Origin: Nitrospirota bacterium
GTDB taxonomy: Bacteria > Nitrospirota > Nitrospiria > Nitrospirales > UBA8639
Direction: 5' to 3'
Assembly: GCA_011088105.1 (NCBI GenBank)
Contig: JAALKI010000005.1
Location: 1 to 64,000, forward strand
DNA length: 64,000 nucleotides
Shown in pieces: positions 1 through 64,000 of this stretch (its first letter is position 1; each line of letters starts with the position of its first letter). The notes beneath the pieces are model-generated. The model was not told the origin of the DNA, did not search any database, and saw nothing but the letters and a program-made list of their open reading frames with translations. A program made the translations under genes and the position numbers.

Positions 1-69
1 CAAAAGGCCGGAAAACTCTATGTTGAACCTGTCCGCTTGACGGGGAAGCTTACAGGGGGAGATGCGTAA
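1..69 (+). CDS. C-terminal end of an unknown gene (partial)
   Basis: An open frame enters from the left edge and ends at TAA (67-69); the visible residues end in KLYVEPVRLTGKLTGGDA. There is too little sequence to name a product. The stop codon abuts the left inverted repeat of the transposase element that follows, so that element may have inserted right behind, or into the end of, this gene. The call rests only on an open frame and natural-looking residue content. Confidence 0.4.
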   Translation, partial: QKAGKLYVEPVRLTGKLTGGDA

Positions 70-89
70 AAGGGGACATTCTACTTTTT
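69..89 (+). repeat. Left inverted repeat of the RAYT element
   Basis: This 21-bp sequence begins with AAAGGGGACATT and ends in a T run. Its reverse complement is present without mismatch at 781-801. It begins on the last base of the upstream gene's stop codon. Confidence 0.8.
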
Positions 90-126
90 CTTGACGATCT
101 GAGCCGAACCGGCTAGTGTGGAGTCC

Positions 127-789
127 ATGCCACGGACAGCGCGAGCTTCGGTAGGCGGGATCTGTTACCATGTCATCAATCGTGGGAATGCACGGAGGGA
201 AGTGTTCCACCAGCCTGGGGATTATCAGGCTTTCCGTACGTTGCTCCAGGAAGCCAGCGCTCGGGTCCCTATGCGAGTGCTGGCCTATTGCCTGATGCCG
301 AATCACTTCCATCTGGCCGTTTGGCCTCGGCATGACGGGGATCTGAGTCGATGGATGCAGTGGTTGCTGACGGCACACGTACGGCGCTATCACCGGCACT
401 ATCACTCCAGTGGGCATGTCTGGCAAGGCCGCTTCAAAGCTTTTCCTATTCAACATGACGAGCATCTCCTCATGGTGCTGCGCTACATTGAGCGGAATCC
501 ACTTCGTGCCGACTTCGTTGCTCGAGCAGAGGAGTGGCTATGGTCTAGTCTGAGAGAGCGAGGCAGGACGGACAGCGGGCTGCACGTTGGCCCCGTGCCA
601 CAGCCAACGGACTGGGTGGAGTGGGTGAATATGCCGATGACGGATGTGGAAGTCGAGTGGGTCCGACACAGCGTGAACCGTGGTACTCCCTTGGGCAGCG
701 AGGGATGGGTGAGACGCACGGGGCACAGGTTGGGGCTGGAGGCGAGCCTCCGTCCGCGTGGGCGACCGCGGAAGGATCATAAAAAGTAG
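127..789 (+). CDS. REP-associated tyrosine transposase (Y1_Tnp/RAYT)
   Basis: Single-strand DNA transposase of the IS200-like Y1 HUH superfamily, the domesticated RAYT branch that processes REP palindromes. Counting from a possible GTG at 118, the HUH motif His-Phe-His is at residues 63-65 in PNHFHLAVWP, and the candidate catalytic Tyr is Y123 in the characteristic YIERNP motif. The early YHVINRGN block is also typical of the family. At about 220 residues the length is normal. ATG 127 is preferred because GGAG lies at 119-122. The gene appears intact, and its stop lies inside the right inverted repeat. It stands alone, with no TnpB. Confidence 0.9.
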   Translation: MPRTARASVGGICYHVINRGNARREVFHQPGDYQAFRTLLQEASARVPMRVLAYCLMPNHFHLAVWPRHDGDLSRWMQWLLTAHVRRYHRHYHSSGHVWQGRFKAFPIQHDEHLLMVLRYIERNPLRADFVARAEEWLWSSLRERGRTDSGLHVGPVPQPTDWVEWVNMPMTDVEVEWVRHSVNRGTPLGSEGWVRRTGHRLGLEASLRPRGRPRKDHKK

Positions 790-801
790 AATGTCCCCTT
801 T
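781..801 (-). repeat. Right inverted repeat of the RAYT element
   Basis: Perfect reverse complement of 69-89. The transposase stop TAG (787-789) is embedded in it. Confidence 0.8.
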
Positions 802-951
802 CTTTTTATTTTCTGGACACGTCGAGGTCGATAAACTTGATGACAGTCGGTAAAAAATAGAGCGAGACTGTTGGCGCTCTTTTCTCTTGTTCTTTCCTTA
901 TTCTTTGAGTTTAATAGTATCGTTCAAGGTTCATATATCCGGCCTTAGAAT

Positions 952-1328
952 ATGATCATTCAGCTCAAGCGAGTGTATCACCCTCCTCATTCAGATGATG
1001 GCCGGCGGATTCTCGTCGATCGCCTATGGCCTCGCGGCCTCTCCAAAACAACGGCTTCCATTGATTACTGGGCAAAGGATGTCGCACCGTCAACAGAACT
1101 TCGTCATTGGTATGGGCATGACCAGGAAAAATGGATGGAGTTTCAGCAACGCTACATTGCGGAGCGGAGTTGCAAGCAATCCCGGAATGTGTCGAGGAGC
1201 TCTTGTTGTCTGTGCAAGAAAGTCCCGTCACGTTTGTCTATGCCTCACAAGAAGAGCGCTATAACAATGCGTGGGCTCTCAAGGAGTACATTGAATCCAA
1301 AGTGCGAGATGAGCAATTGGCGAAGTAA
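952..1328 (+). pseudogene. DUF488 family protein, frameshifted
   Basis: Small cytosolic protein of the DUF488 family, molecular function unknown. Residues 1-70 carry the family signatures [14 protein letters not shown] and [15 protein letters not shown] in one frame. The rest ([15 protein letters not shown] to the end at 1328) continues in another frame. At the junction CGGAG occurs twice in tandem (1160-1164 and 1165-1169). Removing one copy restores a continuous protein of about 124 residues, the usual family length. A 5-bp duplication is unlikely to be a simple base-calling error, so this is probably a real recent inactivation. A downstream start cannot rescue it, because the conserved N-terminal half would be lost. 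Confidence 0.8.
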
Positions 1329-1467
1329 AAGTGAGAGACATTCATTTTTCTCCAATGTCCTGTGACGGACAAGATGGTGATGCTTGCAATAGCCTGATCC
1401 CTTCCGATAGCGTGTCTTTTCTACAAAAAACATTGCGTTGACAGTCGAATATCTGAAGAGGTGTGAA

Positions 1468-2766
1468 GTGGCGAGTTCAATTGTCTCTATCGTGAATATC
1501 TCGCAATGGGTTGGTCAAGCGGTCAAGATTCAAGGGTGGGTGACACGTCATCGCTCGAGTGGGAAGGTGCAATTTCTGATGATGCGTGATGGAAGCGGAG
1601 AACTTCAGGCCATTGTCAGTAAAAGCACGGTAGGAGAAGAAGTCTTTGAACAGGCTGCTCATCTCACGCAGGAATCGTCATTGGTGGTGACGGGTATTCC
1701 GCGAGCCGACAGTCGGGCGCCAGGGGGCTATGAGCTGGATGTGACAGAATTACATGTCATCCAAATTGCGCAGGACTATCCCATTCAGCCAAAGGATCAT
1801 GGGACAGGATTTCTCATGGATCATCGACATTTGTGGCTTCGGTCTCGTCGGCAAACCGCGATTTTGAAAATCCGTCATGAGATCATTAAACGCTGCAGGG
1901 CATTTTTTGATGAGCGTGGCTTTACACTTGTGGATACGCCTATTTTCACGCCGAATGCCTGCGAGGGCACGACAACATTATTTCAAACTCAGTATTTCGA
2001 AGAAATCGCCTATCTGGCTCAGAGTGGGCAATTGTATGGTGAAGCCGCAGCCATGGCCTTGGGAAAAATCTATTGCTTTGGCCCAACCTTTCGGGCGGAA
2101 AAATCTAAAACCCGTCGGCATCTTATGGAATTTTGGATGGTCGAGCCCGAAGTCGCGTTTGCCGAATTAGCAGATGTGATGGGCTTGGCGGAGGAATTTC
2201 TTGTTGTGATCGTTCAGGGTGTTCTCGAAACACGACGGACGGAACTGGCGATTCTGGAACGGGATGTGTCGAATTTGGAAGCTATTGTGGCCCCATTTCC
2301 TCGGTTGAGCTATGAGGATGCGGTCGCGATGCTTCGTGCTAAGGGCGCAACTATTGAGCCAGGTGGTGATTTTGGGAGTGAAGATGAAACCGTATTATCT
2401 CAAGCTTTCGATCGCCCTGTGATTGTGCATCGCTACCCTGCCGCGATTAAAGCCTTTTATATGCAGCCTGATCCGCTAAATGCCAATTTGGCCTTGTGCA
2501 TGGATATCTTGGCTCCTGAAGGCTATGGAGAGATTATTGGTGGGGGACAGCGTATTCATGACTATGATCTGTTGCTGACGAAGCTTCGCGAACATGGGCT
2601 TTCGGAAGAAGCCTTCCAATGGTATCTTGAGCTTCGCAAGTATGGCTCGGTTCCCCATGCTGGATTTGGCATGGGCATTGAACGCGCCGTGGCTTGGATT
2701 TGTGGAGTCGACCATGTTCGTGAAACGATTCCTTTTCCCCGCATGCTCTATCGTTTATACCCATAA
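1468..2766 (+). CDS. asnS: Asparagine-tRNA ligase
   Basis: Class IIb aminoacyl-tRNA synthetase that charges tRNA-Asn. The N-terminal OB-fold anticodon-binding domain (IKGWV-like start, [20 protein letters not shown]) is followed by the class II catalytic core, with motif 2 around [21 protein letters not shown] and motif 3 near the end ([15 protein letters not shown]). The 432 residues match the family. The frame is open from TTG 1438, but GTG 1468 is preferred because AGAGG precedes it at normal spacing and it places the OB-fold at the N-terminus. It is monocistronic, between the DUF488 remnant and a candidate terminator. Confidence 0.95.
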
Positions 2767-2830
2767 AGTCATTAATTCATGATGAACAGTCTACATGGGC
2801 TTTCCGCAATGCTTTGGAAAGATAACAATG

Positions 2831-2878
2831 CCTGGGGTACGCTTAATCTCTGCAATCACCCAGGTATTTTGTTTTATT
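2831..2878 (+). terminator. Possible intrinsic terminator after asnS
   Basis: CCTGGG (2831-2836) can pair with CCCAGG (2859-2864), followed by a T-rich stretch (TATTTTGTTTTATT). The stem is short and the loop long, so this is a weak call. Confidence 0.35.
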
Positions 2879-3018
2879 GAGTCAGTTAAAAGAAGATGAG
2901 AGAAAGTCGTGGGTGTTTTTAATTGACATGTGCAGATGGCATGACAGATCGTTAGATGCTATGTGTTAACTGATATAACAGTGGAAATACAACATGGTTA
3001 GGAAAGCTCTTCAAATCA

Positions 3019-5007
3019 ATGAATAATCAATTGCCTTACATCGCGCATGATGAACCGCTAGACAAAGATCCTCAGTTTGGGTTTGAGGGGTACGCGAAGA
3101 CTATCGCGGACATCATTGCGAACCCTGAAAATCACACTCCCTTGGTGCTTGGTATTTATGGTACATGGGGTTCGGGAAAAACTACGCTTATGAAAACTGT
3201 TCAAGACCGATTAGGCCAACACGAGAGGACGATTCCCTATCGGTCTTGTAAAACGGTCTGGTTTCAAGCTTGGAAACATGCTGAGGAGGATGCGATCTTT
3301 TCCGCCCTGATTGAAGAAATTTTCAAATCCATGGATGAGAATCATTTTTTTACACAGTCAAAGCCCGCGATTGAAAAAATCATTGAGTCATGCAATGCGA
3401 AACATGCGTTTTCAGACTTCGTCAAGGCCTTATCTGACAAGACGGTCGATATCGGTATGTGGTTTTCCTCCCTTGAGCATAAAACCAAGCTGGGATTTCA
3501 TGATGGGGTCCAACAATTGTTTGATCAGTTACTGTGGTCGTATCTCAGATCGTCGGGACAGGAGACCAACCAGGCATTCAGTGACCGAGATGGCGTGTTG
3601 GTGGTGTTTATCGATGACTTGGATCGGTGTCCAAACGATTGTGTGCTGAGGGTCTTGGAAACGATGAAACTCTTTCTGAATAAAACAGGCTGTGTGTTTG
3701 TCATTGGGGCCGTGAGAGAGGTGATCGAGTCTGCATTACAGCAACGCTATGATAAACCAGGCGAGGTCCAACAGTTTATGGACAAGATGATGCAGGTGAC
3801 GTTTGCCCTGCCCACGGTATCAGATGATGAGCTGAAAGGCTTTTTGTCCACCTGTGCTCCGGAAGATTCTATTCTGCAAGCGTTCACACCAACGTTGGGT
3901 CGGATGCTCAATCATAATGTCCGTGCAATAAAACGGTTTATCAATGAGTTGAGTATCTCTCAAGGGCTACTCCTCAACACCCCTCCACTCTTAGATATTC
4001 CTCTGAATATCCTCATTCGCTGGCGCATTGTGCAATATGCCTATCCTCGATGGGCAGAGCTCATTAAAGTAAGCCCTCAGCATATTCTAGCCATGAATGA
4101 AACCGTCAATGCCTTGGAAGAGAGTGGGCTACAGTCGTCCAATTGGAATATCAGTGATAAGAAAGTTAAGGATGTTCCTATTCCAGCCTCGTTACGTGAA
4201 TTCGTTGCCAAACGCGAGCTTGTGGATTTACTGGAAGGCTTTCCGGTACAAGTCCCTGTGCTTGAGCGTATTGTGCGGTTATCTATGACGGCGACCAATG
4301 TATCAGAGGACATCCAGGCTCAAAGGGCACAGGACTTCGATCGTGAAATGGCGACAGTGCCACAGGGTTTATTTTGTTATGGTGACAATAAGGTGTCAAT
4401 AACGATTGCCTATGATTACTTGGTGGGTATCTACCCCGTGACAAATGAACAGTATCGACAGTTTATGGAAAGCCGAGGATATCACGAGAAAGAGCTCTGG
4501 TTGGAAGAAGGCTGGGCCTGGAAGGAACAGGCGAATATCTTCCAGCCCCGATATTGGGACGATGCCCAATGGAATAAAGAGGGTCATCCCGTCGTGGGGG
4601 TGAGCTGGTATGAGGCCGATGCCTATGCTCGTTGGGTGGGCAAGCGGCTTCCAATGGAAGAAGAATGGGAAAAGGCTGCTTGCGGAGTCGATGGTAGGGA
4701 CTATCCATGGGGCGGGCAGTTTGATGGGGAAAAATGTAATAGCCTGGAATCGGGTATTGGTGGCACGACGCCCGTGATGAAACATGTAAATGGGCTGGGT
4801 CCGTATGGCTGTTATGATATGGCTGGGAATGTTTTGGAGTGGACCCAGAGCTGGCACGAGAAAGATCCAGCACTCAAGGTGCTTCGTGGCGGTTCCTGGG
4901 TCAATGATACGTGGGAATTGCGTTCGGCAAACCAGTATGTCTACCTGCCAACAGTGCGGTTCAACGATGTCGGCTTTCGGTGTGTACAGGACATCAGAAG
5001 ACCATAG
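3019..5007 (+). CDS. KAP family P-loop NTPase fused to FGE-sulfatase (C-lectin-like) domain
   Basis: A 662-residue, two-part protein. The N-terminal half is a KAP-type NTPase: Walker A GTWGSGKT at 48-55, Walker B VVFIDDLDRC at 195-204, and the downstream RAIKRFINEL at 302-311 typical of KAP proteins. A linker (about 340-445) leads to a formylglycine-generating-enzyme/SUMF1-like domain (about 450-658) with YPVTNEQYRQFM, VGVSWYEADAYARWVGKRLP, DMAGNVLEWT and LRGGSW...GFRC. The paired catalytic Cys residues of true FGE enzymes, which follow the GGS motif, are absent, so a binding role is more likely than an enzymatic one. No membrane segment was evident. It stands alone. By analogy with other NTPase-sensor fusions it may be a signalling or defence protein; that is inference. 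Confidence 0.85.
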   Translation: MNNQLPYIAHDEPLDKDPQFGFEGYAKTIADIIANPENHTPLVLGIYGTWGSGKTTLMKTVQDRLGQHERTIPYRSCKTVWFQAWKHAEEDAIFSALIEEIFKSMDENHFFTQSKPAIEKIIESCNAKHAFSDFVKALSDKTVDIGMWFSSLEHKTKLGFHDGVQQLFDQLLWSYLRSSGQETNQAFSDRDGVLVVFIDDLDRCPNDCVLRVLETMKLFLNKTGCVFVIGAVREVIESALQQRYDKPGEVQQFMDKMMQVTFALPTVSDDELKGFLSTCAPEDSILQAFTPTLGRMLNHNVRAIKRFINELSISQGLLLNTPPLLDIPLNILIRWRIVQYAYPRWAELIKVSPQHILAMNETVNALEESGLQSSNWNISDKKVKDVPIPASLREFVAKRELVDLLEGFPVQVPVLERIVRLSMTATNVSEDIQAQRAQDFDREMATVPQGLFCYGDNKVSITIAYDYLVGIYPVTNEQYRQFMESRGYHEKELWLEEGWAWKEQANIFQPRYWDDAQWNKEGHPVVGVSWYEADAYARWVGKRLPMEEEWEKAACGVDGRDYPWGGQFDGEKCNSLESGIGGTTPVMKHVNGLGPYGCYDMAGNVLEWTQSWHEKDPALKVLRGGSWVNDTWELRSANQYVYLPTVRFNDVGFRCVQDIRRP

Positions 5008-5454
5008 CTCATGCTGAATAAAAGTCTGTGGGTTTGAATAACATGCTGCTCCTCTAGGGAAATTACCCGCCGGTTCTGTTGAACTTTCTTCGTTTCAGGC
5101 TACCGAGCAATGCCGTGGGTGTGCTTTGACAGGAATTCATGAATCTTACAGTTCTCTTGCACGGTTAGAAGCCATCGGAGAACGCCTGGAGGGTGCAGTC
5201 CACGACGTTTTTTTCTACTCCTAGTCTTGGTTTAGAAAAACAACGCTGAAGCCAATACGATCACAACTTCATTGTCTCACTATTAGATGTCGCTATTGGT
5301 CCATATTGAAGCGACAGTGTCAAGAGACCAAGTCGAGAGCTATCTTGTTCGTCATGCCTCTTTCGCTGCCTTGGCTATTCAATCGGGTCGTGAATGGATC
5401 GCATCTGACTCCTTGATGTCTTTTCTTGCAAAGTAGAAAAAACCTACGCAATGC
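5008..5454. other. Gene-poor interval upstream of the dcw operon
   Basis: There is no recognisable gene here. A 49-codon ATG frame (5287-5436) and a start-less frame of about 48 codons (roughly 5048-5222, containing CRGCALTGIHESYSSLARLE) have protein-like composition and could be remnants of a lost gene or genes. I see no similarity to MraZ, which normally occupies this position. Confidence 0.35.
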
Positions 5455-5482
5455 TTGACAAAAAAACACAGAAACGTATACT
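5455..5482 (+). promoter_or_regulatory. Sigma70-type promoter of the dcw operon
   Basis: A consensus -35 TTGACA (5455-5460) is separated by 16 bp from a near-consensus -10 TATACT (5477-5482). This predicts a transcript start near 5489, only about 20-40 bases before the possible rsmH starts. It is the best promoter match I found in the window and heads a run of some 20 co-directional genes. Confidence 0.7.
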
Positions 5483-5503
5483 TCGATGAAAGTGGGTGTA
5501 AAT

Positions 5504-5516
5504 CCCATGATATGGG
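5504..5516 (+). promoter_or_regulatory. Small hairpin over the rsmH start region
   Basis: CCCAT (5504-5508) and ATGGG (5512-5516) form a perfect 5-bp stem with a GAT loop. The right arm contains the candidate start ATG 5512 and the first bases of the purine-rich GGGAGGA (5514-5520). It could limit initiation, but it is small and may be chance. Confidence 0.35.
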
Positions 5517-6447
5517 AGGATTTGACATTAAAGAGAAAGAAGCTCATACTCCTGTGCTCACGAAGGAGATTGTAGAGTGGTTACGTCCTGTTTCTACTGG
5601 TTGTTACGTGGATTGCACCCTTGGACCTGGCGGGCTTGCCAAGGTTATTTTAGAAAAAAGCAGACCAAGTGGAAAACTTGTTGCGATTGATCAAGACCGT
5701 AATGCGTTGGTTTTAGCCAAGGATACATTAGAGCCATATCTTGAAAGAACAAAGCTTCTATGTGGAAATTTCAATGATATCAAATCATTGGTGGGTGGAT
5801 GTGGAGTATATGAATGTCATGGTATTGTTTTCGATCTTGGCATTTCTTCTGCCCAATTGGCTGACCCTATTCGAGGGTTTAGCTTTTTAGAGGAAGGTCC
5901 TTTAGATATGCGGATGGCCCAAACCGACGGGCTCACTGCGGCGGATCTTTTGAATACTCTCTCTGAAATCGATCTGCGTTCTTTGATTTTTCAGTATGGG
6001 GAAGAACGATATGCTCGTCGAATTGCTTCATTGGTGGTTCGTACTCGACACGTCTCTCCACTTCACACTACCCAACAATTAGTTGATCTTATTCGCCAGG
6101 CTGTTCCTGCTGCTTACCGGCATGGTCGTCTTCATTGTGCAACGAGAACGTTTCAGGCTTTGCGTATTGCGGTGAACCAAGAACTCCATGTTCTGGAGGG
6201 AGCACTTCGTGATGCGGCAACCTTGCTTGTTCCCGGTGGTCGGTTGTGTGTCATTTCGTTTCATTCCCTTGAAGATCGGATTGTGAAGCATACCTTTCGA
6301 AGTCTTGCTCAAGGGGCCTCTTCCCTTTTAACCCTGTTAACGAAAAAGCCGCTAATGGCATCGATGGAAGAGAGACACGTCAATCCACGGGCTCGAAGCG
6401 CGAAGCTGCGAGTGGCTGAGCGGAGAGAGTTAGTCCAGGAGGCATAA
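5512..6447 (+). CDS. rsmH: 16S rRNA (cytosine1402-N4)-methyltransferase RsmH
   Basis: SAM-dependent methyltransferase that modifies C1402 of 16S rRNA, usually the first or second gene of dcw clusters. Family features are HTPVLTKEIVEWL at the N-terminus, the SAM-binding DCTLGPGGLAKVIL, FDLGISSAQL, and VISFHSLEDRIVK near the C-terminus. The start is uncertain. The frame is open from 5455, but that codon is the promoter -35 box. ATG 5512 lacks a good upstream ribosome site, whereas GGGAGGA at 5514-5520 is ideally spaced for a non-standard ATT at 5527. ftsL begins directly after the stop. Confidence 0.93.
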   Translation: MGGFDIKEKEAHTPVLTKEIVEWLRPVSTGCYVDCTLGPGGLAKVILEKSRPSGKLVAIDQDRNALVLAKDTLEPYLERTKLLCGNFNDIKSLVGGCGVYECHGIVFDLGISSAQLADPIRGFSFLEEGPLDMRMAQTDGLTAADLLNTLSEIDLRSLIFQYGEERYARRIASLVVRTRHVSPLHTTQQLVDLIRQAVPAAYRHGRLHCATRTFQALRIAVNQELHVLEGALRDAATLLVPGGRLCVISFHSLEDRIVKHTFRSLAQGASSLLTLLTKKPLMASMEERHVNPRARSAKLRVAERRELVQEA

Positions 6448-6804
6448 ATGAGAAAGATCATGTGGTTTGGGATGACGGTAGTTCTTGGGAGCGTTCTCTT
6501 ATTGTACGTGTGGGGAAAGATGGAAATCGTGAATGTGGGCTACTCTCTGGAACAATTGAGTAAGCACAAGGCGACGCTGAAACAAGAACATGATCGGTTG
6601 CGCCTTAGGTTATCTCAACTCATGTCACCTGAACGGATTGCCAAAGAGGCGACAGTGGTTTTAGGCATGCGGGCGCCTCGCCTTGGGCAAATTCAAGTCA
6701 TGACCGTGGCAGGGTATCAGCCAGAAATCTCATCGGATGGCCTAGATCCTATTGCCAAGACGAAGATTGTGCAAGTGGTGCAAACTTTCAAGGTTCGTCC
6801 ATGA
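6448..6804 (+). CDS. ftsL: Cell division protein FtsL-like
   Basis: Small bitopic membrane protein of 118 residues with a short cytoplasmic tail, one transmembrane segment (about residues 5-22), and a periplasmic coiled-coil-like part rich in Leu, Lys and Glu (about 30-65). FtsL joins FtsB and FtsQ in the divisome and activates FtsW/FtsI. Sequence conservation in this family is poor, so the call rests on size, topology and position between rsmH and ftsI. It starts directly after the rsmH stop and overlaps the ftsI start by 4 bases. Confidence 0.8.
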   Translation: MRKIMWFGMTVVLGSVLLLYVWGKMEIVNVGYSLEQLSKHKATLKQEHDRLRLRLSQLMSPERIAKEATVVLGMRAPRLGQIQVMTVAGYQPEISSDGLDPIAKTKIVQVVQTFKVRP

Positions 6805-8564
6805 AATTGAGCGAAGTCACTGCTGAAAGCGAGGTTCCCACGGCCTACCGTTGGCGGACGGTCGCCGTGTGTCTTGCGTTGTTGTGTGGGTTTGGAGTCA
6901 TGGTGTTTCGGTTTGGACATCTCCAGATCCTTCAAGCCGAAGAATTATCTCAACGAGCGAACCGACAATATCAACGAGTGATTGTTTTGGATTCAACCCG
7001 AGGAGGTATCTCCGATAGGAAGGGAAGGGCTTTGGCTCTGAATATTGATGTCCCTTCGATTATTGCTGAACCATTATTAGTCACAGCGCCTTCTCAGGCG
7101 GCTCAAAAGCTGGCTCCTGTATTGGATATGCAAGCGAAAACTGTTGAGCGCTTGTTGCGGGCGAAGAAAGACTGGGTACGCATCAAACGTAAGGTATCAC
7201 TTGCTCAGGGTCAGCAAATCCAAGCGATGGGTCTTCCTGGAATTGATATTGAAATGGAGCCGCAACGGTTTTATCCCAATGGCTCACTCTTAGCACATGT
7301 GTTAGGGGGTGTCGGAATCGATAGTCAAGGGTTGGAAGGGTTGGAATATGGATATGAGCGGTTTTTAAAGGGTCAACCACAACGGGTCGTTCGTCAGAAA
7401 GATGCTCGTGGTCACCCAATTTTTTCCGAAGGGCAGTTGCGAGAGTCTAGAATTTCTGGCCATACCATTACCCTGTCTATTGACCAGGTGATTCAGTTTA
7501 TTGCCGAGCGGGCCATCGACCGAGCTGTGTCTGAGACACAAGCACGTGGAGGAACCATTCTCATTATGGATCCCGAGAGTGGAGGGATCTTGGGGTGGGC
7601 CCTCCGCCCAACTTTTGATCTGAACCTCCTAAGAGAAGCACCCGGAGGTGTTTGGCGGAACCGTGCCGTGACGGATCCCTATGAGCCAGGCTCTACGCTC
7701 AAAGCGATGTTAGCGGCCGCGGCCCTTGAGGAACATGTGATCGAGCTGGACACGTTGGTGTATGCCGGTGGTGGGGAAGTTCCATTGAATGGAACCATCA
7801 TCCATGATCATACGAAAGCCGAGTGGATTACGTTTGCAGAAGCGCTCGTCCATTCGAGCAATGTGGTTGCTGTCAAAACAGCGTTGTCCTTGAGTGGAGA
7901 ACGTTATTATGAGTATCTCCGAGAATTTGGGTTTGGTGAACGAACGGGTATTGATTTGCCTGGAGAATCAAGAGGGAAATTAAAGGTTCCTCAAGATTGG
8001 AGTTCCCGAACGCTTCCTTCCATTGCCATTGGTCAGGAAATTTCCGTCACCCCCCTGCAAATGGTCACCGCCATGTCGGCTATTGCGAATCATGGATGGT
8101 TGATGAAGCCATTTGTGGTTCAAACTATGCGTGATGCAGAGGGCCAGGTCGTTGACGAGCATACTCCTGAGCCTCGGCGGCGGGTGATTTCTGAAAAGAC
8201 TGCATCCACATTGGGGTCACTGTTGGCTCGTGTCGTCAATGAAGGCACAGGGCGGCGAGCTGCCATTCCTGGATATCAAGTTGCAGGAAAAACGGGGACA
8301 GCTCAGAAGTTCGATGTTGAGGCCGGTCAGTATTCTTCATCACGGTTCATCGCGTCGTTTTTGGGATATGTCCCGGTTGAGCAGCCTCGTTTGACCATTT
8401 TGGTGATGATCGATGAACCCAAAGGTCCTGCATGGGGTGGAGTGGTTGCTGCACCGGCCTTTCAAGAGGCAGCAGAGCAGATTCTTCGCTATCTCGAGGT
8501 AGTGCCGGATACTGTAGAGCCGATGAGGCTGGCTTTGGCCAGCCCATTTGATTCGGTTCAATGA
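6801..8564 (+). CDS. ftsI: Septal peptidoglycan transpeptidase FtsI (PBP3)
   Basis: Class B penicillin-binding protein that crosslinks septal peptidoglycan. It has one N-terminal membrane segment (about 18-38), a PBP dimerisation domain with the RGGISDRKGRALA signature (67-79), and a transpeptidase domain with the nucleophile motif STLK (298-301), SSN (352-354) and KTGT (497-500). At 587 residues it has the usual length. The start overlaps the end of ftsL. The active-site motifs are complete and no C-terminal PASTA domain is seen. Confidence 0.95.
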   Translation: MKLSEVTAESEVPTAYRWRTVAVCLALLCGFGVMVFRFGHLQILQAEELSQRANRQYQRVIVLDSTRGGISDRKGRALALNIDVPSIIAEPLLVTAPSQAAQKLAPVLDMQAKTVERLLRAKKDWVRIKRKVSLAQGQQIQAMGLPGIDIEMEPQRFYPNGSLLAHVLGGVGIDSQGLEGLEYGYERFLKGQPQRVVRQKDARGHPIFSEGQLRESRISGHTITLSIDQVIQFIAERAIDRAVSETQARGGTILIMDPESGGILGWALRPTFDLNLLREAPGGVWRNRAVTDPYEPGSTLKAMLAAAALEEHVIELDTLVYAGGGEVPLNGTIIHDHTKAEWITFAEALVHSSNVVAVKTALSLSGERYYEYLREFGFGERTGIDLPGESRGKLKVPQDWSSRTLPSIAIGQEISVTPLQMVTAMSAIANHGWLMKPFVVQTMRDAEGQVVDEHTPEPRRRVISEKTASTLGSLLARVVNEGTGRRAAIPGYQVAGKTGTAQKFDVEAGQYSSSRFIASFLGYVPVEQPRLTILVMIDEPKGPAWGGVVAAPAFQEAAEQILRYLEVVPDTVEPMRLALASPFDSVQ

Positions 8565-8576
8565 GGTCCTCTGTTG

Positions 8577-10082
8577 ATGACACTTGTTGAATTACTACAA
8601 CCGCTTTCGGTACTGGAGCACGTTGGTGATCTTACCGGAGAAGTGTTTGCCATTACGGATGATTCGCGCCAAGTGCAGCCAGGAAGTTGTTTTGTCGCCG
8701 TTCAAGGAGAACATGTTGACGGCCACGATTTTGTCCAACTTGCGGTTCGTCAAGGCGCTGTTGGTGTAGTGGTTGAGCGACCCCTTGTTTCCACTATTCC
8801 ATCTTCTTCCGCATGTTTGGTGAGGGTTCCCCACAGTCGGCGTGCGTTGGGCTTGCTGGCCAGTCGCATGGTCGGGGCCCCTTCCCAACAGCTTGGTATG
8901 ATTGGGGTAACGGGTACGAATGGAAAAACGACCGTCACACATCTCAGTCGAGCACTTTTGGAAAAAGGGGGTCAGAAAACTGGACTCATTGGAACTGTGG
9001 GCTATTGCATTGATTCGGAATGGACTGCAGCGACTCATACGACGCCTGGCGCAGTTGTGCTTCAGGGGTTGCTAGCCAGAATGGTTGAGGCTCATTTAGA
9101 TGCGGCTGTTCTGGAAGTATCTTCTCATGCGCTGGCTTTAGAGCGATTAGCAGGATGTGAGTTTGATACGGTGGTGTTTACAAATTTGACTCAAGATCAC
9201 CTAGACTTCCATGGATCCATGGAAACATATTTTGCATCAAAAAGCCGACTGTTTACCGATTATGTTGGTCACCAGAACACAACGAGACCGAAGCGAGCGA
9301 TTATCAATGTGGATGACGACTGGGGTCGCCAACTTGTTTCGTGCTGCTCCATTCCTGTTTGGACATATGGCATCACCTCTGCTGCTGATATCCGTGCGTG
9401 TGATGTGCGTCTCTCACTTGATACGACACACTGTACCGTCGAAACACCGATGGGGCGGATGCTCATGCAGAGTCCATTGGTTGGGCAACATAACGTGTCT
9501 AATATCTTGGCCTCTATTGGGGTTGGCTTGCAGGCTGGCATCCCACTTCCCGTTCTTCAAGCAGCCTTGCAAACAATTGGCAAGGTGCCGGGTCGATTCG
9601 AACGTATTATGGAAGGCCAACCGTTTACGGTAATTGTCGATTACGCGCATACCGATGATGCATTAGATCGCTTGCTCGCTGCTGCCCAAACGTTAACAAC
9701 AGGAAGAATTGTGACGGTTTTTGGGTGTGGAGGTGATCGTGATCGTGGAAAACGTCCCAAAATGGGTCGAGTTGCTGCGGAGCGGAGTGATTGTCTTTTC
9801 CTTACATCGGATAATCCACGAAGCGAAGATCCTTTAGAAATTTTACGGGATATTGAACAAGGTGTGTTGAGTCTCGCATCTCACGAACGGGCTCACTATC
9901 AGATCATCTCCGATCGACGTAAAGCCATTCATGCCGCCATGAAAGAGGCGAAAAGCGGTGACATGGTTCTCATTGCTGGAAAAGGCCATGAGGATTATCA
10001 ATGGCTTGGTGATCAACGGATACATTTTGATGATCGGGTCGTTGCTCGTGAAGCTCTTCAGTCTCTGACGCGTTCGGGGTAG
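8577..10082 (+). CDS. murE: UDP-MurNAc-L-Ala-D-Glu:meso-diaminopimelate ligase
   Basis: Cytosolic Mur ligase adding the third amino acid of the peptidoglycan stem. The ATP-binding loop GVTGTNGKTT is at about 110-119. The substrate-selecting motif DNPR is present at about 412-415; this motif is characteristic of enzymes that add meso-diaminopimelate rather than lysine, so the wall is predicted to be the Gram-negative DAP type. ATG 8577 is chosen over the adjoining TTG because GAGG lies about 9 bases upstream. It lies 12 bp after ftsI. Confidence 0.95.
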   Translation: MTLVELLQPLSVLEHVGDLTGEVFAITDDSRQVQPGSCFVAVQGEHVDGHDFVQLAVRQGAVGVVVERPLVSTIPSSSACLVRVPHSRRALGLLASRMVGAPSQQLGMIGVTGTNGKTTVTHLSRALLEKGGQKTGLIGTVGYCIDSEWTAATHTTPGAVVLQGLLARMVEAHLDAAVLEVSSHALALERLAGCEFDTVVFTNLTQDHLDFHGSMETYFASKSRLFTDYVGHQNTTRPKRAIINVDDDWGRQLVSCCSIPVWTYGITSAADIRACDVRLSLDTTHCTVETPMGRMLMQSPLVGQHNVSNILASIGVGLQAGIPLPVLQAALQTIGKVPGRFERIMEGQPFTVIVDYAHTDDALDRLLAAAQTLTTGRIVTVFGCGGDRDRGKRPKMGRVAAERSDCLFLTSDNPRSEDPLEILRDIEQGVLSLASHERAHYQIISDRRKAIHAAMKEAKSGDMVLIAGKGHEDYQWLGDQRIHFDDRVVAREALQSLTRSG

Positions 10083-10094
10083 GAGAAAAATGCT

Positions 10095-11528
10095 ATGCCC
10101 TTATTTACGACTGATGAATTACTGACTGTGACCGGCGGAGTTCTCTGGTCGGATTTCTCAAAACGTCAGGTCCGTCGCCTCTCTACTGACTCTCGAATAC
10201 TCAAACCCGGTGATCTGTTTATTGCGCTCATGGGGGATAGTTTTGATGGACACCAATTTGTGACACACGCGATTGGGCAGGGTGCGCGCGGAGCCATCGT
10301 CCAGCGCTCAGTATGCAAGAATCCAAGATCCATTCTGAGGGCTACTCGCAAAAGACACAAGGACTTTTTGCTTATTGGTGTTGATGATACGTTGCGGGCC
10401 TATCAGGATCTTGCAGGACATCATCGTAGGAAATTTGCTTTGCCCGTTGTGGCGGTGACTGGCAGCAACGGTAAAACGACGACGAAAGACATGATTGCGA
10501 ATGTCTTGCGACAGCACGGGTATGTTCTCAAGACCCAAGGGAACTTGAACAACAGTATTGGGCTTCCTCATACCTTACTTCGTCTGACAGCCCGGCATGA
10601 CATGGCCGTAATCGAATTGGGTGTTGACCAAGAAGGGCAGACAACACGCCTGTGTGAAATTGCACGCCCTACACATGGCGTGATTACCAACATTGGCCCG
10701 GATCATTTGGAAGGGTTTGGAAGCCTTGATGGCTCGGCGCGGGCGAAGGCGGAATTATTGTCGTGTCTTCCGAATGATGGGGTCATCGTACTCAATGGCG
10801 ATGATCAATATTTCAATGCATTCCAACAGCAAACTCGATGTCCCTTGGTATCGTTTGGTTTTTCCTCCCAAGCAGCAGTGTGGGCAGATCGGATGATCTC
10901 AGAACGTATGCGCACGACATTCCGGGTTCATCTCCCTCAGCGCGTTCGTTCTTCTCCAATGAGCGTCGAGGCGCAAGGCGTACATAATGTGGCGAATGCG
11001 TTGGCCGCGATTGCCATGGGCTATAGTTTCGGGATGTCCCCAGCGAAAATTGCTACTGGCTTAGGGAAGTTTCGACCCGCTGCCATGCGGTCTCACATTC
11101 TGCGTGTACAAGGCATGACGGTAATTCAAGATTGTTATAACGCCAATCCGGCTTCCATGAAAGCGGCGATTGATTTGCTTATGGAACGGGCAGGGCACAA
11201 GCGGGCAATTGCTGTTCTTGGTGACATGCTGGAATTGGGAAAGTCCGCGCGTCGATTCCATGTTGAAATAGGAAAGTATCTTGCTCAGCATGGTGTGGCT
11301 CACCTGATTGCTTGTGGTGATTGGGGAAAAGATCTGGCTGCTGGTGCTCGGACAGCTGGCTTGCCGGCTTCCTCTATTCATGTGGTCAACACGGCCATGA
11401 TGGCATCCCCGATCTTGCGCGGGTTAGCGCAATGTGGCGATGTGATCTTGGTGAAGGCTTCTCGGGGTATGCAGTTAGAGAGGGTCGTATCTGGAATTTC
11501 TGAATGGGGAACCGTGACAACATATTAA
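10095..11528 (+). CDS. murF: UDP-MurNAc-tripeptide:D-Ala-D-Ala ligase
   Basis: Last cytosolic Mur ligase; it adds the D-Ala-D-Ala dipeptide made by Ddl (encoded downstream in the same operon). The ATP-binding segment VVAVTGSNGKTTTKDMI, the NLNNSIGLP block and the C-terminal domain motif QDCYNANPASMKAAID are all typical. Its 477 residues match the family. An AGGAGA ribosome site precedes ATG 10095. Confidence 0.95.
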   Translation: MPLFTTDELLTVTGGVLWSDFSKRQVRRLSTDSRILKPGDLFIALMGDSFDGHQFVTHAIGQGARGAIVQRSVCKNPRSILRATRKRHKDFLLIGVDDTLRAYQDLAGHHRRKFALPVVAVTGSNGKTTTKDMIANVLRQHGYVLKTQGNLNNSIGLPHTLLRLTARHDMAVIELGVDQEGQTTRLCEIARPTHGVITNIGPDHLEGFGSLDGSARAKAELLSCLPNDGVIVLNGDDQYFNAFQQQTRCPLVSFGFSSQAAVWADRMISERMRTTFRVHLPQRVRSSPMSVEAQGVHNVANALAAIAMGYSFGMSPAKIATGLGKFRPAAMRSHILRVQGMTVIQDCYNANPASMKAAIDLLMERAGHKRAIAVLGDMLELGKSARRFHVEIGKYLAQHGVAHLIACGDWGKDLAAGARTAGLPASSIHVVNTAMMASPILRGLAQCGDVILVKASRGMQLERVVSGISEWGTVTTY

Positions 11529-11546
11529 CGTCAACGAAAGCGACTC

Positions 11547-12623
11547 ATGTTTTATCTTTGGCTCTATCCACTTCATACAGAATTTTCGATCTTGAATGTT
11601 TTTAGGTATCTGAGTTTTCGCATTATCTATGCGGCGATTACGGCATTTATCATTGCCTTCGTGTTAGCGCCACCCATGATCAAAAAACTTCAAGAATTGG
11701 GCTTGGGACAACGTATTCGGGAAGAAGGTCCTTCTCATCATCAGATCAAGGGGGGGACGCCGACGATGGGAGGGCTCTTGATCATTTTTTCCGTCCTCTT
11801 GTCCACTCTGTTCTGGGCTGATATTTCGAATCTCTATGTGTGGTTGGTGATGTTAGCGCTTATCGGGTTTGGGCTCGTGGGATTTGCCGATGATTATATT
11901 AAGATTTTGAAAGGCCAATCCGAAGGGTTGACCGTTTTGCAAAAGCTTATGGCGCAAATCTTTGTGGCACTCGGCATTGGCTTATTCTTTTATGCTTCAC
12001 CCGGGTATTCCACACAATTGAGCGTGCCATTTTTAAAATCGTTCACGCCTGATTTGGGGATGTTGTATATCCCTTTTGCTGTGTTGGTCATTGTGGGGTG
12101 TTCCAATGCGGTGAATTTGACAGATGGTCTGGACGGGTTGGCGATTGGTCCAGTGATTGTCGCGTCGGTGGCATATGCCATTGTGGGATATGCCGTTGGC
12201 CATAAGATTATTTCCGAATATCTCTTAATTCCCTACATTGAGGGTGCTGGGGAAATCTCTGTACTCATGGCGGCGGTTTTTGGGGCGAGTCTGGGATTTC
12301 TCTGGTTCAATACCTATCCTGCGTCCGTCTTCATGGGCGATGTCGGCTCTCTGCCTCTTGGCGCGGCGTTGGGAACTGTGGCGGTGATCAGCAAACATGA
12401 ATTGTTGTTGATGTTGGTTGGTGGTGTATTCGTAATGGAAGCGGTCTCAGTGATTTTTCAGGTTCTCTCTTTTAAATCTCGCGGAAAACGCATATTTCTC
12501 ATGGCTCCCCTCCATCACCATTTTGAAATGAAGGGATGGGAAGAACCCAAGGTCGTGGTGCGTCTGTGGATTGTGGCTATCCTGTTGAGCTTATTGAGCT
12601 TAAGCACCTTAAAGCTTCGATAG
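11547..12623 (+). CDS. mraY: Phospho-N-acetylmuramoyl-pentapeptide transferase
   Basis: Polytopic membrane enzyme that transfers phospho-MurNAc-pentapeptide to undecaprenyl phosphate, giving lipid I. The 358 residues with about ten hydrophobic segments are normal. Family motifs visible are GGTPTMGGLLI, the Asp-rich FADDYIKI, NAVNLTDGLDGLA, FMGDVGSLPLGAALG and the His-rich MAPLHHHFEMKGW. Confidence 0.95.
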   Translation: MFYLWLYPLHTEFSILNVFRYLSFRIIYAAITAFIIAFVLAPPMIKKLQELGLGQRIREEGPSHHQIKGGTPTMGGLLIIFSVLLSTLFWADISNLYVWLVMLALIGFGLVGFADDYIKILKGQSEGLTVLQKLMAQIFVALGIGLFFYASPGYSTQLSVPFLKSFTPDLGMLYIPFAVLVIVGCSNAVNLTDGLDGLAIGPVIVASVAYAIVGYAVGHKIISEYLLIPYIEGAGEISVLMAAVFGASLGFLWFNTYPASVFMGDVGSLPLGAALGTVAVISKHELLLMLVGGVFVMEAVSVIFQVLSFKSRGKRIFLMAPLHHHFEMKGWEEPKVVVRLWIVAILLSLLSLSTLKLR

Positions 12624-12722
12624 GAAGAGAAAGAGGCTGGTTTCTAATATGTCAAGACGATTTTCCTTGTGTCCTTTTGGCAAAGGAAGCATCTTCATGC
12701 TGTATCGGTGAGCCAAACGGTT

Positions 12723-14183
12723 ATGACCAAAATGCTGAAACGCCATATGAGCCATGCCTGCCGAGATGCCAATCACTACCTTCCTAGGTTGAAAGGCAAA
12801 GCGGTGACTGTCGTGGGGCTAGGCCGAAGTGGGGCTTCCGCTGTTCGTCTGCTGCAAGCTGGTGGGGCCCGAGTGACCATTGCAGATCATCGTCAGGAGT
12901 CTGAACTTGCTGAGACATTGGCTCAACTTGATGCCCAAAATCTTCATGTTTGTGTTGGATCAGAATTTGAAACAGCTTTTAGCGCTCCCGATTTGGTGGT
13001 TGTCAGTCCTGGTGTTCCCAGTGATCTCGATTGTCTTGACGCTGTACGAACTCGTGGTATTTCCGTGGTGAGTGAGATTGAATGTGCATCATGGTTCTTC
13101 TCGCAGCCAATTGTGGCTGTGACGGGGACGAATGGAAAAAGTACGACGGTCTCATTAATCGCACGTATGTTGGAAGAGAATGGTCACCGTATTTTTGTTG
13201 GTGGAAACCTTGGTGTTCCTTTGTCAGATGCGGCATGGACTATCTTTCAGCACTGTGAGCAGGAAATAGATTCCGCTTCATCTTTCGACTGGATTGTTGC
13301 CGAAGTTTCGAGCTTTCAGCTGGAGACTATTGAGCGTTTTCATCCAACAATTGCCGTTCTTCTCAATTTCTCACCTGACCATCTGGATCGACATTCTTCA
13401 TTGGATGCTTATCAATCAGCAAAGTCTCGAATTTTTGAGAATCAGTCTGTCGACGACTATGCGGTGGTGAATGCGGATGATCCTTTTATCAAGATTTGGA
13501 AGAAGAGCATCCATGCCCATGTATTGGAATTTAGCGTTGTGAATGAAGTTGATGCTGGTGCCTCTGTCAAGGATGGCAGAATTATCGCTCGATTACCGGG
13601 AGGTGGAACGGTCGACATTCTTTCTTGTCAAGACATTGGTCTTCGTGGTTCACACAATCTGGCTAATATATTGGCTGCCATTACGGTGTGTCTCGTTTGT
13701 GGAGCATCTGTCGAGGCGATTCGCTCAGCGGTTCGTGCTTTTTCGGGAATTGACCATGCCTTGGAACCGGTTCGCGAGCATCGCGGAGTGTTATTCATTA
13801 ATGACTCAAAAGGAACCAATATTGATGCCACGATCAAAGCGGTTGAAAGTTTTGATCAACCTCTTGTGATAATTCTTGGTGGGATACATAAAGGCGGCGA
13901 CTTTACCCGCTTGCGCACATCTTTTCAGGATCGAGTCAAGCACGCCATTATTCTCGGAGATGCTGCGTCTCTTATTGTGCAAGCGTTACAAGGGGTCGTC
14001 CGTCTCTCTCAGGTCACCAATTTATCGGAAGCCGTGAGCAAGGCTGTGCAAGTTTCAGCCCCTGGTGATGTTGTCCTTCTGTCGCCAGCCTGTGCCAGCT
14101 TTGATTCATTTCGAGATTATCAAGACCGTGGTCAACAATTTCGAGACTTAGTAAACAGGCTGCCATCGACAGAGCCACAGTGA
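12723..14183 (+). CDS. murD: UDP-MurNAc-L-Ala:D-Glu ligase
   Basis: Cytosolic Mur ligase adding D-glutamate. Features are the N-terminal Rossmann start VTVVGLGRSGASAVRLL, the ATP loop VAVTGTNGKSTT, the NFSPDHLDRH block, and the C-terminal INDSKGTNIDATIKA. The frame is open from GTG 12669, giving a longer leader than family members have. ATG 12723, 12732 and 12750 are all possible and none has a clear ribosome site, so the first 20 or so residues are uncertain. Confidence 0.93.
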   Translation: MTKMLKRHMSHACRDANHYLPRLKGKAVTVVGLGRSGASAVRLLQAGGARVTIADHRQESELAETLAQLDAQNLHVCVGSEFETAFSAPDLVVVSPGVPSDLDCLDAVRTRGISVVSEIECASWFFSQPIVAVTGTNGKSTTVSLIARMLEENGHRIFVGGNLGVPLSDAAWTIFQHCEQEIDSASSFDWIVAEVSSFQLETIERFHPTIAVLLNFSPDHLDRHSSLDAYQSAKSRIFENQSVDDYAVVNADDPFIKIWKKSIHAHVLEFSVVNEVDAGASVKDGRIIARLPGGGTVDILSCQDIGLRGSHNLANILAAITVCLVCGASVEAIRSAVRAFSGIDHALEPVREHRGVLFINDSKGTNIDATIKAVESFDQPLVIILGGIHKGGDFTRLRTSFQDRVKHAIILGDAASLIVQALQGVVRLSQVTNLSEAVSKAVQVSAPGDVVLLSPACASFDSFRDYQDRGQQFRDLVNRLPSTEPQ

Positions 14184-14184
14184 G

Positions 14185-15357
14185 ATGACTCTCATGCGTG
14201 AGCGTATGACAGACACATTGCGATTGCCTTTGGATTGGGTGCCTTTACGGCAACAAGCTCAGGAATATCTGCCTCCAGATCGACTGCTACTCACCATGAC
14301 CTATGTGTTGGCTCTTGTGGGGCTTGTGATGGTCCTGAGTGCAAGCGGTGTGATGGCTGAGGAAAAGCATGGAGATCCAACGCATTTTCTAAAACGCCAA
14401 GCCGTGTGGTTGATGCTTGGGTTACTCGTCCTTCATATCGTTTCCCGGATTGATTATCACTTATGGCAAGATGTGTCTCCGCTGCTGATTGGCCTTGTGC
14501 TTTTCTTGTTGGTCCTTGTGCCATTTATTGGGCTCAAGGGAAATGGGGCACAGCGGTGGTTGCAAATAGGGGTATTTTCTCTACAGCCCGCTGAAATAGC
14601 CAAAATCGGGGTGGTGTGTTATTTGGCTTCCTATCTGGCTCGAAAAGAGTCACGAATTGCTCTTTTTCTGTCTGGTTTTTGTCCACCTCTTTTTGTTGTC
14701 GGTCTGTTGGCTGGCTTGGTGTTGATTCAACCAGATATGGGAACGGCGGTGGTGTTGTTTCTCTTACTGTTTGCGCTTTTGTTTCTTAGCGGCGCCAAAA
14801 TTGGACATCTACTCGCAGTGGCCATGCTAGTTATTCCGATCGGCGTTGCCTTGATTTTCAGTGCTGAGTATCGACTGAAACGCTTATTGAGTTTTTTAGA
14901 CCCATGGCAAGACTATGCCACAACGGGGTTTCAGTTGTGCCAATCTTTTATGGCCTTAGGCAGTGGTGGAATATTTGGCGTAGGATTGGGGGAAAGTAAA
15001 CAAAAGCTCTTTTTTCTGCCGGAGGCTCATACAGACTTTGTGTTGGCTGTGATCGGTGAAGAGCTTGGTCTTTTGGGGACCGCCGCTATGATGGGGTTGT
15101 TTGCCATGTTTGTCTTGAGAGGTTTTCACATTGCTGGACGAGCGCCTGATGTATTTGGACGACACCTGGCCTGTGGGGTGACGTTGTTGATTGGCATTCA
15201 AGCCTTGATCAATGCAGGCGTTGTCGCAGGGCTGCTTCCGACCAAAGGATTGACACTTCCGTTGGTCAGTTATGGAGGGTCGTCTCTGGTGATGACTTTG
15301 TTATCGATTGGCATGTTGTTGAATGTCTCTCGCCAACGAGCCCCAACGACATCATGA
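14185..15357 (+). CDS. ftsW: Septal peptidoglycan glycosyltransferase FtsW
   Basis: SEDS-family polytopic membrane glycosyltransferase that polymerises lipid II at the septum with FtsI. The 390 residues hold about ten membrane segments. Typical motifs are GAQRWLQIG..SLQPAEIAK, LIQPDMGTAVV, the AHTDFVLAVIGEELGL loop and LPLVSYGGSSL near the end. The cytoplasmic N-terminus is about 35 residues. It begins just after the murD stop. Confidence 0.94.
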   Translation: MTLMRERMTDTLRLPLDWVPLRQQAQEYLPPDRLLLTMTYVLALVGLVMVLSASGVMAEEKHGDPTHFLKRQAVWLMLGLLVLHIVSRIDYHLWQDVSPLLIGLVLFLLVLVPFIGLKGNGAQRWLQIGVFSLQPAEIAKIGVVCYLASYLARKESRIALFLSGFCPPLFVVGLLAGLVLIQPDMGTAVVLFLLLFALLFLSGAKIGHLLAVAMLVIPIGVALIFSAEYRLKRLLSFLDPWQDYATTGFQLCQSFMALGSGGIFGVGLGESKQKLFFLPEAHTDFVLAVIGEELGLLGTAAMMGLFAMFVLRGFHIAGRAPDVFGRHLACGVTLLIGIQALINAGVVAGLLPTKGLTLPLVSYGGSSLVMTLLSIGMLLNVSRQRAPTTS

Positions 15358-15429
15358 TGGTGGAGATGTATGGATTGCAGTAGGGGGGACTATCTGGCTC
15401 TTGAGGCAAATAATGAGTGAGTGGAGAGG

Positions 15430-16509
15430 ATGAATGTGGTCATTGCAGCAGGAGGCACCGGCGGGCATGTCTATCCAGCTGTGGCGTTGGCAGAGGAGTT
15501 TTGCCGACGAGATCCTATGACGGTTATGACATTGGTTCGAACAGGAAAGGAGTTAGAAGACACCATGCTGCGAGAGACGGCATTTCGTCTAGAGACGCTT
15601 TCCGTGCAAGGGGTCGTTGGTCGTGGGCGGTGGGCTTCATTGTGTGCCTTACTCTTAGTCCCCAGGGCCATTATTCAGGCCATGCATCTTCTTCGATCCC
15701 TTTGTGCTGATCTGGTGATCGGGACAGGAGGGTATATCAGTCCTCCTGTTGTGATTGCGGCATGGTTGTTGGGCATTCACCGTGTCCTCCTTGAACCTAA
15801 TGCGGTTCCTGGTGTGGCGAATCGGATGTTGGGGCCTTTTGCTCATCGGACGTTTTTGTCTTTTAATGCAGCGGAACCGTACTTCAATCGATCAAAAACA
15901 CGAGTCGTGGGCACACCTCTTCGAAAAGAATTTGTGACAGGTCCCCCCGAACCGGCCTCAGGAGACATCCGAACGATCTTAATTATTGGTGGAAGCCAGG
16001 GGGCTAGAGCAATAAATACTGCCGTGATTGACGCATTAGCTGTTTCACGAACACTTTGCGACCATGTGATGCTGATTCATCAGACAGGTGACGAGGACTA
16101 TGAACGGGTTCATGCTGCCTATGCTGCTGCAGGAGTCCAAGCAACGGTTTCACGTTTTCTTGTGGATATGTCTGAGGTTTTGCACTCTGCAGATCTGGTG
16201 ATTTCCCGTTGTGGCGCATTGACGCTTGCAGAATTGGCGGCCTGTGGAAAGCCAGCCATTTTGATTCCTTTTCCTTTCGCCGCGCATCGCCATCAGGAAA
16301 AAAATGCCAGAGTAGTTGAGGCTGCAGGTGCAGCGATTGTGTTGACTCAGGATGAGCTCAGCGGACCACGGCTCGTGCAGGAAATTGAGATCCTCATGAC
16401 TCACCCCGATCATGTTAAACAGATGGCGGCTCAGAGCGCGGCGTTGCGGAGAACGAACTCGGCAGAGGCCATGGTGCAAGAATGTTGTCGTTTAGTTAAC
16501 GGAAAATGA
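15430..16509 (+). CDS. murG: UDP-GlcNAc:lipid I N-acetylglucosamine transferase
   Basis: Peripheral membrane GT28 glycosyltransferase converting lipid I to lipid II. The N-terminal glycine loop AAGGTGGHVYPAVALAEE, GTGGYISPPVVIAA, and the C-terminal UDP-GlcNAc-binding SRCGALTLAELAACGKPAILIPFP with a downstream HQEKNA are diagnostic. The frame opens at GTG 15421, but ATG 15430 puts the protein start next to the first strand, as in homologues. Confidence 0.95.
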   Translation: MNVVIAAGGTGGHVYPAVALAEEFCRRDPMTVMTLVRTGKELEDTMLRETAFRLETLSVQGVVGRGRWASLCALLLVPRAIIQAMHLLRSLCADLVIGTGGYISPPVVIAAWLLGIHRVLLEPNAVPGVANRMLGPFAHRTFLSFNAAEPYFNRSKTRVVGTPLRKEFVTGPPEPASGDIRTILIIGGSQGARAINTAVIDALAVSRTLCDHVMLIHQTGDEDYERVHAAYAAAGVQATVSRFLVDMSEVLHSADLVISRCGALTLAELAACGKPAILIPFPFAAHRHQEKNARVVEAAGAAIVLTQDELSGPRLVQEIEILMTHPDHVKQMAAQSAALRRTNSAEAMVQECCRLVNGK

Positions 16510-16534
16510 AAACATAAAACATCAGCAGAGATTG

Positions 16535-17923
16535 ATGTCACTTATGTTTAGGAAAATCCAACATATTCATCTGGTGGGTATTGGCGGAAGTGGCATGAGT
16601 GGCATTGCGGAAGTTCTGCTCACGCTTGGCTATAAAGTCACGGGTTCTGATCTTGCGCATTCAGACATTACCCATCGTCTGGCTGCGCTGGGAGGACAGA
16701 TTTTTATTGGTCATCGAGAAGAGCATATTGCAGGAGCGCAAGTCGTTGTGATCTCTTCGGCTGTCCAACCGACAAATCCCGAAGTCATGGCCGCGCGGCA
16801 ACGCGTCATTCCAGTCATTCCACGGGCTGAGATGCTTGCTGAGTTGATGCGATTAAAGTTTGGCGTGGCTATTGCGGGCGCACATGGGAAAACCACGACC
16901 ACGTCCATGGTCGCATCGGTGTTGGCTCAAGCTGGAATGGATCCCACATTTGTGGTTGGTGGCAAGATCAATGCGCTTGGCACACATGCTCGATTGGGGC
17001 GAAGTGATTTGCTCATTGCAGAGGCGGATGAAAGTGATGGCTCTTTTCTTCGACTTTCTCCGTCTATGGTGGTCGTGACCAATATTGATCATGAACATCT
17101 TGATCATTATGGATCAATGGATTGTCTTCAAGATGCGTTTCTGGAATTTATTAATAAGGTGCCATTTTATGGTATCGCTATTCTTTGTGCGGATGATGAA
17201 TATCTCCGTGCCTTATTGCCCAAAGTCGTCAAACGGTATGTCACCTATGGTTTGGTGAATCAGTATCAGACCTCCTCGTTGGACCTGTCGGCTTCGAATA
17301 TAGCCATTGCAGGAACCGTTACCGAATTCCAGGTGCAATTCCAGAGGAAATCACTCGGGACCTTTCGGTTAGGTATTCCGGGCGCTCACAATGTGTCCAA
17401 TGCACTGGCCACGATTGCAGTGGCTCTGGAACTGGATGTCCCGATTGATCTCATTCGGAATGGGTTAGCAGCCTTTCAAGGTGTTGAACGTCGATTCCAT
17501 CTTCGTGGAGAGAAACAGGGCATTATGGTGCTTGATGATTACGGACATCACCCCACGGAAATTCATGTGACGCTTAAGGCTCTTAAAGCCGGATGGACAC
17601 GACGGGTGATTGTCTGTTTTCAACCACATCGCTATACCAGAACACGGGATCTGCTTGACAAGTTTATTCATGTGTTTGATCAGGCAGACAAAGTGTTTAT
17701 CACCGAAGTTTATGCCGCAGGCGAAACACCGATTCCGGGTATCTCAGGCAGTATGTTGGCCAAAACCATTCAAGCGTCGGGTCATCCATCTGTCACGTAT
17801 GTTGCTGATAAAGCTCATGTCGTTGAACAGGTGCTTCCTCAATTACAACCTGATGATATGGTCATCACGTTGGGGGCGGGGGACATTTGGAAGGTCGGTG
17901 TGGAGTTGTTGGAGCGATTGTGA
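16535..17923 (+). CDS. murC: UDP-MurNAc:L-alanine ligase
   Basis: First Mur ligase of the cytosolic pathway. It shows HLVGIGGSGMSGIAEVLL at the N-terminus, the ATP loop GAHGKTTTTSM, the EADESDGSF block, and the C-terminal DDYGHHPTEI and FQPHRYTRT motifs. At about 462 residues it is full length. Its stop codon overlaps the start of murB (TGATG). Confidence 0.95.
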   Translation: MSLMFRKIQHIHLVGIGGSGMSGIAEVLLTLGYKVTGSDLAHSDITHRLAALGGQIFIGHREEHIAGAQVVVISSAVQPTNPEVMAARQRVIPVIPRAEMLAELMRLKFGVAIAGAHGKTTTTSMVASVLAQAGMDPTFVVGGKINALGTHARLGRSDLLIAEADESDGSFLRLSPSMVVVTNIDHEHLDHYGSMDCLQDAFLEFINKVPFYGIAILCADDEYLRALLPKVVKRYVTYGLVNQYQTSSLDLSASNIAIAGTVTEFQVQFQRKSLGTFRLGIPGAHNVSNALATIAVALELDVPIDLIRNGLAAFQGVERRFHLRGEKQGIMVLDDYGHHPTEIHVTLKALKAGWTRRVIVCFQPHRYTRTRDLLDKFIHVFDQADKVFITEVYAAGETPIPGISGSMLAKTIQASGHPSVTYVADKAHVVEQVLPQLQPDDMVITLGAGDIWKVGVELLERL

Positions 17924-18888
17924 TGAGTGAGCCCGATTGTCTTGTCACAGATGAGGCCGAACGTATGGTACGCACAAAAACCCTACAATCCTGTCGACTG
18001 TCGGTGCGTGTTGCCGTCTCGGGTCTTCGAGGGGAGGTCACGTTTCATGCGTCTCTTCGAGAATTCACGTCTCTTCGAATTGGTGGCCCAGCTGAGGCAC
18101 TCGTTATTCCGGAAGATGTTGAAGATCTTGGAAAGTTGGTCAGACAGGCGTATGCAGCGCAGGTCCCTCTCTTTGTCTTGGGAGGCACAAACTTACTGGT
18201 TCGGGATGGCGGTCTGTTGGGTATCGTGGTGTCTCTTTCGAAATTTAGCATGATTCAAGATGAGAGTCGGCATGTTGTCTACGCCGAAGGCGGGGTCAGG
18301 ATGCCGGTGCTTGTGCGTCATGCCATTAGCCGTTCCTTATCGGGACTGGAATGGGCGGCAGGCATTCCCGGGACAGTTGGTGGGTCCGTAGTCATGAATG
18401 CTGGGACACGACTTGGAGAGATGAAGGATAGTCTTCAGGCTATCCGATTGGTTGATCTTCAAGGGCAGGAACGTGTGCATACGGCTTCATCGATTGCCTT
18501 TTCCTACCGGCATGCAGACATTCCGAAAGGCGTCGTTGTGGGGGCTTGGCTTAATCTAGTCGCTGCGCCTCGAACACAGATCGAACGTACCACCAAAGAC
18601 TATCTACGATATCGCAAAAATACTCAGCCCTTAACTCGGCCTAATGCTGGATCCGTGTTTAAAAACCCTGGACCTCAAACAGCTGGGCAACTGATTGAGG
18701 AAGCTGGATTGAAAGGCACACGAATTGGTGACGCACAGATATCGGAAAAGCATGCCAATTTTATTGTCAATCTTGGGCAAGCACGGGCGACGGATGTCCA
18801 GTTGCTGATTCAGACCATTCAGCAAACGGTCTTCCAACAAACCGGCGTGAGTTTAGATCCGGAGATCACGATTGTTGGTGAATCCTAA
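17923..18888 (+). CDS. murB: UDP-N-acetylenolpyruvoylglucosamine reductase
   Basis: FAD-dependent reductase that forms UDP-MurNAc from the MurA product. It shows TSLRIGGPAEALVIPED, the FAD-binding VLGGTNLLVRDGGL, GIPGTVGGSVVMNAG, and the C-terminal PNAGSVFKNP and SEKHANFIVN blocks, as in the shorter (type II-like) MurB enzymes. ATG 17923 overlaps the murC stop, suggesting translational coupling. No murA is present in the window. Confidence 0.95.
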   Translation: MSEPDCLVTDEAERMVRTKTLQSCRLSVRVAVSGLRGEVTFHASLREFTSLRIGGPAEALVIPEDVEDLGKLVRQAYAAQVPLFVLGGTNLLVRDGGLLGIVVSLSKFSMIQDESRHVVYAEGGVRMPVLVRHAISRSLSGLEWAAGIPGTVGGSVVMNAGTRLGEMKDSLQAIRLVDLQGQERVHTASSIAFSYRHADIPKGVVVGAWLNLVAAPRTQIERTTKDYLRYRKNTQPLTRPNAGSVFKNPGPQTAGQLIEEAGLKGTRIGDAQISEKHANFIVNLGQARATDVQLLIQTIQQTVFQQTGVSLDPEITIVGES

Positions 18889-18963
18889 TGTTGTGATCCT
18901 TTGCATGGTTTTTTCTGAAAGGAAAGAGCTATGCGATGGGATGTAGAGAAGAATCGATAACCC

Positions 18964-19932
18964 ATGGCATTAAACACATTCCGAGTTGGGGTACTGATGG
19001 GAGGCCGTTCAGCAGAGCGGGCCATTTCGCTTAAGAGTGGGGAAGCGATTTATCGAGCGTTACGGCGACTGGGGTATTCGGTTGCGCGAATTGATGTTGA
19101 TGAGACACTTCCTTGGAAATTGCGATCGAACCGAGTGGACGTGGCGTTTCTTGCTCTTCATGGCCCAGGTGGGGAAGATGGCACGGTGCAAGGTCTCCTT
19201 GAAGTCTTACGCATTCCTTATACTGGTTCGGGTGTGCGGGCGAGTGCTGTGGCGATGGACAAGCCAATGACGAAGGATCTCCTTGCTACGCAGGGTATTC
19301 CTATCCCCAGAGGCATCGTCCTCGAGAAGCCTGCTCGTCATTTTTCTCTTCCGACATGGCTGACATGGCCACTGGTTGTGAAACCGGCGGCTCAAGGTTC
19401 AACTGTTGGCGTGACGATTGTTCGGTCTTCTTCTGAGTGGAATCAAGCGCTTCACAAAGCCTTTCAACAAGATCATCATGTGGTGGTTGAAACCTATATT
19501 GCTGGTCGGGAAATGGCCGTTGGTGTGTTGGATGACAAGGTGTTCCCATCCGTTGAGATCCTTGCTCCAGAAGGGTTTTATGATTATGCCGCGAAGTACG
19601 AGAAAAGCGGAACTTGCTATGTCTGTCCTGCATTGCTCACACAGAAACAAGAAGCACGATTGCGAGATTTCTCTACCCGTGCGTATGCCCTATTGGGGTG
19701 TGCTGGCGCAGCGCGAGTGGACTTTCGCCTCAATCGCCAAGGACGGCCTTTTGTGCTGGAAGTGAACACAATCCCTGGTATGACAGAACGAAGCCTCTTG
19801 CCGATGGCCGCTGCACAAGCAGGTTTGGATTACGAAGCATTGACGGAACAGATGCTGTGTTCTGCCCTGAATCAGGCTGGATGGTCATCACGTATGTTTT
19901 CCAAGCAGAAAGGGGCGAAAGGCAAGACATGA
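18964..19932 (+). CDS. ddl: D-alanine-D-alanine ligase
   Basis: ATP-grasp ligase making the D-Ala-D-Ala used by MurF. It has VGVLMGGRSAERAISLKSG at the N-terminus, ALHGPGGEDGTVQGLLE, VKPAAQGSTVGVTIV, and the C-terminal LEVNTIPGMT metal-binding motif. The YTGSGVRASAVAMDK block with Tyr fits the D-Ala-adding rather than lactate-adding type. It overlaps ftsQ by 4 bases. Confidence 0.94.
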   Translation: MALNTFRVGVLMGGRSAERAISLKSGEAIYRALRRLGYSVARIDVDETLPWKLRSNRVDVAFLALHGPGGEDGTVQGLLEVLRIPYTGSGVRASAVAMDKPMTKDLLATQGIPIPRGIVLEKPARHFSLPTWLTWPLVVKPAAQGSTVGVTIVRSSSEWNQALHKAFQQDHHVVVETYIAGREMAVGVLDDKVFPSVEILAPEGFYDYAAKYEKSGTCYVCPALLTQKQEARLRDFSTRAYALLGCAGAARVDFRLNRQGRPFVLEVNTIPGMTERSLLPMAAAQAGLDYEALTEQMLCSALNQAGWSSRMFSKQKGAKGKT

Positions 19933-20744
19933 TCGCCAAAACAAACCATCGAGTGGATGCTCAATGGCAATGGATGTCCGGCATCAGAACTGGAGATAAG
20001 AAGACGTTTCGTCGTCGGTCATCTAGTTCTAGGTGCTTTCTGTTGTCGGGGGTCTTTGCTGTGGTGTTTGGTGTTGCTTTTGTCGGGGTGTATTACCATA
20101 TGCAACCGGCTCTGGCTTCCTGGTTGATTGTGAAAAATATTGTCGTATCAGGGTTGCGCGCGATTGAACGGGAAGAAGTGGTGCATGGTCTGGATCTTGG
20201 TCCGGAGGCCTCATTACTGTCTCTCAATTTTACAGAATTAGAAGATCGTCTTGAGAACCATCCTTGGGTGGCTTCTGTCGTTGTGGGCAGAGCGTTGCCT
20301 GATACGTTGACCGTGGTAATTGTTGAGCGTCGTCCTGCGGCACGAGTCGCAGGCAATTTCGATGAGTTGATCCTTGATGAAGAGGGGTTTGTTCTGCCTA
20401 ACAGGGAGCATGCGGTGATTGGTTTATTGCCGGCATTACAAGGACTCGATCCGCAAAGGTTGGTTCATGGGGATCCGGTTGTGCGTCAGCATGCTCAGCA
20501 GGGCATCAAAATAGCAAAGGTTCTTTCAAGTCGGTTTGGTGGTGTTCCTCGAGTCCATCTTCGTGATTCTTCACGAATTATTGTGGATGTGAGGAATCTC
20601 CGCTTTCGTTTTGGACATATGTTTGAAGAGCAATGGGAACGCTTTCTACTGCTTGATGCTTCTCTAGAACAGAGGTTTGAGACAGCATCACGGGAAATTG
20701 ATCTTCGTTTTCCTGGGAAAGTGATTGTTCGAGAGAGGGGGTGA
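19929..20744 (+). CDS. ftsQ: Cell division protein FtsQ
   Basis: Bitopic divisome protein: a basic N-terminus, one membrane segment (about residues 37-57), a POTRA domain (VKNIVVSGLRAIEREEVV) and a beta domain. It links FtsL/FtsB to the early divisome. The frame is open from 19614 inside ddl, but ATG 19929 overlaps the ddl stop (ATGA) and gives the expected 271-residue protein. Confidence 0.9.
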   Translation: MIAKTNHRVDAQWQWMSGIRTGDKKTFRRRSSSSRCFLLSGVFAVVFGVAFVGVYYHMQPALASWLIVKNIVVSGLRAIEREEVVHGLDLGPEASLLSLNFTELEDRLENHPWVASVVVGRALPDTLTVVIVERRPAARVAGNFDELILDEEGFVLPNREHAVIGLLPALQGLDPQRLVHGDPVVRQHAQQGIKIAKVLSSRFGGVPRVHLRDSSRIIVDVRNLRFRFGHMFEEQWERFLLLDASLEQRFETASREIDLRFPGKVIVRERG

Positions 20745-20753
20745 GAACCGAGT

Positions 20754-22001
20754 ATGCCAAAAAAAGAACACATTGTCGTTGGCTTGGATATTGGTACTAC
20801 AAAGATCGGTGTCATCGTTGCTGAAATCAAGGATGGAAATGAGGTGCATATCATTGGTGTGGGCTCCAGTCCATCTCGAGGGCTACGGAAAGGCGTGGTC
20901 GTCAATATTGAAAGTACCGTGGAATCGATCAAAAAAGCCGTGGAGGAAGCGGAATTGATGGCTGCGGTGCAGATTAATTCCGTATACATTGGCATTGCCG
21001 GAAGTCATATTGCGAGCCAAAGCGCGCATGGCGTCGTTGCCCTTAAGCGACAAGAGGTGTCGAAAGCCGATGTCGATCGGGCGGTTGCTTCTGCGAGAGC
21101 CTCGGCGGTTGTGGCGCAGGACCGTCGTATCCTTCATGTCCTGCCACGAGAATTTCGGGTCGATGACCAAGAAGGGATCAGAAAGCCTGTCGGGATTTTC
21201 GGTTCACGCTTGGAGGTCGATGTGCACATTGTGACCGGCGCCTTATCATCTGCACAGAACTTGGTCAAATGTGTGAGACAAGCTGGATTACAAGTAGTGG
21301 AAATTGTTCTCCAACCCTTAGCATCCAGTGAGGCCATTCTGACAGAGGAAGAGAAGGAGCTTGGTGTCGCCATGGTGGATTTAGGAGGAGGCACATCAGA
21401 TCTCGCGATCTTCACTGAAGGAAGCATTAGCCACACGGCTGTTCTGCCTGTCGGAGGTCAGCATTTGACCTCTGATTTACAAATTGGTCTTCGTACGTCA
21501 CATGCCGATGCAGAGAAAATTAAAATTCAGCATGGGGTATCGTTAGCCGAAATGGTTCAAGGTAATGGGACGGTGGAAGTGCCAAGTGTTGGGGGACGGC
21601 CTCCTCGTATGTTGTCCAAAAGTATGGTGGCAGAAATCATTGAAGCTCGCGTGGAAGAAATTTTTGATTTGGTGCGTTGTGAGATCAGACGATCTGGGTA
21701 TGAGGGTCGTCTTGCAGCTGGTGCTGTGATTACCGGAGGCACATCATTGTTGGAAGGCATGCCAGATTTAGCGGAGCGGGTCTTGGATCTCCCTGTTCGT
21801 CGAGGTCGTCCTGTTGGTGTTGGTGGTTTGCGCGATCTCGTGAACAACCCAATGTTTGCAACGGGTGTGGGGCTTATCCTTCATGCAAGCGGGATCAATC
21901 AACGGATTGACCAAGCATATGCCAGTGTCGGAGAGGCCGGGAGTCCGAGGATGTGGGGATTCCTGAGTCGTGTGAGAACGTGGTTGCTTGATTATTTTTA
22001 A
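20754..22001 (+). CDS. ftsA: Cell division protein FtsA
   Basis: Actin-like ATPase that tethers FtsZ to the membrane. It shows VVGLDIGTTKIGVIVAE (phosphate 1), the SHUT domain with IGIAGSHI, MVDLGGGTSDLAIF (phosphate 2) and ITGGTSLLEGM (adenosine motif). The C-terminal end (FLSRVRTWLLDYF) is a suitable amphipathic membrane-targeting helix. Its 415 residues are the family size. Confidence 0.95.
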   Translation: MPKKEHIVVGLDIGTTKIGVIVAEIKDGNEVHIIGVGSSPSRGLRKGVVVNIESTVESIKKAVEEAELMAAVQINSVYIGIAGSHIASQSAHGVVALKRQEVSKADVDRAVASARASAVVAQDRRILHVLPREFRVDDQEGIRKPVGIFGSRLEVDVHIVTGALSSAQNLVKCVRQAGLQVVEIVLQPLASSEAILTEEEKELGVAMVDLGGGTSDLAIFTEGSISHTAVLPVGGQHLTSDLQIGLRTSHADAEKIKIQHGVSLAEMVQGNGTVEVPSVGGRPPRMLSKSMVAEIIEARVEEIFDLVRCEIRRSGYEGRLAAGAVITGGTSLLEGMPDLAERVLDLPVRRGRPVGVGGLRDLVNNPMFATGVGLILHASGINQRIDQAYASVGEAGSPRMWGFLSRVRTWLLDYF

Positions 22002-22073
22002 CCATCCCTGTGCGTCACTGACTTTTCTAGTCGATGATGGTTGGGTCAGTGGCATAGGTGGAAGGAGGGTCAG

Positions 22074-23306
22074 ATGTATTCTATTCAAGACGATGAATTT
22101 TCCCCTGTTCGTATTAAAGTCATTGGCGTTGGCGGGGCTGGGTGTAACGCGATCGATACGATGATCGCAGCTGGCCTTGAGCGTGTCGAGTTCATTGTGG
22201 CGAATACAGATCTTCAAGCATTAGGGAAATCACAGGCTCCCTATAAAATTCAATTAGGTCCAGAGCGAACCCGTGGCCTGGGAGCTGGAGCCAAACCGGA
22301 AGTCGGCACAGAGGCGGCGGTCGAAAGCGAAAACCTGATTCGAGAAGCACTCAGTGGCGCAGAGATGGTGTTTGTGACAGCAGGTATGGGCGGTGGCACG
22401 GGAACAGGTGGTGCGCCTATTGCAGCGCGCATTGCGAGAGAATTGGGTATTCTAACCGTGGGTGTGGTTACAAAACCATTTCAGTATGAAGGACAGCGAC
22501 GGACGGTGTATGCCAATGATGGCGTGATGGAGCTGAAAAAACATGTGGATTCTCTACTTGTGATTCCCAATCAAAAACTGCTGGAGTTGGTTGAGAAAAG
22601 TACGCCAGTGCTTGAAGCATTTAAGGTGGCGGATGATGTGTTGCGGCAGGCGATTCAAGGTATTGCCGATGTGATTACGCTGCCTGGACTTGTCAACGTG
22701 GATTTTGCCGATGTGCAAACTATTATGAGTTATCGTGGGCGAGCCGTTATGGGCATGGGAGTTGCTAAAGGGACCAATCGTGCTAGTGAAGCAGCCAAAC
22801 AAGCAATCTCAAGCCCGTTGCTTGAGGAAGGCAGTATTGTTGGGGCCAAAGGCGTCTTATTAAATATCACTGGTGGAGCGAATCTCACACTCCATGAGAT
22901 TGATGAAGCGTCAAGTATTGCGAAGGAAGCCGGTGCTCAAGACGTGAATATCATTGTGGGGCAAGTGGTGAACCCTGACATGGATGATGAAATAATTGTG
23001 ACAGTGATTGCGACAGGGTTTGAGGATGACGTGCTGCCGTCTGCATCTACGGTCCCATCGCCGCTCAAGACGCTCAAACAGAATGGGCATCATTCAACGG
23101 TGAGTGTCACGCAGGCGCCGCAACCGGTGTTAGCATCGGTTCGGTCCATCCCAGTTGCTCCAGCCATGTCGCCCCCTGTTCGTGATCTTGATTGTCCAAC
23201 CTTTATGCGAAAGATGGATTCCCCTGGTCATGTTGTGGAGCATGGGAATCTCTTGGTAGATGAAGATTGGGAGGTGCCAACATTTCTCCGCAAGCGAGGC
23301 CACTAA
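22074..23306 (+). CDS. ftsZ: Cell division protein FtsZ
   Basis: Tubulin-like GTPase that forms the Z-ring. It has the tubulin signature GGGTGTG at about 106-112, N-terminal [14 protein letters not shown], and the T7 catalytic loop [14 protein letters not shown] 22074 follows GGAGG at good spacing; the 11 extra upstream codons from 22041 are unlikely to be used. A variable linker (about 325-370) leads to the conserved C-terminal peptide that binds FtsA. Unusually this peptide appears twice: DCPTFMRK at 373-380 and VPTFLRK at 401-407. Confidence 0.96.
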
Positions 23307-23309
23307 GAC

Positions 23310-24059
23310 GTGAGTTCAATGAATGCTGGAAAACATCTACTGAATCCGGTTTTGACGCAGGCCGTTCGGAGTCTGACTCATTTTTTTGGAACTCGGCATG
23401 GTCCAGTGGTCGGTGATACTAGAGAGGATGTCGGAGTTGTTCGGGCTAAACATCCTGAATACCCTTTGGTCATTCAGGTCAAGCAAGTCCATGGCACGGA
23501 TGCGTTAGTTCTCGATTCTCCTATGATGGTGAATCAAGAGTTGCCAGGAGGCTGGGATGCGCTGATCACCAATCAATCTGAAGTCTTGCTTGCCGTGAGG
23601 ACGGCAGATTGTGTGCCAGTGCTGGTCTATGACAGCGGACGACATATTGTAGCTGCTATTCATGCTGGGTGGCGAGGCAGTGTCCAAGGCATTGTTCCCG
23701 CGACCCTTCATCGAATGCAGGAATGTTTCGATACTCAAATGGAAGATGTTCTCATGGCGATTGGGCCATCGGCAGGGTTCTGTTGCTATGAAGTTGATGA
23801 GCCTGTCATTCGGTCTCTTCGCGCATCGTATCAGGAATGGGCACAGGTTGTGGTTCCACGTGATACTGGAAAAGTCAGACTGAACTTGAGAGAATTAATC
23901 CGGTGTCAGGCCTTGGATGTTGGTGTTCCTGAACACGGTATTGGCCTGATGTCCTTTTGTACAATTTGTCAGCCTGATCTTTTTTATTCCTATCGCCGCG
24001 ATGGAAGTGCAAACAAGACAATGGTCAGCGGAATTATGCTGACTCGTGTTACCTGCTAA
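23310..24059 (+). CDS. pgeF: Peptidoglycan editing factor / multicopper-oxidase-like PgeF (YlmD)
   Basis: DUF152/YfiH family protein, long labelled laccase and shown in some bacteria to act on purine nucleosides or to remove wrongly built UDP-MurNAc-L-Ser. The metal-binding and catalytic residues are visible in RTADCVPVLVYD, AAIHAGWRGSVQGIV and the C-terminal FCTICQPDLFYSYRRDG. The position directly after ftsZ is the common one. GTG 23310 or ATG 23319 may be the start. The stop overlaps the yggS start by one base. Confidence 0.9.
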   Translation: MSSMNAGKHLLNPVLTQAVRSLTHFFGTRHGPVVGDTREDVGVVRAKHPEYPLVIQVKQVHGTDALVLDSPMMVNQELPGGWDALITNQSEVLLAVRTADCVPVLVYDSGRHIVAAIHAGWRGSVQGIVPATLHRMQECFDTQMEDVLMAIGPSAGFCCYEVDEPVIRSLRASYQEWAQVVVPRDTGKVRLNLRELIRCQALDVGVPEHGIGLMSFCTICQPDLFYSYRRDGSANKTMVSGIMLTRVTC

Positions 24060-24820
24060 TGGTTAGACAAACCGCATGTCAAATGGAGGCGGGTTTGGTA
24101 GTGGAAGACGCAACACATGATGTTCGTATTCAAACGATTGCCGGCAATGTTCGACAGGTGTTGGAGACAATCCAACAGACGACACAACGTGTTGGGCGTG
24201 AGGCAGAGACGGTTCGGTTGGTGGCAGCCACCAAGCAAATGGCAGCGGAGTCTGTGCGGAGGGCTTACCAGGCTGGCATTCGGTTCTGTGGGGAGAATCG
24301 TTTGCAGGAAGCTCAGACCAAGATGGCGGACCTTGGAGATTGCCCTGAACTGGCATGGCATTTCATCGGGAGAGTCCAGCGGCGAAAAATTAAGTCATTG
24401 GTTGGACGTTTTGTGCTCATCCATTCAGTGGAGTCTGTTGAGCAAGCGGTTGAGATCGATGGTCGGGCCTGTGAGGCAGGCATCATTCAATCAGTTTTGT
24501 TGGAAGTCAACGTTGGTCAAGAAGCCAGTAAAGGTGGGTTTTCACCAGCCGATGTCCTTGCGGCTCTTCCCGTCTTAGATCCCATGCCTCATCTTCAGAT
24601 ACAAGGCCTGATGATGCTTCCACCGTGGACGCCTAACCCTGAAAACGCAAGACCATACTTCCGGCAGCTTCGTAAGTTGGCACAGGACATTAAACGTATG
24701 CGCCTGGAACATGTTCGAATGAATGAATTGTCAATGGGGATGACCCATGATTATCCTATTGCGATTGAAGAGGGTGCGACAATCGTTCGCGTTGGAACTG
24801 GAATTTTTGGGCCACGGTAA
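24059..24820 (+). CDS. yggS: PLP homeostasis protein (YggS/YlmE family)
   Basis: Fold-type III pyridoxal-phosphate-binding protein without known catalytic activity; it buffers PLP and affects amino acid pools. The PLP Lys lies in RLVAATKQMAAESVRRAY, followed by GENRLQEAQTKM, WHFIGRVQRRKIK, LEVNVGQEASKGGF, and C-terminal MNELSMGMTHDYPIAIEEGATIVRVG. The N-terminus has about 20 extra residues compared with typical members. Confidence 0.93.
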   Translation: MVRQTACQMEAGLVVEDATHDVRIQTIAGNVRQVLETIQQTTQRVGREAETVRLVAATKQMAAESVRRAYQAGIRFCGENRLQEAQTKMADLGDCPELAWHFIGRVQRRKIKSLVGRFVLIHSVESVEQAVEIDGRACEAGIIQSVLLEVNVGQEASKGGFSPADVLAALPVLDPMPHLQIQGLMMLPPWTPNPENARPYFRQLRKLAQDIKRMRLEHVRMNELSMGMTHDYPIAIEEGATIVRVGTGIFGPR

Positions 24821-24891
24821 GAATTGAGATAGCGATCACGATCATTGGTTCATCTTGGGATACAAAACAAGAAGGAGAGAAAAAACCATCA

Positions 24892-25188
24892 ATGTTTGTC
24901 GCAGGTAATATCTTGAATGGGTTGGCGTATGTCCTTGACACCATTTTGTTTCTTTACATGTGGATGATTATTATTCGTGCATTGATCTCATGGGTCAATC
25001 CCGATCCCTGGAATCCGATTGTTCAGTTCTTGAGTCGAAGCACCGATCCGGTCCTGTACACGATACGTCGGAGGCTTGGGGTAGGAATGGGGTTTGATGT
25101 TTCACCGATTATCGCCATTCTTCTGATTATGTTTTTGCAATATGCGGTTGTGGATACGATTCGGGATATTGCGTTACGCCTCCATTAA
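24892..25188 (+). CDS. yggT: YggT family membrane protein
   Basis: A 98-residue protein with two hydrophobic segments (about 10-30 and 68-90) separated by the conserved WVNPDPWNPIVQFLSRSTDP loop. The family (YlmG in Gram-positives) often follows yggS in dcw-linked operons and is implicated in division or envelope function, with no defined activity. GAAGGAGAG precedes the start. Confidence 0.9.
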   Translation: MFVAGNILNGLAYVLDTILFLYMWMIIIRALISWVNPDPWNPIVQFLSRSTDPVLYTIRRRLGVGMGFDVSPIIAILLIMFLQYAVVDTIRDIALRLH

Positions 25189-25206
25189 GGTAAGAGAGAG
25201 TCGACT

Positions 25207-25743
25207 ATGAAAATTACACCGTTAGACATTCAGCATAAGACATTTCAGACACAATTTCGTGGGTATCAACCTCGAGAGGTCAATCAATTTCTTGATGAGT
25301 TAGCAGAGTCTGTCGAAGAACTCATACGGGAAAATACGATGCTTCGAGATAAGCTCTTAACACGTGACGATGAGCTTTCTCAACTCAAACAAGCCGAATC
25401 TACACTAACGAACACCTTGATCGCGACCCAAAACTTTTCCGATCAACTTAGACAAGAAGCACAACAGGACGCGGACCGAATTCTCAAAGACGCCGAATTG
25501 CGTTCTGAAGAAATGTTGTTACAGACACGCACGATGTTGGCAGACTTACAGCGAAGTTTCGGGGACTTGCAACGCCAGCGAGTTCTTGCCGTAGAGCAAT
25601 TTCGAGGGATGCTCAAATCTTTTGAAAGTGTTCTTGCCCTTGAAGACCAGGATTCCCTGTCTTCTCCATCACGTTCCCAAGAAGTCCATCCTTCTTCCCA
25701 GCAAGGCTATAGTCATCGTCGTACTCCCCATGCCGAGGGATAG
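25207..25743 (+). CDS. divIVA: DivIVA domain protein
   Basis: The N-terminal membrane-curvature-binding domain (MKITPLDIQHKTFQTQFRGY, then EVNQFLDEL) is followed by an extended coiled coil to about residue 140 and a Ser/Gln-rich tail. DivIVA proteins mark cell poles or septa and recruit division or wall factors. At 178 residues it is of ordinary size. Its place at the end of the dcw cluster matches many Gram-positives and several Gram-negative phyla. Confidence 0.9.
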   Translation: MKITPLDIQHKTFQTQFRGYQPREVNQFLDELAESVEELIRENTMLRDKLLTRDDELSQLKQAESTLTNTLIATQNFSDQLRQEAQQDADRILKDAELRSEEMLLQTRTMLADLQRSFGDLQRQRVLAVEQFRGMLKSFESVLALEDQDSLSSPSRSQEVHPSSQQGYSHRRTPHAEG

Positions 25744-25752
25744 CGTGGGCTG

Positions 25753-26865
25753 ATGGCACAGTCCAGTCCTCTTGTCCGGGCTCTCCAGCAAGCTGTGGAT
25801 TGCGGAATCTTTCCTGGTGCGGTGTTGTTGGTTCGGGTTCAAGGTGTTGTGCGATGCCACGAAGCCGTTGGTCGATTGGGGCATCACCCTTACGATCGCC
25901 CAGTTCATCCTCATACCATTTATGATCTTGCCTCTCTGACGAAGCCCTTGGTGACGGCCACAGCGCTCCTGTGTCTCATTGAGGATGGGAAGGTGGCATT
26001 GGATCAACCTGTTGGGAGCATTCTTTCAGAAATTGCAGATTCTTCTTTGGGGTCGGTAACGATTCGACAATTGCTGGCCCATCGAGCGGGACTTCCAGCG
26101 TGGAAACCCTATTATCAAATGCTTTTTTCTCCTCATGATTTGCGACTCAATCGTGATAGACAAAATGAACGCTTGCTGTGTTTCATGAAGAAAGAAGCGC
26201 TTCTTCATCCCAAAAGCAGCACCGGTGTCTATAGTGATCTTGGATTTATGCTGCTGGGTTTGGTGATTGAACGGTGTGGGCAGCAACCACTGGCTGTGTA
26301 TTGTCGCGATCATATTTTCCAACCGGCTGAAGCCGCACCATTGTTTTTTATTGACGTAGGGAATGTATCTCCTCATCGTGACCAGATCGCTCCGACCGAA
26401 GATGATCCATGGCGAGGTCGGGTATTACAGGGAGAAGTTCATGACGAGAATGCTTACGCGCTTGGAGGGATTGCTGGGCATGCCGGCTTATTCGGAACCG
26501 CAGTGGCTGTTGGGCAGCTCTCTCGTTTGTGGTTGAAGGCCGTTTGTGGTCAGGAATCTTTCTTGTCTTCTTCCCTAGCCAAAGAATTTGTCAAAAAACA
26601 GGATGAAACAGGGAAAGCAAGCTGGGGGTTGGGTTGGGATACGCCTTCACGGCCTTCTTCCTCGGGCCAATGGTTTTCTCCTCAATCCTTTGGCCATTTG
26701 GGATTTACGGGCACATCTCTATGGATTGACCCTGTATGTGAGTTGGAGGTTATTTTTCTCTCTAACCGAGTCCACCCAACTAGGGATAATACGCAGATTC
26801 AATCATTGAGGCCTGCACTACATGACCTTGTGTATCAAGAATATGTTGGCTTGGGGAAACGTTGA
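25753..26865 (+). CDS. Serine hydrolase, beta-lactamase class C-like
   Basis: Serine beta-lactamase/DD-peptidase-fold protein of 370 residues. The SxxK nucleophile motif is SLTK in IYDLASLTKPLVTATALL, the second motif is YSD in STGVYSDLGFMLLG, and a late HLGFTGTSLWIDP probably supplies the third (HxG) motif. There is no convincing signal peptide, so it may be cytosolic, like esterase EstB-type proteins. It lies 9 bp behind divIVA in the same direction, suggesting co-transcription and a possible role in wall turnover. The substrate is unknown. Confidence 0.85.
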   Translation: MAQSSPLVRALQQAVDCGIFPGAVLLVRVQGVVRCHEAVGRLGHHPYDRPVHPHTIYDLASLTKPLVTATALLCLIEDGKVALDQPVGSILSEIADSSLGSVTIRQLLAHRAGLPAWKPYYQMLFSPHDLRLNRDRQNERLLCFMKKEALLHPKSSTGVYSDLGFMLLGLVIERCGQQPLAVYCRDHIFQPAEAAPLFFIDVGNVSPHRDQIAPTEDDPWRGRVLQGEVHDENAYALGGIAGHAGLFGTAVAVGQLSRLWLKAVCGQESFLSSSLAKEFVKKQDETGKASWGLGWDTPSRPSSSGQWFSPQSFGHLGFTGTSLWIDPVCELEVIFLSNRVHPTRDNTQIQSLRPALHDLVYQEYVGLGKR

Positions 26866-26884
26866 GGTAGTTAGGTGGGATGGT

Positions 26885-27202
26885 TTACGAGTTTGGGTAA
26901 TCTATCCAGGTTTCTTTTTCGGCTAAATAACGTTGCCCCTTGAAGTTGATGCGCGTTCGCATGTTTTCAAAGCCCATCGTGCGAAGTGTATCCACGATTT
27001 CGTCAATAGCTAGTGAGACGGTGGAGTGCGTTCCACTTTCCGTTTCAAGCGATTCATACATGGTATTTGCCGTATAACCTTTATCGACTCGTTTTACTTC
27101 AATTGTTCGATTGAAGTATCGATCACTGGGATCCATGCCCTCAAGTTGGTGTTTTTCAACCACAGCATTTTTGACACGAAACGTTAGAGGGAGGGTGCTC
27201 AT
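26885..27202 (-). CDS. Hypothetical protein, 105 aa
   Basis: I do not recognise this protein. It is soluble and mixed charged, with no signal peptide or membrane segment (MSTLPLTFRVKNAVVEKHQ...). AGGAG precedes the ATG at good spacing, which supports a real gene. It converges with the serine hydrolase and lies downstream of another unknown gene on the same strand, about 110 bp away. Confidence 0.6.
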   Translation of the reverse strand: MSTLPLTFRVKNAVVEKHQLEGMDPSDRYFNRTIEVKRVDKGYTANTMYESLETESGTHSTVSLAIDEIVDTLRTMGFENMRTRINFKGQRYLAEKETWIDYPNS

Positions 27203-27314
27203 GTTTTGGACTCCTGCGAAAATCCTAATGATTGAAGACAGATCTGCATATGATTATAGAGTCCAAGGCGTGGCCTCTGCAACCAAGTGTGTGTGAAAAC
27301 GGAGAGAGGGCCGT

Positions 27315-27959
27315 CTAGGAAGAGAGCGAAGGGTCTGACGGAAGAGGGAATTGTTCTTGTGGGTGTATCAATGTCAAATAATCTGAGGAAGAGGCATCTT
27401 TCTGAAAAAGAGCGGAAATGGAAAAAAGTTGTGGAATGGGATCAGGTGGGAAAGTGAGGAGTACGGGCACGTCGATCCATTGGGAATGTGTCTCAACGTT
27501 AGCGAGTCGAAGACGGACAGCCATGAGCAGATCACGGGTGCGATCATTGCGGATTTTATCTGAGAAGTCAGGCGAGGTCGCAATCATACCTTCCCATAAT
27601 GTTTTGGTGATGCCCACGGGAACAGGCAAGCCAATATGGTCAGCCACAGCCGTGACATCAATCAGTAGACCATCTTGAATGGCTTTTGCACGGGCTATGC
27701 TGTGTGCGCACATAAGCGGGTTCTGTCTTTTAGACTTCGTCACATCTGCATGGGCTTGGATAAGGGAGGCCCGGGTGTTATCCGGTTGTGACTGATCTTG
27801 TGGGGCAAGTTGTTCCCTCTGTGCAGTCTGAATTCCCTCGTAGACAGCTTTGGCCGCTTTTGACCATATGGGATTAAAGGGACGTCCCTGAAAGGCGGCT
27901 TCCGAAGCCTTCTTCTCGTCATGCGTGAGCATTCGTGGTGCGTTCGTCATACTATTCAT
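27315..27959 (-). CDS. Hypothetical protein, about 214 aa
   Basis: I do not recognise a family. The protein is soluble; it has a Gln/Ala/Asp-rich segment around residues 55-75 and a Pro- and Ser-rich C-terminal end. ATG 27957-27959 has GGAGG 8 bases upstream, which is better than the earlier in-frame ATG at 27974. The Pro- and hydrophobic-rich DVPVLLTFPPDPIPQLF stretch near the C-terminus is notable. It may form a small operon with the 105-residue gene. Confidence 0.6.
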   Translation of the reverse strand: MNSMTNAPRMLTHDEKKASEAAFQGRPFNPIWSKAAKAVYEGIQTAQREQLAPQDQSQPDNTRASLIQAHADVTKSKRQNPLMCAHSIARAKAIQDGLLIDVTAVADHIGLPVPVGITKTLWEGMIATSPDFSDKIRNDRTRDLLMAVRLRLANVETHSQWIDVPVLLTFPPDPIPQLFSISALFQKDASSSDYLTLIHPQEQFPLPSDPSLSS

Positions 27960-28182
27960 TGTTAAGTCCTCCATGGACTCAAGTCAAGCCCTTGCCCTGT
28001 TTCCATGAATCTGGGAGAAGATGATATTGCTGATTTCCATTTGGGGTAAGTCCTAGAATGTGAAAATTTTCTTGAAAAATAGCTTTCTTATTGAAAGTCT
28101 AGGCTAGTCCATGATAGATGGAGATTTTACGCTCTATGCTGATTGAGGTATGCGGGGCTTATCAAATTGAGGAGGGGCGGAG

Positions 28183-29004
28183 ATGGCACCATCAAGTAAA
28201 ACAAAGGGGGTCAGGAAAACCTCGGCGACATCTCATGGCAAGATGCCACGATCAGCGAAGACAGGTTCCAAAGCTACAGTGAAAACCAAAACCTCAAAAC
28301 CAGCGACGTCTCCAAAACCCAGTTCTCGATCAACGAGCAAGTCGAAAGGTCGGGGTGCTCAGAACACAAAGACGCAATCGAGTTCAAAGCCGGTCGTTTC
28401 AACGAAAGCACCATCTAAGAAACGTGTCGGTAATACTGAGACAAAAGATGTGTCTTGTGTGAAGGCCATACGTGCAAAAGCCTCTCGTCATCAAGCGGCA
28501 AACGTGGACATATCAAATGCCAAGAAAGAAACGAAGGTCATCACGCCGACTCATGCCAAAACGACAGTCTCGGTGAAGCGTCAGGGGCAAGTGGAGAAGG
28601 AAACGACCACTTCTACGCAACCGATGGGGCAGCCTAAAAAACAAACTGCTTCGAAAGCGCAGGCTACCCAGAGAGCGACCAACGTTGTTCAAAAAAAACG
28701 TCTGGCTGGAGCTGAGTCCATGGACTCGGTTGCTCCACTGGTCTCGACATCTAGCGCGCGCTCGATGTCCGTACCCACGTCGGGCAACAAGGGGCGTACC
28801 TATGAAGAAGATGCCGAATCTGCTGAGGATATGATCGATGAGGAAGAAGCGTTAGATTTCTCTGAAGATTTGGCCGATGAACTTGATGAGTTTGAGGATG
28901 ATGATGACCTGACGGAAGATCTTTCCGAAGAGCTTGGGACTGAAAAATATTTTCGTGATTCCGATGGGGGCCTAGATAATGATGATTTTTCTGGAGGTTG
29001 GTAA
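28183..29004 (+). CDS. Charge-bipolar low-complexity protein (histone H1-like basic region, acidic tail)
   Basis: A 273-residue protein. Residues 1 to about 200 are rich in Lys, Ser, Thr, Ala and Pro with many TK, SK and KTS repeats, like histone H1/AlgP-type DNA-binding tails. Residues about 205-265 are strongly acidic with runs of Asp and Glu (EEEALDFSEDLADELDEFEDDDD), ending in DDFSGGW. There are no membrane segments and no catalytic motif. Good ribosome site GGAGGGG. Nucleic-acid binding or a scaffold/condensate role is a guess from composition. Confidence 0.75.
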   Translation: MAPSSKTKGVRKTSATSHGKMPRSAKTGSKATVKTKTSKPATSPKPSSRSTSKSKGRGAQNTKTQSSSKPVVSTKAPSKKRVGNTETKDVSCVKAIRAKASRHQAANVDISNAKKETKVITPTHAKTTVSVKRQGQVEKETTTSTQPMGQPKKQTASKAQATQRATNVVQKKRLAGAESMDSVAPLVSTSSARSMSVPTSGNKGRTYEEDAESAEDMIDEEEALDFSEDLADELDEFEDDDDLTEDLSEELGTEKYFRDSDGGLDNDDFSGGW

Positions 29005-29076
29005 CAGCCTGTTGGAATGGTTGGCTTACCCCATGACGACAAAGACGATCATTGATGAAGAGGGAAGGAGTTCTTG

Positions 29077-29730
29077 ATGCTTGATATAGTCAGTTTGCCT
29101 CGAATTGGAGACTCGGCCCCAGATTTTGTAGCGGTGACAACTCATTCACCTGAACTGAGTTTCAGCGCTTGGCAAGAACAAGACTGGGTGGTGTTATTTT
29201 CCCATCCAGCTGATTTTACGCCTGTCTGTACGACTGAATTGATTGAATTTGCCCGTGAACATGATCGGTTTGCCGCCAAGGGCATCAAGTTGATGGGGCT
29301 CAGTGTCGATAGTATTCATTCTCATCTGGCTTGGCTCCAGAACCTTAAGGAGAAAATGGGGATGGTCATCCCGTATCCGTTGATTGCCGACGTTGATATG
29401 CAGGTTTCGCGACAATATGGCATGATTCATTCAGGGGCCAGTTCCACGGCAACGGTTCGCGCGTTGTTTGTGATTGACCCACATCGAGTCATTCGCGCAT
29501 TGGTTTACTATCCTATGAATGTGGGACGCAACGTCAATGAGGTGATCCGCTTGGTGACGGCGTTACAGACTGCTGACAAATTTTCTTGTGCAACGCCAGT
29601 CAATTGGACTGATGGTGAAAAAGTCCTTGTGCCTCCCCCTCGAACCGTTCAAGAAGTAGAGGAGCGACTGAGCTATGAAGATCGTGAAATCAGAGATTTT
29701 TATCTGACTCTCAAAGACCTTCGTTCGTAA
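29077..29730 (+). CDS. 1-Cys peroxiredoxin (Prx6/AhpC-TSA type)
   Basis: Thiol peroxidase reducing hydrogen peroxide and organic peroxides. The peroxidatic Cys is C51 in HPADFTPVCTTELIEFA, with the Prx6-type long C-terminal domain (about 217 residues in all) and no obvious resolving Cys in the usual 2-Cys VCP position. RALFVIDPHRVIRALVYYPMNVGRN is typical of the Prx6 group. It is cytosolic. Its own start is ATG 29077, preceded by GGAAGGAG. Confidence 0.92.
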   Translation: MLDIVSLPRIGDSAPDFVAVTTHSPELSFSAWQEQDWVVLFSHPADFTPVCTTELIEFAREHDRFAAKGIKLMGLSVDSIHSHLAWLQNLKEKMGMVIPYPLIADVDMQVSRQYGMIHSGASSTATVRALFVIDPHRVIRALVYYPMNVGRNVNEVIRLVTALQTADKFSCATPVNWTDGEKVLVPPPRTVQEVEERLSYEDREIRDFYLTLKDLRS

Positions 29731-29840
29731 CTACCTTCCACGGCTTGTGTAGTGTCGAGCAATTCCTCTCGTGCGTGGCTGTCTTCTCTCGAAAATTGTG
29801 AAGCTGGAGCCGTCCACTGATTTCCGTACGATTTCCAACG

Positions 29841-30902
29841 TTGACGAGTATCCTGCTTTTGCTTCTTTGGGGTGGGATGACCTCTCTTGTCTTCACACCA
29901 TGTTATATGGAAGAAGATGATCGAGATGAAAACGGGGCGCTGGTATGGACACGGCATTTAGCGGGTTCGTGTTCAGATAACGATCGAGAAGCCTTGGCCA
30001 TTCCAGCGGCGACGATTCTTACGGTCTTGCAATCTGGTCGCGGCGTGGATTTAGAGGGCGTGATCGTGACAGGGGATTTGCAGCTCGATCAATTAGCCTT
30101 TGAAACGGTGGTTCTGGACCGGATCCCTTCATCCCTCGCTAAACGTGCGTTTATCCGTGAAAAAGTAGAGGCTATCCGCGTGATTCATGGTCCTTTACGG
30201 ATGCGTAATGTTCAAGTCCGCGGTATTATTACGACGAATATCATGAGTAGGGGGTATCTTCTCATTAAAGGCCCTGTGGATATGAGTGGAACAAGCTTTG
30301 ATCGCTCAGTGGACTTTTCACGATCAATTTTTTTGGACACGGTCAATTTTTCAGAAGCGGCTATTAGGCATGAAGGGTTTTTTATCCATGCCCTCTTCGA
30401 TGCAGAGGCCAATTTTGAAAAGACGGCATTTGGCACACACTCGCGCTTTCATCAGGCAATATTTGGTCACCCTGTGACGTTTACCAGGGCTGGGTTTAAC
30501 GGGCTTGCTGAATTTCTTGAAGTGACGTTTCAGCAAGAAGCGGGCTTCTCTCGCACACGGTTTACTCAAGGGACAGGATTTTCAGGAAGTTGGTTCCAAG
30601 GCATATTGGATTTTTCCGAAGCGACCTTTGATCGCGATGTGTTTTTTCGATTTGCCGCTTTTGACAACGATGCTTATTTTCGACGAACGCGGTTTCATGG
30701 AGAAGCAGATTTTACTGAGGCGACCTTTCACGGAAAATCGGATTTTACCAAAGTGGTCTTTGATGTGCCGCCACACATCACGGGAATAGAGATTCCTTAT
30801 AATTCAGCTCTTGTAGGACTTCAGGATCCACGGATTCAGGCCGGCCTCTTCGCGTTGTTGGCAGTCTTTCTCGCGCTGGTTCTCTTTTTGAGAAAAAAAT
30901 GA
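29841..30902 (+). CDS. Pentapeptide-repeat-like membrane protein
   Basis: A 353-residue protein. The N-terminus has a hydrophobic segment (signal peptide or anchor). Residues about 135-305 hold repeated A/F-x-F motifs spaced by five-residue multiples (FSRSIFLDTVNFSEA, FDAEANFEKTAF, FTRAGFNGLAEF, FSEATFDRDVFF, FTEATFHGKSDFTK), typical of a degenerate pentapeptide beta-helix. A C-terminal membrane segment (about 330-350) ends in RKK. This suggests an exported helix anchored at its C-terminus. Function unknown. Start uncertain. Confidence 0.75.
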   Translation: MTSILLLLLWGGMTSLVFTPCYMEEDDRDENGALVWTRHLAGSCSDNDREALAIPAATILTVLQSGRGVDLEGVIVTGDLQLDQLAFETVVLDRIPSSLAKRAFIREKVEAIRVIHGPLRMRNVQVRGIITTNIMSRGYLLIKGPVDMSGTSFDRSVDFSRSIFLDTVNFSEAAIRHEGFFIHALFDAEANFEKTAFGTHSRFHQAIFGHPVTFTRAGFNGLAEFLEVTFQQEAGFSRTRFTQGTGFSGSWFQGILDFSEATFDRDVFFRFAAFDNDAYFRRTRFHGEADFTEATFHGKSDFTKVVFDVPPHITGIEIPYNSALVGLQDPRIQAGLFALLAVFLALVLFLRKK

Positions 30903-30952
30903 TGCGTGAGAAATGTGATGTTCTTTTGTTCCACAAGATATAGAATATTCTA

Positions 30953-30981
30953 TTGCCAGTTTATACAAAATATGGTATAGC
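30953..30981 (+). promoter_or_regulatory. Promoter upstream of scpA
   Basis: TTGCCA (30953-30958), a 17-bp spacer and TATAGC (30976-30981) make a reasonable sigma70-type promoter, in AT-rich DNA. It would start transcription near 30988, just before scpAB. Confidence 0.55.
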
Positions 30982-31057
30982 TATAAGGAGTTTATAAGGA
31001 GGCATGCCATCAAGGTTTTCTTTTCAGACATCCTCATGCGTTGTCATTTTTTCGCCT

Positions 31058-31888
31058 ATGCACTACGTTGAAGAATCCTACCACGTCAAGCTTGAATCCT
31101 TTACGGGTCCGCTGGATCTGCTACTACATTTGATCAGGAAGCATGAGGTTAATATTTATGATATTCCCATTGCACTGATCACCCAGCAATATCTGGAATA
31201 TCTCAATTTGATGAAAACGTTGAACCTTTCTTTTGCCGGAGAGTTTCTTGTGATGGCAGCGACTCTTGTGCAAATTAAGTCTCGTCTCTTGTTGCCACGT
31301 GAGCTGGAGCATGTGGTAGAGGAGGGGGAAGGTGAAGCCGAAGATCCACGAGATGAGCTGGTTCGTCGATTGGTTGAATATCAACAGTATAAGGATGTCT
31401 CAGGTCGTTTGTTTGAGCAAGAGCGCCTCTGGCGAGATGTCTTTCAACGAGGGCCTGGACTAAGTTCTGAAAAGCCTCTTCGTGATGTGTTGTTAGATGA
31501 GATTAGCCTATTTGATTTGTTGGATGTGCTCCAGGATGTCTTGACGCGGACATCGGGTCAGCAGCTCATGGAAGTCACGCATGATGCCGTGACAGTTCAA
31601 GATCGTATTAATGTTGTGTTAGAACGTCTCGAGGAAGAGTCAGCGGTTACTTTCTCCAGCCTTTTCAACGATGTTGAGACGAAGCTCGTGGTGATTGTGA
31701 CATTTCTTGCCCTTCTCGAGCTTGTGCGGATGCGACTCGTTCGTATCTATCAGGTTGATTTTTTTGGTCCTATTCGTATTGCACGAGCCTTTCTGCCTGG
31801 CCAAGGTGGAACGGTTCTTTCTGGTTCCAATGAGGATGACCCTTTAGAACATACCAATGGAGGGAGTGATGCTGAAGGATTCTCCTGA
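31058..31888 (+). CDS. scpA: Segregation and condensation protein A
   Basis: Kleisin subunit of the SMC-ScpAB condensin. N-terminal YHVKLESFTGPLDLLLHLIRKHEVNIYDIPIALIT is the SMC-neck-binding region and the C-terminal winged helix (VVIVTFLALLELVRMRLVRI) binds the SMC cap. ATG 31004 is in frame but sits almost on the AAGGAGG site; ATG 31058 gives a family-like N-terminus, so the start is unsettled. It overlaps scpB by about 20 bases. smc is not in the window. Confidence 0.92.
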   Translation: MHYVEESYHVKLESFTGPLDLLLHLIRKHEVNIYDIPIALITQQYLEYLNLMKTLNLSFAGEFLVMAATLVQIKSRLLLPRELEHVVEEGEGEAEDPRDELVRRLVEYQQYKDVSGRLFEQERLWRDVFQRGPGLSSEKPLRDVLLDEISLFDLLDVLQDVLTRTSGQQLMEVTHDAVTVQDRINVVLERLEEESAVTFSSLFNDVETKLVVIVTFLALLELVRMRLVRIYQVDFFGPIRIARAFLPGQGGTVLSGSNEDDPLEHTNGGSDAEGFS

Positions 31889-32645
31889 GCCTGATAGGCT
31901 TACGCAAGATGTATTGAATGGTGAGCTTGGCACGAAAGACATGGGTGTGGCCACAGGTTATGAGCCGGGTGTTCCTGAACAACCACTTGTCGACTCTCAG
32001 GTTGTGTTGGATGAACAAGAACTCAAAGGGATCCTTGAAGCCTTGTTGTATGTGTCTCATGAACCATTGAGCCTTGACAAGCTGGTCTGTGTGATGGAAG
32101 GGCCTTCTAAACTGGTTGTGAACAATGCCGTACAGGCTTTGCAACGTGACTATGATCAGGAGGGACGAGGATTACACATTGTCGAAGTCGCAGGTGGTTT
32201 TCTTATGGTGACGCGGGCTGATTGTGCGTCTTGGATCAAGCGTTTACAAACAGTGAAGGTCTCTCCAAAGGTCTCACGTTCAGCGTTGGAGACGTTAGCC
32301 ATCATTGCCTATAAACAGCCGATCGTGCGAGCCGACATTGAGCAAATCCGTGGAGTAGAAACCTCCGGAGTGATTCGAACCTTATTAGACCAGAAATTAG
32401 TGCGTATCGTGGGAAGAAAAGATATGCCAGGTCGTCCCATGATGTACGGAACCAGCAAACATTTTCTTCAGCGTTTTGGTCTTCGAGATCTGCGAGACCT
32501 TCCTCCTCTTCGAGAATTCACAGCGCTTGGTGAGGAAACAGCCGGCTCTCTTTTTGATGATGGGATATCAGTCTCTTCTGAGAGAGAGGAAGATCGTTGT
32601 GAATCGCCTGCCCTCCTGCCCTGCCCTGAAGTTGTTCAAGAGTAG
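31869..32645 (+). CDS. scpB: Segregation and condensation protein B
   Basis: Winged-helix partner that binds ScpA as a dimer. The core EQELKGILEALLYVSHEPLSLDKL, SRSALETLAIIAYKQPIVRADIEQIRGV and LLDQKLVRIVGRKDMPGRP are diagnostic. An extra N-terminal (about 35 residues) and a C-terminal acidic tail (about 40 residues) extend beyond the core. GGAGGG precedes ATG 31869, inside the end of scpA. Confidence 0.93.
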   Translation: MLKDSPEPDRLTQDVLNGELGTKDMGVATGYEPGVPEQPLVDSQVVLDEQELKGILEALLYVSHEPLSLDKLVCVMEGPSKLVVNNAVQALQRDYDQEGRGLHIVEVAGGFLMVTRADCASWIKRLQTVKVSPKVSRSALETLAIIAYKQPIVRADIEQIRGVETSGVIRTLLDQKLVRIVGRKDMPGRPMMYGTSKHFLQRFGLRDLRDLPPLREFTALGEETAGSLFDDGISVSSEREEDRCESPALLPCPEVVQE

Positions 32646-32683
32646 TCGAAGGTCTATAACTCTTGGTTCGTCATGCCCTGTTC

Positions 32684-33547
32684 TCATGACTTCCCAAGAC
32701 TCTGTTGATTGGCTTTGACAATGCCGGTGAGGAGTGACTGAAATTCCATCGGGAAGACAAAAGTCGTTGCTGGATTGGTTGACATGTTTTTCAGAGTTTG
32801 CAGATATTGCAAGGTCATGGTGTTAAATTCTACATGTTTGGCAACACCATGGATGGTTTCCAGCGCGAGAGCCTCACCCTCTGCTTCCAAAATACTAGAC
32901 TGACGGCGGCCTTCGGCTTTAAGAATTGCTGATTGTTTTTCTCCATCAGCGACAAGAATGGCTGCCTCTTTTGTGCCCTCTGCTTCAGTGACGGTGGCAC
33001 GTCGGCTTCGTTCTGCCGACATTTGACGAGTCATTGCCTCTTCGATTTCCTTTGGTGGCGTAATATCTGAAATTTCTACCGTTGAGATCTTCACGCCCCA
33101 CCGTGCTGTCACCATGTCCATTTTTTCCTGAAGCATGATGTTAATCTGCTCACGCTTGGCAAACACATCATCCAATGGTATATCACCAATAACGGCACGA
33201 AGGGTTGTGGTGGCAATACCTTGTGCCGCGGCTTGAAAATCTTGAACGGCTAAAATACTGGATTTCGGCTCTACCACACGAGAATAGATCAAAAAGTCGA
33301 TGGCAATCGAGGCATTATCTCGCGTGATGCAGGTAAGTTGCGGGACCTGAAACATATTTTCTCGAAGATCGACCAGAATTGGCCTGTCGACAAAAGGAAT
33401 GACCAGCACTAAGCCTGGTCCTTTAGGGTCATCTAGGACTTTGCCGAATCGGAGGATAACCAATCGTTGGTATTCGGATACAATTTTGATCGTCATGAAT
33501 GCCAGAATGCCAGTGGTGATCATTGCTGCAATAAGTGGGATCATCAT
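32684..33547 (-). CDS. SPFH/Band 7 family protein (slipin-like)
   Basis: Membrane-anchored stomatin/prohibitin-type scaffold. One N-terminal hydrophobic segment (residues 2-22) leads to an SPFH domain with EYQRLVILRFGKVLDDPKGPGLVLVIPFVD, then a helical region of EA-rich repeats (EAEGTKEAAILVADGEKQSAILKAEG). The length of 287 is usual for slipins. Such genes often pair with nfeD, which is not adjacent here. AGGAGG precedes the start. It faces scpB. Confidence 0.9.
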   Translation of the reverse strand: MMIPLIAAMITTGILAFMTIKIVSEYQRLVILRFGKVLDDPKGPGLVLVIPFVDRPILVDLRENMFQVPQLTCITRDNASIAIDFLIYSRVVEPKSSILAVQDFQAAAQGIATTTLRAVIGDIPLDDVFAKREQINIMLQEKMDMVTARWGVKISTVEISDITPPKEIEEAMTRQMSAERSRRATVTEAEGTKEAAILVADGEKQSAILKAEGRRQSSILEAEGEALALETIHGVAKHVEFNTMTLQYLQTLKNMSTNPATTFVFPMEFQSLLTGIVKANQQSLGKS

Positions 33548-33816
33548 GGGTTGCCTCCTGAATGTTGAATCTGAATGAATTCATGGCTATGGTAAAATTA
33601 AGCTTGTGTCAATCGATTGAACAGAGGCGCGCATCCAATGGATACGTGCGGCATGCTGGAAAAGTTGTCAAACAGATGAATTATGTTGTCGATATACATG
33701 AGAACGCTATGCCTCCGCAATACTTCATTGGTACCTGTCGCGTGAGTGTGTAACGTCTGATGCGCAAGAGCCACGATTTATCCTGCCTTCGTGTGTGGTG
33801 TCGGTCTCCAGGGGCT

Positions 33817-36048
33817 ATGCGAAAGCGCGTGTCTCTCGGGTCTATCATTGTTTGCTTTATGCTTAGCGTGAGTTATTTGGGAATGAGCCTTCAAGTTTTA
33901 GCGAAGGCACCATCAACGAGACTCTTATGCACAACGGCAGAGGCATGTTTCCAAGCTGTTCTTGGTGTGGAGAACCCAGAACTGGAATCTCCTGTATCCC
34001 AGCTTCAACACTTTCATCAGATCCAAGAGCAATTCCCTGAAACCCTATGGAGTCGAAGGGCAGGGATCAGGATTGGGCTTATCCTTCTTCACGATGACCC
34101 AGCGAAGGCCGTCCCATTCTTTCAAGCTGGTCTCAGAGATTTCCCTGTGCTTGAGGATTATTTCCATCTCTGGCTGGGAGAGGCTTGGCTCAAAATTGGA
34201 GATACACACCAGGCTGCCCGTGAATTTCAGGCCATCATGGCATTAGAACCATCAACAATATTAAGGCATGTGGCCATGATGCAAAGTGGCCATACATGGT
34301 TTCAATTAGGTGAATGTCAACAAGGGGTGCCACTTCTTACGCAGGCGGTTAAACAGAGTCCGGCGTCCCCATTGGTGCCACAAGCCTGGTTTGAAATGAT
34401 GCAATGTGCCCTTAAAGAGAAAAATTGGACTATGGCGCAACAGGCGTTGCAGTCGTTGTGGGTCCGCCACCCACAATTTTTTTATGCCCACGTTGATGAT
34501 TTCCTCTCCTCGTTGGCTAACACAGATTTTACATGGGTTCCTTCTCCCCCCGATTATTACCAACGAGCGAAGACTTTTGTGCAGAATGCACAGTTTCAGG
34601 ACGCCGTCAAAGATCTTCAACACGTGTTGAAGCGTGGAATCACTAATCCACGCTTGCCAGCTGTGCGCTACATGTTGGCGCAGACCTATGTTCGTTTAAA
34701 ACAGTATAAGGAAGCGGCTGAAATATTTCGCAATAGTATGCATGAGCGAACATCTTTTTCTGGGAAAGCTGCCGTCTGGCTTGGAAAGGCATATCTTCGC
34801 CAGAACGAAGGCCAGGCCTTGCTTGCTCTTGGGGCGCGGGTGCTATCCCCATGGTTCTCTAGACACCAAAAAGCCGAAGTGTTGTGGATGGGGGGGCTGT
34901 GGTTAGAGGATCATCACCGTAATGACCAGGCCCTAGAAGCCTATCGAAAGGCTGGCGCATTGGCTGGGGCCTCGCGAGTTGGACTGAATGCCTTCTGGCA
35001 GATGGGCTGGCTTTCTTATCAGTTAGGGGCATACCAGGAAGCCATGCACGCTTTTCAAAAAATAATAGATCAGGCTCGTAATGGTTCCAGACAACGGCAA
35101 GCATCATTTTGGACAGCTCAAGCCTTGACCCACCTTGGTAAATCAGAAGACGCCAAGAGGTTGTATCGTCAATTGGCCAATGACGCACCATGGACGTATT
35201 ACGGACAGCTCGCTCGATCACGGGTCAAGGTGCCTGTGCATAATAGCAATGAGGCGTATCCTGTCCCACAGGCTTCTCAGCCTTTTGTAGATCGTGGACA
35301 AGCATTTCAAAAAAATATCCACTATCGTCGAGCTATGGAGCTGTTCATGTTAGGGCTGCCAAAAGAATCGACACAAGAACTTCTCCAGATCAAACATGCG
35401 TATGCTGCCAATGATAAGATGATCGGGAACCTTTCATTCTTATTCGCGAAGAGTGGGGCGTATCATGAGGCTGTTCGAATGGCAGCCCCATTGTTACAAA
35501 AATGGCAGGCACGTGGTGAACTTGCGATGAATTCTTTCCTTTGGCCGTTAGCCTATCCCACTGGGTATTTGCCGATTATTCGTGAATATGCCACGTTGCC
35601 CATCGATCCCTATTTAGTTGCCGGATTGATTCGGGAAGAGAGTTTATATGACCCACGAGCCTTATCTCGAGTGGGAGCTATGGGATTAATGCAACTGATG
35701 CCTGAAACCGCGGAGAAGGTTGCCCGACGTTTGGGTCTTTCTTCAGCCTTCCGGGAAGAATTATTTCGTCCAAATCTGAACATCCGTTTAGGCACAGCAT
35801 ATCTGGGGGAGTTGCTTCAGCAGTTTGGAGGAAAGATCATTTATGCCGTCGCGGCCTATAATGCTGGTCCACATGTGGTCAATCGATGGATTGGCCAATT
35901 TGGGGATCGGGATCCTGAAGAGTTTGTCGAGTTCATTCCCTATCGTGAAACGAGACGGTATGTTAAACGTGTGTTGACCAGCTATCATGTATATAGAGGG
36001 GTCATGACTACAAGGTGTAGTATGATTTCCATTGACACCGGTTGTTAA
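33817..36048 (+). CDS. Soluble lytic murein transglycosylase with TPR-like repeats
   Basis: Periplasmic peptidoglycan lyase. ATG 33817 gives a signal peptide (RKRVSLGSIIVCFMLSVSYL...LAKA). Residues about 60-530 are helical TPR/superhelix repeats (for example LKQYKEAAEIFRNSM, YQEAMHAFQKII). The C-terminal SLT domain carries the catalytic Glu in AGLIREESLYDPRALS, with GAMGLMQLMPETAEKVA and VAAYNAGPHVVNRW. The layout matches Slt70. The frame is open from 33760, but the earlier start would bury the signal peptide. Confidence 0.9.
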   Translation: MRKRVSLGSIIVCFMLSVSYLGMSLQVLAKAPSTRLLCTTAEACFQAVLGVENPELESPVSQLQHFHQIQEQFPETLWSRRAGIRIGLILLHDDPAKAVPFFQAGLRDFPVLEDYFHLWLGEAWLKIGDTHQAAREFQAIMALEPSTILRHVAMMQSGHTWFQLGECQQGVPLLTQAVKQSPASPLVPQAWFEMMQCALKEKNWTMAQQALQSLWVRHPQFFYAHVDDFLSSLANTDFTWVPSPPDYYQRAKTFVQNAQFQDAVKDLQHVLKRGITNPRLPAVRYMLAQTYVRLKQYKEAAEIFRNSMHERTSFSGKAAVWLGKAYLRQNEGQALLALGARVLSPWFSRHQKAEVLWMGGLWLEDHHRNDQALEAYRKAGALAGASRVGLNAFWQMGWLSYQLGAYQEAMHAFQKIIDQARNGSRQRQASFWTAQALTHLGKSEDAKRLYRQLANDAPWTYYGQLARSRVKVPVHNSNEAYPVPQASQPFVDRGQAFQKNIHYRRAMELFMLGLPKESTQELLQIKHAYAANDKMIGNLSFLFAKSGAYHEAVRMAAPLLQKWQARGELAMNSFLWPLAYPTGYLPIIREYATLPIDPYLVAGLIREESLYDPRALSRVGAMGLMQLMPETAEKVARRLGLSSAFREELFRPNLNIRLGTAYLGELLQQFGGKIIYAVAAYNAGPHVVNRWIGQFGDRDPEEFVEFIPYRETRRYVKRVLTSYHVYRGVMTTRCSMISIDTGC

Positions 36049-36103
36049 ACTTTTTATAGTTTAATAAAAAAATCGGTCTTGTGAGGATAGGGAGAAACAC
36101 GGA

Positions 36104-36364
36104 ATGAGTCTTGAAAACATGGAGGCGTTAGAAGTTCGCGTGCGGCGATTGGTGAATCTCGTACAGGAATTGAAGCAGACAAACGAGGGATTAAAAGATG
36201 ACCTGCAACAAGCAACAGAGCGTTTGGCTAAGCAATCGGAACTGTTCTCTGATTGGGAAGAAGAACGAGGGGATATCCGGAAACGCATTGAAACCGTACT
36301 GGGGGACCTGGATTTTCTCGAATGTTCTGATGAAGTAGCAGGAGGAATTGGTGACAAAAGTTGA
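36104..36364 (+). CDS. Small coiled-coil protein, ZapB-like
   Basis: An 86-residue, almost entirely helical, Glu/Gln/Leu-rich heptad-bearing protein (EALEVRVRRLVNLVQELKQTNEGLKDDLQQATERLAK). Size and composition resemble ZapB or the small coiled-coil partners often found just before zapA. It overlaps the zapA start by about 14 bases. The family assignment is by context, not by signature. Confidence 0.65.
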   Translation: MSLENMEALEVRVRRLVNLVQELKQTNEGLKDDLQQATERLAKQSELFSDWEEERGDIRKRIETVLGDLDFLECSDEVAGGIGDKS

Positions 36365-36644
36365 CGTGTCCATTTATGGGCAACAACTTGCCGTTCAAGG
36401 TGACGGTGATGAAGCCTATGTCCAGAAGCTGGCTGACTATGTCGAAGCTCAAATGCAGGTATTGGCTCAGGGGATGACAACCGCAACTCCAACCAAGCTT
36501 GCCATTTTAGCTGCTCTCAATATTGCGGATCAATTATTTCAACAGGAGCGCCGCAGGCAGGCCGGAGAGATTGAGGTTGATCAACGCGCACTTGATATGA
36601 TGGAGTGTATTGAGAAACAGTTATCTCCTTTGACATCGGAATAG
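36351..36644 (+). CDS. zapA: Cell division protein ZapA
   Basis: FtsZ-bundling protein. The N-terminal beta part VDVSIYGQQLAVQGDGDEAYVQKLADYVE and the following helix (KLAILAALNIADQLFQQERRR) match the family. A GTG start at 36351 follows GGAGGA (36341-36346); the TTG three bases earlier is too close to that site. It overlaps the preceding coiled-coil gene, implying coupled translation. Confidence 0.85.
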   Translation: MTKVDVSIYGQQLAVQGDGDEAYVQKLADYVEAQMQVLAQGMTTATPTKLAILAALNIADQLFQQERRRQAGEIEVDQRALDMMECIEKQLSPLTSE

Positions 36645-37210
36645 ACAGGTCGGCTTGCATAACAGGAAAGGACTCTGGTAACGTTTTTACCTGTCAAAAG
36701 CTGTGTGGTAAATTATTGAAGTTTAGTTTGTAGGATTTTGTGTTTAGAATTGAAAGTCTATTGAAAGTGGCCTTGATCGAAGCAGAAAACTTTGTTTAAA
36801 GAGAGCTAACGTCAGAGTATGGAGTTTGTTGGTATTGAAAAGCGTAGAAGAGTCAATCCACTTAGTAAAAATGAACTGTTTGATGGATGACGGTTTGGCG
36901 TATGTCATGAACAAACTGGGTCCTTGTCTGTCACACGGTGGCATAGGTAGTATAAAGGAACATATATTGCTGTGGAGTTGATCATTTCGTTAGGGTGAGT
37001 TTCCCCTTTACGCTTTTTGCTATTTCTTACTCTCCTCGCTAGACTCTTTGCGAAAAGAGGTTTTTCTGTCTCTCATTTGCCGAATCCAATTCGGTACATT
37101 TCTCGGTCCTTCCATATCTTTTCAATTCTACAAACAGAAGAATATTTGTTGCAGTTTGATTGGGTTTTCCTGTGCCAGGATGCTCAAAAAAATTGATTGA
37201 GAGGAGATAG
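36645..37210. other. Gene-free interval between zapA and rny
   Basis: This is 566 bp without a convincing coding frame on either strand; the open frames present are poor. It is AT-rich around 36700-36860. In many bacteria 6S RNA lies just after zapA, but I could not recognise its long bulged stem here. The last 15 bases hold the rny ribosome site (GAGAGGAG). Confidence 0.5.
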
Positions 37211-38785
37211 ATGACTATGGCTACTACCGTGATGCTCTCAGGGTTGGTGGGAGTTCTCGGCGTGTTTGTCGGGCTGGTGATCAATGGTCTCGTGCAACGG
37301 AAACGGTTGGCAGCACAGCGACGTGAAGCGGAGGAACAGGTTCGCCATCTGACACATTCGGCCGAGCGCGAAGCCGAAAATCTTGTCAAAGAAGCAAAGA
37401 TTGAGTCCAAGGATCTCCTGTTTCAGGCAAAAGCGGAGATTGAGAAAAAGGATAAGGAAAAACGGGTTGAATTAGGTGGATTAGAAAAGCGGTTATTACA
37501 ACAGCAAGACTCTGTAGAGAAAAAGTCAGCTAATCTTGACCGACGTGAAGAAGAAGGCCGGCAACGAGAGAAAACGATTCATCAATGGGAAGAGACGCTG
37601 AAAAAAAAGGAAGTAGCGTGTGAGCAGACCGTCAAGGAACATCGGGAAGCCTTGGAACGCATTGCTGGTCTTACGGTCGATGAAGCGAAACGGCAGTTAT
37701 TTAGCGAAATTGAGACCGAGGTCAAACTGGAAGCCACAGGCTTGAGCAAACGTATTATTGATGAGGCCAAGGAACAGGCCGAGCGACAGGCATGCGAAAT
37801 TGTTACCCGTTCTATTCAGCGTATCACACGCGATTATGTCAATGAAGCCACGATTTCAGTGGTTCCATTGGCGAGTGATGGCATGAAAGGTCGTATTATT
37901 GGGAGGGAAGGCCGCAATATTCGAGCCTTAGAGGCGGCAACAGGCGTGGATTTGATTGTTGATGAAACGCCCGAAGCCGTTATTGTGTCGGGCTTTGATC
38001 CATTACGCCGAGAAATTGCAAAAGTCTCATTAGAACGTTTGATGCAGGATGGCCGTATTCATCCGACACGGATTGAAGAAGTTGTCGAAAAAGTTAAAGT
38101 CGACATTGATAAGCTGATGAGAGAAGACGCAGAAAAGGTCATCTTTGAGGTAGGCCTTTCGGACTTTCATCCTGAAATTGTCAAATTGCTTGGACGGTTA
38201 AAATACCGAACGAGCTATGGGCAAAATAATCTCTATCATGCCAGAGAAGCGGCCTACATTTGTGGGATTATGGCGTCAGAACTTGGGTTGGATGTGAAAT
38301 TAGCGAAACGTGGAGCGCTGCTGCACGATATTGGTAAAGTCGTGAGTCATGAAGAGGAAGGGACCCATGCTATGCTGGGCGCTGAAATGGCGAAACGATT
38401 TGGGGAGTCAGAGAAAATCGTCAATGCTATTGCAGCGCATCATGAGCAAGTCGAACCGATCTGCCCAGAATCAGTCCTTGTGGCTGCCGCAGAGGCCTTG
38501 TCTGCTGCGCGTCCTGGTGCGCGTCGGGAAACACTTGAGGCCTATGTTAAACGCTTAGAGAAATTGGAATCGTTAGCGATGGCATTTTCTGGTGTGGAGA
38601 AAGCTTATGCGGTGCAAGCGGGTCGAGAAATTCGTGTGATTGTCCGCCACAATGAATTAACCGACCCAGAGTCGTTTAGTTTGTCACGAGACCTTTCCAA
38701 AAAAATTGAACAGGAAATGACGTATCCCGGACAAATCAAAGTCACCGTAATTCGAGAAAGTCGATATATCGAATTTGCAAAATAA
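37211..38785 (+). CDS. rny: Ribonuclease Y
   Basis: Membrane-anchored endoribonuclease that initiates mRNA decay. It has an N-terminal membrane segment (about 8-26), a long Lys/Glu-rich coiled coil (about 30-190), a KH domain (GRIIGREGRNIRALEAATGVDLIVDETPEAV), and an HD domain with the metal-binding LLHDIGKVVSHEEEGTHAMLGAE. The 524 residues match RNase Y of Gram-positives, where it replaces RNase E. Confidence 0.95.
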   Translation: MTMATTVMLSGLVGVLGVFVGLVINGLVQRKRLAAQRREAEEQVRHLTHSAEREAENLVKEAKIESKDLLFQAKAEIEKKDKEKRVELGGLEKRLLQQQDSVEKKSANLDRREEEGRQREKTIHQWEETLKKKEVACEQTVKEHREALERIAGLTVDEAKRQLFSEIETEVKLEATGLSKRIIDEAKEQAERQACEIVTRSIQRITRDYVNEATISVVPLASDGMKGRIIGREGRNIRALEAATGVDLIVDETPEAVIVSGFDPLRREIAKVSLERLMQDGRIHPTRIEEVVEKVKVDIDKLMREDAEKVIFEVGLSDFHPEIVKLLGRLKYRTSYGQNNLYHAREAAYICGIMASELGLDVKLAKRGALLHDIGKVVSHEEEGTHAMLGAEMAKRFGESEKIVNAIAAHHEQVEPICPESVLVAAAEALSAARPGARRETLEAYVKRLEKLESLAMAFSGVEKAYAVQAGREIRVIVRHNELTDPESFSLSRDLSKKIEQEMTYPGQIKVTVIRESRYIEFAK

Positions 38786-38806
38786 TAAAGAGAGTGAGTT
38801 CCCAAC

Positions 38807-39586
38807 GTGAAGATCCTGTTTATTGGCGATATCGTCGGCGAGCCTGGACGGAAGGCCATCATGACCCAATTGCCGGTTCTTGTTGCACAACATCAGATCG
38901 ATGTTGTGATAGGAAACGGAGAAAACGTAGCCGGTGGGTTTGGTATTACACCTGACTTGGCTGAGGAACTGTTTGATCTTGGGCTTTCTGCTGTTACGTT
39001 AGGCAATCATGCATGGGATAAAAAAGAGATTATGCCATTCATGGAAAAAGAGCCTCGCTTGCTTCGTCCTGCGAATTATCCAGATGGTGTTCCTGGTCGT
39101 GGAACCTTCCTGATTGATAGGCCGGGAGAGGATCCTATTGGGCTTGTCCAAATCATGGGTCGAGCCTTCATGCCGATATTAGATTGCCCTTTCCGAGTAG
39201 CTGAGCGAGAAGTCTCGATACTTCGACAAACAACAAAGACGATTATCGTTGATATGCATGCCGAAACCACATCGGAAAAAATGGCTATGGGGTATTTTTT
39301 GGATGGATCTGTAACGGCTGTTGTAGGTACCCATACGCATGTTCAAACTGCGGATGAGACCATTCTTCCTAAGGGAACCGCGTATATCACGGATATTGGT
39401 ATGACGGGACCAATTCACTCGGTGATTGGCATGAAAAAAGATATGGTGATTACAAAATTTCTCACCCAATTACCCCGGCGTTTTGAGGTTGCTTCGGGGC
39501 CTGCGGTGTTCGGTGCGGTTCTCATCACGATTGACCATGGCACGGGTCGTGCCGTGGAAATTCAGCGAATTCGAGACATTGATTAA
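38807..39586 (+). CDS. ymdB: TIGR00282 family metallophosphoesterase (YmdB-like)
   Basis: Calcineurin-like phosphoesterase; YmdB of Bacillus hydrolyses cyclic nucleotides and lies next to rny there too. Metal-binding motifs are FIGDIVGEPGRKA, NGENVAGGFG, VTLGNHAWDKKE, VDMHAETTSEK and GTHTHVQTAD. At 259 residues it is full length, with a GTG start. It is probably co-transcribed with rny (21-bp gap). Confidence 0.92.
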   Translation: MKILFIGDIVGEPGRKAIMTQLPVLVAQHQIDVVIGNGENVAGGFGITPDLAEELFDLGLSAVTLGNHAWDKKEIMPFMEKEPRLLRPANYPDGVPGRGTFLIDRPGEDPIGLVQIMGRAFMPILDCPFRVAEREVSILRQTTKTIIVDMHAETTSEKMAMGYFLDGSVTAVVGTHTHVQTADETILPKGTAYITDIGMTGPIHSVIGMKKDMVITKFLTQLPRRFEVASGPAVFGAVLITIDHGTGRAVEIQRIRDID

Positions 39587-39601
39587 CGTGGTGGTCTCTC
39601 C

Positions 39602-40945
39602 GTGCATGTGTCGACTCCCTCCGTTCTCACCGTTACCGAGCTTACCACACGCATTCGTTCTGCTCTGGAAAAGACATTCCCCGAGACTTGGGTAGAGGGT
39701 GAAGTTTCCAATTTACGAAAACCCTCATCAGGTCATCTGTATTTTACGTTAAAAGATCAAACCAGTCAGATTCGCGTGGTGCTCTTTCGCGGCATTGCAC
39801 AACATCTGCGATTTGACGTGGAAGATGGTCAGCAAGTCATTGTGCGAGGCCGTCTAACGGTCTACGATCCACGGGGTGAGTACCAAATTATTCTGGAATC
39901 TCTTGAACCAAAAGGGATTGGGGTCCTTCAGATTGCGTTTGAGCAATTATACGCGAAATTTGAACAAGAAGGGCTCTTTGAACAAGAGCGAAAACGCCAG
40001 CTTCCTCTTCTGCCCAAAGTCGTTGGTCTTGTCACGTCCACCTCCGGAGCCGCTATTCATGACATGTTGACAATTTTTCAGAGGCGGTGTCCGGTCATTC
40101 ATATTGTGATCTCCCCGGTTCAGGTACAAGGAGATAGAGCCAGCGTTCAGATTGCCGAGGCCATCCGTGCATTAAACGAGGAGGGTCGCGTAGAGGTGAT
40201 TGTGGTTGGTCGTGGTGGTGGATCGATGGAAGATTTGTGGTGCTTTAATGAAGAACTGGTCGTTCGTGCCATCGTTGAGTCAAAAATTCCAGTCGTGTCG
40301 GCTGTTGGCCATGAAACAGATTTTACCTTAGCTGATTTTGCTGCTGATCATCGGTCACCAACGCCTTCGGCTGCTGCTGAAGCCGTGTCTCCGGTTCTTG
40401 GAGAGCTTATCGAGATGGTGATGATACATCACAATCGTTTGGTGAGGGCCATTCAAGGTGAAGTTCGCCTTCTGCGCCATCGAGTTATGGGGGCACGCCG
40501 TGCTATTCCGGATCCGCTGCTGTGGTTGAGTCGGTCTGTGCAACATGTGGATGATTTAGATCGTCGTTTACGACGAGCGCTCCAGACGTTGCCGGCAATG
40601 TTACGGCACCAAGTTTTGATTCTACAGTCCGAGGTGAATCGTCTCAGTCCTCGCAGCAAGATTCAGCAAAAACTGGTGCTCATGTCGCAGTGGTTTCAGC
40701 GAATGACAAAAGGCATTCAAGGGACATTGGTCATCAAGCAACACCACATTGTTTCCAAGAGTGAGGCTTTGCAGAATCTGAGTCCATTGTCCATTTTGTC
40801 TCGTGGGTATAGTATTCTGGAAACGGTTCACGATGGCCATGTCATTCGACATACGCAAGACGTTAATCCTGGTGATACTCTTCGGGCTCGTGTCGCATCG
40901 GGGCAAATTTATTGTGTCGTGGAGAAGGTGGAGCCAGGCCCCTGA
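39602..40945 (+). CDS. xseA: Exodeoxyribonuclease VII large subunit
   Basis: Catalytic subunit of the single-strand-specific exonuclease VII. The N-terminal OB fold (WVEGEVSNLRKPSSGHLYFTLKD) is followed by the catalytic domain (VGLVTSTSGAAIHDML, VVGRGGGSMEDLW, VVSAVGHETDFTLADFAAD.RSPTPSAAAE) and a coiled-coil region and C-terminal segment (LSPLSILSRGYSIL). GTG start, 15 bp after the phosphoesterase. Confidence 0.95.
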   Translation: MHVSTPSVLTVTELTTRIRSALEKTFPETWVEGEVSNLRKPSSGHLYFTLKDQTSQIRVVLFRGIAQHLRFDVEDGQQVIVRGRLTVYDPRGEYQIILESLEPKGIGVLQIAFEQLYAKFEQEGLFEQERKRQLPLLPKVVGLVTSTSGAAIHDMLTIFQRRCPVIHIVISPVQVQGDRASVQIAEAIRALNEEGRVEVIVVGRGGGSMEDLWCFNEELVVRAIVESKIPVVSAVGHETDFTLADFAADHRSPTPSAAAEAVSPVLGELIEMVMIHHNRLVRAIQGEVRLLRHRVMGARRAIPDPLLWLSRSVQHVDDLDRRLRRALQTLPAMLRHQVLILQSEVNRLSPRSKIQQKLVLMSQWFQRMTKGIQGTLVIKQHHIVSKSEALQNLSPLSILSRGYSILETVHDGHVIRHTQDVNPGDTLRARVASGQIYCVVEKVEPGP

Positions 40946-41078
40946 TGTTGGTGTGACAACGATGAGGGTTTCATGGCCTTTCTCTCCAATGGCCTTGAGC
41001 CCATAGAGCTGCTCTCCTGTTGGAGTATTGTCGAAGGGCAACATGCTCTGGCATGTGTATGAATTTTGAAAAAAGGAC

Positions 41079-41330
41079 TTGACTATGGCTGCTGTAAAAT
41101 TTGAAGAAGCATTGGCAAGGTTGGAAACGATTGTTACAGAGTTGGAAACAGGAAATTTGTCATTGAATGATTCATTGAAGATTTTTGAAGAAGGCATTAA
41201 GTTGTCAAAAACCTGTTTGAAAATGCTTGATGACGCTGATAGGAAAGTGGAGCTGATGGTTCAGGACAAGGAAGGCAAAAAGCAGCTTCAAGCCTTTACG
41301 CTCGATCATGATTCGGATAGAGGTACGTAA
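41079..41330 (+). CDS. xseB: Exodeoxyribonuclease VII small subunit
   Basis: An 83-residue helical hairpin that wraps the XseA coiled coil. It shows KFEEALARLETIVTELETGNLSLNDSLKIFEEGIKLSKTC, the family core. Unlike many genomes, ispA and dxs do not follow; tlyA comes next. The gap of 133 bp after xseA holds no evident gene. Confidence 0.93.
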   Translation: MTMAAVKFEEALARLETIVTELETGNLSLNDSLKIFEEGIKLSKTCLKMLDDADRKVELMVQDKEGKKQLQAFTLDHDSDRGT

Positions 41331-41421
41331 CGTTCAACGTGGGTTTGGTATTACTCGCTTCTTTTTGTCTTTTCCCCTCTGCTCTCGTATTTCCCTCATC
41401 AATGAATAGGCAGCCAAAATT

Positions 41422-42177
41422 TTGAAACAGCGCTTGGATATGGCACTCGTCTCTCAAGGTGTGGTCCAAAGTCGAGAGGAAGGTCATCGAGTGATTCTTG
41501 CGGGTCTCGTCAGGGTCAATGATGTGGTGATGGATAAGCCAGGAAAAATGATTCCCTCCGATGCTGTGATTACGCTGACAGCTAAACCTTCGCCCTATGT
41601 GAGCCGGGCTGGTGGAAAACTAGCCGCAGCCTTGGAACAATTGGACCTGAACTGTGCAGGGCTTACGACATTAGATGTTGGCGCTTCGACGGGGGGATTT
41701 ACCGATTGTTTGCTCCAACGAGGCGTCACTCGTGTCTATGCGGTGGATGTTGGATATGGCCAACTGGCTTGGCGGATTCGGACTGATCCACGCGTGGTGG
41801 TCCTTGATCGTGTGAATATTCGATATCTTCCTCGTTCTGCCGTGCCTGAGCCCATCGATCTTGCAGTGATTGATGTTTCTTTTATTTCTCTTAAAATCGT
41901 CTTGCCCTGTGTAATGCCGTTTCTGACACATGAGGCAAAAGTCATTACGTTATTGAAACCTCAATTTGAAGTCGGGGTTGGGCAAGTTGGTCGGGGAGGA
42001 ATCGTTCGAGATGAGAGTCAGCGTCGTCAGGTGACGCAAGATCTTCTCGCATATGCTCAGACCTTAGACCTTGAATGTATCGGCATACTGGATTCCCCCG
42101 TCATAGGGAAAAAGGGGAATCGAGAGATTTTGCTTGGGTTTTGTCGAAGTGCTTGCCCAGAGGTGCCGAGAGGATAG
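41422..42177 (+). CDS. tlyA: TlyA family rRNA 2'-O-methyltransferase
   Basis: S4-domain plus SAM methyltransferase protein; homologues methylate riboses of 16S or 23S rRNA, and old annotations say hemolysin. The S4 domain is at the N-terminus (KQRLDMALVSQGVVQSREEGHRVILAGLVRVND), and the methyltransferase has LDVGASTGGFTDCLLQRG, DVGYGQLAWRIR and DVSFISLKIVLP. The Lys-Asp-Lys-Glu-type catalytic Lys is likely in LLKPQFEVG. The start is TTG. Confidence 0.92.
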   Translation: MKQRLDMALVSQGVVQSREEGHRVILAGLVRVNDVVMDKPGKMIPSDAVITLTAKPSPYVSRAGGKLAAALEQLDLNCAGLTTLDVGASTGGFTDCLLQRGVTRVYAVDVGYGQLAWRIRTDPRVVVLDRVNIRYLPRSAVPEPIDLAVIDVSFISLKIVLPCVMPFLTHEAKVITLLKPQFEVGVGQVGRGGIVRDESQRRQVTQDLLAYAQTLDLECIGILDSPVIGKKGNREILLGFCRSACPEVPRG

Positions 42178-42342
42178 CAAGAACGTAGCACTCTGTCCGC
42201 TCAGAGCTTGAGCCATGGCGGAACGAGCACATAAAGAATACGTGCCCACAAACTCAAACACGGCATGTAGAAGAGGGGGCAGAATCGAAGCCGAATGGCT
42301 TTTCATGACTCTCGTGCCACACAATTTCTGAATCACACAGTC

Positions 42343-42666
42343 CTAACTGTAGCGGGGCACTGATGGATCGATTTCTAAAGACCAGGCCTCTATTCCACCA
42401 ACAAGATTCTTCACATTCGAGAAGCCTTGCTGAAGGAGAAAGCCTACAGCATCAGCGCTTCGCATACCTCGATGGCAGTAGGCCACAATCTCGTCGTTTG
42501 GATCTAATTGTTCCATAGACTGGGGAAGCGTCCCCAAAGGAATTAACACGGATCCTTCTATTTTGGCGAGAGAATATTCATGTGGTTCTCTGACATCCAA
42601 TAAAAATATGGTGTCCCCTTTGTCGAGACGATCTTTTAATTCTTTAACCGAAATCGCATAGCTCAT
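42343..42666 (-). CDS. Rhodanese-like domain protein
   Basis: A single-domain sulfurtransferase-like protein of 107 residues. The active-site loop CHRGMRS carries the catalytic Cys (VAYCHRGMRSADAV), with the earlier FLLDVREPHEY and the late LVGGIEAW. It is cytosolic and could pass sulfur as persulfide, or otherwise handle thiols. ATG 42664-42666 has AGGAGG upstream. Confidence 0.92.
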   Translation of the reverse strand: MSYAISVKELKDRLDKGDTIFLLDVREPHEYSLAKIEGSVLIPLGTLPQSMEQLDPNDEIVAYCHRGMRSADAVGFLLQQGFSNVKNLVGGIEAWSLEIDPSVPRYS

Positions 42667-42888
42667 GGTAAACCTCCTAAAGGGGAGCAATCATAAGCTT
42701 GCTGTTTCAACGATGTCAATTGACAAGGGGACTTGCAGTGAGATTGGGGAATCGCTAGACTTACCTCCCGCCCCTAAACACGGCCTTTCTTTCAGGAAAC
42801 CTGGACAATGTGTTTATTTGCCCTCCTTAGAATTAGAGGCCTTTCTATTTGGAGGTGCTGAGATGAAGTTAATGTGGAGGAAATGATG

Positions 42889-44538
42889 ATGCCGACGGAA
42901 CAACAATATGGGGAAAATCCCATAGCCCAACGAAAGACCGATCTGTACAAACGAGAGTATGTGCATAGTTTTGTCAGAAAATGGGATGAGCTTATTGACT
43001 GGGAAGCCCGCTCATCAGGAGAAGGAGATTTTTTTATCAATCTTCTCAAAGAACGGGGCGTCCGTCGTATCTTGGATGTGGCAACAGGTACAGGGTTTCA
43101 TTCTGTGCGTCTGTTAAAGGCTGGCTTTGAAGTTGTGAGTGCCGATGGTAGTCCAGAAATGTTGGCGCAGGCCTTTGAGAATGCGAAAAATGCCGGATTT
43201 ATCATGCGCACGATCCAAGCCGATTGGCGATGGTTGAGCCGAGACATTCACAACAAATTTGATGCGGTGATTTGTTTAGGGAATTCTTTGACGCATTTGT
43301 TTTCCGAACAGGACCGTCGTAAAGCCTTGGCCGAATTTTATGCGGCGCTGACCCATGATGGTGTCCTTATCTTAGATCAACGAAATTATGATGGTATTTT
43401 AGACCTGGGGTTTTCGACAAAGCATATTTATTACTATTGTGGTGACAATGTTCGAGCGGAGCCGGAATACGTTGATGAAGGATTAGCTCGGTTTCGCTAT
43501 ACCTTTCCAGACAATTCCGAGTTTCACCTAAATATGTTTCCTCTTCGTAAAGAGTACACAAGACGGTTGATGCAAGAAGTTGGGTTTCAACAAGTGAAGA
43601 CCTATGGAGACTTTGAAGAAACGTATAAAACGGAAAATCCTGACTTTTTCGTGCATGTTGCCGAAAAACGCTATAAAAATGAAGAGCGTCGAGTGCATGT
43701 GTCGCCAACGAATTACTCGACAACGGTAGCCACGGCGCGCGACTACTATAACAGTAGCGATGCCGACCGCTTTTACGCGACGATTTGGGGTGGAGAGGAC
43801 ATCCACATTGGTCTGTACCAGCAGGAGTCGGATTCTATTGTTGCCGCAAGCCGTCGGACGGTTGAAAAAATGGCGTCTCTTCTCACGGGTATAGATGCGA
43901 AGACACGTGTGCTGGACATTGGTTCGGGATATGGTGGGTCTGCCCGGTATCTGGTTAAACGGTTTGGATGTCAGGTTGGATGCCTAAATCTGAGTGAAGT
44001 CCAAAATCAACGGAACCGAGAGCTCAATACCTCGGATGGGATTGCACTCTCGATCAATGTGATCGATGGGAACTTCGAGTCCATTCCTTTACCTGATGGA
44101 GCGGTCGATGTTGTTTGGTCGCAAGATGCGATTCTCCATAGTGGGAATCGGGAAAAGGTCTTTGAGGAAGTACATCGAGTTCTTGCATCTGGCGGACAAT
44201 TGATTTTTACTGATCCTATGCAAACCGAATCCTGCCTCGCTGAAGCACTCGAGCCTATTCTAAAGCGCATTCATCTCGACTCGTTGGGGTCTATTGGTCT
44301 TTATAAGAACATCTTGTCCAACCTTGGGTTTCAAGAGATCCAAATTCTTGACCTTTCTGAACAATTGAGTGAACATTATTCTCGGGTGCGTCAAGAAATT
44401 GAAAAAAACTATTCCAATTTAACGCGTGTCTGTAGCGAGGAATATCTTCAGAAAATGAAAGAAGGTCTTCAACATTGGGTCGATGGAGGAAAAACTGGAA
44501 ACCTGACGTGGGGAATTCTGCACTTTCAAAAAATGTAA
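42889..44538 (+). CDS. Fused glycine/sarcosine N-methyltransferase and dimethylglycine N-methyltransferase
   Basis: Two class I SAM methyltransferase domains in one chain. The first (about 1-265; motif I LDVATGTGFHSVRLL, then DQRNYDGIL) resembles glycine sarcosine methyltransferase. The second (about 280-549; YYNSSDADRFYATIWGGEDIHIGLY, motif I VLDIGSGYGGSARYL) resembles sarcosine dimethylglycine methyltransferase. Together they convert glycine to glycine betaine with three SAM, a halotolerance route. Of three tandem ATG codons, 42889 has the best spacing from GGAGG. It is monocistronic. A hairpin follows. Confidence 0.9.
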   Translation: MPTEQQYGENPIAQRKTDLYKREYVHSFVRKWDELIDWEARSSGEGDFFINLLKERGVRRILDVATGTGFHSVRLLKAGFEVVSADGSPEMLAQAFENAKNAGFIMRTIQADWRWLSRDIHNKFDAVICLGNSLTHLFSEQDRRKALAEFYAALTHDGVLILDQRNYDGILDLGFSTKHIYYYCGDNVRAEPEYVDEGLARFRYTFPDNSEFHLNMFPLRKEYTRRLMQEVGFQQVKTYGDFEETYKTENPDFFVHVAEKRYKNEERRVHVSPTNYSTTVATARDYYNSSDADRFYATIWGGEDIHIGLYQQESDSIVAASRRTVEKMASLLTGIDAKTRVLDIGSGYGGSARYLVKRFGCQVGCLNLSEVQNQRNRELNTSDGIALSINVIDGNFESIPLPDGAVDVVWSQDAILHSGNREKVFEEVHRVLASGGQLIFTDPMQTESCLAEALEPILKRIHLDSLGSIGLYKNILSNLGFQEIQILDLSEQLSEHYSRVRQEIEKNYSNLTRVCSEEYLQKMKEGLQHWVDGGKTGNLTWGILHFQKM

Positions 44539-44557
44539 AGGCCCATTATTGTTGAAC

Positions 44558-44579
44558 ATGCGAGACTCTGGTCTCGCAT
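44558..44579 (+). terminator. Strong hairpin after the betaine-synthesis gene
   Basis: ATGCGAGAC (44558-44566), TCTG loop, GTCTCGCAT (44571-44579): a perfect 9-bp stem 20 bases after the stop codon. There is no T-run behind it, so it may act as an mRNA 3' stabiliser or a weak terminator. Confidence 0.45.
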
Positions 44580-44717
44580 AGGGTCGTATGTGTGGCGTAG
44601 TCCTCTCTAAAGGCCACATACACCCTGATTGCATGCACAGGGTTCCTCAAGTGCGTCATCATCTGCATGAGTTGAGTGAAACGGACCGATTGGTCCAACG
44701 TCTACGGTTGAGTCCTT

Positions 44718-45419
44718 GTGAGTGTCTCTCGCCATCCTGCCGTTCTTCATATTCTGCCATCCGTCGTGTCTTACCAAAAGGCCTGGAAACGTCAACAGCA
44801 ACTCCTAGAAGACCGAATTGCCTGTCGCCGCCATGATACCCTCGTGATTCTTGAGCATGCGCCTGTTTTCACGTTAGGAAGACGTTCCCATCCAGAGCAT
44901 ATGCAGGGTGATCTCGATGGGATCTATGAGCAGGGCTATGCTGTTCAAGAAGTCGAACGGGGAGGAGCGGTGACGTATCATGGCCCAGGGCAAGTGGTGG
45001 GATATCCAGTGCTGCAATTGCGTCATTATTGTACCGGCCCGAAAGTATATGTAGGCATGTTGGAGGAAGTGGTGCTACGGGTGCTGCGGGAATGGAATAT
45101 CGTTGGCCGGCAGATCGAACAATGGCGAGGTGTGTGGGTTGGTGAATCAGAATCCACGCTCCGAAAGATTGCTGCGATCGGGATTCATATCACACGTGGT
45201 GTGACGATGCATGGGTTTGCACTCAATGTCAATGTCGATCTGAGCCCTTTTGACCTGATTGTGCCCTGTGGAATCAAGGGTTGTCACGTGACATCTCTTG
45301 CCAAGGAACTGGGAAGCGATGTGGACATAACAGTGGTGAAGGAACGTCTCGCGCATCATTTTGCTGATGTATTTGGACTCGATTGGGAAGCGAGTCACAG
45401 CCTTTCCATGATCCCCTGA
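44718..45419 (+). CDS. lipB: Octanoyl-[ACP]:protein N-octanoyltransferase
   Basis: First enzyme of lipoate synthesis; it transfers octanoyl from ACP to lipoyl domains. Family motifs are LEHAPVFTLGRRSHPEHM, VERGGAVTYHGPGQVVGYPVL, KIAAIGIHITRGVTMHGFALNV, and the catalytic Cys in IVPCGIKGCHVTSL. The 233 residues are normal. A GTG start is likely. lipA is not in the window. Confidence 0.93.
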   Translation: MSVSRHPAVLHILPSVVSYQKAWKRQQQLLEDRIACRRHDTLVILEHAPVFTLGRRSHPEHMQGDLDGIYEQGYAVQEVERGGAVTYHGPGQVVGYPVLQLRHYCTGPKVYVGMLEEVVLRVLREWNIVGRQIEQWRGVWVGESESTLRKIAAIGIHITRGVTMHGFALNVNVDLSPFDLIVPCGIKGCHVTSLAKELGSDVDITVVKERLAHHFADVFGLDWEASHSLSMIP

Positions 45420-45430
45420 CCTCATCAGGG

Positions 45431-46165
45431 CTACATTCCCCAGCCGCCACTTAAATGAAGATTGGCTCCCGTGACATAACGTGCGTCATCGGAGAGAAGA
45501 TAGCGAACGGTTGAGACCACGTCCTGGATGTCTCCAAGAAAACCAGCCGGAATCTTTGACACCATGCCATCCAGTTCGCCTGGAGGGGCACTACCCGAGT
45601 CAATAAAGCCTGGAGAAATGGCATTGACGGTAATCCCATCGGATGCCAACATTTTTGCCAACGTCCGCGTTAAAATCAGGATGCCCACTTTCGCAATGTA
45701 GTGAGCGGTTACGTAAGGCTGGGCTTCCATCTTATCCGCATTCGCCATACCGAAAGAAATAATTCGACCGAATTTTCGTTCTCGCATGCTTGGCGCAACA
45801 GCTTGCGCAAGATAAAAGATTGGATGCAAGTTGTTTGTGAACATCTCTTCCCATCCCTGCGGGGTTTCCTCAAACAAATTGACACGGTGATAAGGTCCGG
45901 CGCCATTAATCAAGGCATCGATGTGTCCCCAAGTCTGTTCGACCTGCGCAACTAATGCTTTGGCCGCATGAGGTTCCGAGACATCACAGTGAATGGCTAA
46001 GGCCCGCCCCCCACGTTCTTCAATGGCATGCGTGGTTTGTCTCGCGTCTTCTGCACTTGTTCGATAGCAAATCGCTACAGACCATTGTTGCGCTGCCAAG
46101 TCTAAGGCAATGCCTCGTCCAATGCCTCGTGCGCCCCCTGTAATCAATGCGACTCGAGTTGTCAT
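45431..46165 (-). CDS. SDR family oxidoreductase (FabG-like)
   Basis: Short-chain dehydrogenase with the NADP-binding ALITGGARGIGRGIALDL motif, the NGAGPYHR block in place of the usual NNAG, and the catalytic YxxxK in AHYIAKVGIL. C-terminal VTGANLHLSGGWGM is typical. The normal catalytic Ser position reads SFGMAN, so Ser lies slightly shifted or is replaced. Its 244 residues are usual. The substrate cannot be told. It faces lipB tail to tail. Confidence 0.88.
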   Translation of the reverse strand: MTTRVALITGGARGIGRGIALDLAAQQWSVAICYRTSAEDARQTTHAIEERGGRALAIHCDVSEPHAAKALVAQVEQTWGHIDALINGAGPYHRVNLFEETPQGWEEMFTNNLHPIFYLAQAVAPSMRERKFGRIISFGMANADKMEAQPYVTAHYIAKVGILILTRTLAKMLASDGITVNAISPGFIDSGSAPPGELDGMVSKIPAGFLGDIQDVVSTVRYLLSDDARYVTGANLHLSGGWGM

Positions 46166-46393
46166 GTCAGGGTGTTCTCCTTCGCCGATGGGTCCAGTCT
46201 ATTGTGTTATTCGTATGGGTTGTGTGAATAAGCTTCTTCTGATTATGAGACGTGTCTTCCCCTTAATCAAAGTGGGGAGAGGTAAATGGTCTTCTCTCGC
46301 CAAGAACAAGATCGCAGTGTGACCAAGATTCTGAGGTGTACCAAAAGTCGACAGAGAGCGTCGAGCATTCTGACAAAAATGCTTATTCAGGAC
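46166..46393. other. Intergenic spacer (228 bp), nothing seen
   Basis: This lies between the SDR start and the end of the downstream-facing glycosyltransferase gene on the same strand. No convincing gene, hairpin or repeat was found. It should hold the SDR promoter, but no clear consensus was recognised. Confidence 0.3.
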
Positions 46394-47155
46394 TCAATGG
46401 GTGTCATGATCCGAATCATGTTGGCGAGTTGCTAACCGCTTAGCCAAGGCTTGCAACACGCCAATCGTTCGTGTGGAAAAGTTTTTCTTCTCTGGACCCT
46501 GGGTCTCGTTCGTGAACTGGTGAAGGTCTTCGATGGTATCGATGTCTCGGAGTCTTGGCAGCAGCCCGATCGATAACCCCAACTGCTGGGCTTTGCGTTG
46601 TGTTGAAACACAGACTTCCTGTGTGGACCACGGAATCTCTTCAAATAAACTTGGTGTTGGCTTGCGCAACCCAATGAGATAATATCCTCCATCGACTGTT
46701 GGCCCTAAAACAAGATCATGCGTCGAGAGTGCTTTCAGGGCTTGGTGATAGATTGTGGTGCCTAACGTAGGAAGGTCGGTGCCGACCAGCATGGCTCCTT
46801 GATAACCATGGTCGAATGCCATCTGGAACGCTTGAGCCATGCGTGCGCCGAGGTCTATGCCAACTTGTTGCCAGAGAGGAAGGCTATATTTGGTTCCTAC
46901 GGTTTGAAAAAACGGGTGATCTGGTGACGGAGCACAAGCGAGTATCCGGTCAAACTCTCTGACCGTCTTGCTCCGTTCTAGCGTATCTAGGACCACACTC
47001 CCATGCAGAGTAGCGGCTTCGTCTTCAGTAAGAGGAGGACATAAGCGAGTTTTGACTTGTCCAGGAATTGGGGCCTTGGCAAAAACCATAAGGAGCCATG
47101 AGGCCTGTTGGTTGGAAGGACCCTGTCTTGCTCGTGATCGGGGGCGATGCTTCAT
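46394..47155 (-). CDS. TIGR04282-type glycosyltransferase (DUF2064)
   Basis: GT-A fold nucleotide-sugar transferase of the type often coded next to arsenosugar biosynthesis genes. It shows LLMVFAKAPIPGQVKTRLCPPLTEDEAATLH, GTDLPTL, and VLGPTVDGGYYLIGLRKP. ATG 47153-47155 is preferred; a longer frame would run into the upstream glycosyltransferase gene. It lies 14 bp behind that gene, so the two form a pair. The real acceptor is unknown. Confidence 0.87.
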   Translation of the reverse strand: MKHRPRSRARQGPSNQQASWLLMVFAKAPIPGQVKTRLCPPLTEDEAATLHGSVVLDTLERSKTVREFDRILACAPSPDHPFFQTVGTKYSLPLWQQVGIDLGARMAQAFQMAFDHGYQGAMLVGTDLPTLGTTIYHQALKALSTHDLVLGPTVDGGYYLIGLRKPTPSLFEEIPWSTQEVCVSTQRKAQQLGLSIGLLPRLRDIDTIEDLHQFTNETQGPEKKNFSTRTIGVLQALAKRLATRQHDSDHDTH

Positions 47156-47169
47156 TGATAGCTGATTCT

Positions 47170-47868
47170 CTATCGTACCATCCCATAAAATCGTTGCAGG
47201 GCACGTGGGGCCAACCCAACCCAATATAAAAAGCGAAGTGTCCACATCAGGAGAATAGTGCGAAGCGGGCCTTGTTGTTCCCAACGCCGAAATGATGTGG
47301 TGACTTTATCGCGAAGTGCAGCCATTTCCCCAGCTTTTTTCAAGCGACGAGAGAGTTCTAAGTCTTCCATGATGGGAATGTTGGCAAATCCACCTAGTTG
47401 CTGAAAGATCGATCGTCGGATGAAGATCGCTTGATCTCCTGTCGCCATACGACTCCAACGTGAACGGAAATTCATCATTCGACTAATCACCCACGCCCAC
47501 CCTCGGTCAGTCTCAAATTGGACATCGAATCGTCCCCAATGGATCCGTGTATCGGCCATGGCTTGCTCGATGGCAGTTCGGGCATTGATGGGTAACTGGG
47601 TATCCGCATGGAGAAACACGAGAATGTCGGTTTGTGTGACCATTGCCCCCATATTCATTTGAGTGGCACGTCCTGGTGTAGATACGAGGGTATGCGTATG
47701 ATAGAGCAAGGGACGCTCAAAAAAAGATTGCGCCACTTGGAGGGTTCGGTCTTGACTGCCTCCATCAACCACCACAATCTCGTCAATCTGTAGCTGCGTA
47801 GCCGTTTCCAGCGTGTGCGGGAGTGTCTGCTCTTCATTAAAGGTGGGAATAACCAAGCCAATTGTCAT
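47170..47868 (-). CDS. TIGR04283-type family 2 glycosyltransferase
   Basis: GT2 enzyme with LVIPTFNEEQTLPHTLE, EIVVVDGGSQDRTLQVA, the DxD-like VFLHADTQLP, and GDQAIFIRRSIFQQLGGF. It usually sits beside TIGR04282 proteins near arsS-type radical SAM genes, but no such gene is here. It ends in a hydrophobic stretch (TILLMWTLRFLYWVGL), which may associate it with the membrane. ATG at 47866-47868 or an earlier TTG at 47889. Confidence 0.88.
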   Translation of the reverse strand: MTIGLVIPTFNEEQTLPHTLETATQLQIDEIVVVDGGSQDRTLQVAQSFFERPLLYHTHTLVSTPGRATQMNMGAMVTQTDILVFLHADTQLPINARTAIEQAMADTRIHWGRFDVQFETDRGWAWVISRMMNFRSRWSRMATGDQAIFIRRSIFQQLGGFANIPIMEDLELSRRLKKAGEMAALRDKVTTSFRRWEQQGPLRTILLMWTLRFLYWVGLAPRALQRFYGMVR

Positions 47869-47958
47869 AAGAACAGGATTTCGGCTCAATCAGTATCTAG
47901 ATAAGATTTCGTCACCAGCATGTGTGGGTAGAACAAGAGAGGAGTTGATCAAAGACCA

Positions 47959-48381
47959 TTAGGGTTGGGGCTTAGGCGTTTGAAACATAAAATAGACGAC
48001 CATGATAATGGTCCCCCAATAAATTACATATTTGTGCCAAAACAAGACTTCACCAAAATGGAAAAATGCTAATGCGCAAACAATGGATGCGGCCATGACG
48101 GCATATCGGGTGATCTGCTTGTCGATGGACGAGTAGGCCCAGAGTGCCAGCCCGGTGAAATATAAAATCATAGGAAATGTGGTAATTTCCGCGCCTGTAC
48201 TGGCTGACATAAAGACTTGGATAAAGCCGATAAATACCATGGCCGATCCAACCATTTTCATCCCGACTTTCATGTGTCGGTCTTCACCTGACTCCATATC
48301 GTCTTCGGAGGGGGAATGCGGTGGTGGAATTGGTTCCGGGGTGTCAGAAGATGGCATGTTGCTGGGTGGATCGTGAGACAT
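47959..48381 (-). CDS. Hypothetical membrane protein, 140 aa
   Basis: I do not recognise this protein. The N-terminal 37 residues are Pro/Ser/Glu-rich and probably cytoplasmic; about four hydrophobic segments follow (about 43-60, 66-82, 90-105, 113-130), ending in QTPKPQP. It lies 8 bp behind dcd and is likely co-transcribed. No catalytic motif is seen. Confidence 0.7.
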   Translation of the reverse strand: MSHDPPSNMPSSDTPEPIPPPHSPSEDDMESGEDRHMKVGMKMVGSAMVFIGFIQVFMSASTGAEITTFPMILYFTGLALWAYSSIDKQITRYAVMAASIVCALAFFHFGEVLFWHKYVIYWGTIIMVVYFMFQTPKPQP

Positions 48382-48389
48382 GAAAAGCC

Positions 48390-49547
48390 TTACTGAAAAT
48401 GTTTACTTAATGTCAGGCCTTGCCGGTGATATGAGGAGCCTGAAGCCGATCCGTACAGTTTTGTGGGAATGGCTCGCATCTTTTCGTAGACAACCTTAAA
48501 AAAAGTTTGTCCGTCATGAATCATAAAGGGCACGTCATGAGGGCGAACTTCTAAGACGGCTTGTGTCCCTTTTCGCGAACCGCTTCCAGCTCCAAAGCCA
48601 GGGTCGAAAAATCCAGCATAGTGGGTGCGTAATTCACCACATCCGGCTTCATAGGCCACCATTTCGGCTGCGTATTCAGGTGGAACATGAATGCGCTCTT
48701 TTGACGCCAGGATGTAAAACTCTTCGGGTTCTAAAAGAATTGTGGCATTAGGATGACGGTACAACGGTTCCCAGAAATCAACGGCAGCGTAGCATCCAAT
48801 CTTTGTGAGATCAATCACATGGCTGTTTTTTTTTGCGCGGTAGCCCACAATGTTGTTTTGTGATTGTGGGGCGCCTTGTAAGTCAATCCTAAGAAAAAGC
48901 CCATGGTTTCGTCGGATCTCGCTGGTGGCAAGGGGGGCATTGGTTTTGACAGTTTGGCCGTTGGCAAACAACAAAGGCGTCTTGCCGTGGAGTGTGGCTA
49001 ATTGTGTATCTAAGACCGTTGGTCGGCCGGCTATCAGACGCAACTGATTTAATGCTAATCCAGTACAAACATGAATGGTAAAGGAGCGTGGCACCACTTC
49101 CAAGTATAAAGGACCATGGTATCCTGCTCGAATTTCGTCGAATCCGACATTCAAATCGGTGATGACTCGTGTGAAAATATCCAACCGACCGGTTGAACTT
49201 TTTGGGTTTGTCCGGCCTCGGAGTGTTTTGGGGAGATGAAGGTGTTCTAATAATGGAACTAAATAGACATGCCCTTTTTCGAGAATCGCTCCTTGCGTCA
49301 GATCCATTTCATACATCACCAGGTCTGATTTGTAGGCGTCAAAAGCACCGAGTCGGCTCTTGACGTCTGAGCGTTCCGGCAAAAAACTACTGATGAGTCG
49401 GTAGGCGGTACGACCTAATCGCAGATCCAGACTGGCAGGCTGGATCTGTGGCTCTTCAATGGGAACATCTGCTTGAATGGCCCCTTGCTGGATACACCGG
49501 TGGATTTCCTGATAGGGAAGGATGCCCTGTCGTGGTGACTTGGCCAT
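48390..49547 (-). CDS. dcd: 2'-deoxycytidine 5'-triphosphate deaminase, two-domain form
   Basis: A 385-residue protein with two trimeric-dUTPase/dCTP-deaminase folds in tandem; it supplies dUTP for dTTP synthesis. The first domain has QIQPASLDLRLG and LRGRTNPKSSTGRLDIF; the second has IDLTKIGCYAAVDFWEPL and ETRY-like ELRTHYAGFFDPGFGAGSGSRKGTQAVLEVRPHDVP. The double length matches a known alphaproteobacterial-type Dcd. Its ATG overlaps the kamA stop by a base. Confidence 0.87.
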   Translation of the reverse strand: MAKSPRQGILPYQEIHRCIQQGAIQADVPIEEPQIQPASLDLRLGRTAYRLISSFLPERSDVKSRLGAFDAYKSDLVMYEMDLTQGAILEKGHVYLVPLLEHLHLPKTLRGRTNPKSSTGRLDIFTRVITDLNVGFDEIRAGYHGPLYLEVVPRSFTIHVCTGLALNQLRLIAGRPTVLDTQLATLHGKTPLLFANGQTVKTNAPLATSEIRRNHGLFLRIDLQGAPQSQNNIVGYRAKKNSHVIDLTKIGCYAAVDFWEPLYRHPNATILLEPEEFYILASKERIHVPPEYAAEMVAYEAGCGELRTHYAGFFDPGFGAGSGSRKGTQAVLEVRPHDVPFMIHDGQTFFKVVYEKMRAIPTKLYGSASGSSYHRQGLTLSKHFQ

Positions 49548-50671
49548 TAGAAAGCGTCTCGGGCACCATTGCTACAGAGTGCTGGAGGTGTGGTGGTGTC
49601 GACCATAGGCAATTCGCGCGTGCGTGTCTCATTGGGTTGCGGATAGTGATAGGTCTTGTTCTCATAGTTTTTTAAGAGGGCGCCTTCTTCATTCAGATTC
49701 AGCAAATACTCATTGGGAAGAAGGGGGATTTTCCCGCCACCGCCCGGCGCATCGATGACAAAATGAGGAACGGCCATTCCACTGGTATGGCCTTGCAAAG
49801 CTTGAATGATTCTTAGTCCGGTTTCGACGGTGGTACGGAAATGATTCGTTCCTTTCGTCAAATCCGCTTGATAGAGATAGTAAGGTTTCACGCGAGCTAG
49901 CAAGAGCTGGTGCATCAACTGTTTCATAATTTCTGGATCATCATTCACTCCCTTGAGGAGCACCGTTTGTGCGCCAAGCGGAATACCCGTATCGGCCAGA
50001 CGTCCACAGGCTTTTTTCACCTCAGGGGTGAGTTCGTCGGGGTGGTTAAAATGGAGGTTCATATAGATCGGGTGATACTGTTTCATGATCTCACAGAGTT
50101 CTGGGGTAATCCGTTGCGGAAGCGTGCCCGGCACACGGGTTCCAAACCGAATCAACTCCAAATGAGGGATGGTGCGAAGGGCTTTCAAAATCCGCTCGAT
50201 TAAATAATCTGGCAAGAGCAACGGATCTCCACCTGACAAGATGACATCTCGTACCTCCGTATGTTCGTGGAGATAGGCGATGGCTCGATCAAGTTCCCCT
50301 TTTTTCAAAAACCCAGGTTTGCCGACGAGGCGTTTTCTCGTACAAAATCGGCAATAGATTGGACATTGATTGGTTACCATGAGAAGTGCCCGATCAGGGT
50401 AGCGATGGACTAGGTGGGGCACCGGACTATCGGTGTCTTCTTCAAGGGGATCATCTGGGGCATCGATGTCATCCATCTCTATCGCTTCAGGCACAACTTG
50501 TTTCCAAATGGCGTCGCCTTTTTCCTTAATAGTTGACAGCACCGTTGGTGTGATTCGCATAGGGTAGGGTCCAACGACAGCCTCCACTTCTTGAGGGTCG
50601 ACCCCCAGATGTTTCGCAAGATCTTTAGGTTTAGTAATGCTTTGCGCCAGAATACGTTTCCAGTCTTCCAT
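49547..50671 (-). CDS. kamA: KamA family lysine 2,3-aminomutase
   Basis: Radical SAM, PLP-dependent enzyme converting L-lysine to beta-lysine. The cluster-binding CxxxCxxC is in NQCPIYCRFCTRKRLVG, followed by ILSGGDPLLLPD, the HFNHPDELTPE block and the PLP-binding region FVIDAPGGGGKIPLLP. Two acidic residues that contact the lysine side chain in characterised lysine enzymes appear kept (YQADLTKG and VIDAPGG), so lysine is favoured over glutamate. The 374 residues are shorter than clostridial LAM. No ablB acetyltransferase is adjacent. Confidence 0.88.
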   Translation of the reverse strand: MEDWKRILAQSITKPKDLAKHLGVDPQEVEAVVGPYPMRITPTVLSTIKEKGDAIWKQVVPEAIEMDDIDAPDDPLEEDTDSPVPHLVHRYPDRALLMVTNQCPIYCRFCTRKRLVGKPGFLKKGELDRAIAYLHEHTEVRDVILSGGDPLLLPDYLIERILKALRTIPHLELIRFGTRVPGTLPQRITPELCEIMKQYHPIYMNLHFNHPDELTPEVKKACGRLADTGIPLGAQTVLLKGVNDDPEIMKQLMHQLLLARVKPYYLYQADLTKGTNHFRTTVETGLRIIQALQGHTSGMAVPHFVIDAPGGGGKIPLLPNEYLLNLNEEGALLKNYENKTYHYPQPNETRTRELPMVDTTTPPALCSNGARDAF

Positions 50672-50716
50672 ATATGCTCACCTCATTGTCCGAATTGCTG
50701 GGTCATATCGGGACCA

Positions 50717-50974
50717 TCATGAATTTCCCTCATGCACAACGGCTGTTTGGGGTTTGTAAGTTTCCAAATATTCTAAGATGTCCTCGGTTTCTGTGAGTAC
50801 GGTCTCTCCATCCACCAGGACAGGTACATAGTATTGACCGGATACCTCAAAGACTTGTTTCCGAAGAGGGCGAAAGTCTTGGACGACCACATCCTCATAG
50901 GAAATTGCGCGATCGGCAAGCTTCTCACGTACAACTGCACAGTCTGGACACCACTGGGTATGATAAAGAGTCAT
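50717..50974 (-). CDS. Glutaredoxin-like protein with GST N-terminal fold
   Basis: An 85-residue thioredoxin-fold protein, with the redox motif WCPDC near the start (MTLYHTQWCPDCAVVREKL), cis-Pro in YYVPVLVDGE and TETEDILEYLE. It resembles glutaredoxins fused to or derived from GST N-domains. ATG 50972-50974 is chosen; an earlier ATG at 51019 would overlap the upstream gene and add 15 unlikely residues. Confidence 0.85.
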   Translation of the reverse strand: MTLYHTQWCPDCAVVREKLADRAISYEDVVVQDFRPLRKQVFEVSGQYYVPVLVDGETVLTETEDILEYLETYKPQTAVVHEGNS

Positions 50975-50999
50975 GAAATAACAAGCTCCATGTGAAGAA

Positions 51000-52442
51000 T
51001 CATGCGCACATTTCTTCACGGCAAGGAATCATAATGGCGTCTCGCATGCCATGGATAATTTTTTTATCCTTTGGGCACATGGTGGCCAGGATCCCATTCA
51101 ATGTGACTTGATCGCCTTCAACGCAATAATAAGGAGATAGTCGAGTGCGGCCTTCCATGGTCTTCCACACTTGGTGGTCTTCATCAAAATATTTTAAGGT
51201 TGAGAGCCGGCCCTTGTGAAACTCTTGCAAAATAGATGGGGTTTGAGAAAATGATGTTAATGCGCTGTCGATAACCTCGATCCATTTCGCCTGTGAGAGG
51301 TCATGGCCAATCGATACCCCTCGGCTTCCCCAGGCTAACTCTGAAAAACCTGAAGGTTTGATCACATAACGCCGCTGTTTCTGAGACGCTTGCCCGAGAA
51401 CCTTCCAATCCGATACGGCCCGGTCTTCTACGTGAAGACCGGGAATGATGGCTGAAGGGGGAAGAGGCTGTGGATCTAGGACCCATGTTCGAGGAATCGT
51501 GGTTTGTAAAACATCAAGCGTTTCGCCTGTCAAGGCTTTTTCCCAGAACTGTTCTACCATTGGATGGTGAAATAAGGCAAAGGCGAGTTTTTCTTCAAGC
51601 CAAGGCTTGAACGGGGGGGTGATGATCGTTCGGCCTTTTTTGGCACTGTACATGATGAGTTCAGCCTTTGGAATATTGGGAAGATCGAACAGTTCGAAAA
51701 AGCGGTAGATCATTGAGATGATCTCATTCCCAAAGTAGCCAGGAGCGACCAAGCCCTCCTCAGTAAATTTTAGATCTTTGGGGTGCAGACATGCTGCATC
51801 AATTCCATGATGCAGCAGCTGCCCGGCTACCCATTGCATTTCCTGTTGATACGATACGGATTCATCTGAGACCACGATGGCTACTCGAAGTGGACGATCT
51901 CCTGTACGGTGACGAATCATGGAGGCAAAGCCTGCAATCATTCCATTACCTCCTCCTACGACGTCAGTTCCTCTTTCTGCATAAGCGCGTGAGAGACTGC
52001 CTGTGAGGCCGATTCCCCCGGGTACTGAATCTAATTCGGTCATGATCATGCCCTGGTCTGTGGGAATGACGTCGGGTCGAATGACATCGGGTAATATATC
52101 CCGAAACCGATTCATTCTGGCATAGTCAAGCAAGGCCTTTGGTTTTCCTTGGTCCAGATATTGGTGAATCCAGGAGGGTTCTTGTCCTCGCACACTGTCA
52201 AGGTACAAGCGATTGCAGGCTTGATAAAACGCTAGAAGATGGTGCCCCAAACCATGGAAAAATGCCACATTGCTGGATGAAAGGGGAAACGGTGTAGAGG
52301 CTAATCGCCAAGAAATTGGTTGTTGTGCATGAAGAAAGCCATCGGTTGTGAGATGATCACGAAGGGCTCGGAACTCGGAGTCATCCGAAAAAAGTAAGGA
52401 TTGGTCGGCTGTGTGTGAAGGCAGCAGGGTGGTTTCTGTCAC
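51000..52442 (-). CDS. Circularly permuted ATP-grasp-like protein, unknown substrate
   Basis: A 480-residue soluble protein. ATP-grasp-like features appear in a permuted order: an acidic metal-site-like motif TELDSVPGGIGL comes early (about 133-144), while the ATP-binding Lys/Gly segment VIKPSGFSELAWGSRGVSIG (about 369-388) and ILQEFHKG (about 413-420) come later. This order matches circularly permuted ATP-grasp ligases. The C-terminus holds RDAIMIPC. It is upstream of glutaredoxin and kamA on the same strand. I know of no assigned function. Family call from motifs only. Confidence 0.55.
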   Translation of the reverse strand: MTETTLLPSHTADQSLLFSDDSEFRALRDHLTTDGFLHAQQPISWRLASTPFPLSSSNVAFFHGLGHHLLAFYQACNRLYLDSVRGQEPSWIHQYLDQGKPKALLDYARMNRFRDILPDVIRPDVIPTDQGMIMTELDSVPGGIGLTGSLSRAYAERGTDVVGGGNGMIAGFASMIRHRTGDRPLRVAIVVSDESVSYQQEMQWVAGQLLHHGIDAACLHPKDLKFTEEGLVAPGYFGNEIISMIYRFFELFDLPNIPKAELIMYSAKKGRTIITPPFKPWLEEKLAFALFHHPMVEQFWEKALTGETLDVLQTTIPRTWVLDPQPLPPSAIIPGLHVEDRAVSDWKVLGQASQKQRRYVIKPSGFSELAWGSRGVSIGHDLSQAKWIEVIDSALTSFSQTPSILQEFHKGRLSTLKYFDEDHQVWKTMEGRTRLSPYYCVEGDQVTLNGILATMCPKDKKIIHGMRDAIMIPCREEMCA

Positions 52443-52528
52443 GATATTTTGGGATTAGTCGGCATGTGAATATCAAACTCTGTTCAGAATCGTAGCATGC
52501 TATCTTTGGGTCAGACAAGTGAAGAGGA

Positions 52529-53041
52529 TTAGGTGGAGACAAACTTTAGGGAAACGGAGTTAATACAATAGCGAAGGCCTGTGGGCTGAGGCCCATCGTT
52601 GAAAACATGTCCCAGGTGCCCACCGCATCGAGCGCAGTGAACTTCAGTTCGAGGGTAGAGCAGTTTCCAGTCTGTTTTCGTTCCAATCACGGAGTCGTTG
52701 AGAGGTGCCCAAAAGCTTGGCCAGCCGGTTTGACTGTCGTATTTGGTTTCTGAAGAAAATAATGGAAGATCACAGCCGGTGCAGTGATACTGCCCTTTGG
52801 TTTTCTGTTGATAATAGGCATTTTGGTAGGGGGGCTCTGTCGCTTCTTCACGGAGCACACGAAATTGCATGGGAGTTAACTGTGCTCGCCATTCTGCGTT
52901 GGACTTCGATATGATGAATGGCGTGCTGGCGCCATAGACAAAGGGAGCAAACATGCCAAGTGTTTTGCCCACTGCCTCTAACCCTAAGAGTAGACTGATT
53001 TTAACAAGCGCTCTTCGACTCATGGTCATGGTGTGAGACAT
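52529..53041 (-). CDS. msrB: Peptide-methionine (R)-S-oxide reductase, exported
   Basis: MsrB repairs R-methionine sulfoxide in proteins. The zinc Cys pairs CTGC and CARC, the block SQTGWPSFWAP, and the catalytic Cys in RYCINSVSLKF are all present. The N-terminus (about 36 residues) holds a twin-arginine-like SRRALVK followed by a hydrophobic stretch, so the enzyme is probably exported and acts in the periplasm. The 170 residues include the leader. Confidence 0.92.
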   Translation of the reverse strand: MSHTMTMSRRALVKISLLLGLEAVGKTLGMFAPFVYGASTPFIISKSNAEWRAQLTPMQFRVLREEATEPPYQNAYYQQKTKGQYHCTGCDLPLFSSETKYDSQTGWPSFWAPLNDSVIGTKTDWKLLYPRTEVHCARCGGHLGHVFNDGPQPTGLRYCINSVSLKFVST

Positions 53042-53179
53042 GGGATTTACCTTTCTGTTCGTTGCGAACCATATACGTGAAACGGGATAAAGATCAGGTC
53101 CCTTGTAGTCTTGCTTTGAGCGAAAACATTACAAGGCCGGGCATGGCCACGATTCACTAAGCCAAATGGAGCGAATTCC

Positions 53180-54007
53180 ATGACATGGCATCAAACGGGT
53201 GTTTCTACAACCAATCTTCCTCCATCGTGGCTTTGCCAGCTTCCTTCCAAAGATTATTGGTCTACGCCTTTTGCTGAAAGCTTGTTCTCCCAACTCGATC
53301 TTCCAGTGGGGGCATCCGTTTTAGATATTGCGTGTGGCGATGGCATCCCAGCATTTTGTCTGGCCCATCGTGTCGGCCCGACCGGTCGTGTCGTGGGTAT
53401 TGATCTAAATGAGGCCCAGCTTATTCGAGCCCGGGCCTGTCAAGGTCCCTACTTTCCGTGGCTAGAATTTCGTCGTGAAGATCTTCGTGCTCTCTCTTCA
53501 GATCTAGAGCGGTTCGATCGTATCACGGGAAATTTAGCCTTCATGTTTTTCCGACCTCATCGAAAAGAAGCCCTTCAGGCATTGACCCAATTTCTCAAAC
53601 CTGGAGGGCAACTCGTTTTTACGTTTCCCTCTCTCGGCACCTTCGATTCTCTGTGGCAACGGGTAGACCAGGAAATGGCGAGCCGAGGATATACAACGGA
53701 ACGAAAGGAGCTTGCAGCCTATATTGCGGAGCGACCATCGGCTGCGGATGCACGGCAGTGGCTTCTCGAGATTGGATTGGAACGGGTAGCTGTGTTCGAG
53801 CAACCATTACAGGTGGAAACAGATGCGGGGAATGCCTTTCTGTATCATCCTTTGTTACGAGGAGGATTTCTTGAAGATGTCTATGATTGTTTCACGGAAC
53901 AAGAACTTGCCGATAGCGTCATGAATGCAGTGGCGTATGACATCCACAGTTTCATGCCATTAATCGCCCAGCGTTGTGTGATGTCTGGATGGCATGTCAA
54001 GTCTTAA
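53180..54007 (+). CDS. Class I SAM-dependent methyltransferase
   Basis: A 275-residue methyltransferase of the UbiE/Methyltransf_11 or 25 type. Motif I is SVLDIACGDGIPAFCLAHRVGPTGRVVGIDLNEAQL, and later motifs are RFDRITGNLAFMFFRPHRK and FLKPGGQLVFTFPS. The substrate is unknown. It is alone on the + strand between - strand genes and is not obviously linked to a pathway. Confidence 0.85.
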   Translation: MTWHQTGVSTTNLPPSWLCQLPSKDYWSTPFAESLFSQLDLPVGASVLDIACGDGIPAFCLAHRVGPTGRVVGIDLNEAQLIRARACQGPYFPWLEFRREDLRALSSDLERFDRITGNLAFMFFRPHRKEALQALTQFLKPGGQLVFTFPSLGTFDSLWQRVDQEMASRGYTTERKELAAYIAERPSAADARQWLLEIGLERVAVFEQPLQVETDAGNAFLYHPLLRGGFLEDVYDCFTEQELADSVMNAVAYDIHSFMPLIAQRCVMSGWHVKS

Positions 54008-54033
54008 GCGGGAGGCAGGTTCCCAACGAGAAC

Positions 54034-54891
54034 CTATTCAGGCTCTTCGTGACGAATATGTAAGAATACTGGAAAGCGAGGGACGCCGTTTTTCGTGAAT
54101 CCTTGGTAGCGAAAGGTAATACGACTGTGTATGGGCGGTGGGTGTCGTCTGTGTTCATGTGTGAGCCCGCTGCCAACATAAAAGACTACCCCCTCATCGG
54201 TTTGTACCTTGAGTGAGCCAACCAACCCGGCAAATTGACCTTTGCCGGGGCGATAGCCAATCACCGTTGCCTCTGCATCAGTAAACGGTTTCAGCTTCAG
54301 TAAATCCTGACTGCGTCCACTAGCATAATGGGCAGTTTTCTTGTGGAGCATTAAGCCCTCACCACCCTGTTCAATGATGGTTTGGAATTGTTGCCTCAAG
54401 GCCTCTTCGCTGGCAATATTTTCTTGTGGAATCATCGTCAGGTAGGGAGAATGAGCTTGTTCTACCAAGAGCCTCATGGCGTTCATACGTTGTTCAAAGG
54501 GGCCATGATGTTGGGGAAGGTCAAATATCATAAAGCGAATCAGCTCCCAGCCTTCATGAGGTGTGTGCTTTCTGACAACAGACGATACGTCCTCATACTG
54601 TCCTCGACCTATCCATAGCTCTCCATCTAAAGGGGTGTTGGGGAAGTGTTTGGTAAACCACGTCGGTGCGGCAAATACGTTGCCGCCACGTGAAAAAAGT
54701 TGGGTACCATCCCAACGAGCACGGACGCCATCCAGTTTTTCACTGACGAGATATTGACGGACGTCGATGTCTGGATGATAGCGTGTGGCCATCATCAAAT
54801 CGGGGATCGCGTCGGCGGGAAGAGCCGGCCATGGCAGGAGCGCCATGATGAAGAAAACCGCGAGTGTTAACCAGCGTTGTTGGGGCATGGG
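54034..54891 (-). CDS. ATP-dependent DNA ligase, minimal exported type (LigE-like)
   Basis: Small ATP-dependent ligase with the adenylated Lys in EKLDGVRARWDG, DGELWIGRG, FMIFDLP, EGLMLHKKTAHY and LLKLKPFTDAEATVIGYRPGKG, then a short OB domain. A signal peptide precedes it (RWLTLAVFFIMALLPWPALPADA), so it should act in the periplasm. LigE-type enzymes are tied to DNA uptake or repair of entering DNA, but this is not settled. The start is ATG 54889-54891, because a later start would remove the signal. Confidence 0.88.
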   Translation of the reverse strand, partial: PMPQQRWLTLAVFFIMALLPWPALPADAIPDLMMATRYHPDIDVRQYLVSEKLDGVRARWDGTQLFSRGGNVFAAPTWFTKHFPNTPLDGELWIGRGQYEDVSSVVRKHTPHEGWELIRFMIFDLPQHHGPFEQRMNAMRLLVEQAHSPYLTMIPQENIASEEALRQQFQTIIEQGGEGLMLHKKTAHYASGRSQDLLKLKPFTDAEATVIGYRPGKGQFAGLVGSLKVQTDEGVVFYVGSGLTHEHRRHPPPIHSRITFRYQGFTKNGVPRFPVFLHIRHEEPE

Positions 54892-54956
54892 TGTTCGAAG
54901 GACCGGCCTTTTCACTCATGGCCATGTTCTTTATTCCCGGACTTTTAAATAGTGTC

Positions 54957-56630
54957 TTAGGTTGTCACGGCTCCTTCGGAGGCTGAAGAGACCTGCCGGG
55001 CATATTTTGCCATGACGCCGCTGGTGTACCTGGGGGGAGGTGGTGACCAATTGGCCAAGCGTTTTTGTAATGCATCATCGGAAAGCGTCACGTTGAGCTG
55101 TCGGTTATTGATATCAAAGGTGATACGGTCGCCATGTTGAAGGGCGGCAATTGGACCGCCTTTGGCCGCTTCTGGGGCAACATGTCCCGCCATCAGTCCA
55201 TGGGTGGCTCCGGAGAATCGGCCATCAGTTAATAAGGCGACTGATTCACCTAAGCCTGCGCCAACAAGGGCTCCAGTGACTCCAAGCATTTCTCGCATGC
55301 CTGGTCCCCCTTGAGGTCCTTCGTATCTGATCACGATGACATCACCTTCCACAATGTCCCCATGTTGAACAGCAGCAAAGGCCTGTTCTTCACAATCGAA
55401 GACTTTGGCGGGTCCTTCATGGAATGTTCTTTCGTGTCCGGCAACTTTGAGTACACACCCGTCAGGGGCCACATTGCCTTTTAAAATGACAAGGCCACCG
55501 GTCGATTTGATAGGGTTTGATGCAGGGTGGAGTACTTGTTGCCCTGGAGTTTCAATTGCACTCGAGGCCTCTTCTTTAATCATTCGAGATGTCACGGTTG
55601 CACAATCACCATTAAGGAATCCGGCATCCAGTAAGCGCTTGGCGACAAGTCTGGTTCCGCCTGCCTGATACAAATCAGCTGCCACGAATTTGCCTCCTGG
55701 TTTGAGGTCGGCTAACAGAGGGGTTCGTCGATTGATAATATCAAAATCTTCGATGTCGAGTGGAATGCCAGCTTCACGCGCAATGGCGAGAAAATGCAAA
55801 ACTGAATTCGTCGATCCGCCAGTCGTGGCTACGGCAGCAATCGCGTTTTCTATGGACTTTCGTGTGACAATGTGTTTCGGGCGGAGATCCTGTCGGAGCA
55901 TGTCCATGACCAAGTGTCCGCATTGTGCCGCGACGATATCTTTTTCAGGATCCAAGGCTGGGACGCCGTTAAAGCCCATGGGCGACATCCCTAAAAATTC
56001 AAAGGCAATGGACATGGTGTTGGCTGTGAATTGTCCACCACAGGCTCCGGCTCCAGGACAGGCATGGTTTTCCAAATCATGGAGTGTGCTGTCATCCAGC
56101 TTGCCTTTGGCATGGGCACCGACGGCTTCGAAGACATCTTGAATGGTCACATCGTGCCCTTGAAAATGACCGGGCATAATTGAGCCACCATAGAGCATCA
56201 ATGATGGTAAGTTGAGGCGAATGAGGGCCATGACGGTTCCGGGAATGGTCTTATCGCATCCAGATAAGGCCACAACGGCATCGAGAAGATGGCCACGGGC
56301 GACAAGTTCAATAGAGTCAGCCACGACTTCTCGGCTAATAAGAGAGGTTTTCATTCCCTCTGTGCCCATACTAATGCCATCGGAAATGACAATGGTATTA
56401 AACTCAAGCGGTGTCCCTCCCGCTGCACGAATACCGGCTTTGACTTTTTCAGCGAGTTCTCGAAGATGAAAATTACACGGAGTAATTTCTGTCCAGGTAT
56501 TGGCGACACCAATCAACGGACGGGAAAGATCCTCATCGGTTAACCCAACGGCTTTTAACATGGCCCGAGCGGGTGCTCGGCCTGGGCCTTCTGTCAACTC
56601 GCGACTTTTGTGTTTCAAGTTCGTCGGCAT
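54957..56630 (-). CDS. ilvD: Dihydroxy-acid dehydratase
   Basis: Iron-sulfur dehydratase of branched-chain amino acid synthesis. It shows [44 protein letters not shown], the [18 protein letters not shown] cluster motif, and [15 protein letters not shown]. The length (about 557) is normal. ATG 56628-56630 has GGAGG seven bases upstream, better than the earlier in-frame start at 56645. Other ilv/leu genes are not nearby. Confidence 0.95.
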
Positions 56631-56804
56631 TCGTCTGTCCTCCACGTTATCGTAGAAATAGTGAGTAGATACAATTTTAGTTGCCTCATAAAGTGGCAGA
56701 AATGTCTCATAGAAAGGGTAAATCGGTCAAACAGAAAACATTCCAAAATATGCATGATTTTACTATACTAGCGTTGGTTGTCTTTATAAATCTCAAATCA
56801 GAGG

Positions 56805-57140
56805 ATGTGTCTTATGACAACGAATCCATCTCAACCGCAACTGCCTCCTGAAACGTGGTACACGGCAGTCGATTCCGTCAACGTCACCAAGGAAAAATCA
56901 CCGGTGTCGGAAGTCATGAAGACACTCAAGCGTGGGGAGTCGGTCAAAGTGTTGGAAAAAGGGCGAAGTCACTATCAGGTCAAGGTGGACAAAGAGAACA
57001 TTGGTTGGGTGGCTAAGTCAAAGTTGTTGCAAGAAAAACCAAGTGATCGGGCAGAGGCGAGTAGTCGATTGGCTCAGGTCAAGGGGACAAGCTCCATTCT
57101 CCCGAAAGAGTCCAGAACTGGAGGAAGCATCAGAGGATAA
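56805..57140 (+). CDS. SH3-like domain protein, 111 aa
   Basis: A small protein containing one bacterial SH3-type domain (about residues 17-75: VDSVNVTKEKSPVSEVMKTLKRGESVKVLEKG, then IGWVAKSKLL). There is no signal peptide, so it may be cytosolic, unlike most wall-binding SH3b proteins. The C-terminal third is basic and Ser-rich. Function is unknown. Confidence 0.65.
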   Translation: MCLMTTNPSQPQLPPETWYTAVDSVNVTKEKSPVSEVMKTLKRGESVKVLEKGRSHYQVKVDKENIGWVAKSKLLQEKPSDRAEASSRLAQVKGTSSILPKESRTGGSIRG

Positions 57141-57204
57141 TATTTCTCATATCCCCCTCTATTGCGGTCGAAGACAGAGCACCACGGTGCCCAGGACTCA
57201 GGTC

Positions 57205-57251
57205 AACTGCGCATGCAGTTGTAACAGAACGCACCCCGGCTTTAGCCGGGG
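57205..57251. terminator. Two hairpins between converging genes, likely bidirectional terminator
   Basis: AACTGC/GCAGTT (57205-57210/57215-57220, loop GCAT) is followed by CCCCGGC/GCCGGGG (57234-57240/57245-57251, loop TTTA). The second lies 5 bp past the end of the next - strand gene and is followed by T-rich DNA on +. It could stop both transcripts. The CTTTAGCC loop also resembles IS200/IS605-type ends, so a transposon scar is an alternative. Confidence 0.55.
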
Positions 57252-57255
57252 GAAT

Positions 57256-57732
57256 CTATTTTAAGTAAGGCTTCAATGTCTCATACGTTGTACGTATGGT
57301 TAGGCTATCCTGCTCCCACGCTTCAATAAATGGGGTAAAACGAGCTTTCTCGTACCCACCAGGAAACCAGGCACGCATCGCTAATTCGCCGGAGCTGGCC
57401 CAAAAGAAGCGAGCGACCGCCGCGCTGGTAGTCAGTGTATTGACGGCTGTAAGACGAGCCGCATCATTTTGATCAAGAGGCACTCCGGCAAAGACTGACT
57501 GGATGATCAGGCCGTCCAACAATTCGACAAGCACAAAACCAAACTTGGTTGGATGAGTCGCTTTGATCCCTTGATCGACTTTTTCAGATGTATATCCCAA
57601 AAACTCCAAATGTTCGATAATTTTATCCCGTGTGACCTGAGCCTCTGCGGTAGTAACTCCAAACATCACAAGCGAGAGGAGCATGAGGGAAAGAAAGGCT
57701 GGACATCGAGCTACAAGTTGGATGATAGGCAT
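57256..57732 (-). CDS. Exported YbjN-domain-like protein
   Basis: About 158 residues with a signal peptide (LSLMLLSLVMFGVTTAEA). The mature part has TRDKIIEHLEFLGYTSEKVDQ and VLVELLDGLIIQSVFAGVP, resembling the YbjN/CesT-like fold seen in small bacterial sensory or chaperone-type proteins. The start ATG is at 57730-57732; an earlier in-frame start at 57789 would place the signal peptide internally. Function is unknown. Confidence 0.6.
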   Translation of the reverse strand: MPIIQLVARCPAFLSLMLLSLVMFGVTTAEAQVTRDKIIEHLEFLGYTSEKVDQGIKATHPTKFGFVLVELLDGLIIQSVFAGVPLDQNDAARLTAVNTLTTSAAVARFFWASSGELAMRAWFPGGYEKARFTPFIEAWEQDSLTIRTTYETLKPYLK

Positions 57733-57842
57733 GTGCACTCTCCATGTTGCTGTTATGGGCTGTCTAAGCATTCCATCTATTACGTACAATTAGAATACGG
57801 CGGTGTTTTAAAGAGTATGGTAGGTGATTAAGTGAGGCTCAA

Positions 57843-58982
57843 TCATTTGGTTAGGTAGAGTGAGAGATCCTTGTCCATGTGATACATCTTCTGTCGTACG
57901 GCTGTCAGGCAGGTTGTTTTATTGGATTCCTGTAACCCCTCACAGACTTGGGATGCGCGTTTTTCATGAAATTTTGCCATTCGTTCCATGGCGCCTTCAA
58001 TACACATCATTTCTTCATCTTCTTGAAGTCCAAGACACACCTGTCGAAGCTGAACTTTTCCTGCAACGATCAAGGGCATGTGGGCGTTCCCTAGTCCATG
58101 GAAGCAACCAAGACGGAACGGATGAGCGAGAGTGGCACACTGCTTCTTGAGTGACGCCAGAGGCCGTCTCGCTTCATAATGTCTCCGAACCACGTGAACC
58201 ATTTTATAGCGTGCACAGGCGGCTGAGTAATCATATCGATCACATGGATAAAATGTTTCCTTAATCTTTGCGTCTGTTGGATCGTTTTCCGTCACATATT
58301 CCATGTATACGCCAGTCGCACAATAATAGATCATGCTCGATTTCTCAAATTCTGTGCAAGTCTCAAGCGCTTCGGGAATTTGATAGTTTGTAAGAAACAT
58401 GAGTGCATGCCCAACGCCATGGGCACAGTCTCCTGGAGAATAGGAGGCGGTCATCACCGGATTTTGGAAACACAGATCGTTGATGACTGGATGAAGCGCA
58501 CGTTTGTTGAGGCCTTGACCATTCGTCTGGCCTATGGTGGCAAAGGCTTCCATCAGGATCCCATGCATGCATCCTGAGTGGCAGCGATCTTCACAAATGC
58601 GGAGTCCTCTGCTGATGTCATGGACATGGCTAAAGATGACTTTACCAAGATCATGAGCTTCTGAATGACAACGAGGCCAGAGAGTTTCGATAGAATCCAA
58701 GATCCCATTGGCTCCAATAACTAGAATATAATGCTCAAATAAATGACGTTTCTGGTTGCCAACGGCCTTGAGAGCGTGATGAAATTTCCTCCGTTGTTCT
58801 ATAACTGTCTGGGGTTCGATAAAGAGAGGTGAGGAGAACGAAGAACTTGGAGTCGTGACGCCAATACCTTGTCTATGTTGGCTGTCCCGAAATGTTCCGT
58901 GGCATGAAGAAGAAAAAAAGCAACGAGAAGTGAGATGAGGAAGTACCGAGCGTTGGTACATAGGGAATAATGAGGCATACAC
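57843..58982 (-). CDS. Cys/His-rich protein with repeated CxHG-type motifs, N-terminus probably frameshifted
   Basis: No family is recognised. The mature part (about 300 residues) holds recurrent Cys-His-Gly motifs: RCHSEAHDLGK, CEDRCHSGCMHG, CAHGVGHAL, YYCATGV, CFHGLGNAH, plus further Cys pairs. This pattern suggests metal or disulfide binding. In the coded frame the first 50 residues are not signal-like. The neighbouring frame from ATG 58978 reads a good signal peptide (YFLISLLVAFFLL) up to an A7 run (58913-58919, + strand). One extra base in that run would join the two. It is next to FecR, same strand. Confidence 0.65.
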   Translation of the reverse strand: MYASLFPMYQRSVLPHLTSRCFFSSSCHGTFRDSQHRQGIGVTTPSSSFSSPLFIEPQTVIEQRRKFHHALKAVGNQKRHLFEHYILVIGANGILDSIETLWPRCHSEAHDLGKVIFSHVHDISRGLRICEDRCHSGCMHGILMEAFATIGQTNGQGLNKRALHPVINDLCFQNPVMTASYSPGDCAHGVGHALMFLTNYQIPEALETCTEFEKSSMIYYCATGVYMEYVTENDPTDAKIKETFYPCDRYDYSAACARYKMVHVVRRHYEARRPLASLKKQCATLAHPFRLGCFHGLGNAHMPLIVAGKVQLRQVCLGLQEDEEMMCIEGAMERMAKFHEKRASQVCEGLQESNKTTCLTAVRQKMYHMDKDLSLYLTK

Positions 58983-59008
58983 TGAAAGGGTACGTGCTGG
59001 CTATGGAT

Positions 59009-60033
59009 CTAGGGGGAACTAAGATTAACTGTATTGCCGACTCCATCAACAACAAGAAGGGCTTCTTGGTTGGGGTCAAAGTTAACCGTGTTGCCTGAAC
59101 TTCCTGGAAAAGGATCATACGATGGTGAGATATTAATCGCATTATTGGTGGGAGTGGCTCCGTTTGCGAAAAAAATTGTGACGTCTTGACCAAACGTTGT
59201 GCAATCATCTCTTGGGCACCTGGAGGGGTGATGAGATGTTGAGGCTCAAGCTGAATATCTTGGGTCCGACACGAGACGGGCGAGGCGGCGGTTGGTTGTC
59301 CAATGGTTCCGCCCGTGACCTGAACCATCTGGCCGGCTTCCACCGTCACCGGGGCGAGCCCCGGTATTTGTGAAATCACTTCCACACTGCCTTCCACGAC
59401 GTGGATGGTTTCTTGTCCCGGACTTGTTGGGCCAAGAGCTTGAACCCGCAACGATTTCGCGGAAGACGGTGAACCAGGAAATGCTGTGAGGACTGGTCGG
59501 GCCTGGGGCTGACGGTTGGTTGGCTTGGCCTGCTCCGAACCGGGCGCCACCTGAATCTGTAGCAGCGTGTTGGGTTGCGCAATGATGGTCGTGGTGGGAG
59601 TGCGCATGGTTACCGGCGCGTTCGTCTGATTCCCTTTTGCTTGACATGCGATGCACGTTCGTCCACTGAGGAGGTTGACGACTTGTGGCAGGTCTGGCTC
59701 TTCCGTGATCATGACCTCTGACGACTCCTGAAGAGTGACTAAGGCCGCATCCCCGACGAGCATGCCGAGCATGGCTTGGGCTCCCGTGCGAATACGGTCT
59801 CCATAGACCACAGGGCCCTTGAACACGGCACGATCAACCTGCTGTGGGCGATCGGCTCGCACGATCGTCGCCTCCCCGTTGACGCTGGAGACTAGCCCGA
59901 CCGAACCGCCGTCCGGTTGCGAACGAGATTGAGCGAGCCCGGTCATGGGGACTGTGGCAACGAATAGCCCTTGCATGATGCCTATCATCAGGAACAAGAG
60001 CATCCGAAGCGAGAAGGTGTGCGCGGTGATCAT
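59009..60033 (-). pseudogene. FecR-domain exported protein, frameshifted near its C-terminus
   Basis: A signal peptide (LLFLMIGIMQGLFVATVPMTGLA) is followed by a FecR-type domain (ATIVRADRPQQVDRAVFKGPVVYGDRIRTGAQAMLGM, LLSGRTCIAC), a Pro/Ala/Gln-rich linker and a second beta segment (VVEGSVEVISQIPGLAPVTVEAGQMVQVT). Past an A7 run (59169-59175, + strand) the reading frame becomes nonsense, while the shifted frame gives FFANGATPTNNAINISPSY to a stop at 59009. One extra base repairs it. Unshifted, it would read into the next gene and end at 58873. Confidence 0.75.
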
Positions 60034-60215
60034 GAATAATAGATGAATCTTGGTAATGGAAACGCTTCCCCGGGATCAAACGTGCATTCGTTCATTAACC
60101 TGTTGATAATTCTTGGCTTTTTTAGTAGTTTTGTCAAGTCGTTTTAATTCTTTTCGAATCATAATCCCTATATTCGGAGAGGAGAAGAAGGGCCGAGGAA
60201 AGAAAGGTCAGAGTC
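60034..60215. promoter_or_regulatory. Divergent intergenic region of the FecR and TPR-barrel genes
   Basis: 182 bp separates two divergently read genes, so promoters for both must lie here. No consensus was clear. An AT-rich stretch is at about 60100-60160, and GGAGAGGAGAAG precedes the + strand gene at a distance. Confidence 0.35.
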
Positions 60216-61848
60216 ATGACCCATACGAAGGGACACTCGGTGATTCGAGCTATTGCGATTCTTCTCGTTGTCTTTCTGCTCTTCCCCCCCTGGCTTGTCG
60301 CTGTGTCGGCGCAACAAGCCGAAGCCGAAATCCTCTTGGCTCAAGCCACGGTGGCGTATGAAGAGGCGCGCTATGAGAAGGCGCGGGCGCTGCTTGAACG
60401 GGCCAAGACGTTAGATCCGCAGAATGCGCGAGTGTTCTACTATGCCGGACTGACCTTGCTGGCACTCAAGCAACCAGCGCTGGCTGTTGCCCAGCTCACG
60501 ATTGCGCACGAACTTCGTCCGAACGATCTCTTTATTCGGTTTCAGTTAGGCGTGGCCTATTTCGCTTTAGAATCCTACGACCGGGCGGCCCCGTTGCTCT
60601 TTGAGGTCTTTGATGAACAGCCCCAATTAGATGGTCTTGGATTTTATGTAGGTTTTTTGCGGTATCGAGCCAAGGCGTATGATGCGGCCCTCAAGGCATT
60701 TGACGTAGGCCAAACCGCCGATACTGAGATGCAACAACTGACCCGTTTCTATCGAGGGTTGACACTGGGGGTGCTGGGACTGCCTGACCAAGCGCTTGTC
60801 GAATTAGAGGAGATTCTCAAAAGTGAGGCGGTGTCACCCGTGACGTCAGGGGCGATCCGCCTTCGAGATACTCTGAGCGCTGGGCGAGTGAAACAAGAAG
60901 AGGCCAAACGGTTTCATTTCCAGGTGAGCCTTGGTGGGGTCTATGATGACAATGTGGCGGTAAACCCGGATTCAAGTAATAATTCACTGGCGAGGCAACT
61001 TCGGGAGCGATCGACGAATTCTCCAGGTTTGCTGGCTTCGATGCTGGCGGAATATGCGTGGTTGCGTCAGGGCCCGTGGGAATCACGGGTTCGGTATTCC
61101 TTTTTTCAGACACTCAATACGGAAGGCAATCTTTCTCGGTTTAATATTCAGGACCACCTTGGAGGGATCAATGGATTTTATCGAGGCGTTGTTGCCCAGT
61201 TACCCTATCAACTGGCCCTGGATTACACGTTTGATTACCTGTTCTTAGATCAGGCTGCCTTTCTCACCCGACATACGCCCACCGCTTCCGTAACGGTTGT
61301 GCCCCCAGCCTTCAAGGTTCCCGTGCTTGGTGACGTGGGCAATCTCACCAGCGTGCTGGTCCGGTATCAAGTGAAGGAGTTCTTACGGGAAGTTGGTGAT
61401 GATGACCCACGGTTTCAATCTGACATTCGCGATGCGTTGAATATCATGACGGGGGTCACGCACGCGTTTCGTTTTGCGCAAGACCAGCACTTGGTCCGGA
61501 TCGGCTATCAGTACGATAACGAAAATGCGGAAGGCACCAACTTTGTCTTATTTTGGTCACCGTTTACTCACCGGTGGTCAAGTGACGTTGCCATGGGGGG
61601 GTATCCGGGTACGGTACGACTACGATGTTCATTGGCGTGATTACAGTGATGCACGCAACAGGACGGCTTTGGTTAGCGGGCCCTTTCGTGAGGATACGCA
61701 ACAGACCCACCTGGTGCGAGTCGAAAAACCGTTTCCGTATGATGTCACCCTGACGACCCAATATCAGCGTATTCTCAATGATTCCAATTTGGCTGTCTTC
61801 GATTACACGAAAAATGTGTTCTCGGTTATTCTGACGTGGACCTATTAG
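60216..61848 (+). pseudogene. TPR / outer-membrane beta-barrel protein, frameshifted
   Basis: A signal peptide (AIAILLVVFLLFPPWLVAVSAQQ) precedes TPR-like repeats (about residues 30-220: YEEARYEKARALLERAKTLDPQNARVFYYAG). Then comes a region typical of an outer-membrane barrel, with alternating aromatic strands (FQVSLGGVYDDNVAVNPD, ESRVRYSFFQTL). At a G7 run (61590-61596) the frame ends early at 61640. In the next frame IRVRYDYDVHWRDYSDARN...FSVILTWTY continues to 61848 and ends in an aromatic, as barrels do. Six G would restore one protein of about 540 residues. Surface exposure is likely; a SLAM-like role is possible. Confidence 0.75.
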
Positions 61849-61907
61849 CCAGCCGCCGTCGGTGTTTAGCTATCGATCTATGGGTACATCACGAATCGAT
61901 AGTTCGG

Positions 61908-64000
61908 TTATTCCGTGACTGCTACGGGAAAGTCCTGAATGGTTTGGGGCTTCGTGGTGGTAGGTGTTTGTTGCCCTTTGGTCAAGGCCTTCACACGCTC
62001 CGAGAGATAGAGGTCTAGCATGTTGATGGTAACCGTGCCTGTTCCGCGATAGTCTGCTCCCCCCGTCAGTCCTTCCACGAGAGCTTTGGTAAAGGCGCCA
62101 TTTCCCCATGTTGGATCTTCGAGTGCATACTGTCGCCCTGTCGATGAGGCAAACACGACAGCCCCGTTTTCAGCACTGCTGAGTTCGTTGACCAGCGCAT
62201 TGATATCCGCAACACCCCGTCGCACACCCATAATATTTCCCGCATGACAGGTATCCACAAACAAGAGTGTTTTGCCGGAAAGTGCGGCGACCGTGTTTTT
62301 GATGTCAGAAAAGGGCAGACTTGTTCGTCGCAAGCGGTCAGTGTCGGCGTTTACAGTTAGAAAGTAGTAAATCCCTCCTTTATCATTCACGCCATGTCCA
62401 GCAAAAAAGAGGATGGCGACATCTTTGCTTGTTGTCTCGCGATCAATCCAATCCAATCCATCCAGGATGTTTCCTTTTGTTGCTTGGGCATCGATCAGGG
62501 TTTTGGCTACGACTTCACGGTAGAGTCCTCCAGCTTGATGCTGAAGCGCTTTTGCAAATGCCTGTGCGTCTTGCCCTGGAAAACAAAGGGACAATGCCGG
62601 ATCGTTGTATTGACTCATGCCGACGGCTAGGACATAGAGTTTTGGTTTGATGGGGAAAGCCTCATGCTTGCGCCAACGTAGATGCACAGTGGCCGGATGG
62701 CTTTTCCCCCAGCGATGCTGGGCGACAAGAGAGATTTCACAGTCCCGTTTTGGGATCTGTACATGGAGTTCGTGTACAAGCCGGCCAGTTGAGACTTTGC
62801 CTGCCACACGGAGTCCGCGTGGTGTTGGTGCCGAACGACCATCGACCAGCACTGTGACTTCTGCCTTCGGTACTCCGGGCGGGGTGATCACCATATATCG
62901 GACTGTGATATCTGGTGATGAAACCATTTCTCCTTCAGGAGGTGAAAGAATTGTTACGATGGGAGAAATTTGTTTGAATGCTTGCTCTGTTATTTCCATT
63001 AGATGCTGAAGGCTTCTGTATAGCCCTACCTGGTTGGGTGGGAAATCTTGCTGGATGGTCAACTGATATGGTGGATAACTGGTGTCGCTCGACTTTTAGT
63101 CGTTCCTGCTCAGCTTTCAGAATTTCTTGTTGTTTGCGTTTCAATTCTTCCTGGCCAGCTCGTTGCTGGGGTTGTTCGATTTCCTTTGTGAGTGCCTCAA
63201 TCCGCTGCTGCATTTGTTCTTCCATACGACGCAATCCCGTCATCAGATGCTTCCGTTCTTTCTCAATGCGCTCGTGCTTTTCAGTCTTTGGAGGAATTTG
63301 ATTCGGATTGTACGTGATGACCTGCGCTTTTTGCCGTGCTTCTTCGTTAGCAAGACGAATTGCCTGTTGTTCATCCCAACTTTCAGTGAGTTTGGCGATG
63401 ACGTCTGGTCGATAAGAAACGGTCCGGAATTGCGCAATTGGGAAAAAATCGGCTGCTGTGTCCGGCCCGTAATTTTTATGCCATCCGATGAAATTATCGG
63501 CTCCTGGAGCAGCATCGTAATAGCCAGATGGTGTCCAGAGAACCCAACGGCGCTGGTCGGGATGGGGGAAGAGCGCGAGTATCTCTTGGCCATCGGTCAT
63601 TCGATACCATCGAATGGTGCCATCGCCTAGTGTGACCACGGCCACACGACCGTCTTGTGCAACATTGATCGACCAAGCATCACCTGAAATGGGCGTTGCC
63701 CACAGTTCCTGTCTGTATTGGTCAAAGAGGCGAAGAGACCATGCTGTTCCCACCAGAATAGCCTGATGATCCGGCGTTATGGCAAAGCCCCGAGCGATTT
63801 CGCCTCGATCCAAAGGAATTGCATGGCCGTTGAGCGTTGGTGGAGACGTTGCTGTTGAGACTTGGGGTGTTGACCAGCCCTGTACGGTAAGTGTTGAGGA
63901 AGTGGTGATTGGAGGAATCAGGGAATGTACAAGGCCTGCTGATTCAAGCAAGCGGCTCGTGATTGAAAAAGTAGTCGGCTGCTTACCCCATTGTTGAGAA
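61908..64000 (-). pseudogene. WD40-caspase (peptidase C14) protein, frameshifted and partial
   Basis: One gene in two frames. The 5' part (64000 to about 62940) runs in from beyond the window edge and holds the last WD40-type repeat(s) (IRWYRMTDGQEIL, DQRRWVLWTPSGYYDAAPG), a conserved GWHKNYG...FRTVSYRPD block and a Lys/Glu/Gln coiled coil. The 3' part (from about 63062) holds an Ig-like segment and a caspase domain with His in LFFAGHGVND and Cys in FVDTCHAG. The frame changes between about 62940 and 63090. The joined order WD40-linker-caspase is a known bacterial arrangement. No signal peptide is seen in the visible part. Confidence 0.8.

Follow-up and report, generated by a model that had tools for sequence, protein, structure and literature searches.

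Frameshift pseudogenes of bacterial genomes, indel errors in draft assemblies and phase-variable genes with simple repeats are the described systems that most resemble the locus reported here. Frameshift pseudogenes are similar in that single-base indels interrupt recognizable accessory genes whose homologues are intact in relatives. However, the four examples described below lie in adjacent genes that carry no other damage, and are thus either very recent or not real. Long-read drafts are also known to contain frame-breaking indels, both in homopolymers and at other sites (PMC12007338), and errors arising from long reads or thin coverage share with our locus single-base indels of both signs in otherwise conserved sequence. 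In contrast to such drafts, the genome studied here has no general homopolymer bias, and its background breaks spare clearly essential genes. The likeness to simple-repeat phase-variable genes is that two of the breaks fall at homopolymers in genes for exported proteins, but the runs here are short, common and unconserved, two breaks have no run, and one state is known.

The window, that is, the whole stretch of DNA that was analyzed, consists of the first 64,000 bases of a contig (C56) of 100,415 bases, within a draft genome of 70 contigs and 2.6 Mb that is 97.6% complete. The host is an uncultured, novel-genus member of the Nitrospira family. It is the sole member of its genus among the genomes compared, and the nearest named relatives of the window gene at 54957-56645 are Nitrospira metagenome-assembled genomes (MAGs; 74-76% identity).

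Four adjacent genes, with frame changes between 58.9 and 63.1 kb, constitute an envelope module that encodes a Cys/His protein, a FecR protein, a TPR-barrel protein and a WD40-caspase. A sequence-only reading had proposed that each of them changes frame, and one change per gene is indeed present in the given sequence, where homologues support three of the changes and a displaced signal peptide supports the fourth. The relevant features are as follows.

57843-58982, minus strand: gene for a Cys/His-rich exported protein, with the mature part in the frame of the open reading frame 57843-58982 and a signal-peptide-like start in another frame.
58913-58919, minus strand: T7 run (sense), apparent -1 type frame change of the Cys/His gene, as suggested by the displaced signal peptide.
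59010-60033, minus strand: gene for a FecR-domain protein (Pfam FecR, 21.7 bits, below the cut-off), broken near its end, with a tail in the other frame that is homologous to intact relatives.
59169-59175, minus strand: T7 run (sense), at or near the FecR frame change, -1 type (frame analysis and relatives).
60216-61848, plus strand: gene for a TPR (by Pfam) and outer-membrane-barrel-like protein with one break, 47-59% identical to relatives on both sides of it.
61531-61547, plus strand: stretch holding the barrel-gene frame change, +1 type, without a run of seven (alignment to eight relatives).
61595-61601, plus strand: G7 run, which falls within the conserved new frame and is not where the frame changes (alignment to relatives).
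61908-64000, minus strand: WD40-caspase gene (Peptidase_C14, 55 bits), starting beyond the window at L041:1202, with WD40 and caspase parts in different frames here and in a single frame in relatives.
62935-63095, minus strand: stretch holding the WD40-caspase frame change, +1 type, without a run of seven (frame analysis and model).

Our preferred interpretation, to which we assign a probability of about 0.48, is that these four breaks are independent lesions that record a recent loss of function of an accessory envelope module in this lineage. All four lesions are single-base indels, of -1 type in the Cys/His and FecR genes and +1 type in the barrel and WD40-caspase genes, and no one sequence mechanism covers them all. 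Three of the breaks had been assigned to seven-base homopolymers; this applies only to two, at 58913-58919 and 59169-59175, as no such run occurs at the break of the barrel gene or of the caspase gene. The frame is interrupted relative to intact homologues in the FecR, barrel and WD40-caspase genes, and relative to the signal peptide alone in the Cys/His gene.

The barrel gene is in one frame in each of eight relatives. When aligned with these, the old frame matches as far as ...NENAEGTNF, and from SYFGHRLLTGGQ onwards it is the new frame that matches, which places the break at 61531-61547. The G7 run previously proposed as the site, at 61590-61596, is really at 61595-61601, about 50 bases past the break and within the conserved new frame, and we therefore rejected it.

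The frame swap in the WD40-caspase gene, predicted earlier at about 62940-63090, is bracketed to 62935-63095 with a model optimum at 63087. At three loci in two relatives, the WD40 and caspase halves are in one frame of 1406-1427 amino acids. A natural fission into two genes would also separate the halves, but we consider a broken single gene likelier, because there is an overlap of 128 bases between the frames and the modelled switch at 63087 precedes any start codon that the caspase frame has of its own. The gene here (61908-64000 plus L041:1-1202) encodes a single caspase domain plus a coiled-coil-like linker. Its homologues in genomes G066 and G067 have two tandem caspase domains, and in the first of these, residues surrounding the catalytic cysteine motif are altered.

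Intact FecR genes of G066 and G067 have ends that match the other-frame C-terminal tail of the FecR protein (TNNAINISPSYDPFPGSSGNTVNFDPNQEALLVVDGVGNTVNL) with 44-49% identity, and this tail terminates just short of the next gene. The A7 run suggested as the FecR break is present and the frame changes around it, but the exact site is only bracketed to the surrounding stretch. At the two nearest syntenic loci, the T7 run is absent from FecR. In G066 (contig C168, L129:4506-12875), the FecR domain heads an open frame of 2790 amino acids that adjoins the barrel gene. In G067, a large DUF7948/PASTA/beta-propeller protein follows FecR (L131:12990-17996), and its counterpart in G066 (contig C84, L130:2316-3092) is fragmented in appearance.

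In the Cys/His gene, an ATG-initiated, signal-peptide-like frame (MPHYSLCTNARYFLISLLVAFF...) enters the A7 run at 58913-58919 (T7 in the sense orientation), and the mature protein is in another frame. Remote relatives of the protein have a hydrophobic N-terminal segment. The run is thus a plausible site for the break, as had been suggested, and the signal peptide is still what points to it.

Under the slippery-site rule, the Cys/His run is in phase as U_UUU_UUU for a -1 shift, which is the type of change at this site. Programmed ribosomal frameshifting or transcriptional slippage could accordingly restore the products. However, the codon phase in FecR is a poorer fit, the FecR genes of relatives are in one frame and have no such run, and the barrel and caspase breaks are +1 changes that lack a slippery run. 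An in-phase slippery heptamer was found only in the Cys/His gene, and in FecR it is not conserved in orthologues. We regard recoding of this sort as exceedingly unlikely.

The same two T7 runs, located in genes for exported proteins, are what speaks for phase variation by slippage in a surface or periplasmic system, one of the options raised earlier. The window has 28 A7/T7 runs versus 21 +/- 6 expected, and therefore such runs occur at chance frequency. They are also short. Two of the four sites have no run of seven, let alone an unusually long repeat tract, and the nearest syntenic relatives have no such run in FecR. Moreover, mutS (an 888-amino acid frame) and mutL (a 606-amino acid frame) are present and open, and we see no sign of a mutator that has lost mismatch repair. 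Phase variation consequently fares poorly as an account of the locus, and we judge it very improbable. A narrower form, in which slippage at the Cys/His and FecR runs switches these two neighboring exported proteins together, and the breaks in the barrel and caspase genes arose later, in a lineage already "off", is slimmer still. For the two T7 sites alone, phase variation and recoding retain a low probability. Most likely, the breaks reflect either gene decay of an ordinary, recent kind or a flaw in the local sequence determination, and not a genetic switch.

To establish the background rate of frame changes, a phase-aware Markov model was trained on the genome and used to seek frame jumps in 1.75 Mb, sampled in stretches and including 1.44 Mb of coding sequence. 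Sensitivity was roughly nine tenths (32 of 36 simulated single-base indels in genes were recovered). Raw calls were mostly ordinary gene junctions or overlaps, and were sorted by the position of the stop in the upstream frame and by reading translations. About 15 likely frame changes remained outside the cluster in the 1.75 Mb. For the DUF488, DnaJ_C, glutamate synthase and BCCT genes, the two halves align to successive portions of a single Pfam profile; the remaining breaks were assessed by eye and may include a few errors. The DUF488 gene (949-1325, plus strand) is within the first 57 kb of the window, which had been considered intact; it changes frame near 1161, its halves fitting consecutive profile parts, and no long run is present at that break.

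With these numbers, 4 of 19 breaks fall within 4.2 kb (P about 3e-4), and this clustering exceeds the genome background. For model-called breaks alone, the corresponding figures are 3 of 18 and P about 0.014. Genes with background breaks are accessory, transport or mobile, and include a transposase, a phage terminase-like gene, DUF488, a T6SS sheath gene and a BCCT transporter. None of the breaks seen in the sampled 1.75 Mb is in a clearly essential gene, as judged by reading, which is as expected of natural pseudogenes. By eye, at least two apparent in-frame stops also occur elsewhere in the host genome, in a secretion/pilus ATPase-like gene (L056:2259) and a cation P-type ATPase-like gene (L162:15235). 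A large RHS/SpvB-like gene (L194:4496-10193) has an apparent frame change, and its pieces were searched separately.

The sampled coding sequence has 379 runs of at least seven bases, yet no such run is present at any of the nine background breaks that were inspected. Among inspected sites, only 2 of these 379 runs coincide with a break, and a genome-wide homopolymer error was therefore rejected. The idea of homopolymer errors near a contig end also does not hold, because contig C56 continues for 36 kb past the end of the window, which makes the region mid-contig, and because half of the four breaks are off long runs.

A different kind of error is a serious competitor, and we consider it quite conceivable. 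A local patch of mixed consensus errors, resulting from low depth or too few error-prone reads, might have produced the four indels in genes that are intact in the organism. Such a patch would account for single-base indels alone, of both signs and without in-frame stops, for four of them in 4.2 kb, far over background, and for conservation past each break that equals that before it. However, the region is mid-contig, the background breaks avoid both clearly essential genes and long runs, and the patch would need to coincide with one module.

Under recent decay, one module gene would have failed first, and its linked neighbors, then freed from selection, would each have taken a lesion of their own, two of them probably via slippage at T runs and the other two at unrelated positions. 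We infer both the presence of the lesions in the organism and the sequence of events in which one loss brought on the rest. A module that is broken, has a patchy distribution and sits between open flanks is compatible with decay, although this is short of proof. The flanking genes at 57256-57789 and L041:1497-2513 are open. FecR matches occur in 14 of the 49 genomes of the family that were compared, and strong matches to the WD40 part in just two other genomes. In G066 and G067, the FecR, barrel and WD40-caspase genes are close together, each in a single frame.

Decay must, however, be very recent, because the codon signal and conservation are undiminished past the breaks. Sequence 3' of the breaks remains conserved relative to relatives, and the FecR, barrel and WD40-caspase segments score between the 43rd and 100th percentiles of intact genes, that is, at or above the middle. 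The Cys/His codon score is lower (0.023, versus a mean of 0.039 and standard deviation of 0.022). Further signs of relaxed selection were not found in the four genes: the codon signal is not weakened, and there are no in-frame stops in the 5,750 coding bases checked. Mutation-accumulation counts in Vibrio give about 17 substitutions per single-base indel (PMC5854121), and 3.65% of substitutions in the four genes would create a stop. At the Vibrio ratio, about 2.6 in-frame stops should have arisen, against zero observed (P about 0.08), which counts against decay. Overall, decay and local consensus error are about equally likely. Decay is slightly ahead, mainly because clearly essential genes, as judged by reading, have no breaks.

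The finding is ordinary, and no new mechanism is needed. Our result is mainly a caution, in that automatic annotation will split or truncate four envelope-module genes of this genome, and what looked like a homopolymer pattern disappears when the breaks are positioned with the help of homologues. Provided that the lesions are real, a Nitrospira relative has here lost a FecR/TPR-barrel/caspase module.

Two other candidate explanations for the region were rejected. A foreign island is not indicated by composition, given that GC content is 0.46-0.57 without a sharp boundary. If a duplicated locus had collapsed, a further DNA copy might be expected, but none was found, and only weak TPR matches occur elsewhere. 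The intergenic stretch at 57177-57265 contains a perfect hairpin (CCCCGGCTTTAGCCGGGG). This stretch is single-copy in its own genome but has matches in G007 (91% identity over 89 bases) and G001 (85% over 66 bases), and is perhaps the end of a mobile element.
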